A DNA stretch of 64,000 bases from assembly GCA_003009755.1 (NCBI GenBank), contig PXUB01000037.1, positions 1 through 64,000 of the forward strand, read 5' to 3'. The stretch comes from Thermoplasmatales archaeon SW_10_69_26 (GTDB lineage: Archaea > Thermoplasmatota > SW-10-69-26). The position numbers and the translations under genes were made by a program. Shown piece after piece: positions 1-64,000 of this stretch. Within the stretch, counting starts at the first letter, position 1. Every line of letters begins with the position of its first letter. The notes under the pieces are model-generated. The model was given only the letters and a program-made list of their open reading frames with translations, had not been told where the DNA came from and ran no database searches.

Positions 1-453
1 GTCCCCGCCGACCAGCGCGAGGCGCGCACGCTCTCGCTCACGGAGGACACCGTCACCGACGCCTCCAGCCCGACCCCAGGCACCGGGAACACCTGCGTGC
101 CCTCCGCGATCTCGACCGGGTGCCAGAGCGAGATCCCCCGCAACGCTGGCGGCAGCACGTCCTTCAGCGTCGACGGGGCCTTCCCGCTCGAGATCAAGTC
201 CTGGATCAACGAGGAGGGCAGCCAGAACGCGAACCTGGACGCCGAGATCCAGATCCAGTCCGGCGACGGGCTCGTGCACCGCTCGAAGAAGATCGTCCAG
301 TACGAGGACGAGCGAGGCACGATCGGCTCCAGCCGCGACGAGCTCACCACCGTGAGCGGGTGGGGCAACCTGACCAAGGGCGAGTACACGGTCGACTACG
401 TGATCGACGGGACGGCCAGCGTGGGCCACACGGTCACGACCTACCAGCGGTGA
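1..453 (+). CDS. 3' end of a secreted or surface protein, cut by the window edge
   Basis: The frame is open from base 1 to a TGA at 451-453, so the start lies outside the window. The visible 150 residues are rich in Asp, Glu, Ser, Thr and Gly with few Lys. They include two Cys in a Ser/Pro/Thr-rich stretch and then a sequence of alternating hydrophobic residues typical of a beta-sandwich extracellular domain. No family is recognised. It ends five bases before the next lipoprotein gene on the same strand, so the two are probably co-transcribed. A surface location is inferred from composition and from that neighbour. Confidence 0.6.
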   Translation, partial: VPADQREARTLSLTEDTVTDASSPTPGTGNTCVPSAISTGCQSEIPRNAGGSTSFSVDGAFPLEIKSWINEEGSQNANLDAEIQIQSGDGLVHRSKKIVQYEDERGTIGSSRDELTTVSGWGNLTKGEYTVDYVIDGTASVGHTVTTYQR

Positions 454-458
454 TCGCG

Positions 459-2075
459 ATGAAGGACATCAACCCGCTGCTCGCCGTCGCGCTCGCGGCC
501 TCGCTGGCGCTGGCCGGCTGCGTCGGTACGCAAGGCGACGCCTCCGAGCTGTCCGCCAGCAGCGCCGGCGACACCGAGCTGACGATCGCCGTGGAAGCCG
601 AGAACCCCGGCGACGTCTCGCACATGGGTCTCGAGCTCGACCGCGCGCTCGCCCACGATGCGAACGTCTCCCTGCCGGATGGCTTCCACGAGGTCTCCCT
701 GGCCGGCGACCACGCCGACGTCGTCCACGACGGCGAGGCCGACCGCGTGGAGATCGCCTCCGGCACCGTGCCCGTCGGCACCTACGATCAGGTGCTGCTC
801 CGCCTGGCCAACGCGACCGTGGAGACCGCGGCCTCCGAGGACGGCCACGACCACGGCGACGGCGAGAACGGTCACGACCACGGTGACGAGAGCAAGGCCA
901 AGCCGGTCTCCAGTGGCTCGCTGGACCTGCCTCTCAACACGACGTTCGAGACGACGCTCGACGAGCCGACCGAGATCGTGTTCACGATCGACGTGGCCGA
1001 GAGCCACGACGGCGACAGCCTGACCCCGGTGTTCGCCGGGGCCGAGGTCGTGCGCGGCAACGAGACCGTGTCCACCGAGTCCGACCTCGAGACGCGGGCC
1101 AACCCCGACGCCGACGTGCCCCAAGACGACCCGGCCGCCCGCGTGGCCGTGTTCGCGCCGAACGGGGACAAGGTCTACGAGCCCGCCTTCGACCCCGAGG
1201 ACGACGAGTTCGTGAACAGCAAGTCCTCGGCCTTCACGCCGGGCGAGACGGTACGCTTCGGCGGCACCGAGAGCGAACCCGTCGCCGAGGGCGCCGCGAT
1301 CGAGAGCTACGAGTGGTCCTTCGGGGACGGCGAGGCCGCGACCGGCACCACCACGAGCCACAGCTACGACAAGCAGGGCGTCTTCGAGGTCGAGCTGTCG
1401 GTGACCGACTCCTACGGCAACACCGCCAGCCACACCGTCCGCGTCATCGTGCTCCAGACGGAGTGGACGACCGACCTCGTCGACACGAGCTTCGAGGACG
1501 GCGCCGGCGACTGGACGACGTCCACGAGCGGCGACGCGCCCGCCGACGAAGCCCGGACGACGTGGGCCCTCGACAGCCAAGGCCACAACTCCAGCACCGC
1601 CTGGCACGTCGGCCACCACCTGGCTCACCCCGCGGATCGGGACGAGACGCCCGGCGCGGTCATGACGATGTACCCCGGGTACACGTCGAACGCCGACGCG
1701 ACGCTGACCTCGCCGACGTTCACGGTCCCTGCGAACTGGACGAACGCCGGCTTCAGCTTCCACGTGGCCGGCGCCAGCGAGGACGATCACGACCCGCTCG
1801 AGGTCACCTACACGGTCGGCGGGTCGACCGAAACGGTCGCCACCGTCGACCAGACCGACGGCTGGACGCAGTTCCAGGAGCTCGAGGCCCTCTCCGACGC
1901 CAGCGGTGAGGAGGTCCAGTTCACCTTCCACTTCACCTCCGACGACATAACCGAGCAGGGCCCCGGCTTCTTCGTCGACGACTTCGTGATCGGCGGCGTC
2001 GACATCCCGATCGTCAACGCCGACCTGCTCGAGGAGAAAGGCGGCGGCCACGACGGTCACGACCACGAGCACTGA
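459..2075 (+). CDS. Lipoprotein with DUF4382-like domain, His-rich loops and a PKD domain
   Basis: 538 residues. The ATG at 459 opens a typical lipoprotein signal: a hydrophobic stretch, then lipobox LAGC with the lipidated Cys at residue 21. Residues about 38-210 resemble DUF4382 (anti-parallel beta domain of archaeal and bacterial lipoproteins). This part is interrupted by a His/Asp/Gly stretch at 128-143 built on the unit GHDHGD. Residues about 228-330 form a PKD domain (motif YEWSFGDG, then SHSYDKQG). The C-terminal third looks like a jelly-roll domain, and the last 11 residues are again His-rich. The His/Asp stretches suggest metal binding (zinc, copper or nickel); that role is inference. 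A T-rich stretch follows the stop. Confidence 0.75.
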   Translation: MKDINPLLAVALAASLALAGCVGTQGDASELSASSAGDTELTIAVEAENPGDVSHMGLELDRALAHDANVSLPDGFHEVSLAGDHADVVHDGEADRVEIASGTVPVGTYDQVLLRLANATVETAASEDGHDHGDGENGHDHGDESKAKPVSSGSLDLPLNTTFETTLDEPTEIVFTIDVAESHDGDSLTPVFAGAEVVRGNETVSTESDLETRANPDADVPQDDPAARVAVFAPNGDKVYEPAFDPEDDEFVNSKSSAFTPGETVRFGGTESEPVAEGAAIESYEWSFGDGEAATGTTTSHSYDKQGVFEVELSVTDSYGNTASHTVRVIVLQTEWTTDLVDTSFEDGAGDWTTSTSGDAPADEARTTWALDSQGHNSSTAWHVGHHLAHPADRDETPGAVMTMYPGYTSNADATLTSPTFTVPANWTNAGFSFHVAGASEDDHDPLEVTYTVGGSTETVATVDQTDGWTQFQELEALSDASGEEVQFTFHFTSDDITEQGPGFFVDDFVIGGVDIPIVNADLLEEKGGGHDGHDHEH

Positions 2076-2105
2076 ACTCGTCCCCTGGACGGGCCTGGCC
2101 CGCCC

Positions 2106-2126
2106 TCGTTTTCCTTCTCTTCTCGT
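2106..2126 (+). terminator. T-rich terminator after the lipoprotein gene
   Basis: A pyrimidine-rich run with repeated TTTT/TTCT blocks lies 30 bases after the lipoprotein stop, between two convergent genes. Archaeal RNA polymerase commonly stops at such T-rich tracts without a hairpin. A very similar tract follows the substrate-binding protein gene near 55.5 kb. Confidence 0.45.
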
Positions 2127-2173
2127 CGCCCCGCCAGCCGAGCGCTCGCCGACCGCGAACGCCGCCCGCTGGC

Positions 2174-3115
2174 TCAGGCGCCGGATCGTTCCAGGGCGGC
2201 GCCCAGCACGAGGGGCAAGATCGCCGTCGCCTCGCCGGTCACGGTCACGTGATCGGCCTCGGCTTTCAGTTTGTTCCAGCTGATCGCCTCCCGCATCCGG
2301 GCGCCCGAGAGCGAGCCGTCGTGTTCGCTGGCGGTCGTGATGTACACTGCCCGATCGAGGCCGTCGGCGAACTGGGCCCACCAGATCGTGTGGTGTTTGC
2401 TGATGCCGCCGCCGACCATCAGCGCGTCGAGCTCGTCGGCGTCCTCGACGAGGTTCGAGATCTCGTGCTCGTCGCGGAGCAGATCCAGGGAGAACCCGCG
2501 GTCTTGCTCCCACCAGGACCACACCTGGGAGCCGACGGCGCCGTCGGTCAGCCCCGGCACAAAGACCGGGACGTCCTCGTTCGCGCACGCGGCCAGCAGA
2601 GATCCCTCAGCCCCGTCCTCGTCGCGCAACAGGCGGCCGATCTCCCCGCACAACCGGCGGCCGGTGACCTCGCCCTCCCCGCTGATCTCGCCTAGCAATG
2701 GCCGGACGGTGTCCTCGACGAGCGGTCCGTAGGCTTCCTCGGGCACGAGCACGCTGCCGAGCCGATGGTAGCCGTGCTCGGCGACCTCGACGTCGTCGAG
2801 GGCGAACGACCCCTGCCGATAGGTGGCCTTCGTGCGGGCGATGTCGTGGTCGAGCGTGCCGCACGTCGTCACGATCGCATCGACGTGGCCCTCCCGGACG
2901 AGATCGACGAGCAGGCCGCGCATGCCCGTCGCAACGGGAGCGGCGGGGAAGGACAAAACGACCGTGCTCTCGGCGGTCAGCATCCGCTCGAGCGTGTTCG
3001 CGGCCGAGCTGACCTTGGCGGCGACGAAACCGCCAGCGTCGTCGAAAGCGTCCACGAGCGCGGCCGCCTCCCGGGCGTCGGTGAGGCGGACGTCCTCGAC
3101 GGGGTCCGGGTTCAT
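2174..3115 (-). CDS. dys: Deoxyhypusine synthase
   Basis: 313 residues. The family transfers the aminobutyl group of spermidine to a lysine of translation factor aIF5A, the first step of hypusine formation, using NAD. The signature GGGISKHH at about 235-242 carries the catalytic lysine (K240). Upstream are the expected Rossmann-type segments, including TTCGTLDHD and a VPVFVPGLTDGA block. The ATG at 3115 is chosen because it overlaps the TGA of the aminotransferase by four bases, giving translational coupling, and because homology begins soon after it. It is second in a two-gene operon. Family assignment is firm. Confidence 0.93.
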   Translation of the reverse strand: MNPDPVEDVRLTDAREAAALVDAFDDAGGFVAAKVSSAANTLERMLTAESTVVLSFPAAPVATGMRGLLVDLVREGHVDAIVTTCGTLDHDIARTKATYRQGSFALDDVEVAEHGYHRLGSVLVPEEAYGPLVEDTVRPLLGEISGEGEVTGRRLCGEIGRLLRDEDGAEGSLLAACANEDVPVFVPGLTDGAVGSQVWSWWEQDRGFSLDLLRDEHEISNLVEDADELDALMVGGGISKHHTIWWAQFADGLDRAVYITTASEHDGSLSGARMREAISWNKLKAEADHVTVTGEATAILPLVLGAALERSGA

Positions 3116-4260
3116 GTCAGGACCTCTTCGATCCGGTCGAGGCCGCGCTCGAGCGTGTCCCGGTCGACGGCGTAGGAGAGCCGCACGTGGCCCTCGCCGC
3201 CGGGGCCGAAGGCCTCCCCGGGCACGACGGCGACGCCCGCCTCGTCCAGGAGGTCGTGGGCGAAGGCGCCCCCGTCCTCGACGCCTGGGAAGCGGGCGAA
3301 CACGTAGAAGGCGCCGCCCGGGTGCGGGAACTGGGCGCCCATCGCCTCGAGGCGATCGACGACCAGGTCTCGCCGGTCGGCGAACCCCTCTCGCAGTCGA
3401 TCGACGAAGCCTTGGTCGCCCTGGAGAGCCTCGACGGCCCCGTGCTGGGCGAACAGCGTCGGATGCGTCACGGAGTGCTGTTGGACCTTGAGCGCCTCCT
3501 GGACGAAGGAGGGGCTGGCCGTCAACCACCCGATGCGCCAACCCGTCATGGCGTAGGCCTTCGAGACACCGTCGACGGTCACCACCTCCAGGTCCTCGGG
3601 GGCCACCTCGGCCGCGGACGTGAACGTGCCCTCGTAGACCAGTTTGCCGTACACCTCGTCGGAGACGAGCGTCAGGTCCTCCTCGGCCGCCATCTCGGCG
3701 ACGGCTGCCATCGTCTCCCGGGTCTGGACGGCCCCCGTCGGGTTGGAGGGCGAGTTCACCAGCACGGCCTGGGTGTCCTCGTTGGCCCGTTCACGCATCT
3801 CGTCGACCGGCACCTGGCCCTCGTCGCCCACCGGCACCTGCACCGGCTGGGCCCCGCACAAGCGGACTTGGGGGGCATACGAGACCCAGGCGGGGCTCGG
3901 GATCAACACCTCGTCCCCGTCGTCGAGCAGCACCAGGAAGGCCTCCAACAGGGCGTGCTTGGCAGGCGTGACGAGCACCTGGTCGGGGTCGATGGGCTGG
4001 CCTCGCAGCCGCTCGTGGTCCCCCGCGATCGCCTCGCGCAACGGACGGATGCCTTGACTGGGGCCATAGGTCGTGGCCCCGTCCCGCAGGGCCTTCTCGC
4101 AAGCGGCGACGACGGCGTCGGGCGTGGCCGCATCCGGCTCGCCGACGGACAGATCGATGACCTCGTCCCCGCGAGCTCGCCGCTGGCGGACGGCATCGGA
4201 GATCGAGACGGTCCCGGACACGGGCACCGAGGCGATGCGCTCGGAGAACACGCCGGCCAA
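3112..4260 (-). CDS. Class I/II (aspartate-type) aminotransferase
   Basis: 382 residues. A PLP-dependent fold-type I aminotransferase that would move amino groups between an amino acid and a 2-oxo acid. The N-terminal GEPD motif, the NSPSNPTGA block (about 169-177), SDEVYGKLVY, the PLP lysine K234 in GVSKAYAMTG, and the WRIGW arginine motif are all present. Start: TTG at 4260, or GTG at 4251 three codons in; the sequence does not decide. It lies first in an operon with deoxyhypusine synthase, with a four-base overlap. Substrate cannot be told from sequence; aspartate or an aromatic/branched amino acid is possible. Confidence 0.9.
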   Translation of the reverse strand: MAGVFSERIASVPVSGTVSISDAVRQRRARGDEVIDLSVGEPDAATPDAVVAACEKALRDGATTYGPSQGIRPLREAIAGDHERLRGQPIDPDQVLVTPAKHALLEAFLVLLDDGDEVLIPSPAWVSYAPQVRLCGAQPVQVPVGDEGQVPVDEMRERANEDTQAVLVNSPSNPTGAVQTRETMAAVAEMAAEEDLTLVSDEVYGKLVYEGTFTSAAEVAPEDLEVVTVDGVSKAYAMTGWRIGWLTASPSFVQEALKVQQHSVTHPTLFAQHGAVEALQGDQGFVDRLREGFADRRDLVVDRLEAMGAQFPHPGGAFYVFARFPGVEDGGAFAHDLLDEAGVAVVPGEAFGPGGEGHVRLSYAVDRDTLERGLDRIEEVLT

Positions 4261-4356
4261 GACGTCGGGCCCAAGATGAAGCTTTCAGTCCCGTGCGGTC
4301 TGACGGGCCCGATCGGGTCCGGAACCTTCATCGGGCCCTCCCAGGGTGGCCCGCGC

Positions 4357-4989
4357 GTGTCGATCCGGCGGACGCTGGCGGTCGACGCCTCGCCGGCCAA
4401 AGCGTTGGCGGCGCTGGCGACAGCCGGCGAGAACCTCGATTACGACGTCCGCCGCGCCGATCCCTCGCTGGGCGTGCTCGTCATGACCAGCCCCTGGACG
4501 CGTGAAGCCGTCAGCTTCGGCTACATCGCTACAGCCCGTGCAAGCGCCGGCTCGCAAGCGGTCGAGGTCGAGATCGACGTCACCCCCCGGGCCGGGTTCT
4601 GGGCGATCGAGGGGTCGGCCAGACAGGCCGACGAGCTCCTCGACGAGCTACGTTACGTTTTGAAGGCTCCCGAGGCCCGGATCCGACGCCCCGAGCAGCT
4701 GGGCCGACCCGACCGCCCCTTCGGCTACCGGCCCGAGATCGCCGGCGCCGTCTGGGCCATCGCCAGCCTCGTCGTCTTCGGCCTGCTCGTCGGTGGTCGC
4801 TGGTGGCTGGCTGCTGCTGCCGGTGTTCTCGGTGGCGGCCTCATGCTTCGTCCCACGCAGGGCAAAGGCTGGACCGTGCCGGTCGCCCTCGCCGGGTTCG
4901 CCTCGCTACCGTTCGGCCTCGTCGGCCTCACCCTCCGCCGCGAAGCCCTCGCGCAGGCGTACTGGCAGGCCCTCAAGCGCGATGGTTGA
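4357..4989 (+). CDS. Small membrane protein of unknown function
   Basis: About 210 residues from a GTG at 4357 (an ATG at 4276 in frame would add 27 residues and leave only 15 bases to the divergent aminotransferase). The first 125 residues are soluble with alternating hydrophobic residues, and end in a helix that aligns with a domain start (ADELLDELRYVL). Three hydrophobic segments follow, at about 130-150, 155-168 and 175-195, so the C-terminal half sits in the membrane. I do not recognise the family. It is divergent from the aminotransferase operon and followed by an RNase Z-like gene on the same strand 94 bases later. Confidence 0.6.
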   Translation: MSIRRTLAVDASPAKALAALATAGENLDYDVRRADPSLGVLVMTSPWTREAVSFGYIATARASAGSQAVEVEIDVTPRAGFWAIEGSARQADELLDELRYVLKAPEARIRRPEQLGRPDRPFGYRPEIAGAVWAIASLVVFGLLVGGRWWLAAAAGVLGGGLMLRPTQGKGWTVPVALAGFASLPFGLVGLTLRREALAQAYWQALKRDG

Positions 4990-5083
4990 CGCTATCAGGC
5001 TTTCGGGCTCACAGCCTTCACGGGCTCGGGGCTTTACCTTACACCGTCGGCGTTTTCCGCTCGAGCGTCGTTGGCGGCGCCGT

Positions 5084-5857
5084 ATGGAACCGGACACGGT
5101 GACATTCGCAGCCTGCGGTTGGTCGCTAGCTCGCCCGAGAGCCCACGGCACCTCGATCGCGCTCCACGGAGACGCCGGCACCGTGCTGGTGGACGCCGGC
5201 GGCGACGTGGCCAAACAGCTCGCCCGCCTCGACGCGACCTCCTCGCTCGAACGCGTCTATCTCACCCACGAGCACCCGGACCACCTCTGGGGCTTGCCGG
5301 GGTTGATCCACTCGCTTCGGTTCACCTCGCGTGAGCGCCCGCTCGCGCTCGTGGGACCCGCGCCCGCGCTCGCGCGGGTACGCGGCGCGCTCGACGCGCT
5401 CGACGTCACGTGCCCGTTCCCGCTCGAGTGGCGAGAGATCGAGGACGAGGCCGGCAGCGACGATATCGCCCAGTGGGCTCCGATGGATCACAGCGTCGCG
5501 ACCCTGGGGTACCGGTTCGGGGACGTCACCGTTCTCGGGGACACCCGCCCCACCGAGCAGGTCACGGACTTGGCGGAGGGGTCCAGCCTCCTCGTCCACG
5601 AGGCCACCCACACTGACGCCGACCGTTGTCACGCCAGCGGCCACTCGACGCCGGCCGACGCCGGGCGGGCAGCCAGCCGAGCGGGCGTGGCCACCCTCGG
5701 GTTGATCCACATCCACCCGAGCCTCTCCGCCAAGAGGGCCGTCGAGGAGGCTGGTTTCCCCGATACCATCGCCCCCGAGGATGGCGACCAGCTCCGGCAC
5801 ACCGCCGAAGGGTGGGAACAACGGTCCGGAGTTGAGGACGGAACGGACACCCCTTGA
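5084..5857 (+). CDS. rnz: Metallo-beta-lactamase fold hydrolase, RNase Z-like
   Basis: 257 residues. The metal-binding motif THEHPDHLWG (HxHxDH) at about 63-72, a later His in MDHS, the Asp in VLGDTRPT and the C-terminal HASGHSTPADAG motif match the tRNase Z branch of the metallo-beta-lactamase superfamily, which removes the 3' trailer of tRNA precursors. It is shorter than typical archaeal RNase Z (about 300 residues), so a related RNase Z-like hydrolase of other substrate is possible. The ATG at 5084 precedes the first beta strand. It is followed at once by a hairpin. Confidence 0.75.
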   Translation: MEPDTVTFAACGWSLARPRAHGTSIALHGDAGTVLVDAGGDVAKQLARLDATSSLERVYLTHEHPDHLWGLPGLIHSLRFTSRERPLALVGPAPALARVRGALDALDVTCPFPLEWREIEDEAGSDDIAQWAPMDHSVATLGYRFGDVTVLGDTRPTEQVTDLAEGSSLLVHEATHTDADRCHASGHSTPADAGRAASRAGVATLGLIHIHPSLSAKRAVEEAGFPDTIAPEDGDQLRHTAEGWEQRSGVEDGTDTP

Positions 5858-5870
5858 TGGCGGTTCTGTG

Positions 5871-5899
5871 CTGAAGGGTCGACCCTACCAGAACCCTGT
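5871..5899 (+). terminator. Hairpin after the RNase Z-like gene
   Basis: GGTTCTG and its complement CAGAACC flank an inner perfect palindrome GGGTCGACCC. This gives a strong two-part stem 14 bases after the stop codon. It could end transcription or be the first helix of the structured region that follows. No T-tract follows it. Confidence 0.4.
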
Positions 5900-5901
5900 G
5901 T

Positions 5902-6400
5902 GGCGCCCACCCTCTCGCTCCCCGGCCCGTTAGTGGTCACATATGTTCACCAGACGGGTAGCCACGCGCTGTGGGCGCCCTGGCTGGATCGCGGTGGAAG
6001 GTGTACGGGCTCGCCCTAACACCACCTGCTCAGCGGATCTCTCGCATCTGTGAAGGCGGAACCAAGAGCACCTCCCAGGCGTAGGCTACACCCAACACAC
6101 TATTGGGGTGGGCTCTTGACGGCTGCGGGATCCCGCTGAGATCGCCGGTCACGCCCACCCGCGGGTAGATGCGAACCACATCGCGAACTCGGCATCGTTG
6201 ATAAAGGCAGCCACCTCCGTACGGGGACGCGTTAACACTCTGGCCCAGCGTCTAGCAGCTAGGCTGGGTCGAGTCGATAGTGGGCAAACGTGTGCATCGA
6301 CGGCCTCGAAGGCAACCTGTTTTCGGCCGGCTAACCCCATCCCTGGCACCCCGCTGACCGCCCAAGGCGGTGATCCGTCAGGAGAGGTCCTCTAAGTGTC
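5902..6400. ncRNA. Hairpin-rich stretch without a protein gene; candidate structured RNA
   Basis: No frame here looks like a protein. Several complementary pairs are visible. GGCGCCCAC near 5904 pairs with GTGGGCGCC near 5972 and encloses CCCGT/ACGGG. A nested GTGG..GGTGT/ACACC..CC hairpin lies near 5993-6025, with GGGC/GCCC inside it. CAAGAGC near 6063 pairs with GCTCTTG near 6112, enclosing CACCCAA/TTGGGGTG. GCGGGATCCCGC lies near 6126, and CCCAGC/GCTGGG near 6244-6268. I checked by eye for the conserved cores of RNase P RNA and SRP RNA and did not find them on either strand. Strand and function are unknown. Confidence 0.3.
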
Positions 6401-7071
6401 AGACCCTTGCTTGTTGGTCGCCATGGTGGGCTGGGGTGCCTTCAAGCTCGTCAGCGCGGTGATCGGATCGCCGAAGCGCGAGAAGGAGGGGGGAGGGAGA
6501 GAGCAAGATGGTTCCCGTCGGCGTCGGTGCCCGTTGTTGGCGGATGTTAGGGTGGGGCCGCCCCAGGGGGAAGGGTGTCGCGTGAAGCCACAATTATACA
6601 AAGTCCCAGCCTTTACCGAGCTCGTTCGGGCGTCTGTGGGGCGGGAGATGGCGGCGACGAGCTGCGGTCAACGGTTGTCTCTAATAGGTGACCGGGCTCG
6701 ATCGTCGGCCTTCGTCGACTCCTCGGCTCCTGTGGGAGCCCTCGAAGGTCAGCGGATCTGCGTGAGGTGGCACAGGTGGTAGCCGGGCCTGGAGTCTGGC
6801 TCGCACCGGAGCCTTGCCTGCTGCCGATCGCATCCATCTCGTCGGGCAATGCATCGACCGAAGGTTCCAGCTTTGGAAGATCAAGGGTGTTGCAGGGGGA
6901 GGCAAACGCCATCACGGGTCAGACTTGACGGCGAGGTGGAGCACCCTGGCTGGAGTCCAGTTTGCCAGCGGCTGGGCGTACCCATCTGAGCCCGTCAGCC
7001 CACGGTGTAATGCTGAGGCTGAACTGTGTTGCGGGTGTACCGTGGAAAGCCGACGGGCTTGGGGTCGATGG
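6401..7071. other. Non-coding stretch; possible promoter near 6592 only
   Basis: About 670 bases upstream of (antisense end of) truD hold no convincing coding frame. An AT-rich block AATTATACAAA at 6591-6601 stands out in this GC-rich DNA and could be a TATA box in either direction. A perfect GGCTCC/GGAGCC hairpin lies near 6725-6741. I see no tRNA or rRNA in this stretch. Confidence 0.35.
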
Positions 7072-8391
7072 TTAACGGTAGGCTGCGAGGTCGGTTTTCA
7101 TGAACTCGCGGAGGAGGCAGGTGGCGTAGTTCCCTTTGGGGAGGGTGAACGAGACGGTGACGTGGTCGCCGCGGTCGTCGCAGCCGGCCTCGACCTCGCA
7201 GGTTTCCAGGGGACACCACATCGGTCGACGGGTTCCGTCGGCGGATAGTTTCGGCAGCTCGAGGAGGTGGAAGTCCTCGGTCGAGATGCCCTCGTCCTCG
7301 AGGATCCGCCGCTCGATGTCTCCCTGGAGGGCGTCGGCTGGGCCCTCGTCGTAGCCGGGCAACAGCCCGGTCGGCAGACCCCATCCCCGCCGGGTGGCGT
7401 CCCCGCATCGGTCGGCGTTGGCTTCCCGCACGGGGATGTTGCGGTCCTTGTCCGGGTTCCCCCGGGGGTCGACCGGCACGAGCACGTCTCCCTGTTCGGC
7501 CTGGCCCGGGTGGCCCGTCTGGGCGCGCTCCGTCAGCGCGCGGTTGAAACAGTAGCTCTGGTAGGCGGAGACGAACAACCGCGCGAGGTTCAGAGGCAGC
7601 GTGTGGATCGCGCCGACAGCGTCGTCGGGATCCTCGGCCAGGTGCTCGAGCATCCGATGCTCGTGATCGAATCGCTCCGGCAACGACTCGCGGGCGCACT
7701 CGACGTCGCGGGAGGCGAAGATCTCCTCGCGTTCTTCGCGGATCCTTGGTGGATCGTGGCGGCTGGGGTAGGCGATGTAGGTCCACACCGCGTCCTCGAG
7801 GTTGCCATGCACCAGCTGCCGCCCGACGCGGTGCGTGACCGGACGGACGGAACCGAACCGCTGCGGGCCGAAGAAGTTTGGGAAGCCGCCCATCTCGAGC
7901 ACCTCGTCGCGGATGGCCTCCGCGCGGCGGCGAGCCTCGTCGAGCCCGGGGTCGAGGTCGCGGACGGTGACGTGGAAGGTGTTGGCCTCGTGCTCGCCGA
8001 GCTTCGGGGCCCGGTCGACCCGCCACGTATCGACGACGGTGACGTCGCCGAGGCTGATCTCGCGGACGCGTTGTTCGGGTGCCTGGATGGCGATGTTCTG
8101 TTCGGTGACCGCTCGCTTGTCCTTCGTGCCGGTGAAGTAGACCTCGCGCTCGGCGATGCCGAGATGCTTGGCCAGCTTGCGTGCCAACCGATGGGTCTCC
8201 CAGTTGCGGGCCCGGATGCGGGCGAGCGTGTACTTGCCCTCGCCTCGAGCCTCGCGTACCGGGGCCGAGTCCTCGGCCACGCGGAAGTCCTCGGCGTGGG
8301 TTTTGATCTGGCCCCCGATCCCGGGGGTGTCGGTGGCGAAGAAGCCGAGGCCGATGTCGGCTTCGGCCCGCGGGACGTCCCCGTCGAACAC
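7072..8391 (-). CDS. truD: tRNA pseudouridine synthase D
   Basis: 439 residues. TruD converts U13 (and in archaea some other uridines) of tRNA to pseudouridine. The family signature GTKDKRAVTEQ contains the catalytic aspartate (D91). NFFGPQRFG at about 178-186 is the second hallmark, and the C-terminal half carries the inserted TRUD domain. Length fits the archaeal form. It starts with GTG at 8391, four bases after the rpoL stop, so it is the last gene of the csl4-rpoL-truD operon. This couples rRNA/RNA decay, transcription and tRNA modification genes. Identification is firm. Confidence 0.95.
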   Translation of the reverse strand: MFDGDVPRAEADIGLGFFATDTPGIGGQIKTHAEDFRVAEDSAPVREARGEGKYTLARIRARNWETHRLARKLAKHLGIAEREVYFTGTKDKRAVTEQNIAIQAPEQRVREISLGDVTVVDTWRVDRAPKLGEHEANTFHVTVRDLDPGLDEARRRAEAIRDEVLEMGGFPNFFGPQRFGSVRPVTHRVGRQLVHGNLEDAVWTYIAYPSRHDPPRIREEREEIFASRDVECARESLPERFDHEHRMLEHLAEDPDDAVGAIHTLPLNLARLFVSAYQSYCFNRALTERAQTGHPGQAEQGDVLVPVDPRGNPDKDRNIPVREANADRCGDATRRGWGLPTGLLPGYDEGPADALQGDIERRILEDEGISTEDFHLLELPKLSADGTRRPMWCPLETCEVEAGCDDRGDHVTVSFTLPKGNYATCLLREFMKTDLAAYR

Positions 8392-8395
8392 CGCG

Positions 8396-8674
8396 CTACT
8401 CCAGGTCGTCGAGCAGCTCGTCCTCGAAGTTGTCGAGGTCGCCGCGCAACTGCTTGGCGGCGTTCTTGAGGGCGGTCTCCGGGCGACGGCCCTCGCCGGT
8501 GCGGATGACGAGTCGAGGCTCGTCCAGGACCGGGTGGTCCTGGATCACGGTCGACGTCTCCACCTTGTCGTCCTCGAGGATCCGCTCCTTCAGCAGCTGG
8601 AGCACGGTCCGGCTCTCGCCAGTGAACTCGAGATCGAGAAGGCGTTTCTCCTGCTTGTGAACGACGAACTCCAT
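8396..8674 (-). CDS. rpoL: DNA-directed RNA polymerase subunit L (Rpb11-like)
   Basis: 92 residues. Homologue of Rpb11; it pairs with subunit D in the assembly platform of archaeal RNA polymerase. The pattern of a short N-terminal strand, FTGESRTVLQLLKERIL, a central DHPVLDEPRLVIRTG segment and a C-terminal amphipathic helix is that of the family, and the length is typical. The ATG at 8674 is 13 bases after the csl4 stop. The csl4-rpoL adjacency is common in Euryarchaeota, which supports the call. Confidence 0.92.
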   Translation of the reverse strand: MEFVVHKQEKRLLDLEFTGESRTVLQLLKERILEDDKVETSTVIQDHPVLDEPRLVIRTGEGRRPETALKNAAKQLRGDLDNFEDELLDDLE

Positions 8675-8687
8675 GTGGGTCACCTCG

Positions 8688-9362
8688 TCAGTCTCCGTTG
8701 CCGGGGCTGTACTGCGGGCGCGGCGGGAAATCGATCCCGTGGTCACGCTGGGCCTGCTCGCGTTGCTCCATGAGCTCATCGACGTTGTCAGGGGGGAGCA
8801 GGTTGCCGAGCCCGTAGTCGGCGGCCATCTTGGCGCGCTCCTTCCACTCGCAAGCCGGACAAACCAGGCCGTCTCCCTTCGTCTCCATCACGGTGCGGCA
8901 CTTCGGGCACCGGGCCACGAGGACGCCGAGCCCGTCGTCCTTGGTGAGCAACTGGATCGACGGGTCGTCGTCGATCACGCGGGCTCGGATCAGGTCGCCG
9001 ATCCGGAACGCGTCCTCGATCTGGTCGAGGTAATCCGGCGAGATCTTCGAGATGTGGAGCGTTCCGCTGCCGACCTCGGGCAGCTCACGGCCGGGTTCGG
9101 CGGCGTTGGCCTCCAGGTCGACGCTCACGAAGCTCTTCCTGATGGAGGTAACGCGGCCGATGACGATGTCGCCATCGTCGAGCGTGGCTGGGGTCTGCGT
9201 CCGCGGGCGGACGCGAGCCTCGAAGGACCCGGGATCCAGCTCGGCCTCGCCCACGCGAGCCGCGTAGACCATCCCGTCCTCCTCGTAGGCACCGTCGCCG
9301 GGCATGAACTGCTCGGCTACGCCCAGCTCGTCGCCTGGGAAGACGATCTCGGAGTCGGCCAT
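8688..9362 (-). CDS. csl4: Exosome RNA-binding subunit Csl4
   Basis: 224 residues. Csl4 forms part of the cap of the archaeal exosome, which degrades and processes RNA from the 3' end. The order is an N-terminal strand-rich domain beginning FPGDELGVAEQF, an S1 RNA-binding domain (about 65-145, with DIVIGRVTSIRKSFVSVDL), and a zinc ribbon CPKC...CPAC at about 152-172. A C-terminal tail of about 45 residues is longer than in many homologues. The ATG at 9362 lies about 27 bases below a clear TATA box, so the message is probably leaderless. First gene of the csl4-rpoL-truD operon. Confidence 0.93.
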   Translation of the reverse strand: MADSEIVFPGDELGVAEQFMPGDGAYEEDGMVYAARVGEAELDPGSFEARVRPRTQTPATLDDGDIVIGRVTSIRKSFVSVDLEANAAEPGRELPEVGSGTLHISKISPDYLDQIEDAFRIGDLIRARVIDDDPSIQLLTKDDGLGVLVARCPKCRTVMETKGDGLVCPACEWKERAKMAADYGLGNLLPPDNVDELMEQREQAQRDHGIDFPPRPQYSPGNGD

Positions 9363-9383
9363 CGCCGCAAGCACCGGCCCACG

Positions 9384-9397
9384 AGAGATAAAGGTTT
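9384..9397 (-). promoter_or_regulatory. TATA box of the csl4-rpoL-truD operon
   Basis: Read on the minus strand the sequence is AAACCTTTATCTCT, centred about 27 nt before the csl4 ATG. It is AT-rich against a GC-rich background, and no Shine-Dalgarno sequence lies between it and the start. That spacing implies transcription begins at or next to the start codon. Confidence 0.6.
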
Positions 9398-10039
9398 GGG
9401 CCTCGACGCTCCGGACCCTCGAAGCAAGCGGCGGGAGGGCGGACCTCGGACCCAGGCCGAGAGGGTGATGACGACAGGATGAGAACCGATTCCCTTCCCT
9501 CAATAAGACGGCTGAAAACCGCAGATACCTATGCCTGATCTGGTTGGGTCTTGAATATCTCGACCGAGAGTCTGCAAGACGGGTAGTGATGACGGATCGA
9601 CGTCGTGGGGGGTTCCTGGCAGGACGGTCGCCGATCGGAGCTGGGCACCGGGGGGTGGACGTTCCCCGAAGCTGTGCCCCGTCCCGACCGGCGGGGGGCG
9701 ATCGATGAAACACCCTCGAGCCTATCGCCGGGTTGGATGGCAGACTCAGATGAAGCGATGGATCCCTGCTTCGTCGACCGCCGGAGGGGGGGAGGGCTCA
9801 CCGCGTCAGCGTGCTGGGGGACGAACTACGGCAGACGTCGTCGGCTGCTTCCCCCACGATCGGAACCGATGGTCGGCATCCGGGTACCGTCAGGATCCAA
9901 GCGATCATCGACGACGGGAACGAGTCTGGGGACCGGTAACCGAAGCGGATGAACGATGGCCGAGAATAGAAGTGATGACGAAAGAAGAGTCAGAGACGGA
10001 GGGGGGGATGTTCGGAATCGACGATACTTCTGTGTAAGC
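9398..10039. other. Intergenic stretch without a recognisable gene
   Basis: About 640 bases between csl4 and the methyltransferase. Open frames exist in several phases but none shows family motifs or a consistent composition. Two TGATGA-like boxes (near 9586 and 9975) resemble the C box of C/D guide RNAs, but I found no convincing paired D box. AT-rich patches occur near 9505 and 9545. I see nothing else I can support. Confidence 0.35.
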
Positions 10040-10648
10040 CTAGGTTTCCCATCGAAGGACCGTGATCTCGACGTCGGATTCCGGCTTGTCGTGGAAGTGG
10101 AACTGGGCGGGGATCGGGAAGAGGAACGGGAGCTCGTGGGTGACCTCCCCCCCGTGGTCCTCGATGCGGTTGTGGACCCAGTCGGTGGTCTCGGCGAGGT
10201 GGAAGGTCCAGCAGACGTCGCCGACCTCGGCCGCGGCGTCGATGAAGGGCCGGTCAGCGTGTGGGGACTGGGAACCGAAGGGGGGGTTGGAGATGACGGT
10301 GTCAGCGTCGAAGTCCGCCATCTCCTCGACCGGCATCGCCTCCAAGGTCACCTGGGAAGCCCCGGCCTCCCTCGCGGCTTGACGGGCAGCCTCGATCGCC
10401 TGCTCGTCGACGTCGAACCCGTAGACCGGCATGGCACCCATCAAGGCGGCTCCGATCGCCAACACGCCCGTCCCGGTGCCGAGGTCGAGCACGAACCTGC
10501 CGCCGATGTCGTCGAGGTGGAACGCTTCGAACAAGACGTCGGTAGCCAGGCCAGCCGGTGTCGAGTACTGCTCGAGCTCCGGGTCGGGGTCGGGGATCGA
10601 GGGCACCTTGCTGAGCGCCTGCTCGATCGCCGTCCGCCGCGTGTTCAT
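10040..10648 (-). CDS. METTL5-like RNA N6-adenine methyltransferase
   Basis: 202 residues. A class I SAM-dependent methyltransferase: motif I VLDLGTGTGVLAIGAA at about 53-68, an acidic residue ending strand 2 in YGFDVDEQAI, and the amino-methyltransferase motif NPPFGSQ. The N-terminal EQYSTPAGLATDVL segment is typical of archaeal relatives of eukaryotic METTL5, which methylates an adenine in small-subunit rRNA. An RNA target is inferred from family. Its ATG follows the stop of the upstream gene directly, so the two are translated from one message. Confidence 0.85.
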   Translation of the reverse strand: MNTRRTAIEQALSKVPSIPDPDPELEQYSTPAGLATDVLFEAFHLDDIGGRFVLDLGTGTGVLAIGAALMGAMPVYGFDVDEQAIEAARQAAREAGASQVTLEAMPVEEMADFDADTVISNPPFGSQSPHADRPFIDAAAEVGDVCWTFHLAETTDWVHNRIEDHGGEVTHELPFLFPIPAQFHFHDKPESDVEITVLRWET

Positions 10649-11080
10649 CTAGTGCACCTCGCGCCCGGTGCCCTCGTCGGCCTGGGCCTGGCCGTCCTCG
10701 AAGCTGATCTGCGGGATCGGGACCGGCGGCGGCAGCTCGAGGTCGCGAGCGAGCCCGACGGCGCGGGGCACGCAGGTTTGCATGACGGCGGTGTGGACCT
10801 CGCTGGCCACGTCCTGCGGCATCTCGTTGTCGGCCTGCCAGGTCCGCTCGATGGCGTCGGCTTCCCCTGTGAACCGGGTGGACCCCTCGAGCTTGATCAC
10901 GCCGAGACCGCCGTAGGAGGCCGTGTACCGGAACCCGATCTCCGTGGCCTCGTCCCCGATCCGCTGGACGAGCGTGACGGTCGAGTTGTGGTCGATCCGC
11001 ACCTGGTCGGGGTTGTCCTCCTCGGCTCCGGAGAACCGACGAGCCTCGATGGAGGTCACGTGCACCGCCTGGACGGGCAT
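10649..11080 (-). CDS. Conserved archaeal protein, SecB-like fold suspected
   Basis: 143 residues from an ATG at 11080 (a TTG lies one codon earlier). The sequence begins VQAVHVTSIEARRF, and has a strand-rich core with an acidic surface and a C-terminal helix ending in a Pro-rich tail (LPPPVPIPQISF). The layout is reminiscent of SecB-type chaperone folds, but I cannot prove that. It lies directly upstream of the METTL5-like gene with no gap, so a link to RNA modification or ribosome work is plausible. An AT-rich CTATCT box about 27 nt upstream could be its promoter. Confidence 0.65.
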   Translation of the reverse strand: MPVQAVHVTSIEARRFSGAEEDNPDQVRIDHNSTVTLVQRIGDEATEIGFRYTASYGGLGVIKLEGSTRFTGEADAIERTWQADNEMPQDVASEVHTAVMQTCVPRAVGLARDLELPPPVPIPQISFEDGQAQADEGTGREVH

Positions 11081-11341
11081 CAACCCGTGGACCGTGCGGG
11101 GCCAGATAGCCCTTTCGCCCGGGAAGGGATGGGCCGAACGCGAGAGGGTCCAGAGCCCTCAAACACAGGAACACAGGCCCAGAGGGAACACTCAGGACCG
11201 GAGGGAACCGCGGGAAGCAACTCCCGGATGAGGCAGACGAGCTTCCGTGTCCCTGGGTTCCCTTCAACGTTCTGTGGTTCTCCGTGCCGCTGGAGCCTGG
11301 GTGAGGGCCCTGGAGTTGCCCCGACCCTCCGCCGCTCTGCG

Positions 11342-12469
<1,128 letters not shown>

Positions 12470-12515
12470 TTGCGTCTCAGTCCAGGTGGGCTTGCTTCAG
12501 CGATGGGCGGAGGGG

Positions 12516-14486
<1,971 letters not shown>

Positions 14487-14496
14487 GGTCAAGGGT

Positions 14497-14540
14497 CCTC
14501 CAGGGACTCAACCCGAATTGAAGATACAACTTCTATAAAA
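14497..14540 (-). promoter_or_regulatory. dnaK promoter and ribosome binding site
   Basis: On the minus strand a TATA-like TTTTATAGAA lies at 14531-14540, followed by an AT-rich stretch. GGAGG occupies 14497-14501, ten bases before the ATG. This leadered layout with a Shine-Dalgarno sequence contrasts with the leaderless promoters elsewhere in the window, and may relate to heat-shock control. Confidence 0.55.
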
Positions 14541-14624
14541 CCTTACCGGTCGTGCGGGTGGGGTCCCGCGGCCTCGATTGGGCGGTCCCTCGCGCAGACC
14601 GGACGGCGGCCTACGCGGGGGCGC

Positions 14625-16175
14625 CTATCCCGTGAGCTCGTGCTTTTTGACCTTCCCGGTCGTCGTGCGCGGCAGCTCGTCGACGACCTCGACCTCGCGC
14701 GGATGCTTGTAGGGGGCCAGGTTGGCCAGCGCGAACTCCTGCACCCCGTCAGGGTCGAGGTCGGCGTCCGGGGTGGGCACGACGAAGGCCTTCACGAGCT
14801 CGCCGTACTCCTCGTCGGGCTTGCCGACGACGGCCGCATCCGCGATCTCGGGGTGCTCGAAGAGCAGCTCCTCGACCTCTCTGGGGTACACGTTGTAGCC
14901 CTTGGAGAGGATCATGTGCTTCTTGCGGTCGACGACGTAGAAGAACCCATCCTCGTCGTGGTACCCGAGATCGCCGGTGTGGAACCACCGCGTGCCGCCG
15001 GCCTCGGTGAAGGCGTCCTCGTTGGCCTCCCCCAGCCCCAGGTAGCCCTTCATCACGTTGGGGCCAGCGACGACGAGCTCGCCGGTGATCTCGTCGAGGT
15101 CGGCGGCCTCCTCGTCCACCGGGCCCTCCTCGACCGGGGGCACCTCGGTGAAGGAGCCGTCCACGATCTCGGCCTGGATGCCGGGCAGGGTCTTCCCGAT
15201 CGATCCCACGCGGCGGCCCCAGTTGGGGCTGTTGAAGTGGGTGACCGGGCTCGTCTCGGTGAGACCATAGCCCTCGTAGAGCTTGATGTCGAAGGTCTCC
15301 TCGAAGGAGGTGGCGACCTCGCGGGGGATGCCGGCGCCGCCGACGCCGGCGAACCGGACGCTGGAGAGGTCGAAGGTGTCGGCTTCGGGGTGGTTGACGA
15401 TCTCGTTGAACATCGCGGGCACGCCGTTGAGGAACGTCAGCTCGGCGTCCTCGATCAGGTCGACGGCCTCGTCGACGTCCCAGGCCGGCAGCGGGTAGAA
15501 GGTGCCGCCACCGAACAAGGCGACGTTCATGACGACGTTCATCCCGTAGATGTGAAACAGGGGCAACACGCCGAGCACGCGGTCGCTGGGCCGGACGCCG
15601 TCCGGCAGGGCCTGGACCATCTGCTTGGCGTTGCCAGCGAGGTTGTCGTGCGAGAGCTGGACGCCCTTCGGTCGGCCGGTCGTTCCGCTGGTGTAGGGCA
15701 GCACGGCGAGCTCGTCCCCGTCGACGTCGGCCATCGCGTTGCCCGGGTCGCCGAGGAACGCGCGGAACCCGGTCGTGTCGTCGCTCGTCCCGTCGATCGT
15801 GACGATCTCCTCGACGTCGGTGGCGGATGCGACCTTGCGCACCACGGGCGCCAGATCGGTGAGCGTGACGACGACCTCGGCGCCGCTGTCCGCCAGCAGG
15901 TGCTCGATCTCGCGAGCCCGGTACTGCGGGTTCATCGGCACGACCTGGCCGCCGGCCTGCAGGGTGCCGTGGAAGCCGATGACGAACGGCGGCACGTTGG
16001 GCAGGTACAACGCGACGCGGGAACCCTCGAAGCCGCGCTCGGTCAGCCCGCCGGCGAAGGCATCGATCGCTCCCACGAGCTCCTCGTAGGTCCACGTCTC
16101 GCCTCGGAACACCATCGCGTCCCGGTCCGGGCTCTCACGCGCCTGCTCGACGATGGTCTCGACCAAGTTCCCCAT
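14625..16175 (-). CDS. AMP-dependent acyl-CoA synthetase (fatty-acid CoA ligase type)
   Basis: 516 residues. Member of the ANL adenylating family, which activates a carboxylic acid with ATP and joins it to CoA. The AMP-binding motif YTSGTTGRPKGV (about 169-180), the YGLTETSP motif, the hinge HTGDLGYHDEDGFFYVVDR and the C-terminal catalytic lysine in TTGKVKK are all present. The ATG at 16175 is the first plausible start before the homologous region; longer frames upstream are not. Sequence suggests a medium- or long-chain fatty acid substrate but does not prove it. An acyl-CoA dehydrogenase and a biotin carboxylase elsewhere in the window fit the same metabolism. Confidence 0.9.
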   Translation of the reverse strand: MGNLVETIVEQARESPDRDAMVFRGETWTYEELVGAIDAFAGGLTERGFEGSRVALYLPNVPPFVIGFHGTLQAGGQVVPMNPQYRAREIEHLLADSGAEVVVTLTDLAPVVRKVASATDVEEIVTIDGTSDDTTGFRAFLGDPGNAMADVDGDELAVLPYTSGTTGRPKGVQLSHDNLAGNAKQMVQALPDGVRPSDRVLGVLPLFHIYGMNVVMNVALFGGGTFYPLPAWDVDEAVDLIEDAELTFLNGVPAMFNEIVNHPEADTFDLSSVRFAGVGGAGIPREVATSFEETFDIKLYEGYGLTETSPVTHFNSPNWGRRVGSIGKTLPGIQAEIVDGSFTEVPPVEEGPVDEEAADLDEITGELVVAGPNVMKGYLGLGEANEDAFTEAGGTRWFHTGDLGYHDEDGFFYVVDRKKHMILSKGYNVYPREVEELLFEHPEIADAAVVGKPDEEYGELVKAFVVPTPDADLDPDGVQEFALANLAPYKHPREVEVVDELPRTTTGKVKKHELTG

Positions 16176-16299
16176 AGCAACACACCGGCCGTGCAACGCC
16201 GGCACGACCCTTAGGCTTGTGCCTGGTTGGCAAGCCTCTGAGGCTCGTGAGAGGGAAACGTTTTCCCTGCACGGGTCGCTCCCCCCGGAAGGCATCCCC

Positions 16300-16746
16300 A
16301 TGGCTTGGCGGAACCGACTGGCTCTCGCGCTGGCGTTGGCCCTGGTGACCGTGTCCCTGACCCCGGGCGCGCTGGCTCGCGAGGAGCGGGAGACGTACAC
16401 GACCGGTGCGGATGTCGTCACCTCCTGCTCGGAGGACCTGATCGGGGGCCTACTGGCGAACAACTACGGCAGCGTCTGCTTCGACGTGCGATCGACGGAG
16501 AGCCAGCTCGACGTCACCATCGACGACTTCACCCTCAACGAGGTCGGCGGCGCCGTCCAGTTCCTCGACGCCGAGGGCGAACAGATCGGCGACCTCGTCA
16601 GCTTCTGCGGCACCGTGAGGGGCGTCGACATCCCGGAGGAAGCCGACGGGATCGAGGTCTACGTGAACGGACCGCTCCTGCAGACCCTCGAGTGCACGAC
16701 GATCACGTCGGGCACGACGGGCGAGGTCCTCGCCACGTTCTCCTGA
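16300..16746 (+). CDS. Small secreted protein of unknown function
   Basis: 148 residues. The N-terminus has Arg residues, a long Ala/Leu hydrophobic stretch and ALA before residue 27, a classical signal peptide. The mature part is acidic, has four cysteines likely to form two disulfides outside the cell, and alternates strand-like segments. I do not recognise the family. It stands alone between convergent and divergent genes: acyl-CoA ligase upstream on the other strand and BCCP facing it downstream. It stops ten bases before the BCCP gene's end. Confidence 0.65.
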   Translation: MAWRNRLALALALALVTVSLTPGALAREERETYTTGADVVTSCSEDLIGGLLANNYGSVCFDVRSTESQLDVTIDDFTLNEVGGAVQFLDAEGEQIGDLVSFCGTVRGVDIPEEADGIEVYVNGPLLQTLECTTITSGTTGEVLATFS

Positions 16747-16756
16747 GCTCGGCGGC

Positions 16757-17269
16757 TCACTCGTCGTCGGGGTCGCCGATCGCGAACAGGACGTGGTCGC
16801 CCTCGACGGCGTCGCCCTCCGCGACGTCGACCATCAAGACGGTCCCGTCGCGGGGCGCCTCGATGTCGGACTGCATCTTCATCGCCTCCAGCGTGGCGAG
16901 CACGTCGCCGGTCTCGACCTCCTCGCCCTCACCGACGTTCACCGACAGGATCTTGCCCGGCATCGGCGGCTCGACGCGGCCGCCGGCCTCGACACCGAGC
17001 GTCTCCTCGCCGGGGCCGCCCGAGGGATCGAAGTCCGTGATGGCGAACTCGACGCGGTGCCCGTCCACGCGAGCCCGCCCGTGCTCCTCGATCGTGACTT
17101 CGTGGTTCGAGCCTGGCAGGTCGACGCGCAACGAACCGTCGTCGACGGTGACCTCGGCGTCCAGCTCCTCGCCGTCGACGACGAGCTCGACGAAGCGCTC
17201 GACGCGTTCGGCCAGGATCTCGTGCTCGCGGGCCCGATCGTCGCCGCCGACCCGCAGGTCGAACCTCAT
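16757..17269 (-). CDS. Biotin carboxyl carrier protein of an acyl-CoA carboxylase
   Basis: 170 residues. The C-terminal 75 residues form a biotinyl domain with the signature EAMKM, the biotin lysine being K131, preceded by the usual MPGKILSVNV turn. The N-terminal 90 residues are strand-rich, as in the linker domain of propionyl-/acetyl-CoA carboxylase alpha subunits. The start overlaps the TGA of the biotin carboxylase gene by four bases, so the two are made together. It carries carboxybiotin from biotin carboxylase to a carboxyltransferase that is not in this window. Confidence 0.92.
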   Translation of the reverse strand: MRFDLRVGGDDRAREHEILAERVERFVELVVDGEELDAEVTVDDGSLRVDLPGSNHEVTIEEHGRARVDGHRVEFAITDFDPSGGPGEETLGVEAGGRVEPPMPGKILSVNVGEGEEVETGDVLATLEAMKMQSDIEAPRDGTVLMVDVAEGDAVEGDHVLFAIGDPDDE

Positions 17270-18765
17270 CGCGATCCCTCCTCGTTCCCGTCGAGGCGAC
17301 GGGGGCGGGACTGCCGGTGGTAGGTGACGCCGATGCCGCCTTTGGGACCCATGGCGAGCGCGGCGGCCAGCGCGGCGGCCCGACGCCGGGAGCGCTCCTC
17401 GACGCGGGCTCCCTCCTCGGCGAGAGCGTCCACGATGCCTCGTTCATCGAGGTACTTCGTCGACAACTCGCCCTCCTGGAAGGCCGAGTCCTCGAGGATG
17501 CGCCGGTGCAGGGGCAGGTTCGTCGTGGCGCCGATCTGCGTCGTGTTGACGGCCTCCCGCAACCGCTCGATCGCCTGCTTGCGCGTGGAGCCCCATCCGA
17601 CGAGCTTGGCCAGCAACGAGTCGTACTCGGCGGGCACCTCGTAGCCGGTCTGCAGGCCGTGGTCGACGCGGATGTGAGGCCCCTGGGCCGGCTCGAAGTG
17701 GTCGATCGTGCCGAACCGGGGCGTGAACTCGTCGTAGGGGTCCTCCGCGTTGACGCGCAGCTCGATGGCGTGGCCCTCGAAGGTCACCTCGTCCTGCGTG
17801 AACGAGGGCTGTCGACCCTGGGCGACGCGCAGCTGCTCGCGGACGAGGTCGATGCCGGTCACGAGCTCGGTGACGGGGTGCTCGACCTGCAGGCGGGCGT
17901 TGACCTCGTTGAAGTAGAAATTGCCGTCCTCGTAGAGGAACTCCAGCGTGCCGGCGTTCACGTAGTCGGCGGCCTCGGCCAGGCGGCGAGCCATCGCGCC
18001 CAGCTCCTCGCGCGTGTCGGCGTCGAGCGCCGGGCTGGGGGCTTCCTCGACGAGCTTCTGGTGGCGGCGCTGGATCGAGCACTCGCGCTCGCCGAGGTGC
18101 AGGATCTCGCCGTCGGGGCCGCCCAGGATCTGCACCTCGATGTGGCGGGGACGCTCGACGAACTTCTCGAGGAACAGCGCGCCGTCGCCGAAGGCGGCCT
18201 CGGCCTGCGAGCTCGCCTCGGTGAAGGCCTCCGCGAGCTGGTCGCCGTCGCCAGCCACGCGCATGCCCATCCCGCCGCCGCCGGCGCGAGCCTTGAGCAT
18301 GACGGGGTAGCCGACGTCGTCGGCGATCTTGCGAGCGCGGGAGACGTCCTCGACGACCCCCTCGCTGCCGGGGCTGACGGGCACGCCCGTTTCGATCGCC
18401 AGCTCGCGGGCCTCGACCTTGTCGGCCATCGTCGCCATCGTGTCCGGTGTCGGGCCGACCCAGGTGAGGCCCTCGTCGATGACGCGCTGGGCGAAGACGT
18501 GGTTCTCGGCCAGGAACCCGTAGCCGGGGTGGATGGCGTCGGCGCCGGTGCGCTCGGCTGCCTCGATGACCGCGTCCTGGTCGAGGTAGGACGCGGCCGA
18601 GCGGGGCGGCCCGATGCGGACGGCCGCGTCGGCCTCGTCCACGAACACCGCGTCCTCGTCGGCGTCGGAGTACACCGCGACCGTGTCCAGCCCCATCGAT
18701 TCGCAGGCGCGGAACACGCGCCGGGCCACCTCGCCCCGGTTCGCGACCAGGACCGTCTCCATCAT
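17266..18765 (-). CDS. accC: Biotin carboxylase subunit of acetyl-/propionyl-CoA carboxylase
   Basis: 499 residues from the double ATG at 18765/18762. It has an ATP-grasp enzyme fold that carboxylates biotin with bicarbonate and ATP. It opens with VLVANRGEVARRVFRAC, has the Gly-rich loop KARAGGGGMGM, the EKFVERPRHIEVQ segment, the catalytic FLYEDGNFYFNEVNARLQVEHPVTE-type region, and a C-terminal biotin carboxylase domain. The tail after about residue 450 is longer than in bacterial AccC and rich in Arg and Ala. The reading frame continues without a stop into a transposase fragment upstream; the ATG pair is the natural start. A separate BCCP follows. Confidence 0.94.
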   Translation of the reverse strand: MMETVLVANRGEVARRVFRACESMGLDTVAVYSDADEDAVFVDEADAAVRIGPPRSAASYLDQDAVIEAAERTGADAIHPGYGFLAENHVFAQRVIDEGLTWVGPTPDTMATMADKVEARELAIETGVPVSPGSEGVVEDVSRARKIADDVGYPVMLKARAGGGGMGMRVAGDGDQLAEAFTEASSQAEAAFGDGALFLEKFVERPRHIEVQILGGPDGEILHLGERECSIQRRHQKLVEEAPSPALDADTREELGAMARRLAEAADYVNAGTLEFLYEDGNFYFNEVNARLQVEHPVTELVTGIDLVREQLRVAQGRQPSFTQDEVTFEGHAIELRVNAEDPYDEFTPRFGTIDHFEPAQGPHIRVDHGLQTGYEVPAEYDSLLAKLVGWGSTRKQAIERLREAVNTTQIGATTNLPLHRRILEDSAFQEGELSTKYLDERGIVDALAEEGARVEERSRRRAAALAAALAMGPKGGIGVTYHRQSRPRRLDGNEEGSR

Positions 18766-18808
18766 ATCGCAGGGCCAGCGTCGTGGAAGAGAAAAGGGTT
18801 CGGGGCCC

Positions 18809-19254
18809 GCTCTCGGCCGCTGTCGAGGCAAGCAGGCGGAGGGATCCCGATCGAACAGCCGGGCGAACGCCTCCACCCACGCCTCGACCTCTTCTCTCAA
18901 GGCGTTCCTCGGCGAGCGTCTGCGGAACGGGCCGATCCGTGCTTTGAGCAGGCCAACCCAGGTCTCCACCCTGTTCCGAACGCCGCCCGACGTGACTTGC
19001 CAGTCCAGCTCGAGCAGGTCCAACGGCCAGGGATACCACACGCCGCGGTCGACGTGGATCGCCGGCCGGTTGTCGCACCGGGCTGGCACGTGCTTGAGGA
19101 AGCCCAGGGCGTCCACGCTGCTCCGGCCTTGGCTGACCGCGACGTGGACAAGTTGTTGCGTGTCGGGGCCGACGGCGGCCCACAGGAACAGCTCGGTCAG
19201 GTGGTCGCCGGCGTCCTTGTCGCCGTCCTCGGGCCACGCACCCGCTTGTTGCAA
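18809..19254 (-). pseudogene. IS6-like transposase remnant that has lost its stop codon
   Basis: About 148 codons resemble the C-terminal two thirds of IS6-family DDE transposases of halophilic archaea. Features are the LFLWAAVGPDTQQLV strand, the Asp in HVDRGVWYPWPLD and the Glu in RNRVETWVGLLK. The N-terminal part is missing; the fragment begins within 40 bases of the beta-helix gene's stop. At the natural end (DPSACLP) the stop TGA has become CGA, so the frame runs on in phase into accC. A second fragment near 32.1 kb keeps TGA at this point. No terminal repeats or target duplications could be made out. Confidence 0.75.
18815..18999. repeat. 185-bp repeat, copy 1 (IS6-like transposase 3' end)
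   Basis: This stretch matches 32012-32196 over 185 bases without gaps, differing by eye at about 11 positions. Both copies begin at GGCCGCTGTC and end at GTGACTTG, though copy 1 continues as transposase beyond its right end and copy 2 does not. The pair could recombine and delete or invert the 13 kb between them. Confidence 0.85.
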
Positions 19255-19292
19255 CGACGCACCACCCAGGGGGAGGACGGCGGGCCGCTGGC

Positions 19293-21470
19293 CTACGGGG
19301 ACAAGCCCTCCCCCGGGCCACCGGAGTCGTCGTCAGCGACGGTCGAGGTGCCGCCGGGCTTGGCCTGCAGCCAGGGGTCGAACCGGACGTTGCTCACGCC
19401 CTCGTCGCTGTCGTCCTCGGTGACCGCGTCGCCGCTGCCGTCGGCCAACGCCGCGGTGACCGGGTCCTCGAGCGGGTTCGAGGCGTCCAGGCTGGAGGGA
19501 CCGTCGCTGGCGCCCCAGTAGTTGTCGCGGGCGTCCAGGGTCCCGAACACGACCCGGCGGGCGTCGATGCCGTACCCGCCGTTGCCGGCGATCACGTTGT
19601 CGTGGACCTCGACCTCGTCGACCTCGGCGTCCTCGGTGAACAGCAGGCCGTGGTCGAGGTTGTCGCGCATCGTGTTGTTCGCGATCTCGATCGAATCGGA
19701 GCTCTCCCCGGTGGTCGCGTCGACGGCGGTACCGTTCCCGTTGCCGGTGAGGCGGTTGTCCTCGACGACCAGCCCGGGCGTGTCGCCATCGGCGACGAGG
19801 CCGAACCGGTTGCCGGTGACCGTGTTGTCCGCCACCCGGTCCCCCGAGCTTCCCAACGAGTTGAGGGCCCCGTGGGTGCCGGTGACGGTGTTGGCCTCGA
19901 TCGTCGACCCCTCCGCGACCACGGAGACGATCCCGTCCCGGCCGTCGACCACCGTATTGTCCCGGATGGCCACGTTGGCGGAGCGGAAGACGACGATGCC
20001 GTCGTGGTTGCCGCCGTCGTATCGCTCGGGGTGCGTCGTCACGTCGTTGCCCTCGACGGTGCCCTCGACGCTACTTACCCGGTCGCCGTCCAACCGGATG
20101 CCCTCGTCCCCGTGGTCCACCCGACTCTGGGTGACGGACACGGTGTCGACCCAAGAGGTGAACACGCCCAGCCGATCGGCATCGATGGTGGTGTCGGTCA
20201 CCGAGACGCGGTCGTTGGACGACCCGGACGGCCCGAACGCGATCACGCCGTGGGTGACCTCCACGAGACGCGCGTCCGTGACCTCCATCGATTGTCTCGT
20301 CGACGGGGTGGCGAAGATCCCTCTTCTGCCATCCGTGACGGTCACATCGCTCACCCTGACCTGCCCGACCTCGTCGATCTGGAGCCCGTCGCGCACGGTC
20401 TCGATCGTCACGTTCTCCACGCTGAGCGCCGTCCCGCCCTGGGCGTACACGCCTTGGCCGTTGTGGGACAGGTCGAGGTTCTGCACGGTGACGCCGATGC
20501 TGTTCACCAGGCCGACGTACCCGGGCGAGGGGTCCATCTGGTTCCCGTCGAGGGTGATCCCGCTGGCGCCGACGAGGTAGTGGATGGGTCGGCCGTCGAC
20601 GGTGTTCGAGGTGTCCACGTGGTGGATGCCTCTCGCCCAGAAGTTGTAGGTGTTCCCGGCCAGCGCGTTGTCCCGCATGGTGACCCGGTCGTCGAAGCGG
20701 AGGTCGACGCCGACGCGGTTGTCGAGGACCGTGTTGGCCTCGAGGAGGTCGGTTCCCGGGAACGGGTCCTCGGCGATGCCGAAGAAGCCGACGTCGTTGT
20801 CGGCGAGAGTGTTGTCCACGATGCGGGCCTCGACGCCGCCGGGGTGGCTGTGGGCGAGGATGCCCGCGTCCTGGTGGCCTTGGATCTCAAGGCCCTGGAT
20901 CGCGACCGCGCGGGCCTCGAGGGTGAACCCGTTGTCCCCGTTCAGGTCCTCGACGCCGTCGCCCCGGACGACGACGGGGGCCTCACCCACGCTGGGCACC
21001 AGGAGGGGGAGGTCGAGGCTGTGGGCGCTGGCGATCGTCACGCCCGGCGTGGTGACGGTGACGGTCTCGGTGTAGGTGCCCGGGCAGACGGCGATCGTGG
21101 TCCCGGGGTCGGCAAGCGTCTCGGCGACCTGGATCCCGGTCCAGTCGGCGGTGGGGCACTCCTCGCGGTCGTCGTCGACGAGCACGGGCTCGTCCACGAG
21201 GGGGACCGGCGAGCTTTCGGGGTTCGTGGACGTCGTCTCGGCGCCGTCGGGCTCGAGCACGTCGGCCGGCGGCCCCCCAGCGACCGCAGGGCGAACCGAG
21301 ACGATATCCTCGTACCCGTCCGTGGGGAGGTCCAGGCCCGGCGGGGCCGAGTCCGCCTCGGAGCCGGGGGCCGACCCGGCCGCGGCGGGGACGGTCACCA
21401 AGACGAGTGCTGCGGCGACCGCGAGCAGCATCCCTCCCGCAACGCGCGCCGCGACTGGGTTACGGGGCAT
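19293..21470 (-). CDS. Secreted right-handed parallel beta-helix protein (NosD/pectate-lyase-like repeats)
   Basis: 725 residues. The signal peptide (Ala/Val-rich, cleaved near AAAGSA) marks export. From about residue 110 the order is ECPTADWTGIQ and PGTTIAVCPGTYTETV, then more than 400 residues of regularly spaced N-x-V/I and xNT-type turns (for example RDNTVVDGRDGIVSV, VADNTVTGNRFGLVAD). This is the usual signature of PbH1 beta-helix repeats found in sugar-binding surface proteins and polysaccharide lyases. The C-terminus (NYWGASDGPSSLD) is a NosD-like end cap. Its start overlaps the end of the preceding repeat protein by 11 bases, so it is the last gene of the surface operon. Catalytic function is unproven. 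Confidence 0.8.
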   Translation of the reverse strand: MPRNPVAARVAGGMLLAVAAALVLVTVPAAAGSAPGSEADSAPPGLDLPTDGYEDIVSVRPAVAGGPPADVLEPDGAETTSTNPESSPVPLVDEPVLVDDDREECPTADWTGIQVAETLADPGTTIAVCPGTYTETVTVTTPGVTIASAHSLDLPLLVPSVGEAPVVVRGDGVEDLNGDNGFTLEARAVAIQGLEIQGHQDAGILAHSHPGGVEARIVDNTLADNDVGFFGIAEDPFPGTDLLEANTVLDNRVGVDLRFDDRVTMRDNALAGNTYNFWARGIHHVDTSNTVDGRPIHYLVGASGITLDGNQMDPSPGYVGLVNSIGVTVQNLDLSHNGQGVYAQGGTALSVENVTIETVRDGLQIDEVGQVRVSDVTVTDGRRGIFATPSTRQSMEVTDARLVEVTHGVIAFGPSGSSNDRVSVTDTTIDADRLGVFTSWVDTVSVTQSRVDHGDEGIRLDGDRVSSVEGTVEGNDVTTHPERYDGGNHDGIVVFRSANVAIRDNTVVDGRDGIVSVVAEGSTIEANTVTGTHGALNSLGSSGDRVADNTVTGNRFGLVADGDTPGLVVEDNRLTGNGNGTAVDATTGESSDSIEIANNTMRDNLDHGLLFTEDAEVDEVEVHDNVIAGNGGYGIDARRVVFGTLDARDNYWGASDGPSSLDASNPLEDPVTAALADGSGDAVTEDDSDEGVSNVRFDPWLQAKPGGTSTVADDDSGGPGEGLSP

Positions 21471-23166
21471 GGACGGTCACCTCGATTTGGCCCCGGTCCA
21501 CGGCGCCGATCTCGTCCTCGACCGTGAGCGTCACGTTGTAGCTGCCGGCCTGCTCGAAGGCGTGGACGGGGGCGCCCGCGGTGCTGGTGGCCCTGTCGTC
21601 GAAGTCCCAGGCGATGGCGGTGATCGGTTCGGGGCTCGAGGAGGCGTCCACGAACTCGACGGGCTCGCCGACGGTCACGTTCGTGGCGTTGGCGGTGGGC
21701 GCAGCGACGAGGGCGTGGGGGCGCGGCGCGAACTGGACGCCGACCTCCGAGAGGGGCGTGGGGGTGGTGCGGTAGGTGACGCCGCTGGTGGTGTTCGACG
21801 ACTGGGTTCCGATCGTGAACGTGGGGAGGTCGTAGGCCATCCAGGCGTCGGCCTCCTCGATCATGCACCTTGCCTTCCCGTCCTCGGTCAGGTGGAGCTG
21901 GACGGTGATGGAGCCCCCGTCTCCGGTCGGTACCTGTTGCCACTCGACGACGAAGGCCCGGTTGGGCTCCTCGCCGACCGTCGCATAGCGCACGTCCGCC
22001 GGATCCGGCATCGATTCCCTGGGAGCGTAGGTTTGCGCGCAGTTCACCTCGTGGTCGGGCCCCCCGTCGTTTTCGCGGATGAAGGCACCGCTGAGCATCT
22101 CCTGGTCCGTGCAGTTCCCGATGCACGTGAGCCCGAAGTCCAGCACCCGCACTTCGGAGTGGTCGTCCCCGTACCAGGTGAAGTTGAACGGGAGCTGGAG
22201 GGGGCCTGACGCGTCCGTGCTATAGACGAAGAAGTCCGTGGAGAGGTCCTCGAACGTGAGCGAGGTCCCGTCGCTGGTGTCGGCCCAGTCGAAGGGGATC
22301 TCGGTGCACGTGTACCCGCCCACGTCGGGCCCGGTGTCCTGGCATCGGGGGGCGCGCGCCGTGGCGTCGGCCGGTTCGCCCTCGCCGGCGTCGTTGACGG
22401 CGGTGACGTGGTACTCTCTCTGTTCAAGGTAGTCGAGGCCTCGTTCCATGTGGTGGCGCTGATCCTCGTCGAACGCGGTGACGAGGGTCTGGGTCCCGTC
22501 CGGGTTCACTTCGTAGAGGCGGTACGCGGTGACGGGGCCGGTGCCGGGGTCGGTGGGGGCGCCCCACTGGATCGTGACCTCTCGCGGCTGACCCGGCGGG
22601 GGCTCATCGGCCGGTGAATCGAACCGGTTGGCTCCCACCTTATCTTCGGAATCGGTGACCTCCGTGAGGTTCCACACCGGGCCCGGAGCCGTGGATGCAT
22701 CGGTACTGGGGACGTGGGGGAGGTCGATCTGGAAGCCGCCGGCTCCCTTCGGGATCCGGGAGGTGTCCGTTCCCCGGCTGCCGTCGTAGTCCGCGTACGT
22801 GTCGGTTCCGCCTTGGTCGAGCAGCAGGCCCGCCCCGGGTTTCTCGGTGCTGGCGACCGGGTGGGGACCGATGAACTCGCAACCGGCCACCGGGTACAGG
22901 CACACCCGGTCGAAGACGAGGGTCGTCTTCCGGGGTGACCAGCTGGCTCCGTTGGCGCCCTGCGTGGTGGCCTGGTAGGTGTCGTCGCCGGCGTCGTCGC
23001 GCAGGAACCCGGTGCCCGACTGGGCCGCGCCGCCGTTGGTGGCGACGTTCTTGGCCTCGTAGGTATCGTCGCCGGCCCGGTCGTAGAGGAACCCGTTGCC
23101 TCCCCTGTAGCCGCCGCCGTTGCCCGCCTTGTCGGCGGTGTAGCGGGTTGCTCGTCCGTTCTGAAG
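21460..23166 (-). CDS. C-terminal part of the giant subtilase, out of frame with its first part (repeats, FN3 and PKD domains)
   Basis: This frame continues the upstream protein after a one-base shift. The first in-frame start codon is a GTG at 22905, but coding character reaches back to about 23166. It encodes three more DxxGDDTY repeats (near 23060, 22980 and 22800). An FN3-like domain follows ([26 protein letters not shown]), then a strand-rich Cys-containing domain with FNFTWYGDDHSEVRV. The end is a PKD domain (AIAWDFDDRATSTAG, then HAFEQAGSYNVTLTVED). Adding one C to the CCCC run at 23166-23169 (minus-strand sense) restores a single protein of about 1,870 residues. It may be a sequencing error or a real mutation. 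Confidence 0.75.
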   Translation of the reverse strand, partial: LQNGRATRYTADKAGNGGGYRGGNGFLYDRAGDDTYEAKNVATNGGAAQSGTGFLRDDAGDDTYQATTQGANGASWSPRKTTLVFDRVCLYPVAGCEFIGPHPVASTEKPGAGLLLDQGGTDTYADYDGSRGTDTSRIPKGAGGFQIDLPHVPSTDASTAPGPVWNLTEVTDSEDKVGANRFDSPADEPPPGQPREVTIQWGAPTDPGTGPVTAYRLYEVNPDGTQTLVTAFDEDQRHHMERGLDYLEQREYHVTAVNDAGEGEPADATARAPRCQDTGPDVGGYTCTEIPFDWADTSDGTSLTFEDLSTDFFVYSTDASGPLQLPFNFTWYGDDHSEVRVLDFGLTCIGNCTDQEMLSGAFIRENDGGPDHEVNCAQTYAPRESMPDPADVRYATVGEEPNRAFVVEWQQVPTGDGGSITVQLHLTEDGKARCMIEEADAWMAYDLPTFTIGTQSSNTTSGVTYRTTPTPLSEVGVQFAPRPHALVAAPTANATNVTVGEPVEFVDASSSPEPITAIAWDFDDRATSTAGAPVHAFEQAGSYNVTLTVEDEIGAVDRGQIEVTVHAP

Positions 23167-26100
23167 GGGACGAAGGTTAGCGGACTGGACCCGGCGCTTC
23201 CCCCGTTCACCGCTATGTCGTCCGGCCTCTCGAAGCTACTCGCGGCGTGGTAACCGTCGTCGCCGGCCCCGTCGACTAGGAAACCCAAGGCGCGTCCGTA
23301 GCCGCCCCCGTTGGACCACGAGCTCCCCTCGTACGTGTCGTTGCCGGCCACGTCGACGAGGCTTCCGATGGCTCTCCCGAACGCTCCGGCGCCGTTGCTG
23401 AGTCCACCCCCGACGTAGCGGTCGTTGCCGCCTCCATCGAAGAGGAACCCGGAGTCGCCCTGGGAGCCTCCGTTGGTCGTTTGCCCGGTGGGGGCGAAGA
23501 GGCAGTTCCGCCCGGTGATGTACGCGTCGTCCCCGCCGGCGTCCGCGAGGTAGCCCTGCCCGTAGATCGCGGCACCGTTCACCCCGTACTTGCAGGTTGT
23601 GTAGGTCTCGTCGGCGTCACCGCCGTCGTAGAGGAACCCGAACCCTCCGAAAAAGGCCCCCCCGTTGGTGGCGTAGATCGGGGCGTGGTAGGTGTCCTGG
23701 CCCACCCGGTCAACCAGGAACCCCGCGGGTGTGGTATCGGTGGATTCGAGGACGCCGCCGTTGGCGCCCTCTCCCCGCTGGGCCTCGTAGCGGTCGTCGC
23801 CGCCGGTGTCCACCAGGAGGCCGCTTCCCTCGAGGACTACGGCCCCGTTCACGCCTTGGAGGGGGGCCGTGTAGGTGTCGTCGGCTTCGCCGTCGTCGAC
23901 GAGAGCGCCTACGCCTAAGGCGCCGCCGCCGTTCACGCCATAGAGGCCACCGGTGTAGCGATCCTCGCCCTCGGTGTCGACCAGCAGGCCGATCCCGTGG
24001 ACCCAGCGGGGTTGGACGCCCAGCTGGCCCATCACGTTTGCGCCGCCGTTGACGCCGCGCGATCCTCCGTCGTAGGCGTCGCCGCCGTCGTGGTCGACGA
24101 GCGTGCCCAGGCCGCTGGCGCCGCCGCCGTTGACGCCCTTGCCCCGGACCTGGTATGTGTCCGATCCGTCGCCGTCGACGAGCAGGCCCGCGCCTAGCGC
24201 GTGGCCGCCGCCGTTGGTGCCGAAGTCGCCGGCCTGGTAAGCGTCCTGGCCGTCGGCGTCGACGAGCAGGCCGGTGCCGCCCAGCGAGGCGCCGCCGTTG
24301 ACGCCCAGCGAGTTCAACAGCTTGAAGCAGCCCTGGTAGCCCTGGTAGTCGGGACGGTCGCCGGCGAGGGTGGCCTCGAGCGTGGCGTGGGTGTCGACGA
24401 TCCCGTAGCCGAGGTCGGCGTTGCAGCCGTCCTCGGGGGGCGCGGGTTGGGCGTTGTCCCGGAGCAGTTGGCGGAGTTGCTTGTTCGTGAGGTCGTCGGC
24501 CTGGCTCCAGGCCAGCGCGGCGGTGGCGCTGACGTGGGGGGCGGCCATGCTGGTACCGTTGAGGACCCTGTACCCCGAGTCATCGCAGTAGTAAGGACCC
24601 TCACCGCGGTAAGGGCCAAGGAAGGGAGGCTCGTCTTCGACGCAGGCAGGGAGGGTGCTGAGCACGGCATCGCCAGGCGCGGCCAACTCGGCGTTGGGTC
24701 CATAACTGGAGTACCCGCACCGGGTCGCGTTCTCGTTGGTGCACGTGACCGCGATCACCTCGTCGTAGGCGGCCGGGTACCTCACGCAGTCGTAGCACCC
24801 ACTGTTGCCGGCGGCCGCGACCAGCAGGGCCCCCTCCTCCCAGACGTCGTGGACGGCCTGACGGATGGCGCTGTGGTCCAGGGTGGTGGTGATGCTCATG
24901 CTGATGACGTCCCCGCCGTTTTCGACACACCAGTGGAGCCCTTGGACCACGTCGCTGACGAAGCCGCGACCGTCCTCGTTGAGGACCTTGGCGGCCATCA
25001 GGCCGGTGTGGGCGGTGCCGGCGACGCCTGTCTCGTTGTCGATGGTGGCGGTGGCGATGCCGGTGACGTGCGTCCCGTGGCCGTAGTCGTCCATCGGGTC
25101 CTCGTCGTCGTTGTGGAAGTCGTGGCCGGCCAGCAGGCGGTCTTCGGCGATGTCCTCGTGCGTGTAGTCGACGCCCGAGTCCAGGATGCACACGGATTCG
25201 GAGGTGTCGCCGTTGGTGGTCTCCCAGGCGTCGGGTGCGTTGACCTGCTGGGGAGCATATTGGTCGTCGTAGAGCGGGTCGTTGGGGGTGGAGGCGGCGT
25301 GGACTTTCGCGTCGGGTTCCACGTAGCGGACGTTGGCGTCCTGTCGAGCCTCGGCCGGGAAGGTGACCGGATCCTCGGCTTCGACGACGAGGATCTCCTG
25401 CTCGGGCAGGGTGTCGAGGACGGTGGCGTTCTCGTAGGTGTCGCCCACCGACAATCCGGGGTTGTCTTGGTAGCCGACGAGGTAGCGGTCGGTCATGGCC
25501 TCGTTGCTGGCGGCCATGCCGGTGGGGTTCTGCCGGGCGGTCTCCTCGATGCTCTCCGGGACGTGGCCGGCCGCGGTGTCGGGTTGGTAGGTGTCGTCCC
25601 CGTGGGCGTCGATCAACAGGCCGCTGCCGGCGTAGCCGCCGCCGGTGGCGCCGCAACCGGCGGTGCTGACGTAGGTGTCGTCGCCGCTCACGTCCACGAG
25701 GGCGGCGGCGGTGCCGGTCTCGTTGAGGTCGCACTCAGGGGCCTCTTGGAGGTTGGAGCCGCCGGCGTTGTTCTCGTAGGTGTCGTCGCCGCCGGCGTCG
25801 ACGACGAGCGCGTAGTCCTCGGTGTACGTGTCGTCACTCTCGCCTAGGTCGATCGCCAGCGCCGGCTGGATGTCCACGGGCGCGGTGGTCGTCACCGGCG
25901 TGGTTTCGGCGAGGGCCTGGTGGAGGTCGAGGGCGGTGTCGAGGACATCCTGGCGGGCGCCGAACACCTCGGCCAGGTCTAGGTTGGCGTCCGCGTGGGC
26001 GTCCGAGAGGGACTGGCGAGGGGTTTCCTCGAGCTTGGCGGGGTCGACGGGGAGCCTTGGGATCGCTTGGTCGGTCTCCCAAGGGTCCTCGTCCCCCATG

Positions 26101-27071
26101 GTGAGGTCCCCGAACTTGTCGTCGTACTGTGCGGGCGTCATGGGAGCCATGCCCAGCCCGGCGGGGCCGTCGGTGTCGGCCGCGCGGGGGTGCAGTTGGG
26201 CCAGGTGGTCGGTGTCGGCGTCGGCGTAGGCGTCCTGTGTGGCGGTCTCGAAGGCGAGGAAGGCGTCGAGGTAGTCGGTGAGGGCCTCCCGCAGCGTCGG
26301 GGGGAGGTCGTCGAGGTGATCGAGGCTCTGGCGTTGGTCGAGGGTCGGCGTGGCGTCGTGGCGGTGGACGAGCTCGCGGGCGGCCTGGCTGGGCGAGGCG
26401 TGGTCCGGCGGGGTCACGTCGACCGGCTCGATGCCGAGCGTGTCGGCCTGGTGGCGTGTGGACTGTTGGGCGGATCGGATCGACCGCTCGACCTCGCTTG
26501 TGGTCTCGTCGTCGGCGGTGGCCAGCAGGTCCTCGGCGACGTCGAGGTGGGCCTGCTGTTGGGCGAGATGGGAGGTGTCGGTGTCGATGCGGTCCCGGCG
26601 GTCCTGCACCGCCGTGTGGGCGGTCGCGAGGGCTTGGTCGCGGTTGGTGAGGCTGGAGTCGTCCTCGATCGCCGTGAGGGCCCGGGTGAGGTCGACGTTG
26701 GCCAGCTGGGCATCGAGGACCTCGCCCAGGCCCGGGTCCAGGGGCCCGTTGTGAGCGAGGGCTTGGCGTTGCTCGAACGCGGTGGCTGCCGCTGTGAGGG
26801 TCTTCTCGGTCGGGGCCGCGGTGGGATCCTCGACGGTAGCGTCGAGGCGGTCGGCCAGATCCATGCTGGCCTGCTGGGCGTCGGGCAGGTCCACGGGAAC
26901 CTCCGCCGCATCCGATCTGGCTGTGGGGTCGATGGTTTCCGTCTCCGTGGGGGCCTCGTCGGTTCCGGGGGTGAAGACCCCGGCGCCGAGCCCGCTGATG
27001 GCGGGGGAGAGGGTGACGACGAGGGCCAGGGCGAGGACGGTGAGCGTGGAGTGGGTTGGGTTCGTGGTCAT
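22506..27071 (-). CDS. Secreted subtilisin-like protease inserted in NGG/GDDTY repeats (N-terminal part)
   Basis: The open frame codes 1,521 residues, but those after about 1,302 read in the wrong phase. Residues 1-30 are a signal peptide. Residues 60-400 are an Ala/Asp/His-rich helical region shared with the neighbouring paralogue. Residues 405-495 hold repeats, and about 530-905 hold a complete peptidase S8: D631 in LDSGVD, H665 in YGHGTHV, oxyanion N756 in AAAGNSG and S841 in NGTSMAAPH. Residues 915-1300 hold twelve more repeats of roughly 24-40 residues (G.NGGA..G.G.LVD..G.DTY). The peptidase therefore sits inside the repeat array. It is second of three genes in the surface operon, overlapping the first by four bases. 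Confidence 0.88.
23170..24330 (-). repeat. Array of NGG...LVDxxGxDTY protein repeats after the peptidase
   Basis: Twelve repeats are countable before the frameshift and three more after it (down to about 22790). Each has a G(V/T)NGGA turn, a short G.G.LVD strand and a D-x-x-G-x-D-x-Y end. Spacing is irregular where loops are inserted, including one with a Cys pair near 23500. The Asp/Gly turns recall calcium-binding RTX repeats but the unit and Tyr are different. Confidence 0.75.
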
Positions 27072-28498
27072 GGGGACGTGCCTCCTGGGGTGGGTCGGTC
27101 GTGGTCGAGTTGGGCGCCGACGAGGCCCTTGGGGACGACCGTTTTGTCGGTGCCGGTGCCGCCCTCGAAGTCCTCGTAGGTGTCGGTGCCGTTCCCGTCG
27201 TACAACAGGCCCACACCGACGGGGACGTATTGATCAGTGACGAGAGAGTCGTAGTTGCCGTCGGTGGCGTGGCCGTTGACGGCGGTGACGGTGGCCTCGT
27301 AGCGGTCGTTGCCGTCGAGGTCGACGAGCAGGCCGGCGCCGGCCAGCCCGCCGCCGTTGGTTCCGTCCGATCCTGCGGTGTAGGTGTCGTGGCCGTCGGC
27401 GTCGAGCAGGGCGCCCGACCCGCCAAAGGCCACGCCGCCATTGGTCCCGGCTCCGTCGGCGAGGTAGGTGTCGTCTCCGTCGGCGTCGAGGAGGAACCCG
27501 TGGCCGCCGAAGTTGGCTCCCCCGTTCACGCCGCTGGCGGTGCCGACGTAGGTGTCGTTGCCCCCTTCGTCGAGGAGGGCCCCGACCCCGGAGTGCACGG
27601 CGCCCCCGTTCACGCCGCCCCTCCGTTTACCCGTGGGATCGTCGAAGATGGCGGGATCGCCGTACTCGTCGTCGCCGTCGCCGAGGTCGACGAGCGCGGC
27701 GGGGTTGAGCCGGTAGACTCCAGGAATGGCCACCAGGTTGCTGGTTCCACCGGCGTTGTTGTGGTAGGTGTCCTCGCCCCCGACGTCGATGGAGAGTCGG
27801 ACGTCTTCCGTGTACGTGGCATCGCAGCCCTCCACGTCGAGCGCCAGCACGCCGACGGAACCGACGATCGGATTGTCGGGCGTCTCGATGACGAGGGGCT
27901 CGCACGCGCTGGCGGTATCCGCCGGCATCCCGGGAGTGGTTTGGACGGCTCTGTGGAGGTCCTGGACCTCGTCGAGCAGACCGTTTCGGGCGGCGAAGAC
28001 GCTCCCTGGGTCGCTGTCGGTGGAGGCCGCGCCGAGGACGAGGAACGCGTCGATCACGTCGGTGAGCTCGGTGCGGAAGGGCTCATCAAGGGTGTCCAGC
28101 TCGCGGACCTGGTCCAGGTCGTCGTCTGCAAGCGTTGCGTCGTGCTGGTCCGCGAGCGCGAGCACGGCGGCGCTCGGCGAATCATGCTCGATCGTCGGAA
28201 GGTCCACCGCGAGCCCATCGCCGAGCGTGGAGGCCTGGTGCTCGCCGACGAGCTTGCCCAGCTCGATCGCCTCGGCGAAGGAGACGTCCTCGCCGGCCTC
28301 GTCCTGGAAGTGCTGGATCGCGGTCGGGAGCCCGTCGTAGGCCTCGACGGACGCGTCGGCGGCCGGGGCGCCCGAGCCCGACGACGATGGGCTCGGGGAG
28401 ACGGCGGCGGTGGCCGGGACGGTGACGAGGGCGATCGCGGCGGCGAGCACGGCAAGGCGGCGGGGCGACTCGATGAGCAAGCCTGCGGCCTCCGTCAC
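27068..28498 (-). CDS. Secreted repeat protein, paralogue of the subtilase without the peptidase
   Basis: 476 residues from a GTG at 28498. A signal peptide (LAVLAAAIALVTVPATA) is followed by an Asp/Ala/Leu helical region (about 45-210) that matches the equivalent region of the downstream subtilase in layout (QHDATL, DLHRAVQTTP, NAGG). Then come seven repeats ending in DxxGxDTY, for example GGHGFLLDADGDDTY. No peptidase is present and the repeats run without interruption, so it shows what the subtilase looked like before the protease was inserted, or after its loss. First gene of the operon; the next start overlaps its stop. Location: cell surface or secreted. Confidence 0.85.
   Translation of the reverse strand: MTEAAGLLIESPRRLAVLAAAIALVTVPATAAVSPSPSSSGSGAPAADASVEAYDGLPTAIQHFQDEAGEDVSFAEAIELGKLVGEHQASTLGDGLAVDLPTIEHDSPSAAVLALADQHDATLADDDLDQVRELDTLDEPFRTELTDVIDAFLVLGAASTDSDPGSVFAARNGLLDEVQDLHRAVQTTPGMPADTASACEPLVIETPDNPIVGSVGVLALDVEGCDATYTEDVRLSIDVGGEDTYHNNAGGTSNLVAIPGVYRLNPAALVDLGDGDDEYGDPAIFDDPTGKRRGGVNGGAVHSGVGALLDEGGNDTYVGTASGVNGGANFGGHGFLLDADGDDTYLADGAGTNGGVAFGGSGALLDADGHDTYTAGSDGTNGGGLAGAGLLVDLDGNDRYEATVTAVNGHATDGNYDSLVTDQYVPVGVGLLYDGNGTDTYEDFEGGTGTDKTVVPKGLVGAQLDHDRPTPGGTSP
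27190..27800 (-). repeat. Array of seven NGG...DxxGxDTY repeats in the paralogue
   Basis: Seven units of about 24-35 residues, with the same G.NGG turn and DxxGxDxY end as in the subtilase. At the DNA level the units are degenerate, so the array is old and kept by selection on the protein rather than a recent tandem expansion. Confidence 0.75.
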
Positions 28499-28538
28499 AG
28501 GGAGCGGGCCAGTGCACGGTTAAGCGTTGCTTGACAAA
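28405..28538. repeat. 134-bp direct repeat, copy 1 (promoter and signal peptide of the surface operon)
   Basis: This block is nearly identical (two differences seen) to 29684-29817 in the same orientation. It spans the promoter, GTG start and the first 31 codons of the repeat-protein gene. Between the two copies sits only the toxin-antitoxin pair and short flanks. Confidence 0.92.
28518..28525 (-). promoter_or_regulatory. TATA box of the surface-protein operon
   Basis: Minus-strand GCTTAACC lies about 24 nt before the GTG at 28498, matching the leaderless spacing seen elsewhere. The same box is duplicated at 29797-29804 in front of the truncated copy. Confidence 0.5.
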
Positions 28539-28704
28539 ATCGCATATTCCTCGCCCGCGAGGGGTCTCGCGACGCCGCCACGACCCGAGGATCCGCGTAG
28601 CGAGGCCCGCCGGGCCCTCGCCGCTGGCCGCACGTCGGCGAGCACGGGAACGTCCAGGTCTTCGACGACGTCCGGTAGCCAGCGAACCCTCCCGGGCCCG
28701 AGCG

Positions 28705-29229
28705 TTACCTGTCGAGGTGCCGGCGAGCCAGAACCTCCAGCACCCCACCCTCCCAACCGCGGGCTTCGATGATCTCGTCCACGAGACGACGAGCCTGCGT
28801 CGTCGACAGCTCGCCCCGCTTCCTCGACTCGACGATCACGGCCACCGAGATGCGAAGCCGGATGCCGTGCGCCATCGCCTCGTCCCTCAGCCCGGCGATC
28901 GCCCGCGCGTCGTCCGTGACAAGGACCTCGGCCTTCGACTCCCGGCAGGCCTGCAAGCAGGCAGCCTCCGCTGGCTGAACCCGGTTGGAGACGAGCGCTT
29001 CCATCGTCTCCGTAGCCTGGATGGAGAACACCTCGATCCCGCCCCCATCGATCCGAGACAGAACGCGCTCGGCCGCGGCGGCCTCCTCGTCGTCGAACCC
29101 GGCGAGATCCTCGAGCTCGGAAACCACCCTTCCCACGGTTGCGAGGTCGACGAACGCGATCCGGTCGAGCAGATCCACCAGCTCGAGCGTGAGGAGCGCA
29201 CTGGTGTCAGCAACGACACCCCGACTCAT
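28705..29229 (-). CDS. PIN-domain toxin (VapC/DUF3368-like)
   Basis: 174 residues. The PIN nuclease acidic residues are in place: D8 in VVADTSALL, E38 in VVSELED, E88 in QPAEAACLQ and D106/D107 in LVTDDARAI. This spacing fits the DUF3368 branch of VapC-like toxins, which usually cut tRNA or other RNA. It is somewhat longer than a classical VapC (about 135 residues), with a C-terminal helix RRLVDEIIEARG. Its start overlaps the antitoxin stop by four bases. The pair lies between two copies of a 134-bp duplication inside the surface-protein locus. RNA target unknown. Confidence 0.82.
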   Translation of the reverse strand: MSRGVVADTSALLTLELVDLLDRIAFVDLATVGRVVSELEDLAGFDDEEAAAAERVLSRIDGGGIEVFSIQATETMEALVSNRVQPAEAACLQACRESKAEVLVTDDARAIAGLRDEAMAHGIRLRISVAVIVESRKRGELSTTQARRLVDEIIEARGWEGGVLEVLARRHLDR

Positions 29230-29510
29230 AACCCATCGTCGAAGGAGCGTTCGGCGACGTCCGTGTAATAGGCCACCGTCTTCGCTTCCTCGAACCCCAG
29301 GATCTGGACCAGGTCGTCGAACCCGATCTTCCCCTCGGCGAAGCGCTCGGATGCAAGCCCGCGGATCTCCGAGAGGCTTTGCTCCTTGTCGAGGTAGTCC
29401 TGAAGCGCCTCCCGAACGAGATCGGACTTGTTCGCGTGCTTCTCGGCCGCCAGTTCCTGGAGCCGCCGCGAGAGCTCCTCTTCCAAGCGCACCGTGAGGA
29501 CGCTACCCAT
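29226..29510 (-). CDS. Ribbon-helix-helix antitoxin
   Basis: 94 residues. Residues 3-45 are a ribbon-helix-helix DNA-binding domain (VLTVRLEEELSRRLQELA, then KSDLVREALQDYLD). The C-terminal half (about 48-94) is acidic and would wrap the PIN toxin. Such antitoxins bind their own promoter. A TATA-like CTTATGAA lies about 28 nt upstream, overlapping an imperfect inverted repeat that could be the operator. First of the two genes; the toxin follows with a four-base overlap. Confidence 0.85.
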   Translation of the reverse strand: MGSVLTVRLEEELSRRLQELAAEKHANKSDLVREALQDYLDKEQSLSEIRGLASERFAEGKIGFDDLVQILGFEEAKTVAYYTDVAERSFDDGL

Positions 29511-29522
29511 GAAGGCGTATTA

Positions 29523-29545
29523 CGTTGTCATACTTTCATAAGCGT
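29523..29545 (-). promoter_or_regulatory. Promoter/operator of the toxin-antitoxin pair
   Basis: Minus-strand GCTTATGAA at 29535-29543 is placed about 28 nt above the antitoxin ATG. The imperfect inverted repeat TATGaaaGTATG overlaps it, a natural site for autorepression by the ribbon-helix-helix protein. Regulation is inferred. Confidence 0.4.
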
Positions 29546-29642
29546 TTCGGCGCGTTCGGCGATGTTGGAAAGCGAGGTCGGCCACCGACCCAGCCCGGCG
29601 GAGGTAGGGTGTGACCTGGCCCCCGGCCCTCGCCCGAGCGGG

Positions 29643-29777
29643 TCAGCTCCGGGGAGATCGCTCGTCCTCCGCGGGGAGGAGGTCGGCGGTGGCCGGGACG
29701 GTGACGAGGGCGATCGCGGCGGCGAGCACGGCAAGGCGGCGGGGCGACTCGATGAGCAAGCCTGCGGCCTCCGTCAC
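29643..29777 (-). pseudogene. Truncated N-terminus of the repeat-protein gene
   Basis: A GTG at 29777 opens 44 codons. The first 31 equal the signal peptide of the repeat protein at 28498 (TEAAGLLIESPRRL and onward). The sequence then turns into an unrelated short tail ending in TGA. It retains the promoter of the intact gene. It is a duplication scar, perhaps left when the toxin-antitoxin pair arrived; a short secreted peptide could still be made. Confidence 0.8.
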
Positions 29778-29817
29778 CGGGAGCGGGCCCGTGCACGGTT
29801 AAGCGTTGCTTGACAAA
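29684..29817. repeat. 134-bp direct repeat, copy 2
   Basis: This matches 28405-28538 with two differences. Directly after it a 13-base unit GTTGCTTGACAAA occurs twice in tandem (29805-29830), where copy 1 has it once. Both outer edges are abrupt. Confidence 0.92.
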
Positions 29818-29937
29818 GTTGCTTGACAAAAGCACAACTATTCCACGCCCGTGAGGGGCCGACCCCCGGAATATCCGATACTGTTCACCAGAAACGCCTA
29901 AGGCCGCCCCCGCCCATCCCCCGACCGCAACCTCCCC

Positions 29938-31611
29938 ATGAGAAGCGCCGAGATCGTCGTTGGAGCCCTCCTCCTCGTCTCCGGGACGGCCATCCCGGGC
30001 CTCCCCATCCTCGAGGACGAGACCGCGACCAACTCCTCCGTCCGGGCCGAGGCCGTCTTCGAGACCGCCCAGTACGCCGGCCCCGCCGAGATCGAGGCGG
30101 ACGGCGGCGCATTATGGAGCGAGGGGAGCCTCGAGGCGACGATCGTCGCCGAGTCGGTGACGGTGACCCGCTACGTCTGGGAGGGCGCCCACGTCGACAC
30201 CTGGACCGGCCAGGAGGACGGCCTCTGGGCCTCGACGCACCATGGCAAGGGGACCACCGAGCGCTCGGCGACGACGTACGAGAACGCCACCATCCGGATC
30301 GACACGACGTCCGAGGCCGTGATGTCCGCCTGGCCCAACGCCACCCGCGGGCCCACGACGTTCGCCGCCGACCTCGCCGCCGACGAGACCCCGCCCATCG
30401 TCGCCTCCCCCAGCGGGACCATCCTCTGGCTGCTGTACTCGGGGTTCGACCACCACGTCGAGGGACCCCTCTTCGCCCTCGGCCACAACGGCGGCCGTAT
30501 CCACGACGCCTGGGTCGAGGACGCGGAGATCGAGCAGCTTGGCATCCAAGGCGCCCTCGACCTGAACGTGCTGGGCGGTAAGGTTACCGTGGAGACCGAC
30601 GACGGGACGGACACCTATCGGACCGGCGTCGAGCAGACCGAGACCGAGACGGACGTCCACGAGAACACGGTCAGGACCAAGCGCGTCCACGCCCTCGTCC
30701 ACGTCACCGACGCCACCTTCCGGACGTCGATGGGCGAGGCCGAGAGCGTGTTCCTCGCCCAGGAGCCCACCTGGACGATCAACGGGAGCCTGCGGATGGA
30801 CGCCCGGGAGGGCGAGGTCCGGACCGGTGCCGAGGACGCGACGCTCGACAACGACACGCTCGCCGTCCTAGGCAACACGACCCTGGACCTGGCGGCCCAG
30901 GGCGAGACGCCGGACCCCTCGGACCCCCAGCCGTACCCGCGGGAGGAGCGCCCGACCCGGCCCATCGAGGCCGAGATGACCAGCGACGCCGACCAGGTGA
31001 GCGTCGACGGCCAGACGCACGACCTGCCGGAGCCGTTTCTCGTCATTGCCACGCAGAATCCCGTCGAACAGGAGGGCACCTTCCGGCCGCATCCACGAGC
31101 ACATCCTGGAGGCCGGCATGGCCCACGTCCGCCGCGTCGCCCGCGACCTCGAGATCCCGGTCTCGTCGGCCATGTACCACTTGCGCGTGCTCCGCGAGGC
31201 TGGCCTGCTCGTCCGGGTGAAGCGCGAGGGGTACACCGTCTACTTCTCGTGCGACCGCTTCGACGTCGACGAGAAGAAGCGTCTGGCCCTGCTTGCCGGC
31301 GGCCCCCGCCGCGATATCGCCTCCACGCTCGCCGAGCGGGGCGCCATGACCCAGGCGGCCCTCGCCGAGCTGCTCGAGGTGAGCCAGTCGACGGTCTCCA
31401 GGCAGATCGCCAAGCTCGAGGAGGCCGGTCTCGTCGAGGGGAACGGGAACCACGGCATCCGGTACCGGCCCGCCGGCCTGCTTCGGGAGTGGCTCGGGCT
31501 GGAGAGCGAGGGCGCAGGTGGGGCGGGATCGGGCGGCGAGTGAGGGCCTGGCCGGGCCCACCCCCGTTCATCGTCACCGGCTGGTTCTGCCGGCCACGTG
31601 AACGTTCTTGA
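29938..31611 (+). CDS. Secreted surface protein with a moxR fragment fused at its end
   Basis: The ATG at 29938 opens a protein with an N-terminal hydrophobic segment ([18 protein letters not shown]) and about 330 acidic, strand-rich residues (for example [23 protein letters not shown]). No family is recognised. At residues 353-382 the frame enters a piece of a MoxR-type AAA ATPase ([13 protein letters not shown] and on). From 31084 it runs in the wrong phase through the regulator gene, giving an Arg/Pro-rich tail that is not a natural protein. So the true C-terminus is lost. A TATA-like CCTAAGG lies about 38 nt upstream of the start. Confidence 0.6.
30994..31083 (+). pseudogene. Fragment of a moxR-type ATPase gene
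   Basis: Thirty codons encode [20 protein letters not shown] and the following NPVEQEGTF. These match the sensor-1 region of MoxR ATPases; the intact copy at 41358-42329 reads PFFVLATQNPIEQEGTY here. The fragment differs from that gene at many residues, so it came from another moxR paralogue. Both edges are abrupt: surface protein on the left, regulator on the right. Confidence 0.8.
31046..31543 (+). CDS. Tandem winged-helix transcription regulator, 5' truncated
   Basis: From codon 15 (31088) onward the protein has two winged-helix domains. The first is [18 protein letters not shown] through [20 protein letters not shown], and the second is [20 protein letters not shown] through [11 protein letters not shown]. 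This double ArsR/MarR-like layout is common in archaeal DNA-binding regulators. The first 14 codons come from the moxR fragment in another phase, starting at a TTG, so the natural 5' end was lost in a rearrangement. An internal ATG (codon 25) could also be used but would cut into the first domain. It may be non-functional. Confidence 0.7.
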
Positions 31612-31680
31612 GGGCCCGGGCGGGGCGGTCTCGGCCACGAGGCGGCGCGGCGGCGCCGCTTCTCCGCGCAACGCCTCTGA

Positions 31681-32010
31681 ACCCAAGACGAGTTGGTCTG
31701 GCTCAAGGAACCCAAGTTCCACGACGAGCGGGACCGCCTGCTCCGCCAACGCGTCCTCCACATCGACGCCCTCGAGGAACGCAAAGCCATCCTCGAGCCC
31801 CTCCTCGCGGGGTTGGCGTTAGAGGACGAGCCGGCGCACTGGTTGATGAGCATCCCCGGGTGCCGGTGGTACCTGGCGATGTACATCCTCAGCGAGGTCG
31901 GCACCATCAATCGGTTCGACAGCGTGGACGCGTTCAAGAAGTACAGCGCGTGCTGTCCCCGCAAGCAACCCACGGGCGGCCGGCAGGACCCGTACGGGGT
32001 GGTCCAGCAT
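31681..32010 (+). pseudogene. IS110-family transposase fragment
   Basis: About 110 codons match the C-terminal (transposase_20) region of IS110/IS116/IS902 transposases. They include LMSIPGCRWYLAMYILSEVG, the NRFDSVDAFKKYSA segment and CPRKQPTGGR. The N-terminal DEDD catalytic half is missing, and the 3' end is cut by the IS6-like remnant at 32012. It is dead as a transposase. Confidence 0.8.
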
Positions 32011-32011
32011 G

Positions 32012-32196
32012 GGCCGCTGTCAAGGCAAGCAGGCGGACGGATCCTGATTGAACAACCAGGCGAACGCCTGAGCCCACGCCTCGACCTCTTCTCTCAAGGC
32101 GTTCCTCGACGAGCGTCTGCGGAACGGGCCGATCCGTGCTTTGAGCAGGCCAACCCAGGTTTCCACCCTGTTCCGAACGCCGCCCGACGTGACTTG
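32012..32196 (-). pseudogene. IS6-like transposase 3' remnant, copy 2
   Basis: 185 bases matching 18815-18999. Read on the minus strand it encodes about 58 C-terminal residues (VTSGGVRNRVETWVGLLKAR and on, ending in CLP) and keeps the natural TGA stop at 32020-32022. It abuts the IS110 fragment, so one element jumped or recombined into the other. The remaining transposase is missing. Confidence 0.8.
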
Positions 32197-32594
32197 GCCG
32201 TTTCGCGGTCGAGGACGGGGCCGACCCGCCCCAGCGGGCCTTCTGCGAGGAGGACGGCCACGCCGAGCACCAGGCCCCGACCCGAGCGGCGACCGCGTAG
32301 CCCTGATCGCTCCCGCGTCCCCCGCCTCCAGCGAGCGGCGTTTCACCGACCGAGCCACACCGTTTCCCGATCGGCCCAATCGGCTCAAGTGTCCCCCAGC
32401 CGAGTCCCGGTCGAGGTGACCGAGGACATGAGGACACGACCGATCGAGGACCACGCCGCTCTCGCCCGCCCTGGGTCAGTGGGGCGAGGCCCCGAGGAAC
32501 CAGAGCAGGGCGGTCTTCGCGATGGAGACACCGTCTCGCATCCGGGTCCGCCGTCTGTTTTCGTCTTTCCCGACTTCCACGGTTGCGGTCATCC
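32197..32594. other. Non-coding stretch between transposase debris and an ABC operon
   Basis: About 400 bases. On the minus strand a short segment around 32215-32290 reads like a decayed membrane helix (LVLGVAVLLAEGPLGRVG), perhaps the rest of a broken gene. No complete gene, RNA or clear TATA box is seen. A TTTTCGTCTTTCC tract just before 32595 may serve as promoter or terminator. Confidence 0.35.
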
Positions 32595-33506
32595 ATGATC
32601 ACGTGCCAGGAGATCACGAAGAGCTACGGGGAACACGTCGTCCTCGCGTCCGTCAACCTCGATGTGCGGCGGGGCGAGACCTACGGTCTGCTCGGCCCCA
32701 ACGGGGCGGGGAAGACCACGACGTTCAAGCTCGTCCTCGGCCTCGAGGATCTCGACAGCGGTCGGGTCCTGGTGGGGAACAGGGACGTCGACAAGGACCG
32801 GGCGAGGTTCCTGGCCGACGTCGGCTACGTTCCCGAGGTCGTACCCGTCGAACCCCGCAAGACGGCCCGACAGAACCTGCGAGACGTCGGCCGATTGTAC
32901 GATGTCGCCTCCCAGGAACTCGAGGACCGCATCCCGGAACTGCTGTCGTTCGTTGGCCTATCGGGGACAGGGGGCGATCGCGTCACCACGTTCTCGAAGG
33001 GGATGCGCCAGCGACTGGGGATCGCGCGGAGCCTGCTCCACCGTCCCGACCTGTTGCTGTTGGACGAACCGTTCAGCGGGCTCGACCCCGAGGCCCAACG
33101 AGAGCTTAGACGTCTCGTCGAAACGCTGGCCTCGGAGGGACTGGCCTTGCTGATCGCGACCCATCGCCTGGCGGAGGCCTCCGAGATGTGTGACCGGGTC
33201 GGGATCCTCCACGAGGGACGCCTCCGTCAAGAGGTCCCGCTCGATGACCGGTCCCGGGAGAGCATCCACGCCAACTTCCTTGCCCCCGTCGGCGAGGAGG
33301 TCCTGGCGGCCGTGAACGATCTCGACGGCGTGGGCGCTGTCGAGCGGGGGAACGGGTGGGCTCGGATCCTCGCCGACGACGATTTGGGCGTCTCCCAGGT
33401 CCGAAGCATCCTCCAGGGGAAGGCCCGTCTCACCCGATACCGGAGCCCGAAACGGGAGCTCGAAGGTCTCTACGACCGCGTCACCAGCGAGGGGTCGAAG
33501 GCATGA
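32595..33506 (+). CDS. ABC transporter ATP-binding protein (ABC-2 export type)
   Basis: 303 residues. Walker A GPNGAGKTTT (about 36-45), Q-loop region, signature FSKGMRQR, Walker B LLLLDEPFSGLDP and switch His in ATHRL are intact. The C-terminal 90 residues are an extension typical of ATPases that pair with ABC-2 permeases. Start ATG at 32595; a TTG four codons upstream is less likely. Its stop overlaps the permease start (ATGA). With the next two genes it forms an exporter with a secreted partner. Cargo unknown. Confidence 0.9.
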   Translation: MITCQEITKSYGEHVVLASVNLDVRRGETYGLLGPNGAGKTTTFKLVLGLEDLDSGRVLVGNRDVDKDRARFLADVGYVPEVVPVEPRKTARQNLRDVGRLYDVASQELEDRIPELLSFVGLSGTGGDRVTTFSKGMRQRLGIARSLLHRPDLLLLDEPFSGLDPEAQRELRRLVETLASEGLALLIATHRLAEASEMCDRVGILHEGRLRQEVPLDDRSRESIHANFLAPVGEEVLAAVNDLDGVGAVERGNGWARILADDDLGVSQVRSILQGKARLTRYRSPKRELEGLYDRVTSEGSKA

Positions 33507-34255
33507 TCGGCCCCCTCCGCCGGGAGATGACGACGATGTTGATGAGCTGGCGGCTCCCCGTGTTCCTCTTGGTCGCCGGCGGGTACCTCACCTACAAGCT
33601 GTCCACCCTCCTCGCCGATCCGACCGTCGCCGTCGCCTCGGCCTGGACGGTTCTGCCCGGCCTCGTCGAGGCCGGCCTCCTCCTCGTTCTCGGCCTGGCT
33701 TTCCTCTTCTCGCTCGACGCGCTCTCCCGCGAGCGGGATTCCGGCATGATGGCGATCCTCCGCGTGACCCCGGTCACCTCCCACCGGATCGTCGCGGCGA
33801 AGCTCACCGTGCTCGCCGTCATCTACGTGGCTGTGGCGTTGCTGCTGGTGGCTGGGGCCGCCGTCGCCTCGTTCGCGGTCGGGGGACCACTGTTGTCCGC
33901 ACTGCTCGGGTTCCTCGGCCCGCTCACGCTGGTCTTTTCGTTCCTCGCCGGGCTCGGGCTCTTCATCTCGGCGGCCACCGGCTCGGCTCGGACGTCGTTC
34001 GTCGTCGGTGCCCTGTCGTTCCTCCCGCTTTGGCTGACGATGGAACCGGATGGCCCGGGACAGGTCCTCCTCTACCACCTCGGGGCCGGATCCGCGAGCG
34101 CCTGGATCCCTCTCGAGGCGGCCTACCTGGCCGGCCTCTCCCCGTTGAGCGCTTTCCAAACGCGGTGGCCAGCTCTCGTCGGCGCGGGCGTCCTCGGTCT
34201 CGTCCTCGCCGCGATCGCTGGGACCGTCATCGATCGCCGGGAGGTGAGCCTGTGA
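33503..34255 (+). CDS. ABC-2 type permease
   Basis: 250 residues with six hydrophobic segments (starting near 17, 50, 103, 130, 160 and 225). The pattern LDALSRERDSGMMAILRVTP between the second and third is typical of ABC-2 export permeases. Starts at the ATGA overlap with the ATPase gene and ends in a GTGA overlap with the next gene, so the three are translated together. It would form a homodimer channel with the ATPase at the membrane. Confidence 0.85.
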   Translation: MIGPLRREMTTMLMSWRLPVFLLVAGGYLTYKLSTLLADPTVAVASAWTVLPGLVEAGLLLVLGLAFLFSLDALSRERDSGMMAILRVTPVTSHRIVAAKLTVLAVIYVAVALLLVAGAAVASFAVGGPLLSALLGFLGPLTLVFSFLAGLGLFISAATGSARTSFVVGALSFLPLWLTMEPDGPGQVLLYHLGAGSASAWIPLEAAYLAGLSPLSAFQTRWPALVGAGVLGLVLAAIAGTVIDRREVSL

Positions 34256-35838
34256 AACGGATCTTGCCCCTCCTGCTCCTCGCCGGCGCCGGCCTCCTGT
34301 TGATCCCACCGGCCCAGGGCGATTCGCCGAGCGTGATGGTCGACGTCGAAGGCGACTGGAGCTCGGACTCCAACGCGCTCGTCTTCCCCGTCGGGACCCC
34401 CCGCGCGATCGACACGACGGTCGCGAACACCGCCGAGGAGCCGGTCGAGGGCCAGCTCGTCGCCGAGGCGACCATCGGCGAAGAGGTCGCTCGCTGGGAG
34501 CAACCCGTCAGGGTCCCCGCCGGCTCGCAGATCCAGCGGCAGCTCGAGGTACGCTGGCCGGCCCTCCAGTCGGCGACGGTGACCGTCACCTTCGACGGGG
34601 AAGCCGAGTCCTCCGAGGCCTTCGCTCAGGGGTTCGGCGTGCCGGCGCTCGACGTCGAGTTCGATCGTCTGCACGAGAAGGGGCGCTACCTGCCCTACGA
34701 CAAGCCCCTGACCCCCACCGCGAGCGTCGAGAACCTCGCCGGGGAGCCGTCGAACCGCACGGAGCTCGCGCTCACGATCGAGAGCTTGGAGGAAGCCGCG
34801 AGGACCGACCTCGCCCCGATCGAGGCGGGCGGAACCCGCGAGATCGAGCTACCCTCGCTGCATCCCTCCGACTCTGGCAGCCTGTCGGTGGGCGGCGCCG
34901 GGTCCACGGCGACGACGTCGTTATCGGGGAAGATGATCGCCACGCCGGAGGGTCCCTCCGCCTACGAGGGTCCGCTCTTCGATTTCGAGGTCCGTGAGGG
35001 CGTGGTCCGATCGGCGGGCACGGCCGGTTTCTTGGCCCACGTTCTCAAGGGCACCGCCCTGGAGCTGGCGGCGTCCTCCGTGACGCCCGGGGAGCCCTCG
35101 ACCGCCACCGTCTGGGTCGCGAACTTCCGCGGCGAGGGAACCGCCGGCGCGCGTCTGGACGCCGAGATCTCCCCCCTGCTCATGTCGGGGCCGGACCCCA
35201 GCGAGTCGACGGTCGAAACGCGTTCGCTGTATCTCGACCCCTACGAGGAGAGGCTCGTCACCTTCACCTTCGAGCCGACCGTCGTGGGTCCCCACCGCCT
35301 GCAGGCGGACATCGACGGGTACGTCCTGGGGGCCTCGCTGGATGAGGTTCTGGCTCCCGATCTCGGTGCCCCCGTCCAGGATTGGCAGCTCGAGGATTCC
35401 ACCCCATCGCTCGCGACCGGCGAGGAGACCGAGATCGAGCTCTCCTGGACCCCCGCGGAGGGGTTCGAGGAGGGAACGGTCGGTCTGGCGATCACCCCTG
35501 TCCGGCAGGAGAACCAGCGGCTGGATCCCCGCTTCGGCGGCTCGGGGGACCAAGCCGAGTTCGTGACCACCCGCACCCTCGACACGCAGATCGTGAACGC
35601 CTCGACCGGCGAACGGACGACCACCTTCCAGCTAACGGCGCATGCCACGGGCATCTTCGACGTCGCCCCCTACATGGAGACGGACGCGGGGATCTCGTCG
35701 TTCCCGGACCCCGCATCGGGCAAGCGACGCCTGGAGGTCGTGGACGAGAGCCCGGACCAGCTTGGTCCCTGGCTCCCGGCGATCGCCTCAGCCTTGCTGG
35801 CGGGCGTGGTCACCACGTGTCGCTTCCGCGCCGCCTGA
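34252..35838 (+). CDS. Secreted membrane-anchored protein of the exporter operon
   Basis: 528 residues from a GTG that overlaps the permease stop. It has an N-terminal signal peptide (ILPLLLLAGAGLLLIPPAQG) and a large extracellular part with three or four Ig-like strand-rich domains (for example SVENLAGEPSNRTELALTIE and TATVWVANFRGEGTAGARL). One C-terminal membrane helix (WLPAIASALLAGVVTT) is followed by Arg residues that would face the cytoplasm. Linked genes suggest it works with the ABC exporter at the cell surface, as cargo or as periplasm-like accessory. No enzyme motif seen. Confidence 0.75.
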   Translation: MKRILPLLLLAGAGLLLIPPAQGDSPSVMVDVEGDWSSDSNALVFPVGTPRAIDTTVANTAEEPVEGQLVAEATIGEEVARWEQPVRVPAGSQIQRQLEVRWPALQSATVTVTFDGEAESSEAFAQGFGVPALDVEFDRLHEKGRYLPYDKPLTPTASVENLAGEPSNRTELALTIESLEEAARTDLAPIEAGGTREIELPSLHPSDSGSLSVGGAGSTATTSLSGKMIATPEGPSAYEGPLFDFEVREGVVRSAGTAGFLAHVLKGTALELAASSVTPGEPSTATVWVANFRGEGTAGARLDAEISPLLMSGPDPSESTVETRSLYLDPYEERLVTFTFEPTVVGPHRLQADIDGYVLGASLDEVLAPDLGAPVQDWQLEDSTPSLATGEETEIELSWTPAEGFEEGTVGLAITPVRQENQRLDPRFGGSGDQAEFVTTRTLDTQIVNASTGERTTTFQLTAHATGIFDVAPYMETDAGISSFPDPASGKRRLEVVDESPDQLGPWLPAIASALLAGVVTTCRFRAA

Positions 35839-35898
35839 GGGTCCCCGATGCGCGGGAGCCCATCCCCGTCCGGCTTCGAGCTCCGGCTTCCCCGCCCT

Positions 35899-36648
35899 CT
35901 ACCCGCCTTCGCTGCCCGTGATCTCGCGGCGGCGGAACCACAGCGTTCCCAGCAACCCGGCGACGACGGCGATCGCGACGAGCACGACGACGGCGGTCGT
36001 CGTCGTGGCGGGGTCGACGATCTCGCCGGCGAAGAGGCCGCCGCTGACGAAGCCCTGTTGGTCGACGATCGAGCGCACCCAGTAGGCGACGGTGGCCTTG
36101 CGGAACACGAGCCCGCTGCCGGCCACGATCGACTCCCAGCCGACCAGGTAGCCGAGGCCGAGCAGGATCGGACGCTCGACGAAGGCGCCGAGCAGGGCGA
36201 ACAGGCTCGTGTACGCCAGGGAGGCCATCCCGGTGACGAGCCAGGTGAGGCCGACGAGCTCGGCGTCGAGGTGCCCGATGGCGGGGAACACGAGCGTGAG
36301 CCCGATGCCGGCGAGCAGCCAGGTGGCCAGCGCGGCGCCGGTCATGCGCGTGGCGAGCAGCTGGCCGCGCGAGACGGGCCGGGTGGCCAGGTGCACGATG
36401 GTGCCCTGCATCAGCTCCTCGCGCAAGGTCGCGACGCCGATGAACAACGCCATCAGCGGCACGACGAGGCCGACACCGACGACGAAGAGCACGAACGTCG
36501 TCTCGGCTTCGGCCGCGGCCTCGCTCCAGCGTCGCAGGCCCAGGCCCAGCAGAGCCGGGGCCAGCGCGAGCAGGGCGAGCCCGATCCGTCGGCGGCCGGT
36601 GAAGGCCTCGCGCAGGGCGTGGCGGGTGAGGGCGAGGTTGGCGTTCAC
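35899..36648 (-). CDS. ABC-2 type permease
   Basis: 249 residues, GTG start overlapping the upstream ATPase stop. Six membrane segments, with the cytoplasmic loop GVATLREELMQGTIVHLATRP that marks ABC-2 permeases with VanZ-like or ABC2_membrane_2 folds. It is the last gene of a four-gene exporter cluster made of two ATPase-permease pairs. Cargo cannot be told. Confidence 0.85.
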   Translation of the reverse strand: MNANLALTRHALREAFTGRRRIGLALLALAPALLGLGLRRWSEAAAEAETTFVLFVVGVGLVVPLMALFIGVATLREELMQGTIVHLATRPVSRGQLLATRMTGAALATWLLAGIGLTLVFPAIGHLDAELVGLTWLVTGMASLAYTSLFALLGAFVERPILLGLGYLVGWESIVAGSGLVFRKATVAYWVRSIVDQQGFVSGGLFAGEIVDPATTTTAVVVLVAIAVVAGLLGTLWFRRREITGSEGG

Positions 36649-37580
36649 TCCGAGGCCCCCTTGGTGAGGTAGTTGAAGACGGCTTGGAGGTTGTCGTCGG
36701 GGCTGAGCAGCTCCTGGATGTCGTAACCCTCCTCGAGGATCGTGTCGCGCAACCGGTCGTAGAAGACGTCGGGGGCGCGGGTCTCGGCCAGCACCTCGCC
36801 CGGGTCGTCGTCGGTGGGCTCGCTCACGCGGACGCGGACGACGTCGTCGTGGGCGATCAGCGAGGTCGCCAGCTCGCGGGGTTGGCCCAGGCGGATGGTG
36901 ATCTTGTGCGGGTGCTCGTCCATGATGTCGCGGATGCGGTGGATGTCGCCCTGGGCGACGATGCGGCCGCCGACGAGGACGACGATCTCGCGCGTGAGGG
37001 TCTCGATCTCGTGCAGCACGTGGCTGGAGAACAGGATCGAGCGGCCCGCCTCGTCGATGTCCGTTAAAAGCTCCATCATCTCGCGGCGGCCGACCGGGTC
37101 GAGGCCGCCGAAGGGTTCGTCGAGCACGAGCAGCTCGGGCTCGTGCACGAGCGCCATCGCCAGCTTCAGGCGCTGGCGCATCCCGCGGGAGTAGCCGCCG
37201 GCCGGGCGGTCGGCGGCCTCGGCCAGGCCCACGCGGGCCAGCCAGTCGTCGGCGGCCGAACGCGTGCCGGTCTCGGTCAGGTCGGCGGCCAGGTGGGCGT
37301 GGTCGCGCCCGGTGCGCTCCTCCCACAGGGACAGCGTCTCGGGCACGAACCCGATGCGTTCGCGCAGCTGGGCGTTGCCCCAGGGATCCTCGCCGAGCAC
37401 GCGCAGTCGGCCCGTGCTGGGCTCCAGTTGCCCGGTGAGGAGGCCCAGAAGCGTCGTCTTGCCGGCGCCGTTGGGGCCCACGAGCCCGGTCAGGCCAGCC
37501 TCGAGATCCAGGGAGACGTCGTTGAGCGCGACGACGTCGCCGTACCACTTGGAGACGTCCTCGAGCTCGAGCACGCTCAT
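36645..37580 (-). CDS. ABC transporter ATP-binding protein (ABC-2 export type)
   Basis: 311 residues. It has Walker A GPNGAGKTT (about 36-44), signature YSRGMRQRL, Walker B LLVLDEPFGGLDP and switch His in SSHVLHE. The C-terminal 90 residues form an extension with HPHKITIRLGQPREL, seen in exporters of the NatA/CcmA branch. The ATG overlaps the preceding permease's TGA by four bases. It pairs with the permease at 35899-36648. Confidence 0.9.
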   Translation of the reverse strand: MSVLELEDVSKWYGDVVALNDVSLDLEAGLTGLVGPNGAGKTTLLGLLTGQLEPSTGRLRVLGEDPWGNAQLRERIGFVPETLSLWEERTGRDHAHLAADLTETGTRSAADDWLARVGLAEAADRPAGGYSRGMRQRLKLAMALVHEPELLVLDEPFGGLDPVGRREMMELLTDIDEAGRSILFSSHVLHEIETLTREIVVLVGGRIVAQGDIHRIRDIMDEHPHKITIRLGQPRELATSLIAHDDVVRVRVSEPTDDDPGEVLAETRAPDVFYDRLRDTILEEGYDIQELLSPDDNLQAVFNYLTKGASE

Positions 37581-38422
37581 CCGGCCACCTCCTCGCGGTG
37601 GAGGCCCCAGGTCAGCCCGGCGAGGCTCACCAGGACCCAGCCGGCGACGGTCAGCCAGGCGCCCAGTTCCGGGATGGGGCTGGTCTCGATGCCGAGCAGC
37701 GTGTGCGTGGTGCGTTCGAGGGCGTCGAAGAGGTCGATCAACAACAGGTCGGCGTTGTCGGCGACGCCGCGGGCCACGCGGGCGGCGGCCGCGAGCAGGA
37801 ACACGAGGCCGACCCAGACGGCCGCGGTCCGACCGCGGGCGCCGACGACGGCCGAGACCGCCGCGACGACGAGCGTCGTGACGAGGCCGACGAGGACGCT
37901 GGCGGCCAGGATGCCCAGCGGCAACAGCCACACGTTGTCGGGGTACAGGGCCTCGGGCGTGAACGCGACGGCCAGCAGCCAGAGGACGAGCACCGGGACC
38001 GCGGTGACGGCCAGCGTCGCCGCGAAGGGACCGGCGCCTTTGCCGGCCGCGTACCCGGGCTTGGTGAGCGGGTTGGTGAAGTAGAAGGTGAGGCCGCCGG
38101 TCTCCAGGTCCTCGGCGATGACGTCGGCCGCGACGGCGGCGAGCACGAACGTGACGCCGAACCGGGCCTGGCTGAGGAGGGCGTCGGCCAGGAACGAGGC
38201 CGAGAACGGCGTGGCGCCGGGTTGGGCACCCTGGGCGCCGATCTGCAGCACCGCGCCGCGCACGGCGATGTGGAGGAACGAGACGCCGAGGATGACCCAG
38301 AACCAGAGGGACGAGCCGACCTGGGCGAGCCCGCGCTGGGCGATCGCGCCGATGCGGGCCAACCGGGAGGTCCGCGAGCCCTCGTAGGCCTCGTAGGCGG
38401 GCTCGTAGACGGCGTCGGTCAC
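37577..38422 (-). CDS. ABC-2 type permease
   Basis: 281 residues, GTG start inside the upstream ATPase stop overlap. The N-terminus is cytoplasmic (about 40 residues), then six membrane helices. The loop DVIAEDLETGGLTFYFTNPL lies after the second helix, the hallmark region of ABC-2 permeases. It pairs with the ATPase encoded just upstream. Confidence 0.85.
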   Translation of the reverse strand: MTDAVYEPAYEAYEGSRTSRLARIGAIAQRGLAQVGSSLWFWVILGVSFLHIAVRGAVLQIGAQGAQPGATPFSASFLADALLSQARFGVTFVLAAVAADVIAEDLETGGLTFYFTNPLTKPGYAAGKGAGPFAATLAVTAVPVLVLWLLAVAFTPEALYPDNVWLLPLGILAASVLVGLVTTLVVAAVSAVVGARGRTAAVWVGLVFLLAAAARVARGVADNADLLLIDLFDALERTTHTLLGIETSPIPELGAWLTVAGWVLVSLAGLTWGLHREEVAG

Positions 38423-39345
38423 GCCGATCCCTCCTGCAGGGAGCGGACGAGCGCCTCCTCGAGATCCTGGCGGGCGGGCGTGAGCTCGCGCACCTGGACG
38501 CCGGCCTCGCGGGCCGCCGCCAGCACGAGCCGGGGCCCGGCGTCCTCGGGCAGGTGGACCAGGCGAACGCCCTCGGGCGAGGTCTCCAGCTCGGCTTCTC
38601 GGCCGGCCAGCTGCTCCGCGAAGGCATCGACGTCGCCTCGCACCCGGACGCGTAGCGTGGATCGGCGCAGGGCGGTGAGGTCCTCCAGGCGAGCGTTGGT
38701 GACGGCTTGCCCGTTGGAGAGCACGAGCGCGCCCTCGCACACGGCCTCGACCTCCGGCAGGATGTGGCTGGCCATGACGACGGAGACGTCGTGCGTGCTG
38801 GCGAGGTTGCCGACGAGCTCGAGCATCTCCTCGCGGCCCTCGGGGTCGAGCCCGTTCGTCGGCTCGTCGAGGAACAGCAGGTCGGGATCGTGGACGAGGG
38901 CCTGCGCGATCTTGACGCGTTGGCCCATGCCTTGGCTGTAGTCGACCGTCGGCCGGTAGCGGGCCTCGCCGAGGCCGACGAAGTCGAGCACGCTGTGGGC
39001 GCGCTGGGCGGCGACGTCGGCCGGTAGTCCGCCCAGGCGGCCGGCGTAGGTGACGTACTCGGTGCCGGTGGCGCCGCGCACGAACGCGTCACGCTCGGGG
39101 GCGAGGCCGGTCTGCTCGCGCACGCCGACGGGATCCCGGGCGGGATCGACGCCGGCCACGCGGGCCGACCCGCTGGTGGGGTCGGTCAACCCCAACAACA
39201 GGCGAAGCAGCGTCGTCTTGCCGGCGCCGTTGGGGCCCAAAAGGCCCCACGTGCCGGGCGGGATGTCGACGGTGAGATCCTCCAAGGCCTGCACGGGCCC
39301 GAACCGCTTGGTTAGGCCGTCGGTGGTGATGACGGGCGCGACCAC
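38419..39345 (-). CDS. ABC transporter ATP-binding protein (ABC-2 export type)
   Basis: 308 residues from a GTG at 39345. Walker A GPNGAGKTT, signature YSQGMGQRV (Met-Gly instead of the more common Met-Arg), Walker B LLFLDEPTNGLDP and switch His in ASHILPE are present. The C-terminal extension is Ala/Glu/Leu-rich. First gene of the four-gene exporter cluster, 52 bases after the stop of the MoxR/DUF58 operon, so both clusters may be read together. Confidence 0.9.
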   Translation of the reverse strand: MVAPVITTDGLTKRFGPVQALEDLTVDIPPGTWGLLGPNGAGKTTLLRLLLGLTDPTSGSARVAGVDPARDPVGVREQTGLAPERDAFVRGATGTEYVTYAGRLGGLPADVAAQRAHSVLDFVGLGEARYRPTVDYSQGMGQRVKIAQALVHDPDLLFLDEPTNGLDPEGREEMLELVGNLASTHDVSVVMASHILPEVEAVCEGALVLSNGQAVTNARLEDLTALRRSTLRVRVRGDVDAFAEQLAGREAELETSPEGVRLVHLPEDAGPRLVLAAAREAGVQVRELTPARQDLEEALVRSLQEGSA

Positions 39346-39397
39346 GCAGGGCGAATGCGGGGGATGGGAAGAAGGGTTGGGGTTCGGTCTCGTGACG

Positions 39398-40075
39398 TCA
39401 CTCGCGGGCGAGCAACCACAGCGCCACACCCGCCACGAGGCCGGCCAGCGCGGGCGCCCAGACGAGGTCCAGGTTCCCGGCGAAGCGCTCGGTCAGCGGG
39501 GCCAGCAGGGCGAAGGCGAGCACGAGCGTGGCGCCGGCGAGCCCAGAGACGACGAGCCACCGGATCGCGGCCGCTCGGGTCGCGCGATCGGCGAGCGGGC
39601 CACCCAATCCACGGCGTTCCAGCTCGGCGAGCACGCGTTCGCGGGCGCAGATCCCCATCTCGACGGTCGCCAGCGCGACGAGGCCGGCCGAGACGAGCCA
39701 CACCTGGGCTGGGGGATCCAGCGTGGCGCCGGCCTGGCCGCCACCGAGACGGGCCCAGGGGACGCGTCCGTAGGGGAGGGTGAGCACGGCGACGGTGGCG
39801 ACGGTCCACAGCCCGAACCCGGTCCCGGTGCGGCCGCTGACGAGGAAGGTGCCCAACCCGACGAGCGTGGCGAAGCCACCGGTGAACGCGATCGCGAACC
39901 CGAGCGTGGCCTCGTCGGGGCCCAACAGTGGTGGGGCGAGCTCGCTGGCGCCGAGCAGGGCTTGCTCGACCCAGGCCACGTCGCCGGCGACCAGCTGCAT
40001 CAGGAGGGCGAGGCCGAGCCCGTAGGCGAGCCCGATGGCGCCGCGGCGAGCTGGGCGGGCCAGCGTCTCAGCCAC
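39398..40075 (-). CDS. Membrane protein, last gene of the MoxR/DUF58 operon
   Basis: 225 residues, GTG start overlapping the DUF58 gene end by eight bases. Five or six hydrophobic segments are spread along the length (for example GLGLALLMQLVAG, ATVAVLTLPYG and LVVSGLAGATLVLAFALLAP). A cytoplasmic loop REVLAEL-like segment (RERVLAELERRG) separates them. No family recognised. Context suggests a partner of the DUF58 protein at the membrane. Confidence 0.7.
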   Translation of the reverse strand: MAETLARPARRGAIGLAYGLGLALLMQLVAGDVAWVEQALLGASELAPPLLGPDEATLGFAIAFTGGFATLVGLGTFLVSGRTGTGFGLWTVATVAVLTLPYGRVPWARLGGGQAGATLDPPAQVWLVSAGLVALATVEMGICARERVLAELERRGLGGPLADRATRAAAIRWLVVSGLAGATLVLAFALLAPLTERFAGNLDLVWAPALAGLVAGVALWLLARE

Positions 40076-41354
40076 GGGGCACCACGTCCTGGAACAGCAG
40101 GCGTTCGAGCGGATCCTCGCGCGGGTTCCAGCCGATCACGTGGGCCCCCAACCGGCGCAGTCGGTCGTGGCGGGGCTGGATCTCGTGGTCGAGGAGGCGA
40201 GCGGCTTGGTGGGTCGCCTCGTCGCCGTCGACCAGGTGGTGGGCCAACGGTTCGATCACGACGACGGGCTGGGGGTCCTCGCCGGCCATCGCGTTGATGC
40301 GGCGGATCGCTTCCTCGAGCTCGTCACTAGCAACGTCCGTGCGCGTCAGGAACACGACCATGGGCTTGTGCTGGACGAGCCAGGCTTGGGAGTCGACGAC
40401 GGCTTGCAAGGGGCCCTCGTCGGTGTCGCCGGGGGCCAACCGGGACAGGCGGCGTTGCAGCTTGTGGAATTGCTTGTCGCCGACGTCGGGGTACACGGGA
40501 TCGCCGGCGTCGGTGTTGTAGGCGTGCAGGCCGACGCGGTAGCCCCGGTCGAGGTAAGCCATCGCCAGCCCGCTGGCGGCGCCCACGGCGGCCTCGAACC
40601 CGTTCTCGACGCTCGTGCCGACGGCCATGTGCCGGCCGGCGTCCAGCAGGAACCACACGGCCTGGCGGCCCTCGACCTCGTACTCGTTGACGAGCGGGCG
40701 GTCGGCGGCCGGGCCCAGGCGGGCGGTGGCCTTCCAGTTCACGGCTTTGGGCGGGTCGCCGAACCGGTACTCGCGGATCTCGCGGAAGTCGGTCGTCTTC
40801 AGGCCGATCCGGGCGGCGTCCTCGTCGGCGCCGACCTCGGCGGCCGTGCCGCGCATGCGCTGCAGCCGGCGCAGCGGGATCAAGGCCGGGTGCACGTCGA
40901 TCGTGGCCGCCTCGCCGACGGGCTGGGCCGGCTTTGAGCGCAGGCCCACCTGCGGGACGGGTGCCACCTGGGCCGGGCCCAGCTCGTGGCGGCCGCGCTT
41001 GGCGGTGCGCACCTTGACCGAGACGGTGTGGGCGTCCTCGCTGGCCGCGAGCAGGGCGAGGTTGGGGTCCTCGGGCACCGAGAAGGGGTCGGGCAACGGG
41101 AGGCTGAGGGCCACCAGGCCGCGGCCGTCGGTCTCGAGGTGCACGCTCACGTCGACGAGGTCGCCGGCGCGAGCCTCGGAGGGGGCCTCGATCTCGACGT
41201 CGCGGACGTGGGGCGGGGTCTCGGCGAGCCCGACGAGCGCCGTCACGAGCGGGAGCGCGCTGAGGCCGACGAGCACGAGGTTCGCCGTGCCCAGGCCGGC
41301 GACGAGCAGGGTCGTGCCGACGAGCAACAGCCCGTGGGCGGCGCGCGTGAACAC
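40068..41354 (-). CDS. DUF58 domain protein
   Basis: 428 residues, GTG start. Two N-terminal membrane helices (about 8-45) are followed by a strand-rich extracellular or cytoplasmic domain. Next comes the DUF58 motif REYRFGDPPKAVNWKATAR at about 195-213, and a von Willebrand A-like C-terminal part with LLDAGRHMAVG (metal-site-like DxGxxM). DUF58 proteins are nearly always coded beside MoxR ATPases and thought to help fold or assemble surface or membrane complexes. Here the moxR gene ends three bases upstream. Confidence 0.88.
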   Translation of the reverse strand: MFTRAAHGLLLVGTTLLVAGLGTANLVLVGLSALPLVTALVGLAETPPHVRDVEIEAPSEARAGDLVDVSVHLETDGRGLVALSLPLPDPFSVPEDPNLALLAASEDAHTVSVKVRTAKRGRHELGPAQVAPVPQVGLRSKPAQPVGEAATIDVHPALIPLRRLQRMRGTAAEVGADEDAARIGLKTTDFREIREYRFGDPPKAVNWKATARLGPAADRPLVNEYEVEGRQAVWFLLDAGRHMAVGTSVENGFEAAVGAASGLAMAYLDRGYRVGLHAYNTDAGDPVYPDVGDKQFHKLQRRLSRLAPGDTDEGPLQAVVDSQAWLVQHKPMVVFLTRTDVASDELEEAIRRINAMAGEDPQPVVVIEPLAHHLVDGDEATHQAARLLDHEIQPRHDRLRRLGAHVIGWNPREDPLERLLFQDVVPRG

Positions 41355-41357
41355 GGG

Positions 41358-42329
41358 TCAGGCCTCGCCTCGCGAGTACGCGGTGGGCGGCTCGACGTCG
41401 CCGATCGCGGCCTCGACGACGTCGGCGTCCTCGGTGCCCTCGATCACGTGTTCCATGTCGAGCACGATGCGGTGCGCCAGCGCGTCGACGGCCAGGTCCT
41501 TGACGTCGTCGGGCGTCACGTAATCGCGGCCGCGGGTCATCGCGAGCGCTCGACTCAACCGCAACAGGGCGAGGTCCCCGCGCGGGCTGGGGCCGACGTC
41601 GACCGCCTCGTGGGCGCGGGCGGTGCGCACGATGCGGGCGATATACTCGATGATCGCTTCGTGGACGAAGATCTTGTCCTCGACGACGCGTTGCAGGCGT
41701 TGGAAGGTCTGCATCGAGATGACGGGCTCGACGTCGCCGCTGGGGTCGTTCTTGCTCCAGTCGATGCGGCGGCGCATGATCTCGGACTCGTCGTCGAGCG
41801 AGTCGGGGTAGCCCATCTGCAGGCGCACCAGAAAGCGGTCCATCTGGGCCTCCGGCAGGGGGTAGGTGCCCTCCTGTTCGATGGGGTTTTGCGTGGCGAG
41901 CACGAAGAAGGGCGAGGGGATCTCCATCGTGTCGCCCTCGATCGTGACCTGGCGCTCCTCCATCGACTCCAGCAGCGCGGATTGGGTCTTGGGCGGGGCG
42001 CGGTTGATCTCGTCGGCGAGGACGACGTTGGCGAAGATCGGGCCTTTCTCGAGCTGGAACTCGCCCGTCTTGGGGTTGTAGATGTTCGTGCCGACGATGT
42101 CGGCGGGTAGCAGGTCGGGCGTGAACTGGATGCGGTCGAACTCGCAGCCGACGGCTTGGGCGAACACCTTGACGAGCAGCGTCTTGCCGAGCCCGGGGTA
42201 GTCCTCGAACAGGACGTGCCCGTTCGCGAGCGCGGCGGCCAGCAGCTTCTCGACGGTGTCGGGGTGGCCGACGAACACGTCGTTCACGGTCTCGCGGATC
42301 TGGGTGCACTTGCGGGCGACGCGTTTCAC
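41358..42329 (-). CDS. MoxR-family AAA ATPase
   Basis: 323 residues, GTG start at 42329 overlapping the upstream gene's stop by four bases. Walker A in YPGLGKTLL, Walker B VVLADEINRAPPKTQSALLE, sensor 1 FFVLATQNPIEQEGTY, arginine finger region DRFLVRLQMGYPD and a C-terminal lid domain are all typical. MoxR ATPases act as chaperones in assembling metal-containing or surface complexes. Its partners DUF58, an Ig/DUF4129 protein and two membrane proteins share the operon. Confidence 0.94.
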   Translation of the reverse strand: MKRVARKCTQIRETVNDVFVGHPDTVEKLLAAALANGHVLFEDYPGLGKTLLVKVFAQAVGCEFDRIQFTPDLLPADIVGTNIYNPKTGEFQLEKGPIFANVVLADEINRAPPKTQSALLESMEERQVTIEGDTMEIPSPFFVLATQNPIEQEGTYPLPEAQMDRFLVRLQMGYPDSLDDESEIMRRRIDWSKNDPSGDVEPVISMQTFQRLQRVVEDKIFVHEAIIEYIARIVRTARAHEAVDVGPSPRGDLALLRLSRALAMTRGRDYVTPDDVKDLAVDALAHRIVLDMEHVIEGTEDADVVEAAIGDVEPPTAYSRGEA

Positions 42330-43420
42330 AGGGGGGCCTCCTGGGGGTCCTCGAGGTGGGCGAGCACGCGGTCGACGGCTTCCCGGCGGGCTTGGCGGTC
42401 GCCCTCGGCGCGGCGGCGGCCGACGACGAGCGTCAGCGCGGTGCCGGTGCCTTCGATGGCGAGGAAGGCCAGCACGGTGGCGATCGCGACGGTTGCGACC
42501 TCCAGCGTGACGTCGAGGGCGCCGGGGAGGCTGAGGAATCCGGCGAGCAGAGGGTCGAGCGTGAACACGACGGCGCCTGCACCGAGCGCGAGCAGAAAAG
42601 CCCGGCGGAGCTTGGCGAGCGTGCCCGACAGCTGGTGCTCGACGACGCCCCACGGCGGGTCGGTGGCCTCGTTGCGGATCGTGGTGTGGAGGGTGGCGAC
42701 GAGGCCGGCGAGGGCGAGGACGGCCAGCAGGCCGCCGGTGAGGGGTGAGGCGGTGAAGAACCGCAAGGCGCCGAGCCCGAACAGGCCGACGCCGACGAGG
42801 CCGAGCGCGAGCCCGGTCTTGGGGGCGCTGGCCTGGTGGGCCCGCCATTGCAACATCGTGAGACTGGTCCCGGTGACGAGCAGGATCGGCGGGACGATCG
42901 CGATGCCGAGACCCTGGGCCAGCGAGGCGACGGCGAGGCCGAGGCCGAGCGTGACGACGATCCCGGCGAGCAACCGGACGCCGAGCAGGGCGCGGGTGGG
43001 GGCGCGGGCACCGGCGGCGGCTCGCAGCTGCTCGGCCAGGCGCTGGCTGGCGGCGTCCCCGAGGCCGCGGGCCTGGGCGGCCTGGTGGACGTGATCCAAC
43101 AACAGGGGGGCCAGGCGGCCCTCCTCGACGTAGGCTTGCATCGCGGATCGCAGATCCTCGTAGTCCTCGTCGACCTGCGGTCGAGCGCGTTGCTGGTGGG
43201 GGGCCAGCGCGCCCCGGATGGGGCGTCCGGTGCCCGCGATGGACCGGCCCAGGTCCACGAGCAGCGCGAACAGAAGGATGCCGAGCCCGAACCGAGCGGC
43301 GGCGAGGGGAGCGGGATCGAGCACGGTGCGGGCGCCCAGGTAGACGACGACGGCGACGAGCGCGATCGCGGCGCGGGGCACGATCGCCAGCGGTGCGTCG
43401 GCCGTGGAGGCCTCAGCCAC
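42326..43420 (-). CDS. Membrane protein of the MoxR/DUF58 operon
   Basis: 364 residues, GTG start overlapping the upstream gene by eight bases. Two N-terminal membrane helices, then a cytoplasmic region (about 70-145) with QRLAEQLRAAAGARAPTR, then six or more membrane helices. No family recognised. Transglutaminase-free MoxR operons often carry such a multi-pass protein between the DUF4129 protein and MoxR, so a role in the same complex is inferred. Confidence 0.7.
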   Translation of the reverse strand: MAEASTADAPLAIVPRAAIALVAVVVYLGARTVLDPAPLAAARFGLGILLFALLVDLGRSIAGTGRPIRGALAPHQQRARPQVDEDYEDLRSAMQAYVEEGRLAPLLLDHVHQAAQARGLGDAASQRLAEQLRAAAGARAPTRALLGVRLLAGIVVTLGLGLAVASLAQGLGIAIVPPILLVTGTSLTMLQWRAHQASAPKTGLALGLVGVGLFGLGALRFFTASPLTGGLLAVLALAGLVATLHTTIRNEATDPPWGVVEHQLSGTLAKLRRAFLLALGAGAVVFTLDPLLAGFLSLPGALDVTLEVATVAIATVLAFLAIEGTGTALTLVVGRRRAEGDRQARREAVDRVLAHLEDPQEAPL

Positions 43421-46400
43421 GGGGGTCGGCCTCCCGGACCAGCTGCATGAAGCCCTCGTAGTCGTCGCGGTCGACCGGTTGGGGCGAGTAATCGTAGCGT
43501 TCGAACCGGCGCGCCAGCTCGTCGGCCGGTGGACCCAGAGCCCGGGCGAGCTCGCGCGGGGTGGCATCCGGGCCCACGAGGCCGTGCCGGGTCGCGGTGC
43601 GGCGAAGCTGGCGGTAGGCGCGGTCGATCTCCTCGCGGTAGTCGCCGACGCGCACGTCGAGCACGGTCTCGCGGGCGGGATCGTCGGCGAGGCGAGCGCG
43701 GTAGGTGTAGGTACCGCCAGGGCGGGCCGGCACGGTGGCGCGCGCCGTCCCATCGCTGCCCAGCTCGAGCCGGCGGGTGCCCTCGGGGCCGTCGAGCTCG
43801 AGGGTCCCCGTGATGGTCTCGTCGTGCCGGGCTCGGGCGAGGATCTCGGTCGGCTCCCCGGGGTGCCAGACCGGCGGGTCGCCGGGGGTCTGGTGGGCCA
43901 ACCGCAGCGAGATCGGGGAGGCCTCGTCGGGGTCGTCGGTGGGGGTTCTCGCTTGACGGCGACGGACGGCGACGAGCGCGGCGAGCCCGAGCGCGGCGGC
44001 GGCCGCCGACAGCCAGCCCCACGGCAGCGGAGCCGCGGTGACCTCGGCGCTGGCGGTGGTCAGGCTCTGGGCGGTCGTGGGGGTCGAACGGGCAAGCACC
44101 TCGATGTCGACGATGCCCTCGGCGTCGTCGGGTCGCGAGAGGGAGAGGTTGGCCGTGCCGTCCTCGCCGGTGATCGCGCGGTCGCTGGCCTCGAAGGCGC
44201 CCTCGGCCTGGGCGATGACTGGCACGCCGGCCAGCGGTCCCTGGCGGCCTTCGGCGGTCACCGCCAGCTGAACCGGGCGGCCGTCTCGTCCCTCGTCGGC
44301 GACGTCGACGGCCAACGTCGGCGTCTCGAGGATCCGGAGCGGGGCTCGGGTGGTGAACCGGGCGTCGGGGAGGGTGAGGTTGGCGGGTTGGAGGCCGGGC
44401 TGGGCGTCGTCGGGGGCACGCAGGTTCACCTGGGCGCGGCCGTCGGCGTCGGTGCGGTCCTGGGAGACGAAGCTGGGCCCGGCCAGGCGGACGGGCTGGT
44501 CGGTGAGCGGCGTGTCGTCGACGGTCAAGCGCAGGGAGCCGTTGGCCGAACCCCCGGGGGCGATGTGGAGGTCGGCCTCGACCTCGAGCGGGGCCGCCGA
44601 CAGGGTGAGGTTGCGGCCGGTGGGGCGGAAGCTGTTCGGCGGATGGACCTCCAGGCGGACGGGGTGGTCGCCGGTGTTCGGCATCGGGGCTCGCAGGCGA
44701 GCCTGGCCGGCCTGGTCGGTGAGGGTCTCGTCGGTGAGCCCGGTCTCGGTGTGGGCGTGGACCTCGATCGCGGGCATCGTCGTGCCGTTGTCGGCTTCGA
44801 GCCGGACGTCGATCGGGGCTTGGGCGCCGACCGGTTGGGGGCCCGGCGATCCCGTCCGCAGCTGGAGGCCGGCGGTGGCGGTGAGGACGAGGCGACGGTT
44901 GGCGTCCACGGCGGGGGCCTCGAGCTCGACGGTGTGGTTGCCGGGCGCGAGGTCGGCGGGGACGGGCAACCCGAGCGTGAACGCGCCGCGGGGGTCGGTG
45001 TCGGTCGTGGCCGTGACGTCGCCGTAGCTGGCTTCCAGGCGGACGCGACCGGGTTCGCCGTCCTCGGTGAGGACGCGGCCCTCGATCTCGGTGGGCTCGC
45101 CGCGGGGGGCCCGGTGCTCGGCGGGGGCTTGGATGCGGGCTTCGACGGCCTGGATCGTGCCCTCGGTGGCGTCGGCGGTGACGTTCTCGGTCCCCGGGAA
45201 GGTCGCCGTGATCGTGTAGTTCCCGGGGAAGGGTAGCCCGCCGGGCAGCACGGCGTGGGCGCGGCCGTCGGCGCCGGTGCGGGCCGTGAGGCGGTCGTCG
45301 GTGTCCTCGACCGCGAACACGATCGTCCGGTTGGGGATCGGCGCCTCGTAGGCGTCCACGAGCCGGGCTTCGAGCGGTAGGGGCACGTCGACGCCGGCGC
45401 GGTCGGGCAGGTCCAGGCGGACATCGGCCTCGCCTTCGACGGCGACCACGGGGTCGCTCCAGGCGCCGGCCAGGGGTGGATCGTGCATCCCTCGGGGGTG
45501 GGCGTGAGCCAGGACGTGGTAGGGGCGGGTCGGGGCGTCTGCAGGGAGCTTGGCGCTGGCGGTGAACGTGCCGGCGGCGTTCGTGCTCGCGGACCCGGTC
45601 TGGATCTCGATGCCGGGCGCGTTCTTCGTGGCGTTGGCGTACACCGTGACCGGATGGTCCCGCAGCGGCTCGCCGGCGGGGCCGAGCACGCGTCCAACCA
45701 CCTCGAAGGCCTCGCCCTTGCGGATCCGGTCGGGGGCATCGGTCACCGTGATCGTCGGCCGCTCTCGCCGGATATCCTCGGGCGGGGCCTCGGAGCCGCT
45801 GCGGGCGCGGTCCAGCAGGTCCGCGAGGCCTTCGGTGTCGGCCGGCCCGCCGGCCGAGCGGTGGACGACGGTGCCGGCGGGCAGCTCGACGGTCTCGGTG
45901 GCGAACACCGAGGACCAGGCGCTGGGGGGTCCCGAGGGGTGGGCGCGGGCGCCGGGCTCGAGGTCCAGCCGCGTGCCGGCCGGGAACCTCACGGGCGGCA
46001 GCTGGAGCTCGGCGTCGGCGGGCAGGGGGACCTTGGCGCCGGGTTCGAGCACGGTGGCCGCCCCGATCTCCTCCCCGCCCGGGGAGGTCACGGAAGCGTT
46101 GGGCGGGAGCGCGAGCTCTTGGTCGCCGGTCTGCAGCTGGCAGGGCGTGGTGCAGGTGAGCGCGTCGCCCTTATGCTCCCAACCGTCGGCCAGGACGAGC
46201 GTGCCGGTGAGGCTCGCAGGGGCGGGACGGATCGTCTCGCCGGGATCGATCGTCACCCGTCCCGGTCCCGTGAGGCGAACCCCATCGTCGGTGCGTTCGC
46301 GGTCGGGAAGCTGGGCCCGCGTGGGGTCGAGCAGCGTCAGCTCGGGGATCGGCAGCCCCGATCGCGGCTCTTGGACCTCCCGGGCGGGTGCATCGCGGGC

Positions 46401-46517
46401 CTGTTGGGACCGTTCGGTGACCTCCTGCCGGACCTCGGCGATGAGGGCGGTGGAGAGCCCCAGCAGGCCGACGAGCAGGAGGAGGCCGGCCGCGAGCTGG
46501 AGGGACCGCTGTGCCAC
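43413..46517 (-). CDS. Large surface protein with Ig-like domains and a C-terminal DUF4129 domain
   Basis: 1,034 residues, GTG start about 27 nt below a clear TATA box. It has an N-terminal membrane helix (LQLAAGLLLLVGLLG). Residues about 250-830 hold six or so Ig/Big-like strand domains (repeated patterns such as GEPTEIEGRVLTEDGEPG, RTDADGRAQVNL). A second membrane helix lies near 855-870 (WLSAAAAALGLAALVAV), and a cytoplasmic tail ends in DUF4129 (YREEIDRAYRQLRRTATR, then ATPRELARAL). DUF4129 is a hallmark of MoxR/DUF58 clusters. First gene of that five-gene operon. It may sense or anchor something outside and signal to MoxR inside. Confidence 0.85.
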   Translation of the reverse strand: MAQRSLQLAAGLLLLVGLLGLSTALIAEVRQEVTERSQQARDAPAREVQEPRSGLPIPELTLLDPTRAQLPDRERTDDGVRLTGPGRVTIDPGETIRPAPASLTGTLVLADGWEHKGDALTCTTPCQLQTGDQELALPPNASVTSPGGEEIGAATVLEPGAKVPLPADAELQLPPVRFPAGTRLDLEPGARAHPSGPPSAWSSVFATETVELPAGTVVHRSAGGPADTEGLADLLDRARSGSEAPPEDIRRERPTITVTDAPDRIRKGEAFEVVGRVLGPAGEPLRDHPVTVYANATKNAPGIEIQTGSASTNAAGTFTASAKLPADAPTRPYHVLAHAHPRGMHDPPLAGAWSDPVVAVEGEADVRLDLPDRAGVDVPLPLEARLVDAYEAPIPNRTIVFAVEDTDDRLTARTGADGRAHAVLPGGLPFPGNYTITATFPGTENVTADATEGTIQAVEARIQAPAEHRAPRGEPTEIEGRVLTEDGEPGRVRLEASYGDVTATTDTDPRGAFTLGLPVPADLAPGNHTVELEAPAVDANRRLVLTATAGLQLRTGSPGPQPVGAQAPIDVRLEADNGTTMPAIEVHAHTETGLTDETLTDQAGQARLRAPMPNTGDHPVRLEVHPPNSFRPTGRNLTLSAAPLEVEADLHIAPGGSANGSLRLTVDDTPLTDQPVRLAGPSFVSQDRTDADGRAQVNLRAPDDAQPGLQPANLTLPDARFTTRAPLRILETPTLAVDVADEGRDGRPVQLAVTAEGRQGPLAGVPVIAQAEGAFEASDRAITGEDGTANLSLSRPDDAEGIVDIEVLARSTPTTAQSLTTASAEVTAAPLPWGWLSAAAAALGLAALVAVRRRQARTPTDDPDEASPISLRLAHQTPGDPPVWHPGEPTEILARARHDETITGTLELDGPEGTRRLELGSDGTARATVPARPGGTYTYRARLADDPARETVLDVRVGDYREEIDRAYRQLRRTATRHGLVGPDATPRELARALGPPADELARRFERYDYSPQPVDRDDYEGFMQLVREADPRG

Positions 46518-46540
46518 GATGGACCGTCATCGAGGGGATG

Positions 46541-46550
46541 CTTAAAGGTT
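46541..46550 (-). promoter_or_regulatory. TATA box of the MoxR/DUF58 operon
   Basis: Minus-strand AACCTTTAAG is centred about 27 nt upstream of the GTG at 46517. It is the only AT-rich block there, and fits the leaderless promoters of the window. Confidence 0.55.
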
Positions 46551-46621
46551 CACCTGCGCGCGCCGCAGGGGAGCCGTCCGGGCGGAAGGCTTTTCAACAG
46601 GCTCGGCGCCATGAGGTAGCT

Positions 46622-46921
46622 GTGTTCCGTTTCCGCCTGTATCGGTTCGAGAACGATCTGCTCCTCGCGGCCAGCGACGAGGAGCTGATCGGTCGCAGCT
46701 TGTCCCAGGGGGAGGTCGAGATCCACATCTCCGAGCAGTTCTACGGCACCAAGGAGGCCGACCAGGGCGAGCTGCGGGATCTGCTCGACCGGTGCACGGT
46801 GGCGAACCTGATGGGGGAGCGCTGCGTGAAGCTGGCGGCCGAGCTCGGGTTCGTCGACCGGGGCAACGTGGTCGAGGTGGAGGACGTCCCGCACGCGCAG
46901 GTCGCCCAGATGCGGCGGTAG
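46622..46921 (+). CDS. DUF424 protein
   Basis: 99 residues from a GTG at 46622 (FRFRLYRFENDLLLAASDEE). It matches the archaeal DUF424 family: DEELIGRSL near the start, FYGTKEADQGELRDLL in the middle, a TVANLMGERCVKLA segment and a GNVVEVEDVPHAQVAQ end. The function is not known, but the gene is next to nmd3 in many Euryarchaeota, as here (seven bases apart), which suggests a role in ribosome assembly or translation. Confidence 0.85.
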   Translation: MFRFRLYRFENDLLLAASDEELIGRSLSQGEVEIHISEQFYGTKEADQGELRDLLDRCTVANLMGERCVKLAAELGFVDRGNVVEVEDVPHAQVAQMRR

Positions 46922-46928
46922 GTTGCCC

Positions 46929-47993
46929 ATGTCTGAGGACGAGACCGAGGAAGCGTTCTGCGTGGCTTGCGGCGCCCCCGACCCGCTCAGCGGCGGCCGC
47001 TGCGGGCGCTGCGTCCGGCAGCAGGTCGAGGCCGTCAAGGGCACCGACCAGCCCGTCGAGATCGAGCAGTGCGCCCACTGTGGCTCCTTCGAGGCCGGCC
47101 ACGACATCGAGGACGCCGAGAGCGTCGTCGAGGCCGTCGAGCGGGCCGCCGTGGGGTCCGTGTTGATCCCGCGCGAGCTCGAGGACCTGGAGATCGGCGT
47201 CCGCACGCATCGCCGCGACCCGAGCGCGTTCGACGTGACCGTGGAGGCTCGCGGCCACTTCGACGGCGAGGTCCCGCTCGAGGGAGCCGCCGAGGTCCCC
47301 GTCCAAGTCGAGACGATCTCCTGTGATGCCTGCTCGCGCCGCCACGGGGGCTACTACGAGGCGATCGTGCAGGTCCGCTACGAGGGTGACGAGGAGGTCT
47401 CCGAGGAGCAGGCTGGCGACATCGCCGTGATGATCGAGGAGGAGGTCCGAGCCGCCGGGAGGCTCTCCGGGGGGTCCTCCTACCTCTTGAAGGCCACGCC
47501 CAAACACGGCGGATACGACTACTACTTCGGGGCCAAGCCCGTCGCCAAGTCCGTCGCGGGCCGCATCGCGGACATGTACGGCGGCGAGAAGACGCACTCG
47601 ACGACGCTGGCGGGCCGCAAGGACGGCGAGGAGTTCCACCGGTTGACGATCTCGGTCCGCATCCCGCGTGTCCGACCCGGCAGCGTGGTGGCCTTCGAGG
47701 ACGAGATCCTCCGGATCCACGGCCGCCACGGCAACCGGCTCGTCGGCAAGACCGTCCCCGAGGGCGATGGCCGCACGATCGAGCAACGGAAGACCGACAA
47801 GGCCCAGGTCCTCGAGCCCCGGTTGGCCGAGGTCGTCTACGCCGAGGCCGGCGAGGGCCAGATCCTCGATCCCGACACCTTCGACAGCGTGCAGGTCAAG
47901 CTCCCGATCGGCGTCGAGGCGGGAGACGAGGTCGAGGTCGCCAAGTACCGCGGCCGGATCGTCGTGCTCGGCGAGCCCGGCTTCGAGGCGTAG
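46929..47993 (+). CDS. nmd3: Nmd3-like ribosome export/assembly factor
   Basis: 354 residues. Homologue of eukaryotic Nmd3, the 60S-subunit adaptor. N-terminal zinc motifs CVACG, CGRC, CAHCG and a later CDAC (about 135-138) are present. The central region holds the KHGGYDYYFGAKPVAKSVAG motif, and the C-terminus is strand-rich. ATG at 46929 is seven bases after DUF424, so the two are one unit. It probably binds the large ribosomal subunit. A long hairpin follows its stop. Confidence 0.9.
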   Translation: MSEDETEEAFCVACGAPDPLSGGRCGRCVRQQVEAVKGTDQPVEIEQCAHCGSFEAGHDIEDAESVVEAVERAAVGSVLIPRELEDLEIGVRTHRRDPSAFDVTVEARGHFDGEVPLEGAAEVPVQVETISCDACSRRHGGYYEAIVQVRYEGDEEVSEEQAGDIAVMIEEEVRAAGRLSGGSSYLLKATPKHGGYDYYFGAKPVAKSVAGRIADMYGGEKTHSTTLAGRKDGEEFHRLTISVRIPRVRPGSVVAFEDEILRIHGRHGNRLVGKTVPEGDGRTIEQRKTDKAQVLEPRLAEVVYAEAGEGQILDPDTFDSVQVKLPIGVEAGDEVEVAKYRGRIVVLGEPGFEA

Positions 47994-48048
47994 AACTTCG
48001 TCTTTCCAGGGGCCCTTACCCCTGCCGGCCCCCGGAAAAGAAGACGTT
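47994..48048 (+). terminator. Long hairpin after nmd3
   Basis: AACTTCGTCTTTCC at 47994-48007 is nearly complementary to GGAAAAGAAGACGTT at 48034-48048, with a GC-rich middle containing AGGGG/CCCCT. It lies directly after the stop codon and before convergent genes. Read from either strand it gives a stem plus a T-rich arm, so it may stop transcription in both directions. Confidence 0.5.
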
Positions 48049-48221
48049 CGCAACCAAGGAAACGGAGACCGGCAGCTCCGCAGGGCCCGGTCGCCGACCA
48101 TGGCAGCTGTTGGATCTTCGTGCAGCGCTAGGGCCGCCGGACCCGCCCCGGGGCCCTCGCGGTCGACGCCTGACCTCTGCGTCTCAGCGTCTGCCTGCCT
48201 CTGTGAGCTACCTTACCGTCC

Positions 48222-48983
48222 TCACAGCCCGGGCTCGCCCTCGGGCGCTAGGTCGTCGAACAGCTCTTTCAGCGCCTCGACGGCGGCATCGTGGAGACCT
48301 TCGCCGAGCTCGGGCGTGGCGCGCGAGGGATCGCCCATGTAGCCCTTGGGCATACCCTCGTCGGGCTCGCTGGCCAGCTCGAAGCCCTCCTCTTGGGGGA
48401 AGTGCTCGCCCGGCGGGCTGTCGTCGACGAGCTCGGGCCGCAGGTGCCGGATGCGGGCCGTCTCCATCGTGCCGGCGTGGCCGTCGGCCTCGGGCACGGT
48501 CTCGCCGTTCAGCGTCTCGCCGCCCAGCGGGAACAACACGTCCCACTCCGAGAGCAGTGCGATCCGCATCTGCGGGTGGTCACCGAGCACGTCGCGGCCC
48601 GCCTGTTTGAGCGCGCGCATGTGACCGCCGCCGGCGTGGCCGCTGACGATCGCGACCGAGGCGACGTCGTGGCGGGCCAGCTCACGCAGGATCTCCTCGG
48701 CGAGCGTCCTGACCGTGTCGAAGGGCAGCGAGATGCTGCCCGGGAAGGGTTGCGTGGAGTGGCAGTTGCCGTAGTTCATCGTGGGCAAGACGACGGCGTC
48801 GGTGGCCTCGGCGGCCTCGTTCACGACGGCCTCGACCTGGAAGGTGTCCGTGCCCAGCGGCAGGTGGGGTCCATGCTCCTCGAGGATGCCCACGGGCAGG
48901 ACGAAGGTGCTCTCGGCAGCCAGGCGGGCGTACTCGTCCTTGGTGAGCTCGGTGGCGAGGATCGGGTCGGCCTCGGTCGGCAT
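48222..48983 (-). CDS. Creatininase-family amidohydrolase
   Basis: 253 residues from ATG at 48983 (an ATG nine codons upstream is also possible). The family motif LPVGILEEHGPHLPLGTDTF carries the metal-binding Glu, His and Asp, and VSGHAGGGH gives the further His. Members hydrolyse amide bonds in creatinine, in mycofactocin precursor, or in a formamide intermediate of riboflavin/F420 synthesis (archaeal FAPy deformylase ArfB). In archaea the ArfB role is the most likely, but no partner gene lies nearby. All metal ligands look present. Confidence 0.85.
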   Translation of the reverse strand: MPTEADPILATELTKDEYARLAAESTFVLPVGILEEHGPHLPLGTDTFQVEAVVNEAAEATDAVVLPTMNYGNCHSTQPFPGSISLPFDTVRTLAEEILRELARHDVASVAIVSGHAGGGHMRALKQAGRDVLGDHPQMRIALLSEWDVLFPLGGETLNGETVPEADGHAGTMETARIRHLRPELVDDSPPGEHFPQEEGFELASEPDEGMPKGYMGDPSRATPELGEGLHDAAVEALKELFDDLAPEGEPGL

Positions 48984-49075
48984 GGCCCGGCCAGCCCGCG
49001 TCCGGTTCATGACTCTGGCGGACCGCGATCGTGCCCGCTCGAGCGGCGTCAGGAGAGCCGGTCGCAACGCCCAGG

Positions 49076-49087
49076 CCTCTTATAGGA
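49076..49087 (+). promoter_or_regulatory. TATA box of the gene at 49108
   Basis: CCTCTTATAGGA is centred about 27 nt upstream of the ATG at 49108 in an otherwise GC-rich stretch, indicating a leaderless message. Confidence 0.5.
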
Positions 49088-49107
49088 CGAATCCCTACTT
49101 GGGGCCG

Positions 49108-49407
49108 ATGGCGAAGAAGCACCGGCACAACCAGGGTGGCGGGAACCAGCCCCGGCAGAAGATGTTCGACGAGAGCCGGGAGGAGCTGTTCCTCTACGAC
49201 GCCCGGCAGGTGCTCGAGGACGCGCCCGTGGACGAGGACCACTACAAGACGTTCCTGCAGCAGATCGTGACCCGCGGCAGCCGCGACGGCGTGGACGATG
49301 CCAAGGAGTACGTCAAGGAGAAGGAGCGCGAGGAGGAAGCCTTCCTCGACCGCGAGGCCCGCAACGGGCTGCTCGACCTGCTCGACAAGTACTCGACCTA
49401 CCGCTGA
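49108..49407 (+). CDS. Small charged protein of unknown function
   Basis: 99 residues. The N-terminal 20 residues are basic and polar (AKKHRHNQGGGNQPRQK). The rest is predicted helical and highly charged (VKEKEREEEAFLDRE), with few hydrophobic residues beyond YDARQVL and LLDLLDKY. No family recognised; the tail could bind nucleic acid. It converges with the TatA-like gene and their 3' ends overlap by ten bases. Confidence 0.65.
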   Translation: MAKKHRHNQGGGNQPRQKMFDESREELFLYDARQVLEDAPVDEDHYKTFLQQIVTRGSRDGVDDAKEYVKEKEREEEAFLDREARNGLLDLLDKYSTYR

Positions 49408-49646
49408 TCGTCGTCCTCGGTGCCCTCGTCGCTCGAGGGCAGCTCGTCCGTGTTCAACTGGATGCCCTGCGTGGCGTCCGTCTTCTCCTCCTCGACCGCC
49501 TCCTCCAGGTCACGCAAGGCCTGCTGGAACCGGGACTGCATGCGGCCGGCCGTTCGCAGCAGGCCCGGCGCGTGCTCGGGGCCGAACAACATCAGCAAGG
49601 CCAGCCCCACGAGCACGATCTCCCAGGACCCGAGGCCCAGCACCAT
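49398..49646 (-). CDS. tatA: Sec-independent translocase TatA/TatB-like protein
   Basis: 82 residues. A short N-terminal membrane helix (SWEIVLVGLALLMLFGP) runs into an amphipathic helix (LLRTAGRMQSRFQQALRDLEE) and an acidic tail, the layout of TatA/B. The FGP turn between helix and amphipathic segment is the family hallmark. The start ATG at 49646 is chosen because homology begins at the GLGSWEI segment. It forms the twin-arginine export pore with TatC, which is not in this window. Confidence 0.88.
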   Translation of the reverse strand: MVLGLGSWEIVLVGLALLMLFGPEHAPGLLRTAGRMQSRFQQALRDLEEAVEEEKTDATQGIQLNTDELPSSDEGTEDDDQR

Positions 49647-49720
49647 GCATCCCCTCGCAGGTGCCGGCCGGTCTTCACGCTTGGGGTCGGCCCCACCGAG
49701 GTCTCCGCCAGCCCCCGACG

Positions 49721-49730
49721 CTTTAATGCA
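49721..49730 (+). promoter_or_regulatory. TATA box of the HVO_0476-like/folD operon
   Basis: CTTTAATGCA is centred about 26 nt upstream of the ATG at 49751, again the leaderless spacing. Confidence 0.5.
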
Positions 49731-49750
49731 ACCTCGGCTGTGCCCCGGTG

Positions 49751-50356
49751 ATGGCGCGGACCACGTGGCCCTCCTGTCCCTCGTGCGGTGAAGCCAACGT
49801 CGAGGTCCTGCACGAGGCCTCACCCGATGCGGACCGGACAGACGCCACCCTGCGCTGCAAGACCTGCGACCAGGTCTTCAAGGACGTGCTGGAGAAACAG
49901 CCCACCCAGGCCCAGGTCTCCGCCGTGATCAGCGAGGGCTCCCAGAGCCGATCGACCAGCCTCGACGTCCCCGCCGAGGACCCGATCGCCGTCGACGACG
50001 AGCTGTACGCCGACGGCCGGCGCCTGCTCGTGACCGCCGTCGAACGCGACGACGGTCGCCGCGTCGACGAGGCTCACCCCGACGACCTGGGCACCGTCTG
50101 GTGCAAGACGTTCGACCGCGTGGAGCTGCCCGTCGCCGTCAACCAGGGCCGCAAGACGTGGTCCGACGAGATCCAAGCCCAACCCGAGGCGCGCTTCTTC
50201 GTCGGCGACGAGATGAAGCTCGAGGGCGTCGACGTCGAGATCCACTCGATCAAAACCGACGACGGGATCATCCACGACGGCGAGGCTCGGGCCCGCGACA
50301 TCGTGCGGCTGTACGGCTGGACGGAGTACCGCGAGACCGAGGAGGAGAACTGGTGA
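49751..50356 (+). CDS. HVO_0476-type zinc finger protein
   Basis: 201 residues. The N-terminal zinc ribbon WPSCPSCG...LRCKTCDQVF uses four cysteines (about 8-41). The remainder is strand-rich and contains VDEAHPDDLGTVWCKTFDRV and VDVEIHSIKTDDG. It is a conserved euryarchaeal family of unknown function, named after Haloferax HVO_0476. A nucleic-acid role is likely from the ribbon. ATG at 49751; a GTG one codon upstream is in frame. The stop overlaps folD's start by one base (TGATG). Confidence 0.8.
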   Translation: MARTTWPSCPSCGEANVEVLHEASPDADRTDATLRCKTCDQVFKDVLEKQPTQAQVSAVISEGSQSRSTSLDVPAEDPIAVDDELYADGRRLLVTAVERDDGRRVDEAHPDDLGTVWCKTFDRVELPVAVNQGRKTWSDEIQAQPEARFFVGDEMKLEGVDVEIHSIKTDDGIIHDGEARARDIVRLYGWTEYRETEEENW

Positions 50357-51270
50357 TGGCCGAGATCCTCGACGGCAAGGCCCAAGCCAAGCACGTCCGC
50401 GATGCCGTCCGCGAGGCTGTGGACGAGCTCGACACCGAGCACGGGTTCGGCCCGCGCCTGGACGCGATCCTCGCCGGCGACCGGGAGGCCAGCGAGATCT
50501 ACGTCACCAAGAAGCAGGAGGACTGCGAGGAGGTCGGCATCGCCAGCCACCTGCACCGCTTCCCCGAGGACGTCACCACCGACGAGCTCGTCGACCACAT
50601 CGAGCAGCTCAACGCCGACGACGTCGACGGGATGATCGTCCAGCTGCCGCTGCCGGACCCGGTCGACGAGAACCGCGTGCTCGAGACCGTGGACCCGGCC
50701 AAGGACGCCGACGGGTTCCACCCCGTCAACCTCGGGCGGTTGCTCATGGATCGCTCCCCGTTGACGCCCGCGACCCCGACCGGCATCCTGCACCTGCTGG
50801 AGGCCCACGAGGCCGATCTCGAAGGCGCCGACGTCGCGATCGTGGGCCGCTCGACGATCGTGGGCAAACCGATGGCGCTGTTGTTCCTGCAGCGAGGTGT
50901 GGATGCGACGATCGCCGTCACGCACTCCCGCACCGAGGAGCTGGCCGAGCGAACGGGCAACGCCGACGTGATCGTGGCCGCCGCCGGCGTGCCCGAGCTC
51001 GTCACCGCCGACATGGTGAGCGAGGACGCGACGGTGATCGACGTGGGCATCAACCGAACCGACGAGGGCGAGCTGGTCGGCGACGTCGCCTACGACGAGG
51101 TCGAAGCCAAGGTCGACCGGATCACGCCCGTCCCCGGCGGCGTCGGCCCGCTGACGCGAGCCTTCCTGCTCGTCAACGTCGTCCGCTGCGCCTGCAAGCG
51201 CCGCGGGGTGCCTGTCCCCGATGCGCTGCAGCCCGTGCTGCCGACCGGTCTCGGTGGCGAGGGCGCCTGA
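50356..51270 (+). CDS. folD: Methylene-tetrahydrofolate dehydrogenase/cyclohydrolase FolD
   Basis: 304 residues. Bifunctional enzyme of one-carbon metabolism that interconverts methylene- and formyl-tetrahydrofolate. The catalytic lysine region IYVTKKQEDCEEVGI, the VQLPLPDPVDE loop, the NAD(P) motif VGRSTIVGKPMALL and the C-terminal PVPGGVGPLTRAFL are all in place. Length fits. It shares an operon with the zinc protein upstream. In haloarchaea FolD supports folate-based metabolism. Confidence 0.95.
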   Translation: MAEILDGKAQAKHVRDAVREAVDELDTEHGFGPRLDAILAGDREASEIYVTKKQEDCEEVGIASHLHRFPEDVTTDELVDHIEQLNADDVDGMIVQLPLPDPVDENRVLETVDPAKDADGFHPVNLGRLLMDRSPLTPATPTGILHLLEAHEADLEGADVAIVGRSTIVGKPMALLFLQRGVDATIAVTHSRTEELAERTGNADVIVAAAGVPELVTADMVSEDATVIDVGINRTDEGELVGDVAYDEVEAKVDRITPVPGGVGPLTRAFLLVNVVRCACKRRGVPVPDALQPVLPTGLGGEGA

Positions 51271-51444
51271 CCCCGGCACGGCTCGTCGAACGGATCCAGC
51301 CGCGAGCACCACGCCCGCCGAGGGGCAACCGGGCCCTCAGCCGTCCCGACCGTCAGCGGCTCAGCTCCTCGGACCTCGTGGAACCGTGCCGGTGGCGGCG
51401 GCCGGCTTGGAGCTTGGCGGCCGGACCGCTGTCGAGTTGGCGCC

Positions 51445-52605
51445 TCACTGGGCGCTGGGCAGCCCGATCTCGTCGGCGATGACGCGGCGCTGGATCTCGC
51501 TGGTGCCTTCGCCGATCTCGCACAGCTTGACGTCGCGGTAGTACCGCTGCACGGGGTAGTCGGTGCTGTACCCGTTGCCGCCGAGGACCTGGATGGCTTC
51601 CCGGCAGACGTCCATGGCGGCCTCGCTGGCGAACAGCTTGGCCTGGCTGGCGGCCTGCTTGTGGTCTTGGCCCCTCTCCTTCTTGTCGGCCGCACGCCAC
51701 ACGAGCATGCGGGCCGCGTCGAGGTTCATGGACATGTCGGCCAGCTTGTGCTGGATCGCTTGGAAGCCGCCGATGGCTTGGCCGAACTGCTCGCGCTCCT
51801 TGGCGTAGGACAGCGCCTCCTCGTAGGCTGCCTGTCCCAGGCCCAGGGCCATCGCGCCGATCGCGATCCGGCCGGCGTCGAGGGTCTTGAGCGCGCCGAT
51901 GAAGCCCTCGCCGCGCTTGCCGAGCAGGTTCTCCTCGGGGACGCGGCATCCGTCGAACAACAGCTCGCTCGTCTCCGAACCGTGGAGACCCAGCTTGTCC
52001 TCGAGCACGCCCGGCTGGAAGCCCTCGAAGTCGGGTTCGACGACGAACGCCGAGATGCCGCGAACCTTGTCGCCGGGGTCGGTGCGGGCCATGACCGTGA
52101 TCGTGTCGGCCGAGTGCCCGTTCGTGGCGAACTGCTTGGTGCCGTCGAGCACCCACTCGTCGCCGTCCTTCTCGGCGGTGGTCTGCAAGCCGGCGGCGTC
52201 GGACCCGCTGGTGGGCTCGGTGAGGGCCCAGCAACCGATGTGGTCGCCGCGGGCCAGCGGCGGGATGTACTCCTCGCGCTGCTCTTGGCTGCCCTCGGAG
52301 TTGATATGCGAGGTGCCGAGCCCGTTGTGGGCGGCCAGGGTGAGGCCCAGCGATCCGCTCGCCTTCGAGACCTCCTCGATCGCGATCGCGTAGGAGACGA
52401 AGTCGGCGCCGGCGCCGCCCATCGAGGGGTCGACCGTCATGCCGGTGAGGCCGAGGTCTGCGCAGCGCTCCCACAGACCGATGTCCTCGTGGAAGACGCC
52501 CTTCTCCTCGATCTCCTCGGCTTCCGGTGCGACCTCGTCGTCCGCGAACTCGCGGACCATCTTGCGGATCGCTTCCTGGTCGCCGTCCAGCTGGAAGTCC
52601 ACCAT
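51445..52605 (-). CDS. Acyl-CoA dehydrogenase
   Basis: 386 residues. FAD enzyme that makes the first double bond in acyl-CoA oxidation. It has the flavin motif [13 protein letters not shown] (about 124-136), the QFATNG segment and the C-terminal catalytic Glu (E366 in [10 protein letters not shown]), as in short/branched-chain dehydrogenases. It has a TATA box about 27 nt above its ATG. It stands alone, but the acyl-CoA ligase and biotin carboxylase elsewhere in the window fit degradation of fatty or branched-chain amino acids supplied by the Liv importer. Confidence 0.93.
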
Positions 52606-52628
52606 CGGTCGTGCAGCGGGTCGACCCT

Positions 52629-52673
52629 GGTAAAGGCTTCGCGCTGGCCTCGAGCAGAACCGGCCGATTTAGG
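52629..52673. promoter_or_regulatory. Back-to-back TATA boxes between acyl-CoA dehydrogenase and a membrane protein
   Basis: Minus-strand GCCTTTACC (52629-52637) lies about 27 nt before the dehydrogenase ATG, and plus-strand GATTTAGG (52666-52673) about 27 nt before the GTG at 52697. The two divergent promoters share 92 bases. Confidence 0.5.
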
Positions 52674-52696
52674 CGTCGCTAGCGGGATGGGGTGGC

Positions 52697-53320
52697 GTGT
52701 CGGAACACGGCAGCGGTCTCGACGCGGAGCTGTTCACCGACCCGTCCGCGTTCGTGTCGGCCTTCGGTGGGGAGATCGTGGAGCTGCTCGTCCTGATGGG
52801 CGGCATCCTCGCGTACACGTTGATCGTCAACGAGTTCTACCACCGCCTCGACAAGCGGGTCATGTTCAGCAGGCGGGACGAGCAGGGCAACGTGGAGTCC
52901 GGGTTCGCGGGTTGGCTGAGCTACGTCTTGCTCTTCCCGCTCGTCTCGTTCGCCTTCTTCGTCCTGCTGAGCCTGGCCTTGTTGTTCCTCTCGGAGCAGG
53001 GCCAGGATCCCATGGAGATCTACACGCTCTCGATGGCAATCTTGGGCGCCGTCCGCGTGGCTGCCTACTTCAACGAGGAGGCAAGCCACGACCTCGCCAA
53101 GCTGCTCCCGTTGGGCCTGTTGGGCGTCTTCCTCGTCCGCTTCGAGTTCGTCGGGCTGGTCGCCGCCTTCCGCCAGCTGAGCCAGGCCCTCGAGAACCTC
53201 GACGTCCTGCTGGCCTTCTTCGTCGTCGTCCTCGTCCTCGAGTACTCGCTGCGCTTCCTTCGGGCCATCGTGGTCGCGATCCGCGGCGAGAAGACACCCG
53301 AGGACGCCGAGGGCGAGTGA
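52697..53320 (+). CDS. Multi-pass membrane protein of unknown function
   Basis: 207 residues, GTG start. Five hydrophobic segments: LVLMGGILAYTLIV, LSYVLLFPLVSFAFFVLLSL, MAILGAVRVAAYF, LLPLGLLGVFLV and VLLAFFVVVLVLEYSL. A conserved-looking loop NEEASHDLAKL lies in the middle. No family recognised. It is divergent from the acyl-CoA dehydrogenase gene. Confidence 0.7.
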   Translation: MSEHGSGLDAELFTDPSAFVSAFGGEIVELLVLMGGILAYTLIVNEFYHRLDKRVMFSRRDEQGNVESGFAGWLSYVLLFPLVSFAFFVLLSLALLFLSEQGQDPMEIYTLSMAILGAVRVAAYFNEEASHDLAKLLPLGLLGVFLVRFEFVGLVAAFRQLSQALENLDVLLAFFVVVLVLEYSLRFLRAIVVAIRGEKTPEDAEGE

Positions 53321-53450
53321 GCCCGCGAGGAGCCGGCGGGCTGGGGTGCCAGCAGCGAGGCCGTCGAACCCGGGGATCCCTGCATGCGAGGGTTGCGCCA
53401 AGCGAGGCTTGGCCGTACGCGGCCGACGTGCAACGGCATCCCATCGGACA

Positions 53451-53460
53451 ATCATTTATG
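53451..53460 (+). promoter_or_regulatory. TATA box of the HVO_2753/aEF1-beta operon
   Basis: ATCATTTATG, about 40 nt before the ATG at 53495, suggests a short leader of about 15 nt. It is the strongest AT-rich block in the 174 bases between genes. Confidence 0.5.
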
Positions 53461-53494
53461 GGGTGACTTTCATCGCGGGCTGCCTGGCGATCCG

Positions 53495-53662
53495 ATGCAG
53501 CACATTGACACCTGCTCGTCCTGCGGCGTCCGACTGCTCGACCGAGGTAGCGCGGAGTTCCCGTGCCCCAGTTGCGGTGAACAACACCTCGGCCGATGCC
53601 CCCAGTGCCGGGATCAGGGCGTCGGGTACGAGTGCTCAGCGTGCGGTTTCGCGGGCCCTTGA
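53495..53662 (+). CDS. HVO_2753-type small zinc ribbon protein
   Basis: 55 residues with four CxxC pairs (CSSC, CPSC, CPQC, CSAC), enough to hold two zinc ions. This matches the HVO_2753 family of Euryarchaeota, with a suspected role in translation. Eleven bases separate it from the aEF1-beta gene, a pairing seen in haloarchaea. The start ATG gives the family's usual length. Confidence 0.88.
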   Translation: MQHIDTCSSCGVRLLDRGSAEFPCPSCGEQHLGRCPQCRDQGVGYECSACGFAGP

Positions 53663-53673
53663 GGTGAGCCACG

Positions 53674-53943
53674 ATGGGTGATCTCGTCGCCGTGTTCAAG
53701 GTCATGCCCGCGTCCCCCGAGACGGATCTGGACGCGATCGAAGACTCGGTCCGCTCGCTCGTCCCCGCCGACGTCGAGCTCGAACAGACGGAAACCGAAG
53801 CCGTCGCGTTCGGCCTCGAGGCGCTGATGACCACCGTCAGCATGCCGGACAGCGACGAGATCAGCGCCGACGACATGGAACAGGACTTCGCCAAGATCGA
53901 CGGCGTCGAGTCCGTCGAGTGCACCGACGTCGGCCGGCTTTGA
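53674..53943 (+). CDS. Translation elongation factor 1-beta (aEF1B)
   Basis: 89 residues. Nucleotide exchange factor for aEF1A. The sequence has the typical layout: N-terminal strand VAVFKVMPASPETDLDAIE, EAVAFGLEALMTTVSMPD in the centre, and the end segment FAKIDGVESVECTDVGRL. Length is that of archaeal EF-1 beta. It forms an operon with the HVO_2753-type protein upstream. Confidence 0.94.
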   Translation: MGDLVAVFKVMPASPETDLDAIEDSVRSLVPADVELEQTETEAVAFGLEALMTTVSMPDSDEISADDMEQDFAKIDGVESVECTDVGRL

Positions 53944-54033
53944 CGGGATTCTCAGCAACGTTCGCGGCTCCCCCAGCGATGGCTACCGACACCAAGCACG
54001 TGCTACCCTCGGCGTCGTTCTCGGCTTCGACAC

Positions 54034-54042
54034 GCTTTTAGG
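54034..54042 (+). promoter_or_regulatory. TATA box of the substrate-binding protein gene
   Basis: GCTTTTAGG is centred about 30 nt before a TTG at 54068 and 39 nt before an ATG at 54077. The leaderless spacing used elsewhere favours the TTG. Confidence 0.45.
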
Positions 54043-54067
54043 GTAGGGTTGTCGTCTCCCCGCCGGG

Positions 54068-55483
54068 TTGAAACGAATGTTGCAGGGGAAGGGTTCGTTC
54101 GCGATCATCGCAGGTCTCTTGATGCTCACTGCCGGTCTCGCCGGCTGCGCTCAGCAGCCCGCCGACGGTGAGGCGTCGACGACAAGCGCCTGCCTCGAGG
54201 ATGGAGAGGGTAGCATGGAAGACACGGGAGACGGGGAGGCAGACTCCATCGAGACGGAGGCCTCCACCCCGATCGAACAACGGCTGAGCCCGATGCCCTC
54301 GGCTCAACAGGGCGAGAGCGAGCCGATCACGATCGGTACGTTGCTCCCGCTCACCGGCGAGCTCAAGCAGTTCGGTCCCGACATGCAGCGCGCCGTCGAG
54401 CTGGCCGCCGAGGACATCAACAACGCGGGCATCCTGTCGCAGGAGATCGAGATCGCGCAGGGTGACTCGCAGACGGACGACGCGCAGGCGCCCCAGGAGC
54501 TGAACCGGCTCATCAACCAGGAGGACATCGTCGGGTTCGTCGGCGCGGCGTCCAGCGGGGTCAGCGGCAGCGTGATCGAGCAGGCCGTCAGCAACGAGAT
54601 CGCGATGGTCACGCCCGCCTCCACGTCGCCGGCCCTCACCGAGCGCCAGAACGACGGGTTCTTCTTCCGCGTCGTGCCCAACGACATGATGCAAGGCCAG
54701 GTCATGGCGCAGACCCTGGAGGAGGACGGCGTCGAGAGCGTCTCGACCCTGTACGTGAACAACGACTACGGCCAGGGCTTCAACGACGTGCTCGTCGACG
54801 AGTTCAACGGCTCGGTCGTGAACGAGGTCGGGTTCGACAACGACGAGACGCAGTTCTCCAGCCAGGTAACCCAGGTCTCCAGTGACGATCCCGACGCGAC
54901 CGTCGTCGTGGCCTATCCCGGCAACGCCGTCCCGATCATGGACGAGGCGTTCAGCCAAGGCGTCACCTCCGAGCAGAAGTTCTACTTCAGCGAGGGCGTC
55001 TTCTCCGAGGACTTCCTCGGCGAGGTCGGCGAGGACGAGGAAGGCAACCACGTGATCGCCGGCTGCATGGGGACCACCCCGCAGATCCTGCTGGACCCCG
55101 GCCCCCAGTCCTTCCAGGAGCGGTTCAACGAGACCTACGACCACCGACCGGGCCTCTTCGCGGCGCAAAGCTACGACGCGACGGTCGCGATGGCGCTCGG
55201 CATCGCCTACTCCGACAGCGCCGATCCCAGCGAGTTCAAGCAAGGCATGCGCGAGGTCTGGAACGCACCCGGGCAGGAGACCTCGAACGTGACCGAGGCC
55301 CTCACGCTGGCCGAGACCGGACAGGACATCGACTGGGAGGGCCCCTCCGGTGCCTTCGATTGGAACGAGGACAACGAACCGATCCGCGGCCTGTACGGGG
55401 TCTGGAAAGTCACCGAGGACGGCGGCTTCGAGATCGTGCGCGACAACATCGAAGCCTCGATGGACGGCGGCAGCGGCAACTGA
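54068..55483 (+). CDS. livK: Branched-chain amino-acid-type ABC substrate-binding lipoprotein
   Basis: 471 residues from the TTG at 54068 (ATG at 54077 is the alternative). The N-terminus is Lys/Arg-positive with a hydrophobic stretch and a lipobox LAGC, so the Cys is lipidated at the membrane. An acidic Ser/Thr/Glu linker (about 35-80) is followed by the periplasmic binding protein type I fold: TIGTLLPLTGELKQFGPDM, FVGAASSGVSG and YVNNDYGQGFND. It binds leucine-type amino acids or related compounds. The permease and ATPase genes face it on the minus strand. Confidence 0.92.
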   Translation: MKRMLQGKGSFAIIAGLLMLTAGLAGCAQQPADGEASTTSACLEDGEGSMEDTGDGEADSIETEASTPIEQRLSPMPSAQQGESEPITIGTLLPLTGELKQFGPDMQRAVELAAEDINNAGILSQEIEIAQGDSQTDDAQAPQELNRLINQEDIVGFVGAASSGVSGSVIEQAVSNEIAMVTPASTSPALTERQNDGFFFRVVPNDMMQGQVMAQTLEEDGVESVSTLYVNNDYGQGFNDVLVDEFNGSVVNEVGFDNDETQFSSQVTQVSSDDPDATVVVAYPGNAVPIMDEAFSQGVTSEQKFYFSEGVFSEDFLGEVGEDEEGNHVIAGCMGTTPQILLDPGPQSFQERFNETYDHRPGLFAAQSYDATVAMALGIAYSDSADPSEFKQGMREVWNAPGQETSNVTEALTLAETGQDIDWEGPSGAFDWNEDNEPIRGLYGVWKVTEDGGFEIVRDNIEASMDGGSGN

Positions 55484-55506
55484 CGAGACCGGCTCGTCCG
55501 CCGGCC

Positions 55507-55529
55507 CTCTCTTTTCTCTTCTCTTCTCG
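55507..55529 (+). terminator. T-rich terminator after the substrate-binding protein gene
   Basis: A run of CTCTTTTCTCTTCTCTTCT lies 24 bases after the stop and before the convergent livF gene. It closely resembles the tract at 2106-2126 after the first lipoprotein gene. Confidence 0.5.
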
Positions 55530-55552
55530 CTCGACGGCCAGCCGCGGGTGCT

Positions 55553-56296
55553 TCATCCGCCCAGGTACAGGCGGCCGATCTCGGGGTCGTCGAGGATCTT
55601 GGGACCGGGGCCTTCGTAGCGCTCGGCTCCCTCGTCGAGCACGTAGGCCCAGTCGGCGATCTGCAGCGCCTGGCGGGCGTTTTGCTCGACCAGCATCACG
55701 CTCGTCCCCGCCTGGCGAACCCGGTCGACGTGGCCCAACACCTGGTCGACGAGGCTCGGTTGCAGACCCGCCGAGGGCTCGTCGAGCAACAGGACGTCCG
55801 GGTCCGTCATGAGCGCGCGCCCGAAGGCCAGCATCTGGCGCTGCCCGCCGGACAGCGAGCTGGCCTTGGCCCCGCGTTTGCCCTCCAGCGCTGGGAAGAT
55901 CTCCTCGACGTGATCACGGCGTTCCTCGAAGCGGTCGGGGTTGATGTAGGCCCCCATCTCGAGGTTCTCCCTCACGGTCAACCGTGGGAACACGTTCTCG
56001 GTCTGCGGGACGTAGGCCATCCCGGCCAGCACCCGGTCGCGGGGCGACAGGGCCGTGATGTCCTGCTGGTTGAGCTCGATCGTGCCCTCCCAGGCGTCGA
56101 TGAGGCCGAAGATCGCCTTCAACAGCGTGCTCTTGCCGGCGCCGTTGGGGCCGATGACGACGACGAGCTCGCCCTCCCCCAGGTCCACCGAGGCGCCGGT
56201 GCAGATCTCGGCGTCGGTGTAGCCGGAGACGACGTCCACGGTCGACAAGACCGGGCGCGGGCGCTCGTCGGGGTCCCCGGCGACGACCTCGCTCAC
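55553..56296 (-). CDS. livF: Branched-chain amino-acid-type ABC transporter ATPase (LivF)
   Basis: 247 residues, GTG start. Walker A GPNGAGKSTL, LSGGQRQM signature, Walker B LLLDEPSAGLQP and the LivF-type MLVEQNAR end are intact. With LivG it powers the LivHM importer. The start overlaps the livG stop by four bases, so it is the last gene of the livHMGF operon. Confidence 0.95.
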   Translation of the reverse strand: MSEVVAGDPDERPRPVLSTVDVVSGYTDAEICTGASVDLGEGELVVVIGPNGAGKSTLLKAIFGLIDAWEGTIELNQQDITALSPRDRVLAGMAYVPQTENVFPRLTVRENLEMGAYINPDRFEERRDHVEEIFPALEGKRGAKASSLSGGQRQMLAFGRALMTDPDVLLLDEPSAGLQPSLVDQVLGHVDRVRQAGTSVMLVEQNARQALQIADWAYVLDEGAERYEGPGPKILDDPEIGRLYLGG

Positions 56297-57096
56297 GCCG
56301 AGGCGTCACCTCCTCGCTCGGTGGGAGCTTGGCCGCCGCCGAGGTAGGCCTCGAGCACGCGGGGATCCTCGAGCACCTCGGAGGGCGGGCCGTCGACGAG
56401 CACCTGGCCTTGCACCATGACGATGGCGCGCGGGCAGTGCGCTAACACGAAGTCCATGTCGTGCTCGACGACGCACAGCGTCATCCCGCGCTCGTGCAGT
56501 TCCTTGAGCCGGTCGATGATCTGCTCGCCCAGCGTCGGGTTGACGCCGGCCATCGGCTCGTCGAGCAGCAGGACCTCGGGGTCCAGCATGAGCGCGCGCC
56601 CGATCTCCAACAGCTTGCGCTGCCCGCCGGAGAGGTGCCCGGCCAGGGTGTCGTGTTTGTCGTCGAGACCGACGAAATCGAGGATCTCGTGGGCCTTCTC
56701 CTGCAGCTCGATCTCCCGGTTGCGGCTGCGAGGGGTGATGAAGAGGCCGTGGACGAACCCTTCGCCGGGGTGGTCGGGGCCGGCGACCATCGTGTTCTCG
56801 CGCACGGTCAGGCGGCGGAACGGGCGCGGGATCTGGAAGGTGCGGACCAGGCCGGCGCGGGCACGCTTGTTGGCCGACCAGGCCGTGACGTCGTCCTCGC
56901 GGTACATCACCGTGCCGCTGGTGGGGTCCAGCGATCCGGCCAGCAGGTTGAACATCGTCGTCTTGCCGGCCCCGTTGGGGCCGATCAGGCCGACGAACTC
57001 GCCCGCATCGAGCTCGAAGCTGGCGCCGTCGACGGCGTTGACGCCGCCGAAGTCCTTGTGCAGATCGCGGGCCTCGAGGACGGTGTCAGTCGACAA
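56293..57096 (-). CDS. livG: Branched-chain amino-acid-type ABC transporter ATPase (LivG)
   Basis: 267 residues, TTG start at 57096 inside the end of livM. It has Walker A GPNGAGKTTM, signature LSGGQRKLLEIG, Walker B LLLDEPMAGVNP and the LivG-type VVEHDMDFV. The insert RPFRRLTVRENTMVAGPDHPG marks LivG rather than LivF. It forms a heterodimer with LivF under the LivHM channel. Confidence 0.95.
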   Translation of the reverse strand: MSTDTVLEARDLHKDFGGVNAVDGASFELDAGEFVGLIGPNGAGKTTMFNLLAGSLDPTSGTVMYREDDVTAWSANKRARAGLVRTFQIPRPFRRLTVRENTMVAGPDHPGEGFVHGLFITPRSRNREIELQEKAHEILDFVGLDDKHDTLAGHLSGGQRKLLEIGRALMLDPEVLLLDEPMAGVNPTLGEQIIDRLKELHERGMTLCVVEHDMDFVLAHCPRAIVMVQGQVLVDGPPSEVLEDPRVLEAYLGGGQAPTERGGDASA

Positions 57097-58495
57097 GCTC
57101 GAGCTCCTCCTTGTCGCCGAACAGCCCCTCCGGTTTGACCAGCATGAACGCCACGAACATCAAGCCCAACACCATCGGCGAGATCGCGGCGATCTGGCTG
57201 CCGTCGAGGCCGTAGGTCGTCAGGAACCCCAGGCCTCGGGTCAGCGACCAGATCGTCCAGAAGAGGAACGCGCCCGCGATGGCGCCCTTGTTGTTGGCGA
57301 CGCCGCCGATGACGATCATCATCCACGCCCAGAACGTTCGCAACGGTTCGAAGTGGCCGGGGACGACGAACGTCAGCTGCCAGGCCCACAACGCGCCGGC
57401 GGCAGCCGCCACGGCCGACCCGAGCGCGAACACCTGCAGCTTGTAGACCGTCGGGTTGACGCCGAGCGCGCGCACCGCGTCCTCGTCCTCCCGGATCGCC
57501 TCGACGACGCGGCCCCACGGGCTCTCGACCAGGCGCTCGACCAACACCAACAGGACAGCCGTGATGGCGAGCGCGATGAAGAACAGCACCATCAGGTACG
57601 GTGAGCCGGTGAAATCGAGGAACGCGGCGAAGCTCTCGAGCCCGCTCACGAGCTGACCGCCGAGGAGTGGGATCGTCTCCACCGCCTCGAGCACAGCCGG
57701 GCGCCGGCTGCTGTTCAGCGTGACGCCGTGGGCGCCGTGCGTGAGCTCTCCCTCGTTGAGCAGGACCCGGCGCAGGATCTCGGCGGCGGCGATCGTGACG
57801 ATGGCCAGGTAGTCCTCGCGCAGACGGATCGCCGGCAACGCCAACAACAGGCCAGCGACGGCGGCCACGGCCATCGCGGCGAAGAAAGCCACGAACACGC
57901 CGAGCTGGGTGGCCCAGAAGCCGCCGAGCTCGGCCAGGAGCACGATCGTGTAGGCCCCCAGCGCCATGAACGCGACGTGGCCGAAGTTGATCAGGCCGCC
58001 GAACCCGTACTCGAGGTTCAGGCCGACGGCGAACACGGCGAACGTGAACACGGTGATGAGCGTGAACGCCAGCGACTGCCAGGGGATCTCGCCGGCCCAG
58101 TTGTTCCCGCCCAACAGCACGAGCGTGCCCAGCACGAGCGCGCCCAGCCGGATCCAGTTGTTCGCCTCGTAGTGATCCTCCAACCGCCAGCCGCCGACGA
58201 AGATCCCGACGGCGAGCGCGAAGATGACGGCGCCGGCCAGCCCGGTCTCGGCGATCCAGGCGTACAGGAACCCGGCGTCGAGGGCGAGCACGGCCAGCCA
58301 CACCCACCGCACGCGGCCCGGGTCCTCGCGGGCCTCGAGCTGGGAGACCACGAGCGTCACGATCGCCAGCCCGGCCAACGCGAGCGTGCCGGTGGAGACG
58401 CCCACCCAGGTGAGCAGCGCCAGCAGAGCGAAGGCCAGCAGGACGCCGGAGACGAGCAAGCGGTCCTGATCCTCGACGGCCTCGTGCCAGGTCAC
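57086..58495 (-). CDS. livM: Branched-chain amino-acid-type ABC permease (LivM)
   Basis: 469 residues, GTG start in a GTGA overlap with livH. About ten hydrophobic segments; the LivM block NLEYGFGGLINFGHVAFMALG and LPAIRLREDYLAIVTIAAAE is clear, and a conserved EAIREDEDAVRALGVNP loop precedes the end. The N-terminal ~130 residues (several extra helices) lengthen it beyond many bacterial LivM proteins. It pairs with LivH. Confidence 0.93.
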   Translation of the reverse strand: MTWHEAVEDQDRLLVSGVLLAFALLALLTWVGVSTGTLALAGLAIVTLVVSQLEAREDPGRVRWVWLAVLALDAGFLYAWIAETGLAGAVIFALAVGIFVGGWRLEDHYEANNWIRLGALVLGTLVLLGGNNWAGEIPWQSLAFTLITVFTFAVFAVGLNLEYGFGGLINFGHVAFMALGAYTIVLLAELGGFWATQLGVFVAFFAAMAVAAVAGLLLALPAIRLREDYLAIVTIAAAEILRRVLLNEGELTHGAHGVTLNSSRRPAVLEAVETIPLLGGQLVSGLESFAAFLDFTGSPYLMVLFFIALAITAVLLVLVERLVESPWGRVVEAIREDEDAVRALGVNPTVYKLQVFALGSAVAAAAGALWAWQLTFVVPGHFEPLRTFWAWMMIVIGGVANNKGAIAGAFLFWTIWSLTRGLGFLTTYGLDGSQIAAISPMVLGLMFVAFMLVKPEGLFGDKEELELVD

Positions 58496-59928
58496 GTCCG
58501 CTCGACCCCCATGATGCCCTGCGGACGGATGATCAAGGTGACGATCAAGATCAAGAACCCGGTCGCGACGCTGTAGCTGGTGTCGAGGCCGGCGACGCTC
58601 AACCAGTGCACGGAGAGGGCCTCGGCCATGCCGATCACGATGCCGCCCAGCAAGGCGCCGGGTACCGACCCGACGCCGCCCAAGATCACGACGGCGAACA
58701 GCGGCAACAGGGCTCGCCATCCCAGGTTGTTGTGCAAGGAGGTCTCCATCGCCAACAGCGCGCCCGCCAGGCCGGCCAGGGCGCCGCCCAGCAGCCAGAC
58801 GTACACGATGACGCGGTCGGTGTCGATGCCGGCCACGCGGGCCAGGTCGACGTCGTCGGCGAGCGCGCGCATCGCCTTGCCGACGCGGGTGCCCTGCAGG
58901 ACCCACGTCGTGGCGGCGATCGCGGCCGTGGACGTGCCCGCGATCCAGACGTCCATGTCGGTGACCCGGATATCCCCGAGCCCGAGGATCGACAGCCAGT
59001 AGCGCACCGTCCAGTTCTGGCTGGAGGCGCCGCGGAAGAACACGTGCACCTTCTCGCCGAAGAGCAGCTGCAACGTGCTGCGGAGGGCGAAGGCGACGCC
59101 GATGCTGACGATCATCAACGTCAGCAGGTTGGCATCGCGGTCGCGCATCTTCGTCCACAGCACCCGGTCGAGCAGCACCGACAACAGGGCCACGGTGGCG
59201 GCGGCGATCACGAGCGAGGCGACGATCTCGGCCCACAGCGCCTCCACGGCGTAGTTGGCGCCCACGGCCGCCGCGACGACCAGGCTCATGGCGGCCACCG
59301 CCCACCGGTCGGCGTCCTGCATCGGGTCGCTTCGCAGACGGTCCCAGGCGGCCAAGCCGAACGCGAGCACGCCGACAGCCACCCATCGACCGGCCGGCAC
59401 GAGGAACCAGCTGGCGAACGCCACCGCCGCCGCGCCGACGAGCAGAGCTCGAGACCGCGAGCCTGCGAGGTGGGAGGACATCCAGTCCCAGGCCAGGAAG
59501 CTGACGAGGGGCAACAGGAGGATCAGACCCATGTCCCAGGCCGCGATCCCGAACGCCGGCGTCGCGACGAGCCAGGCGAAGTACCCGCCCGTCGTCAGGA
59601 AGTCCCCGTGCGCGAAGTTCACCAGGTTCAGGATCCCGTACACCAGGGACAACCCGACGGCGCCGATCGCGAAGATGCCCGAGCGCACCACGCCGTTGAG
59701 GAACATCTGCTCGGGCGGGGTCTCGAACACGAGCAGGACCGCGAAGCCGGCCACGAGCGGGCCGAGGATGGAGATCTCGCCGCCAGCCTCCCAGTGCCGG
59801 TCGGCCCACCAACAGGCGCCCACGATCGCGAGGGTGAGGCCCCAAGCGATCCAGGAGAACGACGTGGTGAACGCCAGCACCGTGGCTAGGCTGGCCAAGA
59901 CGAGCCCCCACACGTCCCGCTCGCGCAT
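58492..59928 (-). CDS. livH: Branched-chain amino-acid-type ABC permease (LivH)
   Basis: 478 residues. LivH signature GLSLVYGILNLVNFAHGDFL (about 89-108), GRAMRALADD-type loop (VGKAMRALADDVDLARVAGI) and C-terminal IRPQGIMG are present. An extra Trp/Ala-rich membrane region of about 120 residues sits in the middle (about 140-245), so it is longer than bacterial LivH (about 300). First gene of livHMGF, with a TATA box about 28 nt above its ATG that is shared with a divergent gene. Confidence 0.93.
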   Translation of the reverse strand: MRERDVWGLVLASLATVLAFTTSFSWIAWGLTLAIVGACWWADRHWEAGGEISILGPLVAGFAVLLVFETPPEQMFLNGVVRSGIFAIGAVGLSLVYGILNLVNFAHGDFLTTGGYFAWLVATPAFGIAAWDMGLILLLPLVSFLAWDWMSSHLAGSRSRALLVGAAAVAFASWFLVPAGRWVAVGVLAFGLAAWDRLRSDPMQDADRWAVAAMSLVVAAAVGANYAVEALWAEIVASLVIAAATVALLSVLLDRVLWTKMRDRDANLLTLMIVSIGVAFALRSTLQLLFGEKVHVFFRGASSQNWTVRYWLSILGLGDIRVTDMDVWIAGTSTAAIAATTWVLQGTRVGKAMRALADDVDLARVAGIDTDRVIVYVWLLGGALAGLAGALLAMETSLHNNLGWRALLPLFAVVILGGVGSVPGALLGGIVIGMAEALSVHWLSVAGLDTSYSVATGFLILIVTLIIRPQGIMGVERT

Positions 59929-59950
59929 CGGCCACGCCAGCGGGGGCCAG

Positions 59951-59973
59951 CCTATTTAGTCCACGGTCCGTGG
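59951..59973. promoter_or_regulatory. Shared TATA box with adjacent palindrome between livH and an M20 peptidase
   Basis: CCTATTTAGT at 59951-59960 reads as a TATA box on both strands: about 28 nt to the livH ATG on the left and about 26 nt to the GTG of the peptidase on the right. CCACGGTCCGTGG at 59961-59973, a perfect 6+6 palindrome, lies between box and GTG, a likely repressor site. One box serving two genes is inferred from spacing. Confidence 0.5.
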
Positions 59974-59980
59974 TCGGCGC

Positions 59981-61036
59981 GTGGACGCAGCCCGCCTCGC
60001 CGAGCGGTTGACGGCCGAGCAGGACGCCCAGCACGCGTTGACGGCCGCCGCGGACGCGCTGAGGGAGGCCGGCCTCGCGGTCGACCGGGACGAGGAGCAC
60101 CAAGCGATCGCTGCGGTTCGCGGCTCGCCCGGCGCCGTGCTCAGCGGCCACGTCGACGTGGTGCCGGTCAGCGACGAGTGGAGCCGCCCCGCCTTCGGCA
60201 ACGCGTTCGACGACGACCGGTTGTACGCCCGCGGGGCCAGCGACATGCGCGGCCCGGTGGCGGCGATGATCGCGGCCCTGGATCGCACCGAGGCACCCGT
60301 CGGCGTCGTGCTCACGACCGACGAGGAGACCACGATGGACACCGCGCGGGCCTACGCCGAGCACGACCGGTTCGCCGACGCCGACGTCGTGCTCGTCGGG
60401 GAACCGACCGGGATGGACGTCGCCGTCGCCGGCAACGGCCTGGTGTGGGTGCGCGTCGACGCCGACGGGGCTCGCGGGCACGCTTCCACGCCTCGACCCC
60501 AGGCCCGGGGGCCCTCGGCGCCCGAGCGCTTGATCGAGGCGCTGGCCGGCCTCGACCCGCGGCCCTTCCGCGTGGAGCATCCCCGCTTGGGGAAGGCGAC
60601 CTTGGCGGTGTCCGGCATCGAGAGCGAGGCGACCCCGTTCAACGTGCTCGCCGGCGAGGCCGAGGCCCGCATCGATATCCGGTTCCCGCCGCCCAAGACG
60701 CCCGACGAGGTGGAGGCCTCGCTGCGCAGCCGGCTGGACCTCCCTCGGGAGGGGCTAAAGCTGTCCGTCGAGAAGCGGGAGCCGGCGTTCCTCGGCGACG
60801 AGGGCCAGGGCAAGCGAGCCGCGGATGCGTTGAGCCTGGCGGGCGTGGATGCGTCCGTGACGGGCGTGGGCTACGTCACCGAAGCCGGCCACTGGCAACG
60901 CGTCACCGACACGCTCGTCGTCGGGCCGGGCTCGATCGATCGAGCCCACGCGCCCGACGAGTACATCACGCGGGACGAGCTGACGACGGCCGTCGACGGG
61001 TACGCCGCCCTGATCGAGGCCTTCGCTCCCGTTTAG
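59981..61036 (+). CDS. M20-family metallopeptidase (ArgE/DapE/LysK-like)
   Basis: 351 residues, GTG start. Zinc-dependent amidohydrolase: first metal motif LSGHVDVVP, bridging Asp in GASDMRGPV, catalytic Glu pair in TTDEETTMD, and a later GEPTGMDV and C-terminal GPGSIDRAHAPDEYI. This branch removes acyl groups from amino acids (acetylornithine, succinyl-diaminopimelate, lysine carrier intermediates) or cuts short peptides. Substrate cannot be fixed. Facing the Liv operon and possibly sharing its promoter, it could process imported amino-acid compounds. Its stop TAG is the first three bases of the element that follows. Confidence 0.88.
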   Translation: MDAARLAERLTAEQDAQHALTAAADALREAGLAVDRDEEHQAIAAVRGSPGAVLSGHVDVVPVSDEWSRPAFGNAFDDDRLYARGASDMRGPVAAMIAALDRTEAPVGVVLTTDEETTMDTARAYAEHDRFADADVVLVGEPTGMDVAVAGNGLVWVRVDADGARGHASTPRPQARGPSAPERLIEALAGLDPRPFRVEHPRLGKATLAVSGIESEATPFNVLAGEAEARIDIRFPPPKTPDEVEASLRSRLDLPREGLKLSVEKREPAFLGDEGQGKRAADALSLAGVDASVTGVGYVTEAGHWQRVTDTLVVGPGSIDRAHAPDEYITRDELTTAVDGYAALIEAFAPV

Positions 61037-61606
61037 ACTGCCGGTCTTGTTTTGCTTAGGCTCTCGCGCCGGTCTGGGGAGACCGGGGACGGTCTCCCGA
61101 GCCTGCGAGCCCGGAGGGCTCGTGCGAGGGAGCGTGGCACGGTCGCGGAGCCCGAGGAAACCAACCCTCGCGGGTTGTCGACGGACACTGCCCGGATCAG
61201 AGATCCGGGCGCGGCTAAGATCGCCCGGACGAGCGAGATCTCACGGGGGCCGACAACGGCCGAGCACCGGTCGGCGTGGCCGACCGGTCTCGGCTGCGCA
61301 TCTTCGATTCGTAGAGCAAGGGGCCCGCCGCAGACCGGCGCACCAGAGCATTTCCGGTCCCACGGTCTCCCCCTACGAGCGGTTGGCCAGGAAATGTTCA
61401 CCAAATCGAGGGGGAGCGGTCTCCGTAACCCCCCTCACGGCGGGGCCGCCCGCAGGCGGCGACGACGCAAGGTCCCCACGTCCGCTTGCTGCAAGCGTTG
61501 TCGCCGTCGACCTCGACGTAGCCTCTGGCTACTCCTTCGTCTCGGCTCCGCGCTTTCACCGCCTGAGGCCGAGCGAGAGCCGAACCCAAGCATCGCCGGC
61601 AGTCTA
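61034..61606. mobile_element. 573-bp element with 34-bp terminal inverted repeats (MITE-like)
   Basis: The ends TAGACTGCCGG (61034-61044) and CCGGCAGTCTA (61596-61606) are perfect inverted repeats. The match continues without gaps to GGCTCTCGC (61059-61067) and GCGAGAGCC (61573-61581), so 34 bases agree at about 27 positions. The outer TA on each side could be the target duplication of a Tc1/mariner- or IS630-type transposase. Inside there is no protein gene, only hairpins: CCGGTCT/AGACCGG, CGAGCCC/GGGCTCG, GCCCGGATC/GATCCGGGC and ACCGGTCGGC/GCCGACCGGT. A non-coding RNA with paired ends is the alternative reading. Confidence 0.55.
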
Positions 61607-61611
61607 GGCGC

Positions 61612-61845
61612 TCAACTGGGGACGTCGACGGTCTCCGCGAGCCGTCCGTCGGGTTCGTGCACCTTGATCGTGGTCGCCGACCCTCGCCGCGCCAGGTCCC
61701 GCGCTTCATCTAGGGCGGCGAACTTCGAGTCGTGGCGGCTCTCGGCCGTGGGAGCACCTTCACGGAGCACCTTCCATCGCCCCCCGTCGTCCTCGGCCAC
61801 GTGCAGCGTGTCCGGGTCCACCCGCCATGCCATCTTCGGCTCCAT
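61612..61845 (-). CDS. DUF2188 protein
   Basis: 77 residues. The pattern LHVAEDDGGRWKVLREGAP, then a KFAALDEARDLARRGSATTIKVHEPDGRL end, fits DUF2188, a small beta-alpha family of unknown role found in bacteria and archaea. ATG at 61845. The promoter region carries a TATA-like box about 31 nt upstream and an inverted repeat next to the start, so expression is probably regulated. Confidence 0.75.
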   Translation of the reverse strand: MEPKMAWRVDPDTLHVAEDDGGRWKVLREGAPTAESRHDSKFAALDEARDLARRGSATTIKVHEPDGRLAETVDVPS

Positions 61846-61880
61846 GTCAACCCTTGACAGTGCTTCGAAGGTGGATAAAC
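61846..61880 (-). promoter_or_regulatory. TATA box and operator-like palindrome of the DUF2188 gene
   Basis: Minus-strand GGTTTATCC lies near 61872-61880. GTCAACCCTTGAC (61846-61858), a 5+5 inverted repeat with a three-base centre, sits between it and the ATG, directly abutting the start codon. A protein bound there would block transcription or initiation. Confidence 0.5.
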
Positions 61881-61960
61881 CTACCGCCGCCGGGGGCTCG
61901 CGCGACGTGGAAAGGTTCGTGCGGACACCTTTCCCCGCCGGCGTCCTCCCCATCTCCCCG

Positions 61961-62881
61961 ATGGCGGGTCCCCGATTCCCCAACCTCTTCATCGCCGGCG
62001 TCCCGAAGGCAGCCACGACGACCTGGTACCAGGCCCTCGACCACCACCCCGACGTCTTCATGTCCCCACGCAAGGAGATGCGCTACCTCGACCGAGACCT
62101 CACCTTCGACAACCGTGTCGAGACCGAGGACGCCTACCTGGCCCACTTCGCGGACGCAGAGGGCCAGGCACGGATCGGCGAAGCTTCCCCGTGGTACTTC
62201 TACAGCGACGAGGCCCCCCGTTCGATCCGCGACAACGCCGAGGACCCCCGCGTCCTCGTGTTCCTGCGGGACCCGGTCGAGCGCCTGTACTCCCTGCACG
62301 GCCAGATGGTCAACTCTGGGGCCGAGACGATCGGGAGCTTCCGCGAGGCCCTGGCCGCCCAACCCGATCGCGAACGCGGCCGCCGGTTGCCGGACCTGCT
62401 CGAACCGCGCGAAGGCCTTCGCTACTGGGACATCGCCCACTATGGTCCTCACGTCCGCCGCTACCTCGACACCTTCGACGACGAGGAACTGATGTTCGTC
62501 CGGTTCGACGACTTCACGACGGACCCCGAGGGCGTCTTCCGCGAGGTCTGCACGTTCCTGGGCGTCGACCCGAACGTCCGCCCGGCCATCCCCGCCTCCA
62601 ACACCCACCGCGTGCTCCGGAGCCACCGCGTGCGCGATTTCCTCGCCGATCCGCCCGAACCCGTGCGAGAGATCGCCCACCGCGTCCCCGGAGACTGGCC
62701 GACCCAAGCCCGCGACATCCTGTGGCAGCTCAACCTCAAACCCGCCGAACGCGACCCGATGCCGGAGGACCTTTGCCGGACGCTGACCGAACATTGCCGC
62801 CCCGACATCGAAGACGTCGAGGACCTGCTCGGCTGGGACCTGTCCGATTGGAGGCGCCGGGACCCCCTCGAGGAGGCCTGA
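61961..62881 (+). CDS. Sulfotransferase (PAPS-dependent)
   Basis: 306 residues from ATG at 61961. The 5'-phosphosulfate-binding loop is FIAGVPKAATTTWYQAL (about 10-26), and the 3'-phosphate motif VFLRDPVERLYSLHGQM is at about 97-113. These enzymes move sulfate from PAPS to sugars or other acceptors; surface glycan sulfation is the likely use in archaea. Downstream by 70 bases is a second, different sulfotransferase. A frame extension to the left exists but has no family match. Confidence 0.9.
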   Translation: MAGPRFPNLFIAGVPKAATTTWYQALDHHPDVFMSPRKEMRYLDRDLTFDNRVETEDAYLAHFADAEGQARIGEASPWYFYSDEAPRSIRDNAEDPRVLVFLRDPVERLYSLHGQMVNSGAETIGSFREALAAQPDRERGRRLPDLLEPREGLRYWDIAHYGPHVRRYLDTFDDEELMFVRFDDFTTDPEGVFREVCTFLGVDPNVRPAIPASNTHRVLRSHRVRDFLADPPEPVREIAHRVPGDWPTQARDILWQLNLKPAERDPMPEDLCRTLTEHCRPDIEDVEDLLGWDLSDWRRRDPLEEA

Positions 62882-62951
62882 AACCGGCAGGCTTACCAGA
62901 CCGCGCACGCTCTTAGCCGCAAGCCCCCGCCGCGGGCCGCCTCACGCCGCC

Positions 62952-63905
62952 ATGCCCTCCCAGCCCCCGCCCGACCCCGACGACCGCTGGCCGAGTTTCT
63001 ACCTCCTCGGCGCCGAGAAAGCCGGGACCACGTCCCTGTACCACTACCTCCGCCAACACCCCGACGTGTTCCTGCCCGAGGAGAAAGAGCCCGGGTTCTT
63101 CTCGCTGTACTGGGACATCGCCGTCGAACCCGCCAAGACGGTCGAACGCACCTGGGGGTCCTTGGTCGACTTCGACCGCTTCGACGGGTTCGAGGACGCC
63201 CTCGCCGTCTACCGGTCCCTGTACCAGGGCGCCCCCGCCGACGCCGAACGCGGCGACTGCACGGCCAGCTACCTCTGGCACCCCCGCACGCCCGAACGCA
63301 TCGAGACGCTGACGCCCGAGGCTCGGTTCCTCGTCCTCGTGCGCGACCCCGTCGAGCGAGCCTTCAGCCACTACCTCATGGTCCGACGCGCCGGCGCCGA
63401 AGAGCGCGCGTTCCTCGACGCCCTCGAACGCGACCTCGAACGCGAGGGCACCGAGGAAGCCCCGCACCGCTACCTCCTCAGCGGCCGCTACACGGAGCAG
63501 ATCGAACGCTACACCGACCGCTTCGGGTCCGAGAACGTGCACGTCGTCTTCACCGAACGCATGGCCAAGTCCACCGACGCCGTGCTGCACGACGTGGCTC
63601 GGTTCCTCGGTCTCCCCACCCGACCGATCGATCGGATGGACACCGGGGAACGTCACAACCCCTACCGCGAACCCGCCAACGCCCTCGCCGACTGGCTGCG
63701 CACCAACGACACGATCAAGAGCCTCGCCCAGGCGCTGCTCCCTAAGAGCGTGCGCGATGTGCTCGGCAACGAGGTCCTCATGCGAGCCGAGGACAGGCCG
63801 ACGATGAGCGACGAGGCTCGCGCCTTCCTCGAGGACCACTACGCCGAGGAACCCGAGAGCCTCGAAGACCTGATCGGCAAGCGCCCACCCTGGTCGTGGG
63901 CCTGA
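62952..63905 (+). CDS. Sulfotransferase (heparan N-sulfotransferase-like family)
   Basis: 317 residues. PAPS loop FYLLGAEKAGTTSLYHYL (about 16-33), the family's PDVFLPEEKEPGFF segment, and the 3'-phosphate motif LVLVRDPVERAFSHYLM (about 128-144). Closer to the heparan/glycan sulfotransferase branch than the gene before it. The two probably modify the same surface polysaccharide or glycoprotein at different positions. A TATA-like CTCTTAG lies upstream at about 62910. Confidence 0.9.
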   Translation: MPSQPPPDPDDRWPSFYLLGAEKAGTTSLYHYLRQHPDVFLPEEKEPGFFSLYWDIAVEPAKTVERTWGSLVDFDRFDGFEDALAVYRSLYQGAPADAERGDCTASYLWHPRTPERIETLTPEARFLVLVRDPVERAFSHYLMVRRAGAEERAFLDALERDLEREGTEEAPHRYLLSGRYTEQIERYTDRFGSENVHVVFTERMAKSTDAVLHDVARFLGLPTRPIDRMDTGERHNPYREPANALADWLRTNDTIKSLAQALLPKSVRDVLGNEVLMRAEDRPTMSDEARAFLEDHYAEEPESLEDLIGKRPPWSWA

Positions 63906-63930
63906 GGTCCGCCGACGGGGAACGAAGGAA

Positions 63931-63940
63931 CCATATGCGT
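63931..63940 (+). promoter_or_regulatory. TATA box of a gene entering the right edge
   Basis: CCATATGCGT is centred about 25 nt before the GTG at 63961, matching the leaderless spacing. Confidence 0.4.
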
Positions 63941-63960
63941 CACGCCGGCATGCTGGCCGC

Positions 63961-64000
63961 GTGCGCGTCGGCACGTTCCTGCGGACCTGGTTCCGAGGCG
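63961..64000 (+). CDS. Start of a further gene, cut by the window edge
   Basis: GTG at 63961 opens VRVGTFLRTWFRG and remains open to the last base. The TATA box 25 nt upstream supports a real start. Thirteen residues do not allow a family call. Confidence 0.4.
   Translation, partial: MRVGTFLRTWFRG

Follow-up and report, generated by a model that had tools for sequence, protein, structure and literature searches.

How a complete serine protease comes to lie within an array of glycine-rich repeats, and what such a layout would mean for the enzyme, is the question raised by ORF 22506-27071, which is on the minus strand of the window (the whole 64,000-nucleotide stretch of DNA that we analyzed) and encodes 1,521 residues. 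An earlier note on this DNA proposed that a subtilase had been inserted into a scaffold of surface repeats, yielding a tethered surface enzyme or a self-processing shell protein. We found that the nested pro-subtilase is genuine, has clear borders, and was seen once; of its two components, one is ordinary and the other has no name. The protein is a member of the lineage's helix plus NGG/DxY family, whose members consist of a helical region, an N-cap (D.GGDDTYxNNAGG), repeat units, and a C-cap (PKG..G.Q.D). The features of the locus, in the direction of transcription, are as follows.

27068..28498, minus strand: upstream paralogue, with a helical domain and an uninterrupted repeat solenoid, no peptidase
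26982..27071, minus strand: start codon, then a probable signal peptide over residues 1-30 (19-residue hydrophobic stretch, sequence-based)
25890..26984, minus strand: helical N-terminal domain, about residues 30-394, common to paralogues (profile)
25557..25889, minus strand: N-cap (segment of 14 residues) and three pre-insert units, residues 395-505
25296..25511, minus strand: subtilase propeptide of the aqualysin I/fervidolysin type, residues 521-592 (8c4z profile match)
24357..25295, minus strand: peptidase S8 catalytic domain, residues 593-905 (Pfam PF00082 and thermitase superposition)
23193..24305, minus strand: post-insert repeat units, about eleven, residues 923-1293 (unit HMM)
23145..23200, minus strand: frame break joining two ORFs (GC3 by frame, unit matches)
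22715..23144, minus strand: further repeats and C-cap (segment of 15 residues), in the frame of ORF 21460-22905
22366..22590, minus strand: fibronectin type III-like region (Pfam score 22.1 versus a cut-off of 25, thus below it)
21472..21705, minus strand: PKD domain (Pfam PF18911, E=1.3e-15)
19293..21470, minus strand: downstream overlapping gene, encoding a NosD-like right-handed beta-helix protein

The inserted part is a whole pro-subtilase of about 390 residues, consisting of a propeptide (about residues 521-592) and an S8 domain (593-905). Pfam detected only one family in ORF 22506-27071, Peptidase_S8 (PF00082; residues 625-890, E=1.5e-46). The D-H-N-S catalytic set is complete and lies in S8 motifs, with D631, H665, N756, and S841 located exactly where they had been placed earlier. 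Superposition of the S8 domain on thermitase (1thm) gave Z=47.0 and an rmsd of 1.2 over 277 residues, i.e., a subtilisin fold. The earlier description of a full peptidase was correct as far as S8 is concerned; it overlooked the propeptide. The stretch ahead of S8, which begins with a segment of 12 residues and ends with one of 13, aligns with propeptides of free-standing secreted subtilases; a profile of this region and its homologues matches 8c4z (E=1.9e-5), titled Extracellular serine proteinase, which we take to be the aqualysin I prodomain, and matches subtilisin prosegments weakly. A Fervidolysin_NPro-like Pfam match was found in 7 of 13 propeptide members, although the window member reached only 0.022, below the cut-off. 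At residue 595 lies a TPNDP motif, the motif at which the mature chain of thermitase begins. By analogy with these relatives, the insert is predicted to be proteolytically active and to process itself.

The borders of the insert are set by free-standing relatives. Two of these, one from another genome (G014 C49) and one from the same genome (C30), are each 46% identical to the insert and match from the start of the propeptide to the end of S8, and no further. In a 561-residue probe, homology to free-standing subtilases ran from near positions 118-131 to near 495-518, which are the insert borders. A tree of subtilase domains had few supported forks; only the subtilase of a giant protein encoded elsewhere in the genome (L016, see below) was clearly distant.

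For the repeats, we used a unit HMM trained on the window paralogue plus five proteins encoded elsewhere in the genome, six in all, and never on ORF 22506-27071 itself. Units were recognized before the protease at residues 424-433, 457-467, and 473-496 (best score, 28.0 bits) and after it from residue 923 to 1277 (up to 33.8 bits), whereas the best of 200 shuffles scored 9.0 bits; repeats are therefore present on both sides of the peptidase, as had been claimed. The consensus unit of ∼27 residues reads G-x-N-G-G-G-x-x-G-x-G-x-L-L/V-D-x-x-G-x-D-x-Y-x-A. Because training units were chosen by text pattern, its invariant letters are partly due to selection; the full-length alignment of the paralogues has identical invariant columns. 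Searches of Pfam, NCBIfam, and PHROGs, and of the PDB by sequence, found nothing matching the repeat. Its DxxGxDxY half-turn resembles the RTX turn GGxGxDxU (PMC6891781), but only that half of the unit resembles an RTX nonapeptide: the paralogue had no Pfam match, RTX models included, at E≤1, and tandem GGxGxDxUx nonapeptides were not recognized.

An AlphaFold model of the paralogue, built from 17 sequences, shows a helical bundle followed by a beta-solenoid (pLDDT 77, pTM 0.82). With Foldseek alone, the repeat model had no match at E≤0.001. In VIA-align, the best neighbor was 3p4g (Z=11.2; 184 residues superposed at an rmsd of 3.2), then 7o9q (Z 9.1) and other solenoids, whereas RTX domains gave Z values of 4 to 6; scores of this size are in part what any solenoid would give. 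Since solenoids match each other easily, these neighbors indicate the kind of fold rather than kinship, and the repeat is best described as a modeled beta-solenoid resembling Ca-binding beta-helices. A 906-residue model of residues 395-1300 yielded a good propeptide and protease, with a pTM of 0.46 and repeats mostly at pLDDT <60. It was built from a protease-only alignment (A5), so the repeats are poorly modeled; alignments of subtilases and repeat proteins together (A3 and A4) were dropped because MAFFT placed repeats over the protease. The units on either side of the protease match one unit HMM, whereas the model around the protease is too weak to assign a fold.

Whether the protease truly interrupts one array is best judged from its flanks. 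When these were joined by script without the insert, they aligned contiguously to the intact arrays of L018, from a relative (47% over 253 columns, E=1e-69), of L094 (46%, E=1e-67), and of the window paralogue (44%, E=1e-46). The helical N-terminal domain is likewise that of the family (profile match, A1 positions 36-324, E=4e-64), the C-cap after the array is common to the paralogues, and N-cap and C-cap each occur once; because both caps are kept, the host repeat protein was whole. The insert lies in the loop between the DxY strand of one unit and the NGG turn of the next. This loop usually has 7 residues but has 19 to 29, with Cys pairs, in the three paralogues C3a/C32/C25 and 49 in L095. 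In the paralogues L012:1656-3722, L013, and L014, lengthened inter-unit loops carry Cys pairs unit after unit, which suggests a disulfide ladder along the solenoid. GC3 is 0.88 to 0.95 in every segment of the subtilase-repeat gene, and codon usage is uniform. The earlier proposal that the protease was inserted into a repeat scaffold is thus well supported by the contiguous flanks, by the coincidence of homology borders with insert borders, and by uniform codon usage, and one solenoid probably continues across the insert. It is unlikely that the N-cap with its three units forms one solenoid and the later array another, strung like beads on either side of an ordinary protease: the 906-residue model indeed shows no continuous solenoid, and three units plus a cap could fold by themselves, but the paralogues have a single array between one N-cap and one C-cap, the insert is not followed by a second N-cap, and the flanks without the insert make up one normal array. 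We also considered a recent foreign graft or a chimeric contig and rejected either as the main reading, given the uniform codon usage and an insert that is in frame on both sides.

The core of the earlier layout stood, but not the C-terminal ∼210 residues. From about residue 1300 to 1521, ORF 22506-27071 consists of Pro/Thr/Arg-rich text; we read it as out of frame because GC3 in this frame falls there, from ∼0.88 to ∼0.65 across 23220-23160, while GC3 in the frame of ORF 21460-22905 climbs to 0.88-0.97 past the break, with clean repeats (a 46-residue stretch) and the C-cap (a segment of 17 residues). Unit scores in that frame are 29.2, 33.1, and 20.1 (unit HMM). Judging from the two reading frames, the real product most likely runs to 21460 and has about 1,860 residues; the break at 23145-23200 may be an assembly error or a real mutation. 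The frame-corrected C terminus adds the FN3-like region (below the Pfam cut-off), a stretch without assignment, and the PKD domain. As the protein ends in these parts and we recognized no anchor in it, although an N-terminal hydrophobic stretch is present, the proposal of a tethered surface enzyme is conjectural. Nor did the Pfam scan find an autotransporter match; the C terminus is FN3-like and PKD.

With these parts in this order, caps shared with paralogues, an insert at a defined point within the repeat period, and all catalytic residues in place, our preferred reading (to which we assign a probability of roughly 60%) is that a pro-subtilase module was inserted in one inter-coil loop of an intact, probably secreted protein of the lineage-wide helix plus beta-solenoid family, where it would cleave itself, the enzyme staying on the solenoid. 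The chain would be exported, and the solenoid would fold with the help of Ca2+. If the protease behaves like its aqualysin and subtilisin relatives, it would fold on its propeptide and cut itself at about residues 592-595; two polypeptide pieces would result, held together where the coils bordering the insert stack. With the cut placed within a solenoid loop, the C-terminal part would retain the enzyme and the halves may remain stacked: active enzyme would be fixed to the solenoid via its C-terminal side, with the propeptide on the N-terminal half. Its likely job would be local extracellular proteolysis, either supplying peptides or trimming neighboring surface proteins. The self-processing suggested earlier is plausible since the insert carries its own propeptide, while the cleavage itself is predicted from relatives. 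A self-cutting protease would normally part from its N-terminal neighbor; nesting in a solenoid loop would offer a simple means of retaining the enzyme on its scaffold.

In a rival reading, the protease would serve to mature, in cis, its own protein or its operon partners, and would subsequently be silenced by bound propeptide and have no outside substrates. In the nested layout the propeptide does remain covalently on the scaffold half, and processing of an archaeal S-layer precursor has been suggested for the subtilase STABLE (PMC5744192); however, the close free-standing relatives, which carry PKD or similar domains, resemble general secreted proteases, and nothing points to a specific substrate, leaving this role doubtful. 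More speculative, and in our estimate rather improbable, is a solenoid-clamped zymogen: after the self-cut in the loop, with the halves held by coil stacking, the propeptide on the N-terminal half would serve as a latch opened by strain on the solenoid or by loss of Ca2+.

The ATG of the subtilase-repeat ORF overlaps the stop of the upstream paralogue (27068-28498), which, as noted earlier, shares the helical region and the repeats but lacks a peptidase; paralogue, subtilase, and NosD-like genes overlap start to stop (27068/27071 and 21460/21470) on the minus strand in an operon-like arrangement. A promoter and terminator scan found nothing above chance, although archaeal promoters are outside its coverage. 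The upstream region of the paralogue and its first ∼41 codons occur as direct copies (28394-28538 and 29672-29817, 96.6% identical) flanking two genes, one for a CopG-type RHH protein (Pfam RHH_1, 2.6e-9) and another small one, which had no Pfam match. Direct copies of 185 bp (18815-18999 and 32012-32196, 94% identical) bracket the whole surface-protein cluster, the latter beside an IS110-type transposase match (31693-32598). ORF 29938-31611 matches MoxR-type AAA_3 over no more than a short stretch, residues 351-383, and looks like a broken or fused ATPase.

The architecture rests on one metagenome-assembled genome (MAG) contig and a gene with a frame break, and we found no orthologue of the nested layout in the seven genomes of the class. 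A decaying gene or an artifact of misassembly, for which the frame break at 23145-23200, the nearby direct copies of 146 and 185 bp, and occurrence in one MAG could speak, is quite unlikely, as both frames are otherwise open and stop-free with GC3 of about 0.9, catalytic residues and repeat motifs are kept, and the insert is in frame at both borders.

The repeat itself is widespread, in Thermoplasmatota relatives and in many bacterial phyla. Among 389 genomes of the phylum, 11 matched the repeat family (three candidates per genome scored); within the class, the family is enlarged to numerous members, with open frames between 2,000 and 4,900 residues long. The N-cap pattern was found at 22 loci in named genomes, including Planctomycetota, Cloacimonadota, Calditrichaeota, Nitrospiraceae, Geobacteraceae, and archaeal MAGs; bacterial loci with the NNAGG cap are L035, L037, L038, L019, L020, L021, L022, and L036. 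In the three bacterial proteins scanned with Pfam, a PDZ domain precedes the repeats (L035) or HEAT repeats follow them (L021 and L036). Across all loci examined, protease motifs in repeat ORFs were confined to ORF 22506-27071 and the giant L016 (G000:C34:35000-47530), which has at least 4,176 residues and nine PKD matches and runs off the contig end. Its subtilase (about residues 880-1137) is very divergent and below Pfam detection, with an intact-looking D/H/N/S set, and lies about 1,260 residues ahead of a separate helix plus repeat region (about 2398-2552). Subtilase and repeat have thus probably been joined at least twice in the SW_10_69_26 genome, and nesting was seen once. In another genome of the class (L141, G032:C321), a repeat gene has, next to it and downstream on its own strand, an unfused gene for a 904-residue subtilase. 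Of more use than the nesting, perhaps, is the repeat itself, which is found in archaea and many bacterial phyla together with PDZ, HEAT, beta-helix, PKD, and subtilase domains and has no model in the curated libraries searched.

In the literature searched, outside which most subscription papers fall, we found no description of the nested subtilase or of the NGG/DxY repeat; the earlier statement that no such system has been described holds to that extent, although protease plus RTX, subtilase plus beta-helix, and S-layer-bound subtilases are known neighbors. The enzyme is akin to secreted subtilases of the thermitase and aqualysin type (MEROPS S8A) in catalytic set, fold, and propeptide, and shares 46% identity with free-standing ones in the class and its own genome; these directly follow a signal peptide, whereas the nested module lacks its own signal peptide and lies within a repeat array. 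RTX proteases (serralysins) likewise unite a secreted protease with Gly/Asp-rich parallel beta structure, but they are metalloproteases whose RTX block is C-terminal rather than surrounding and is built of nine-residue units instead of about 27. Region IV of the giant adhesin MpAFP of Marinomonas primoryensis (3p4g), a Ca2+-dependent beta-helix, resembles the repeat model but differs in unit length and sequence (20% identity over the aligned part) and has no enzyme inserted. The Ssp subtilase autotransporter of Serratia (8e7f) is likewise a single secreted chain in which a subtilase is joined to a beta-helical stem; there the stem follows the protease and leads into an outer-membrane barrel at its end. 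We recognized no such barrel in the subtilase-repeat protein. An archaeal precedent for a subtilisin-family protease fixed to a surface scaffold is STABLE, on the tetrabrachion of Staphylothermus marinus (PMC5744192); STABLE, however, is a protein in its own right that binds a coiled-coil stalk, whereas the nested subtilase is part of the scaffold chain itself.
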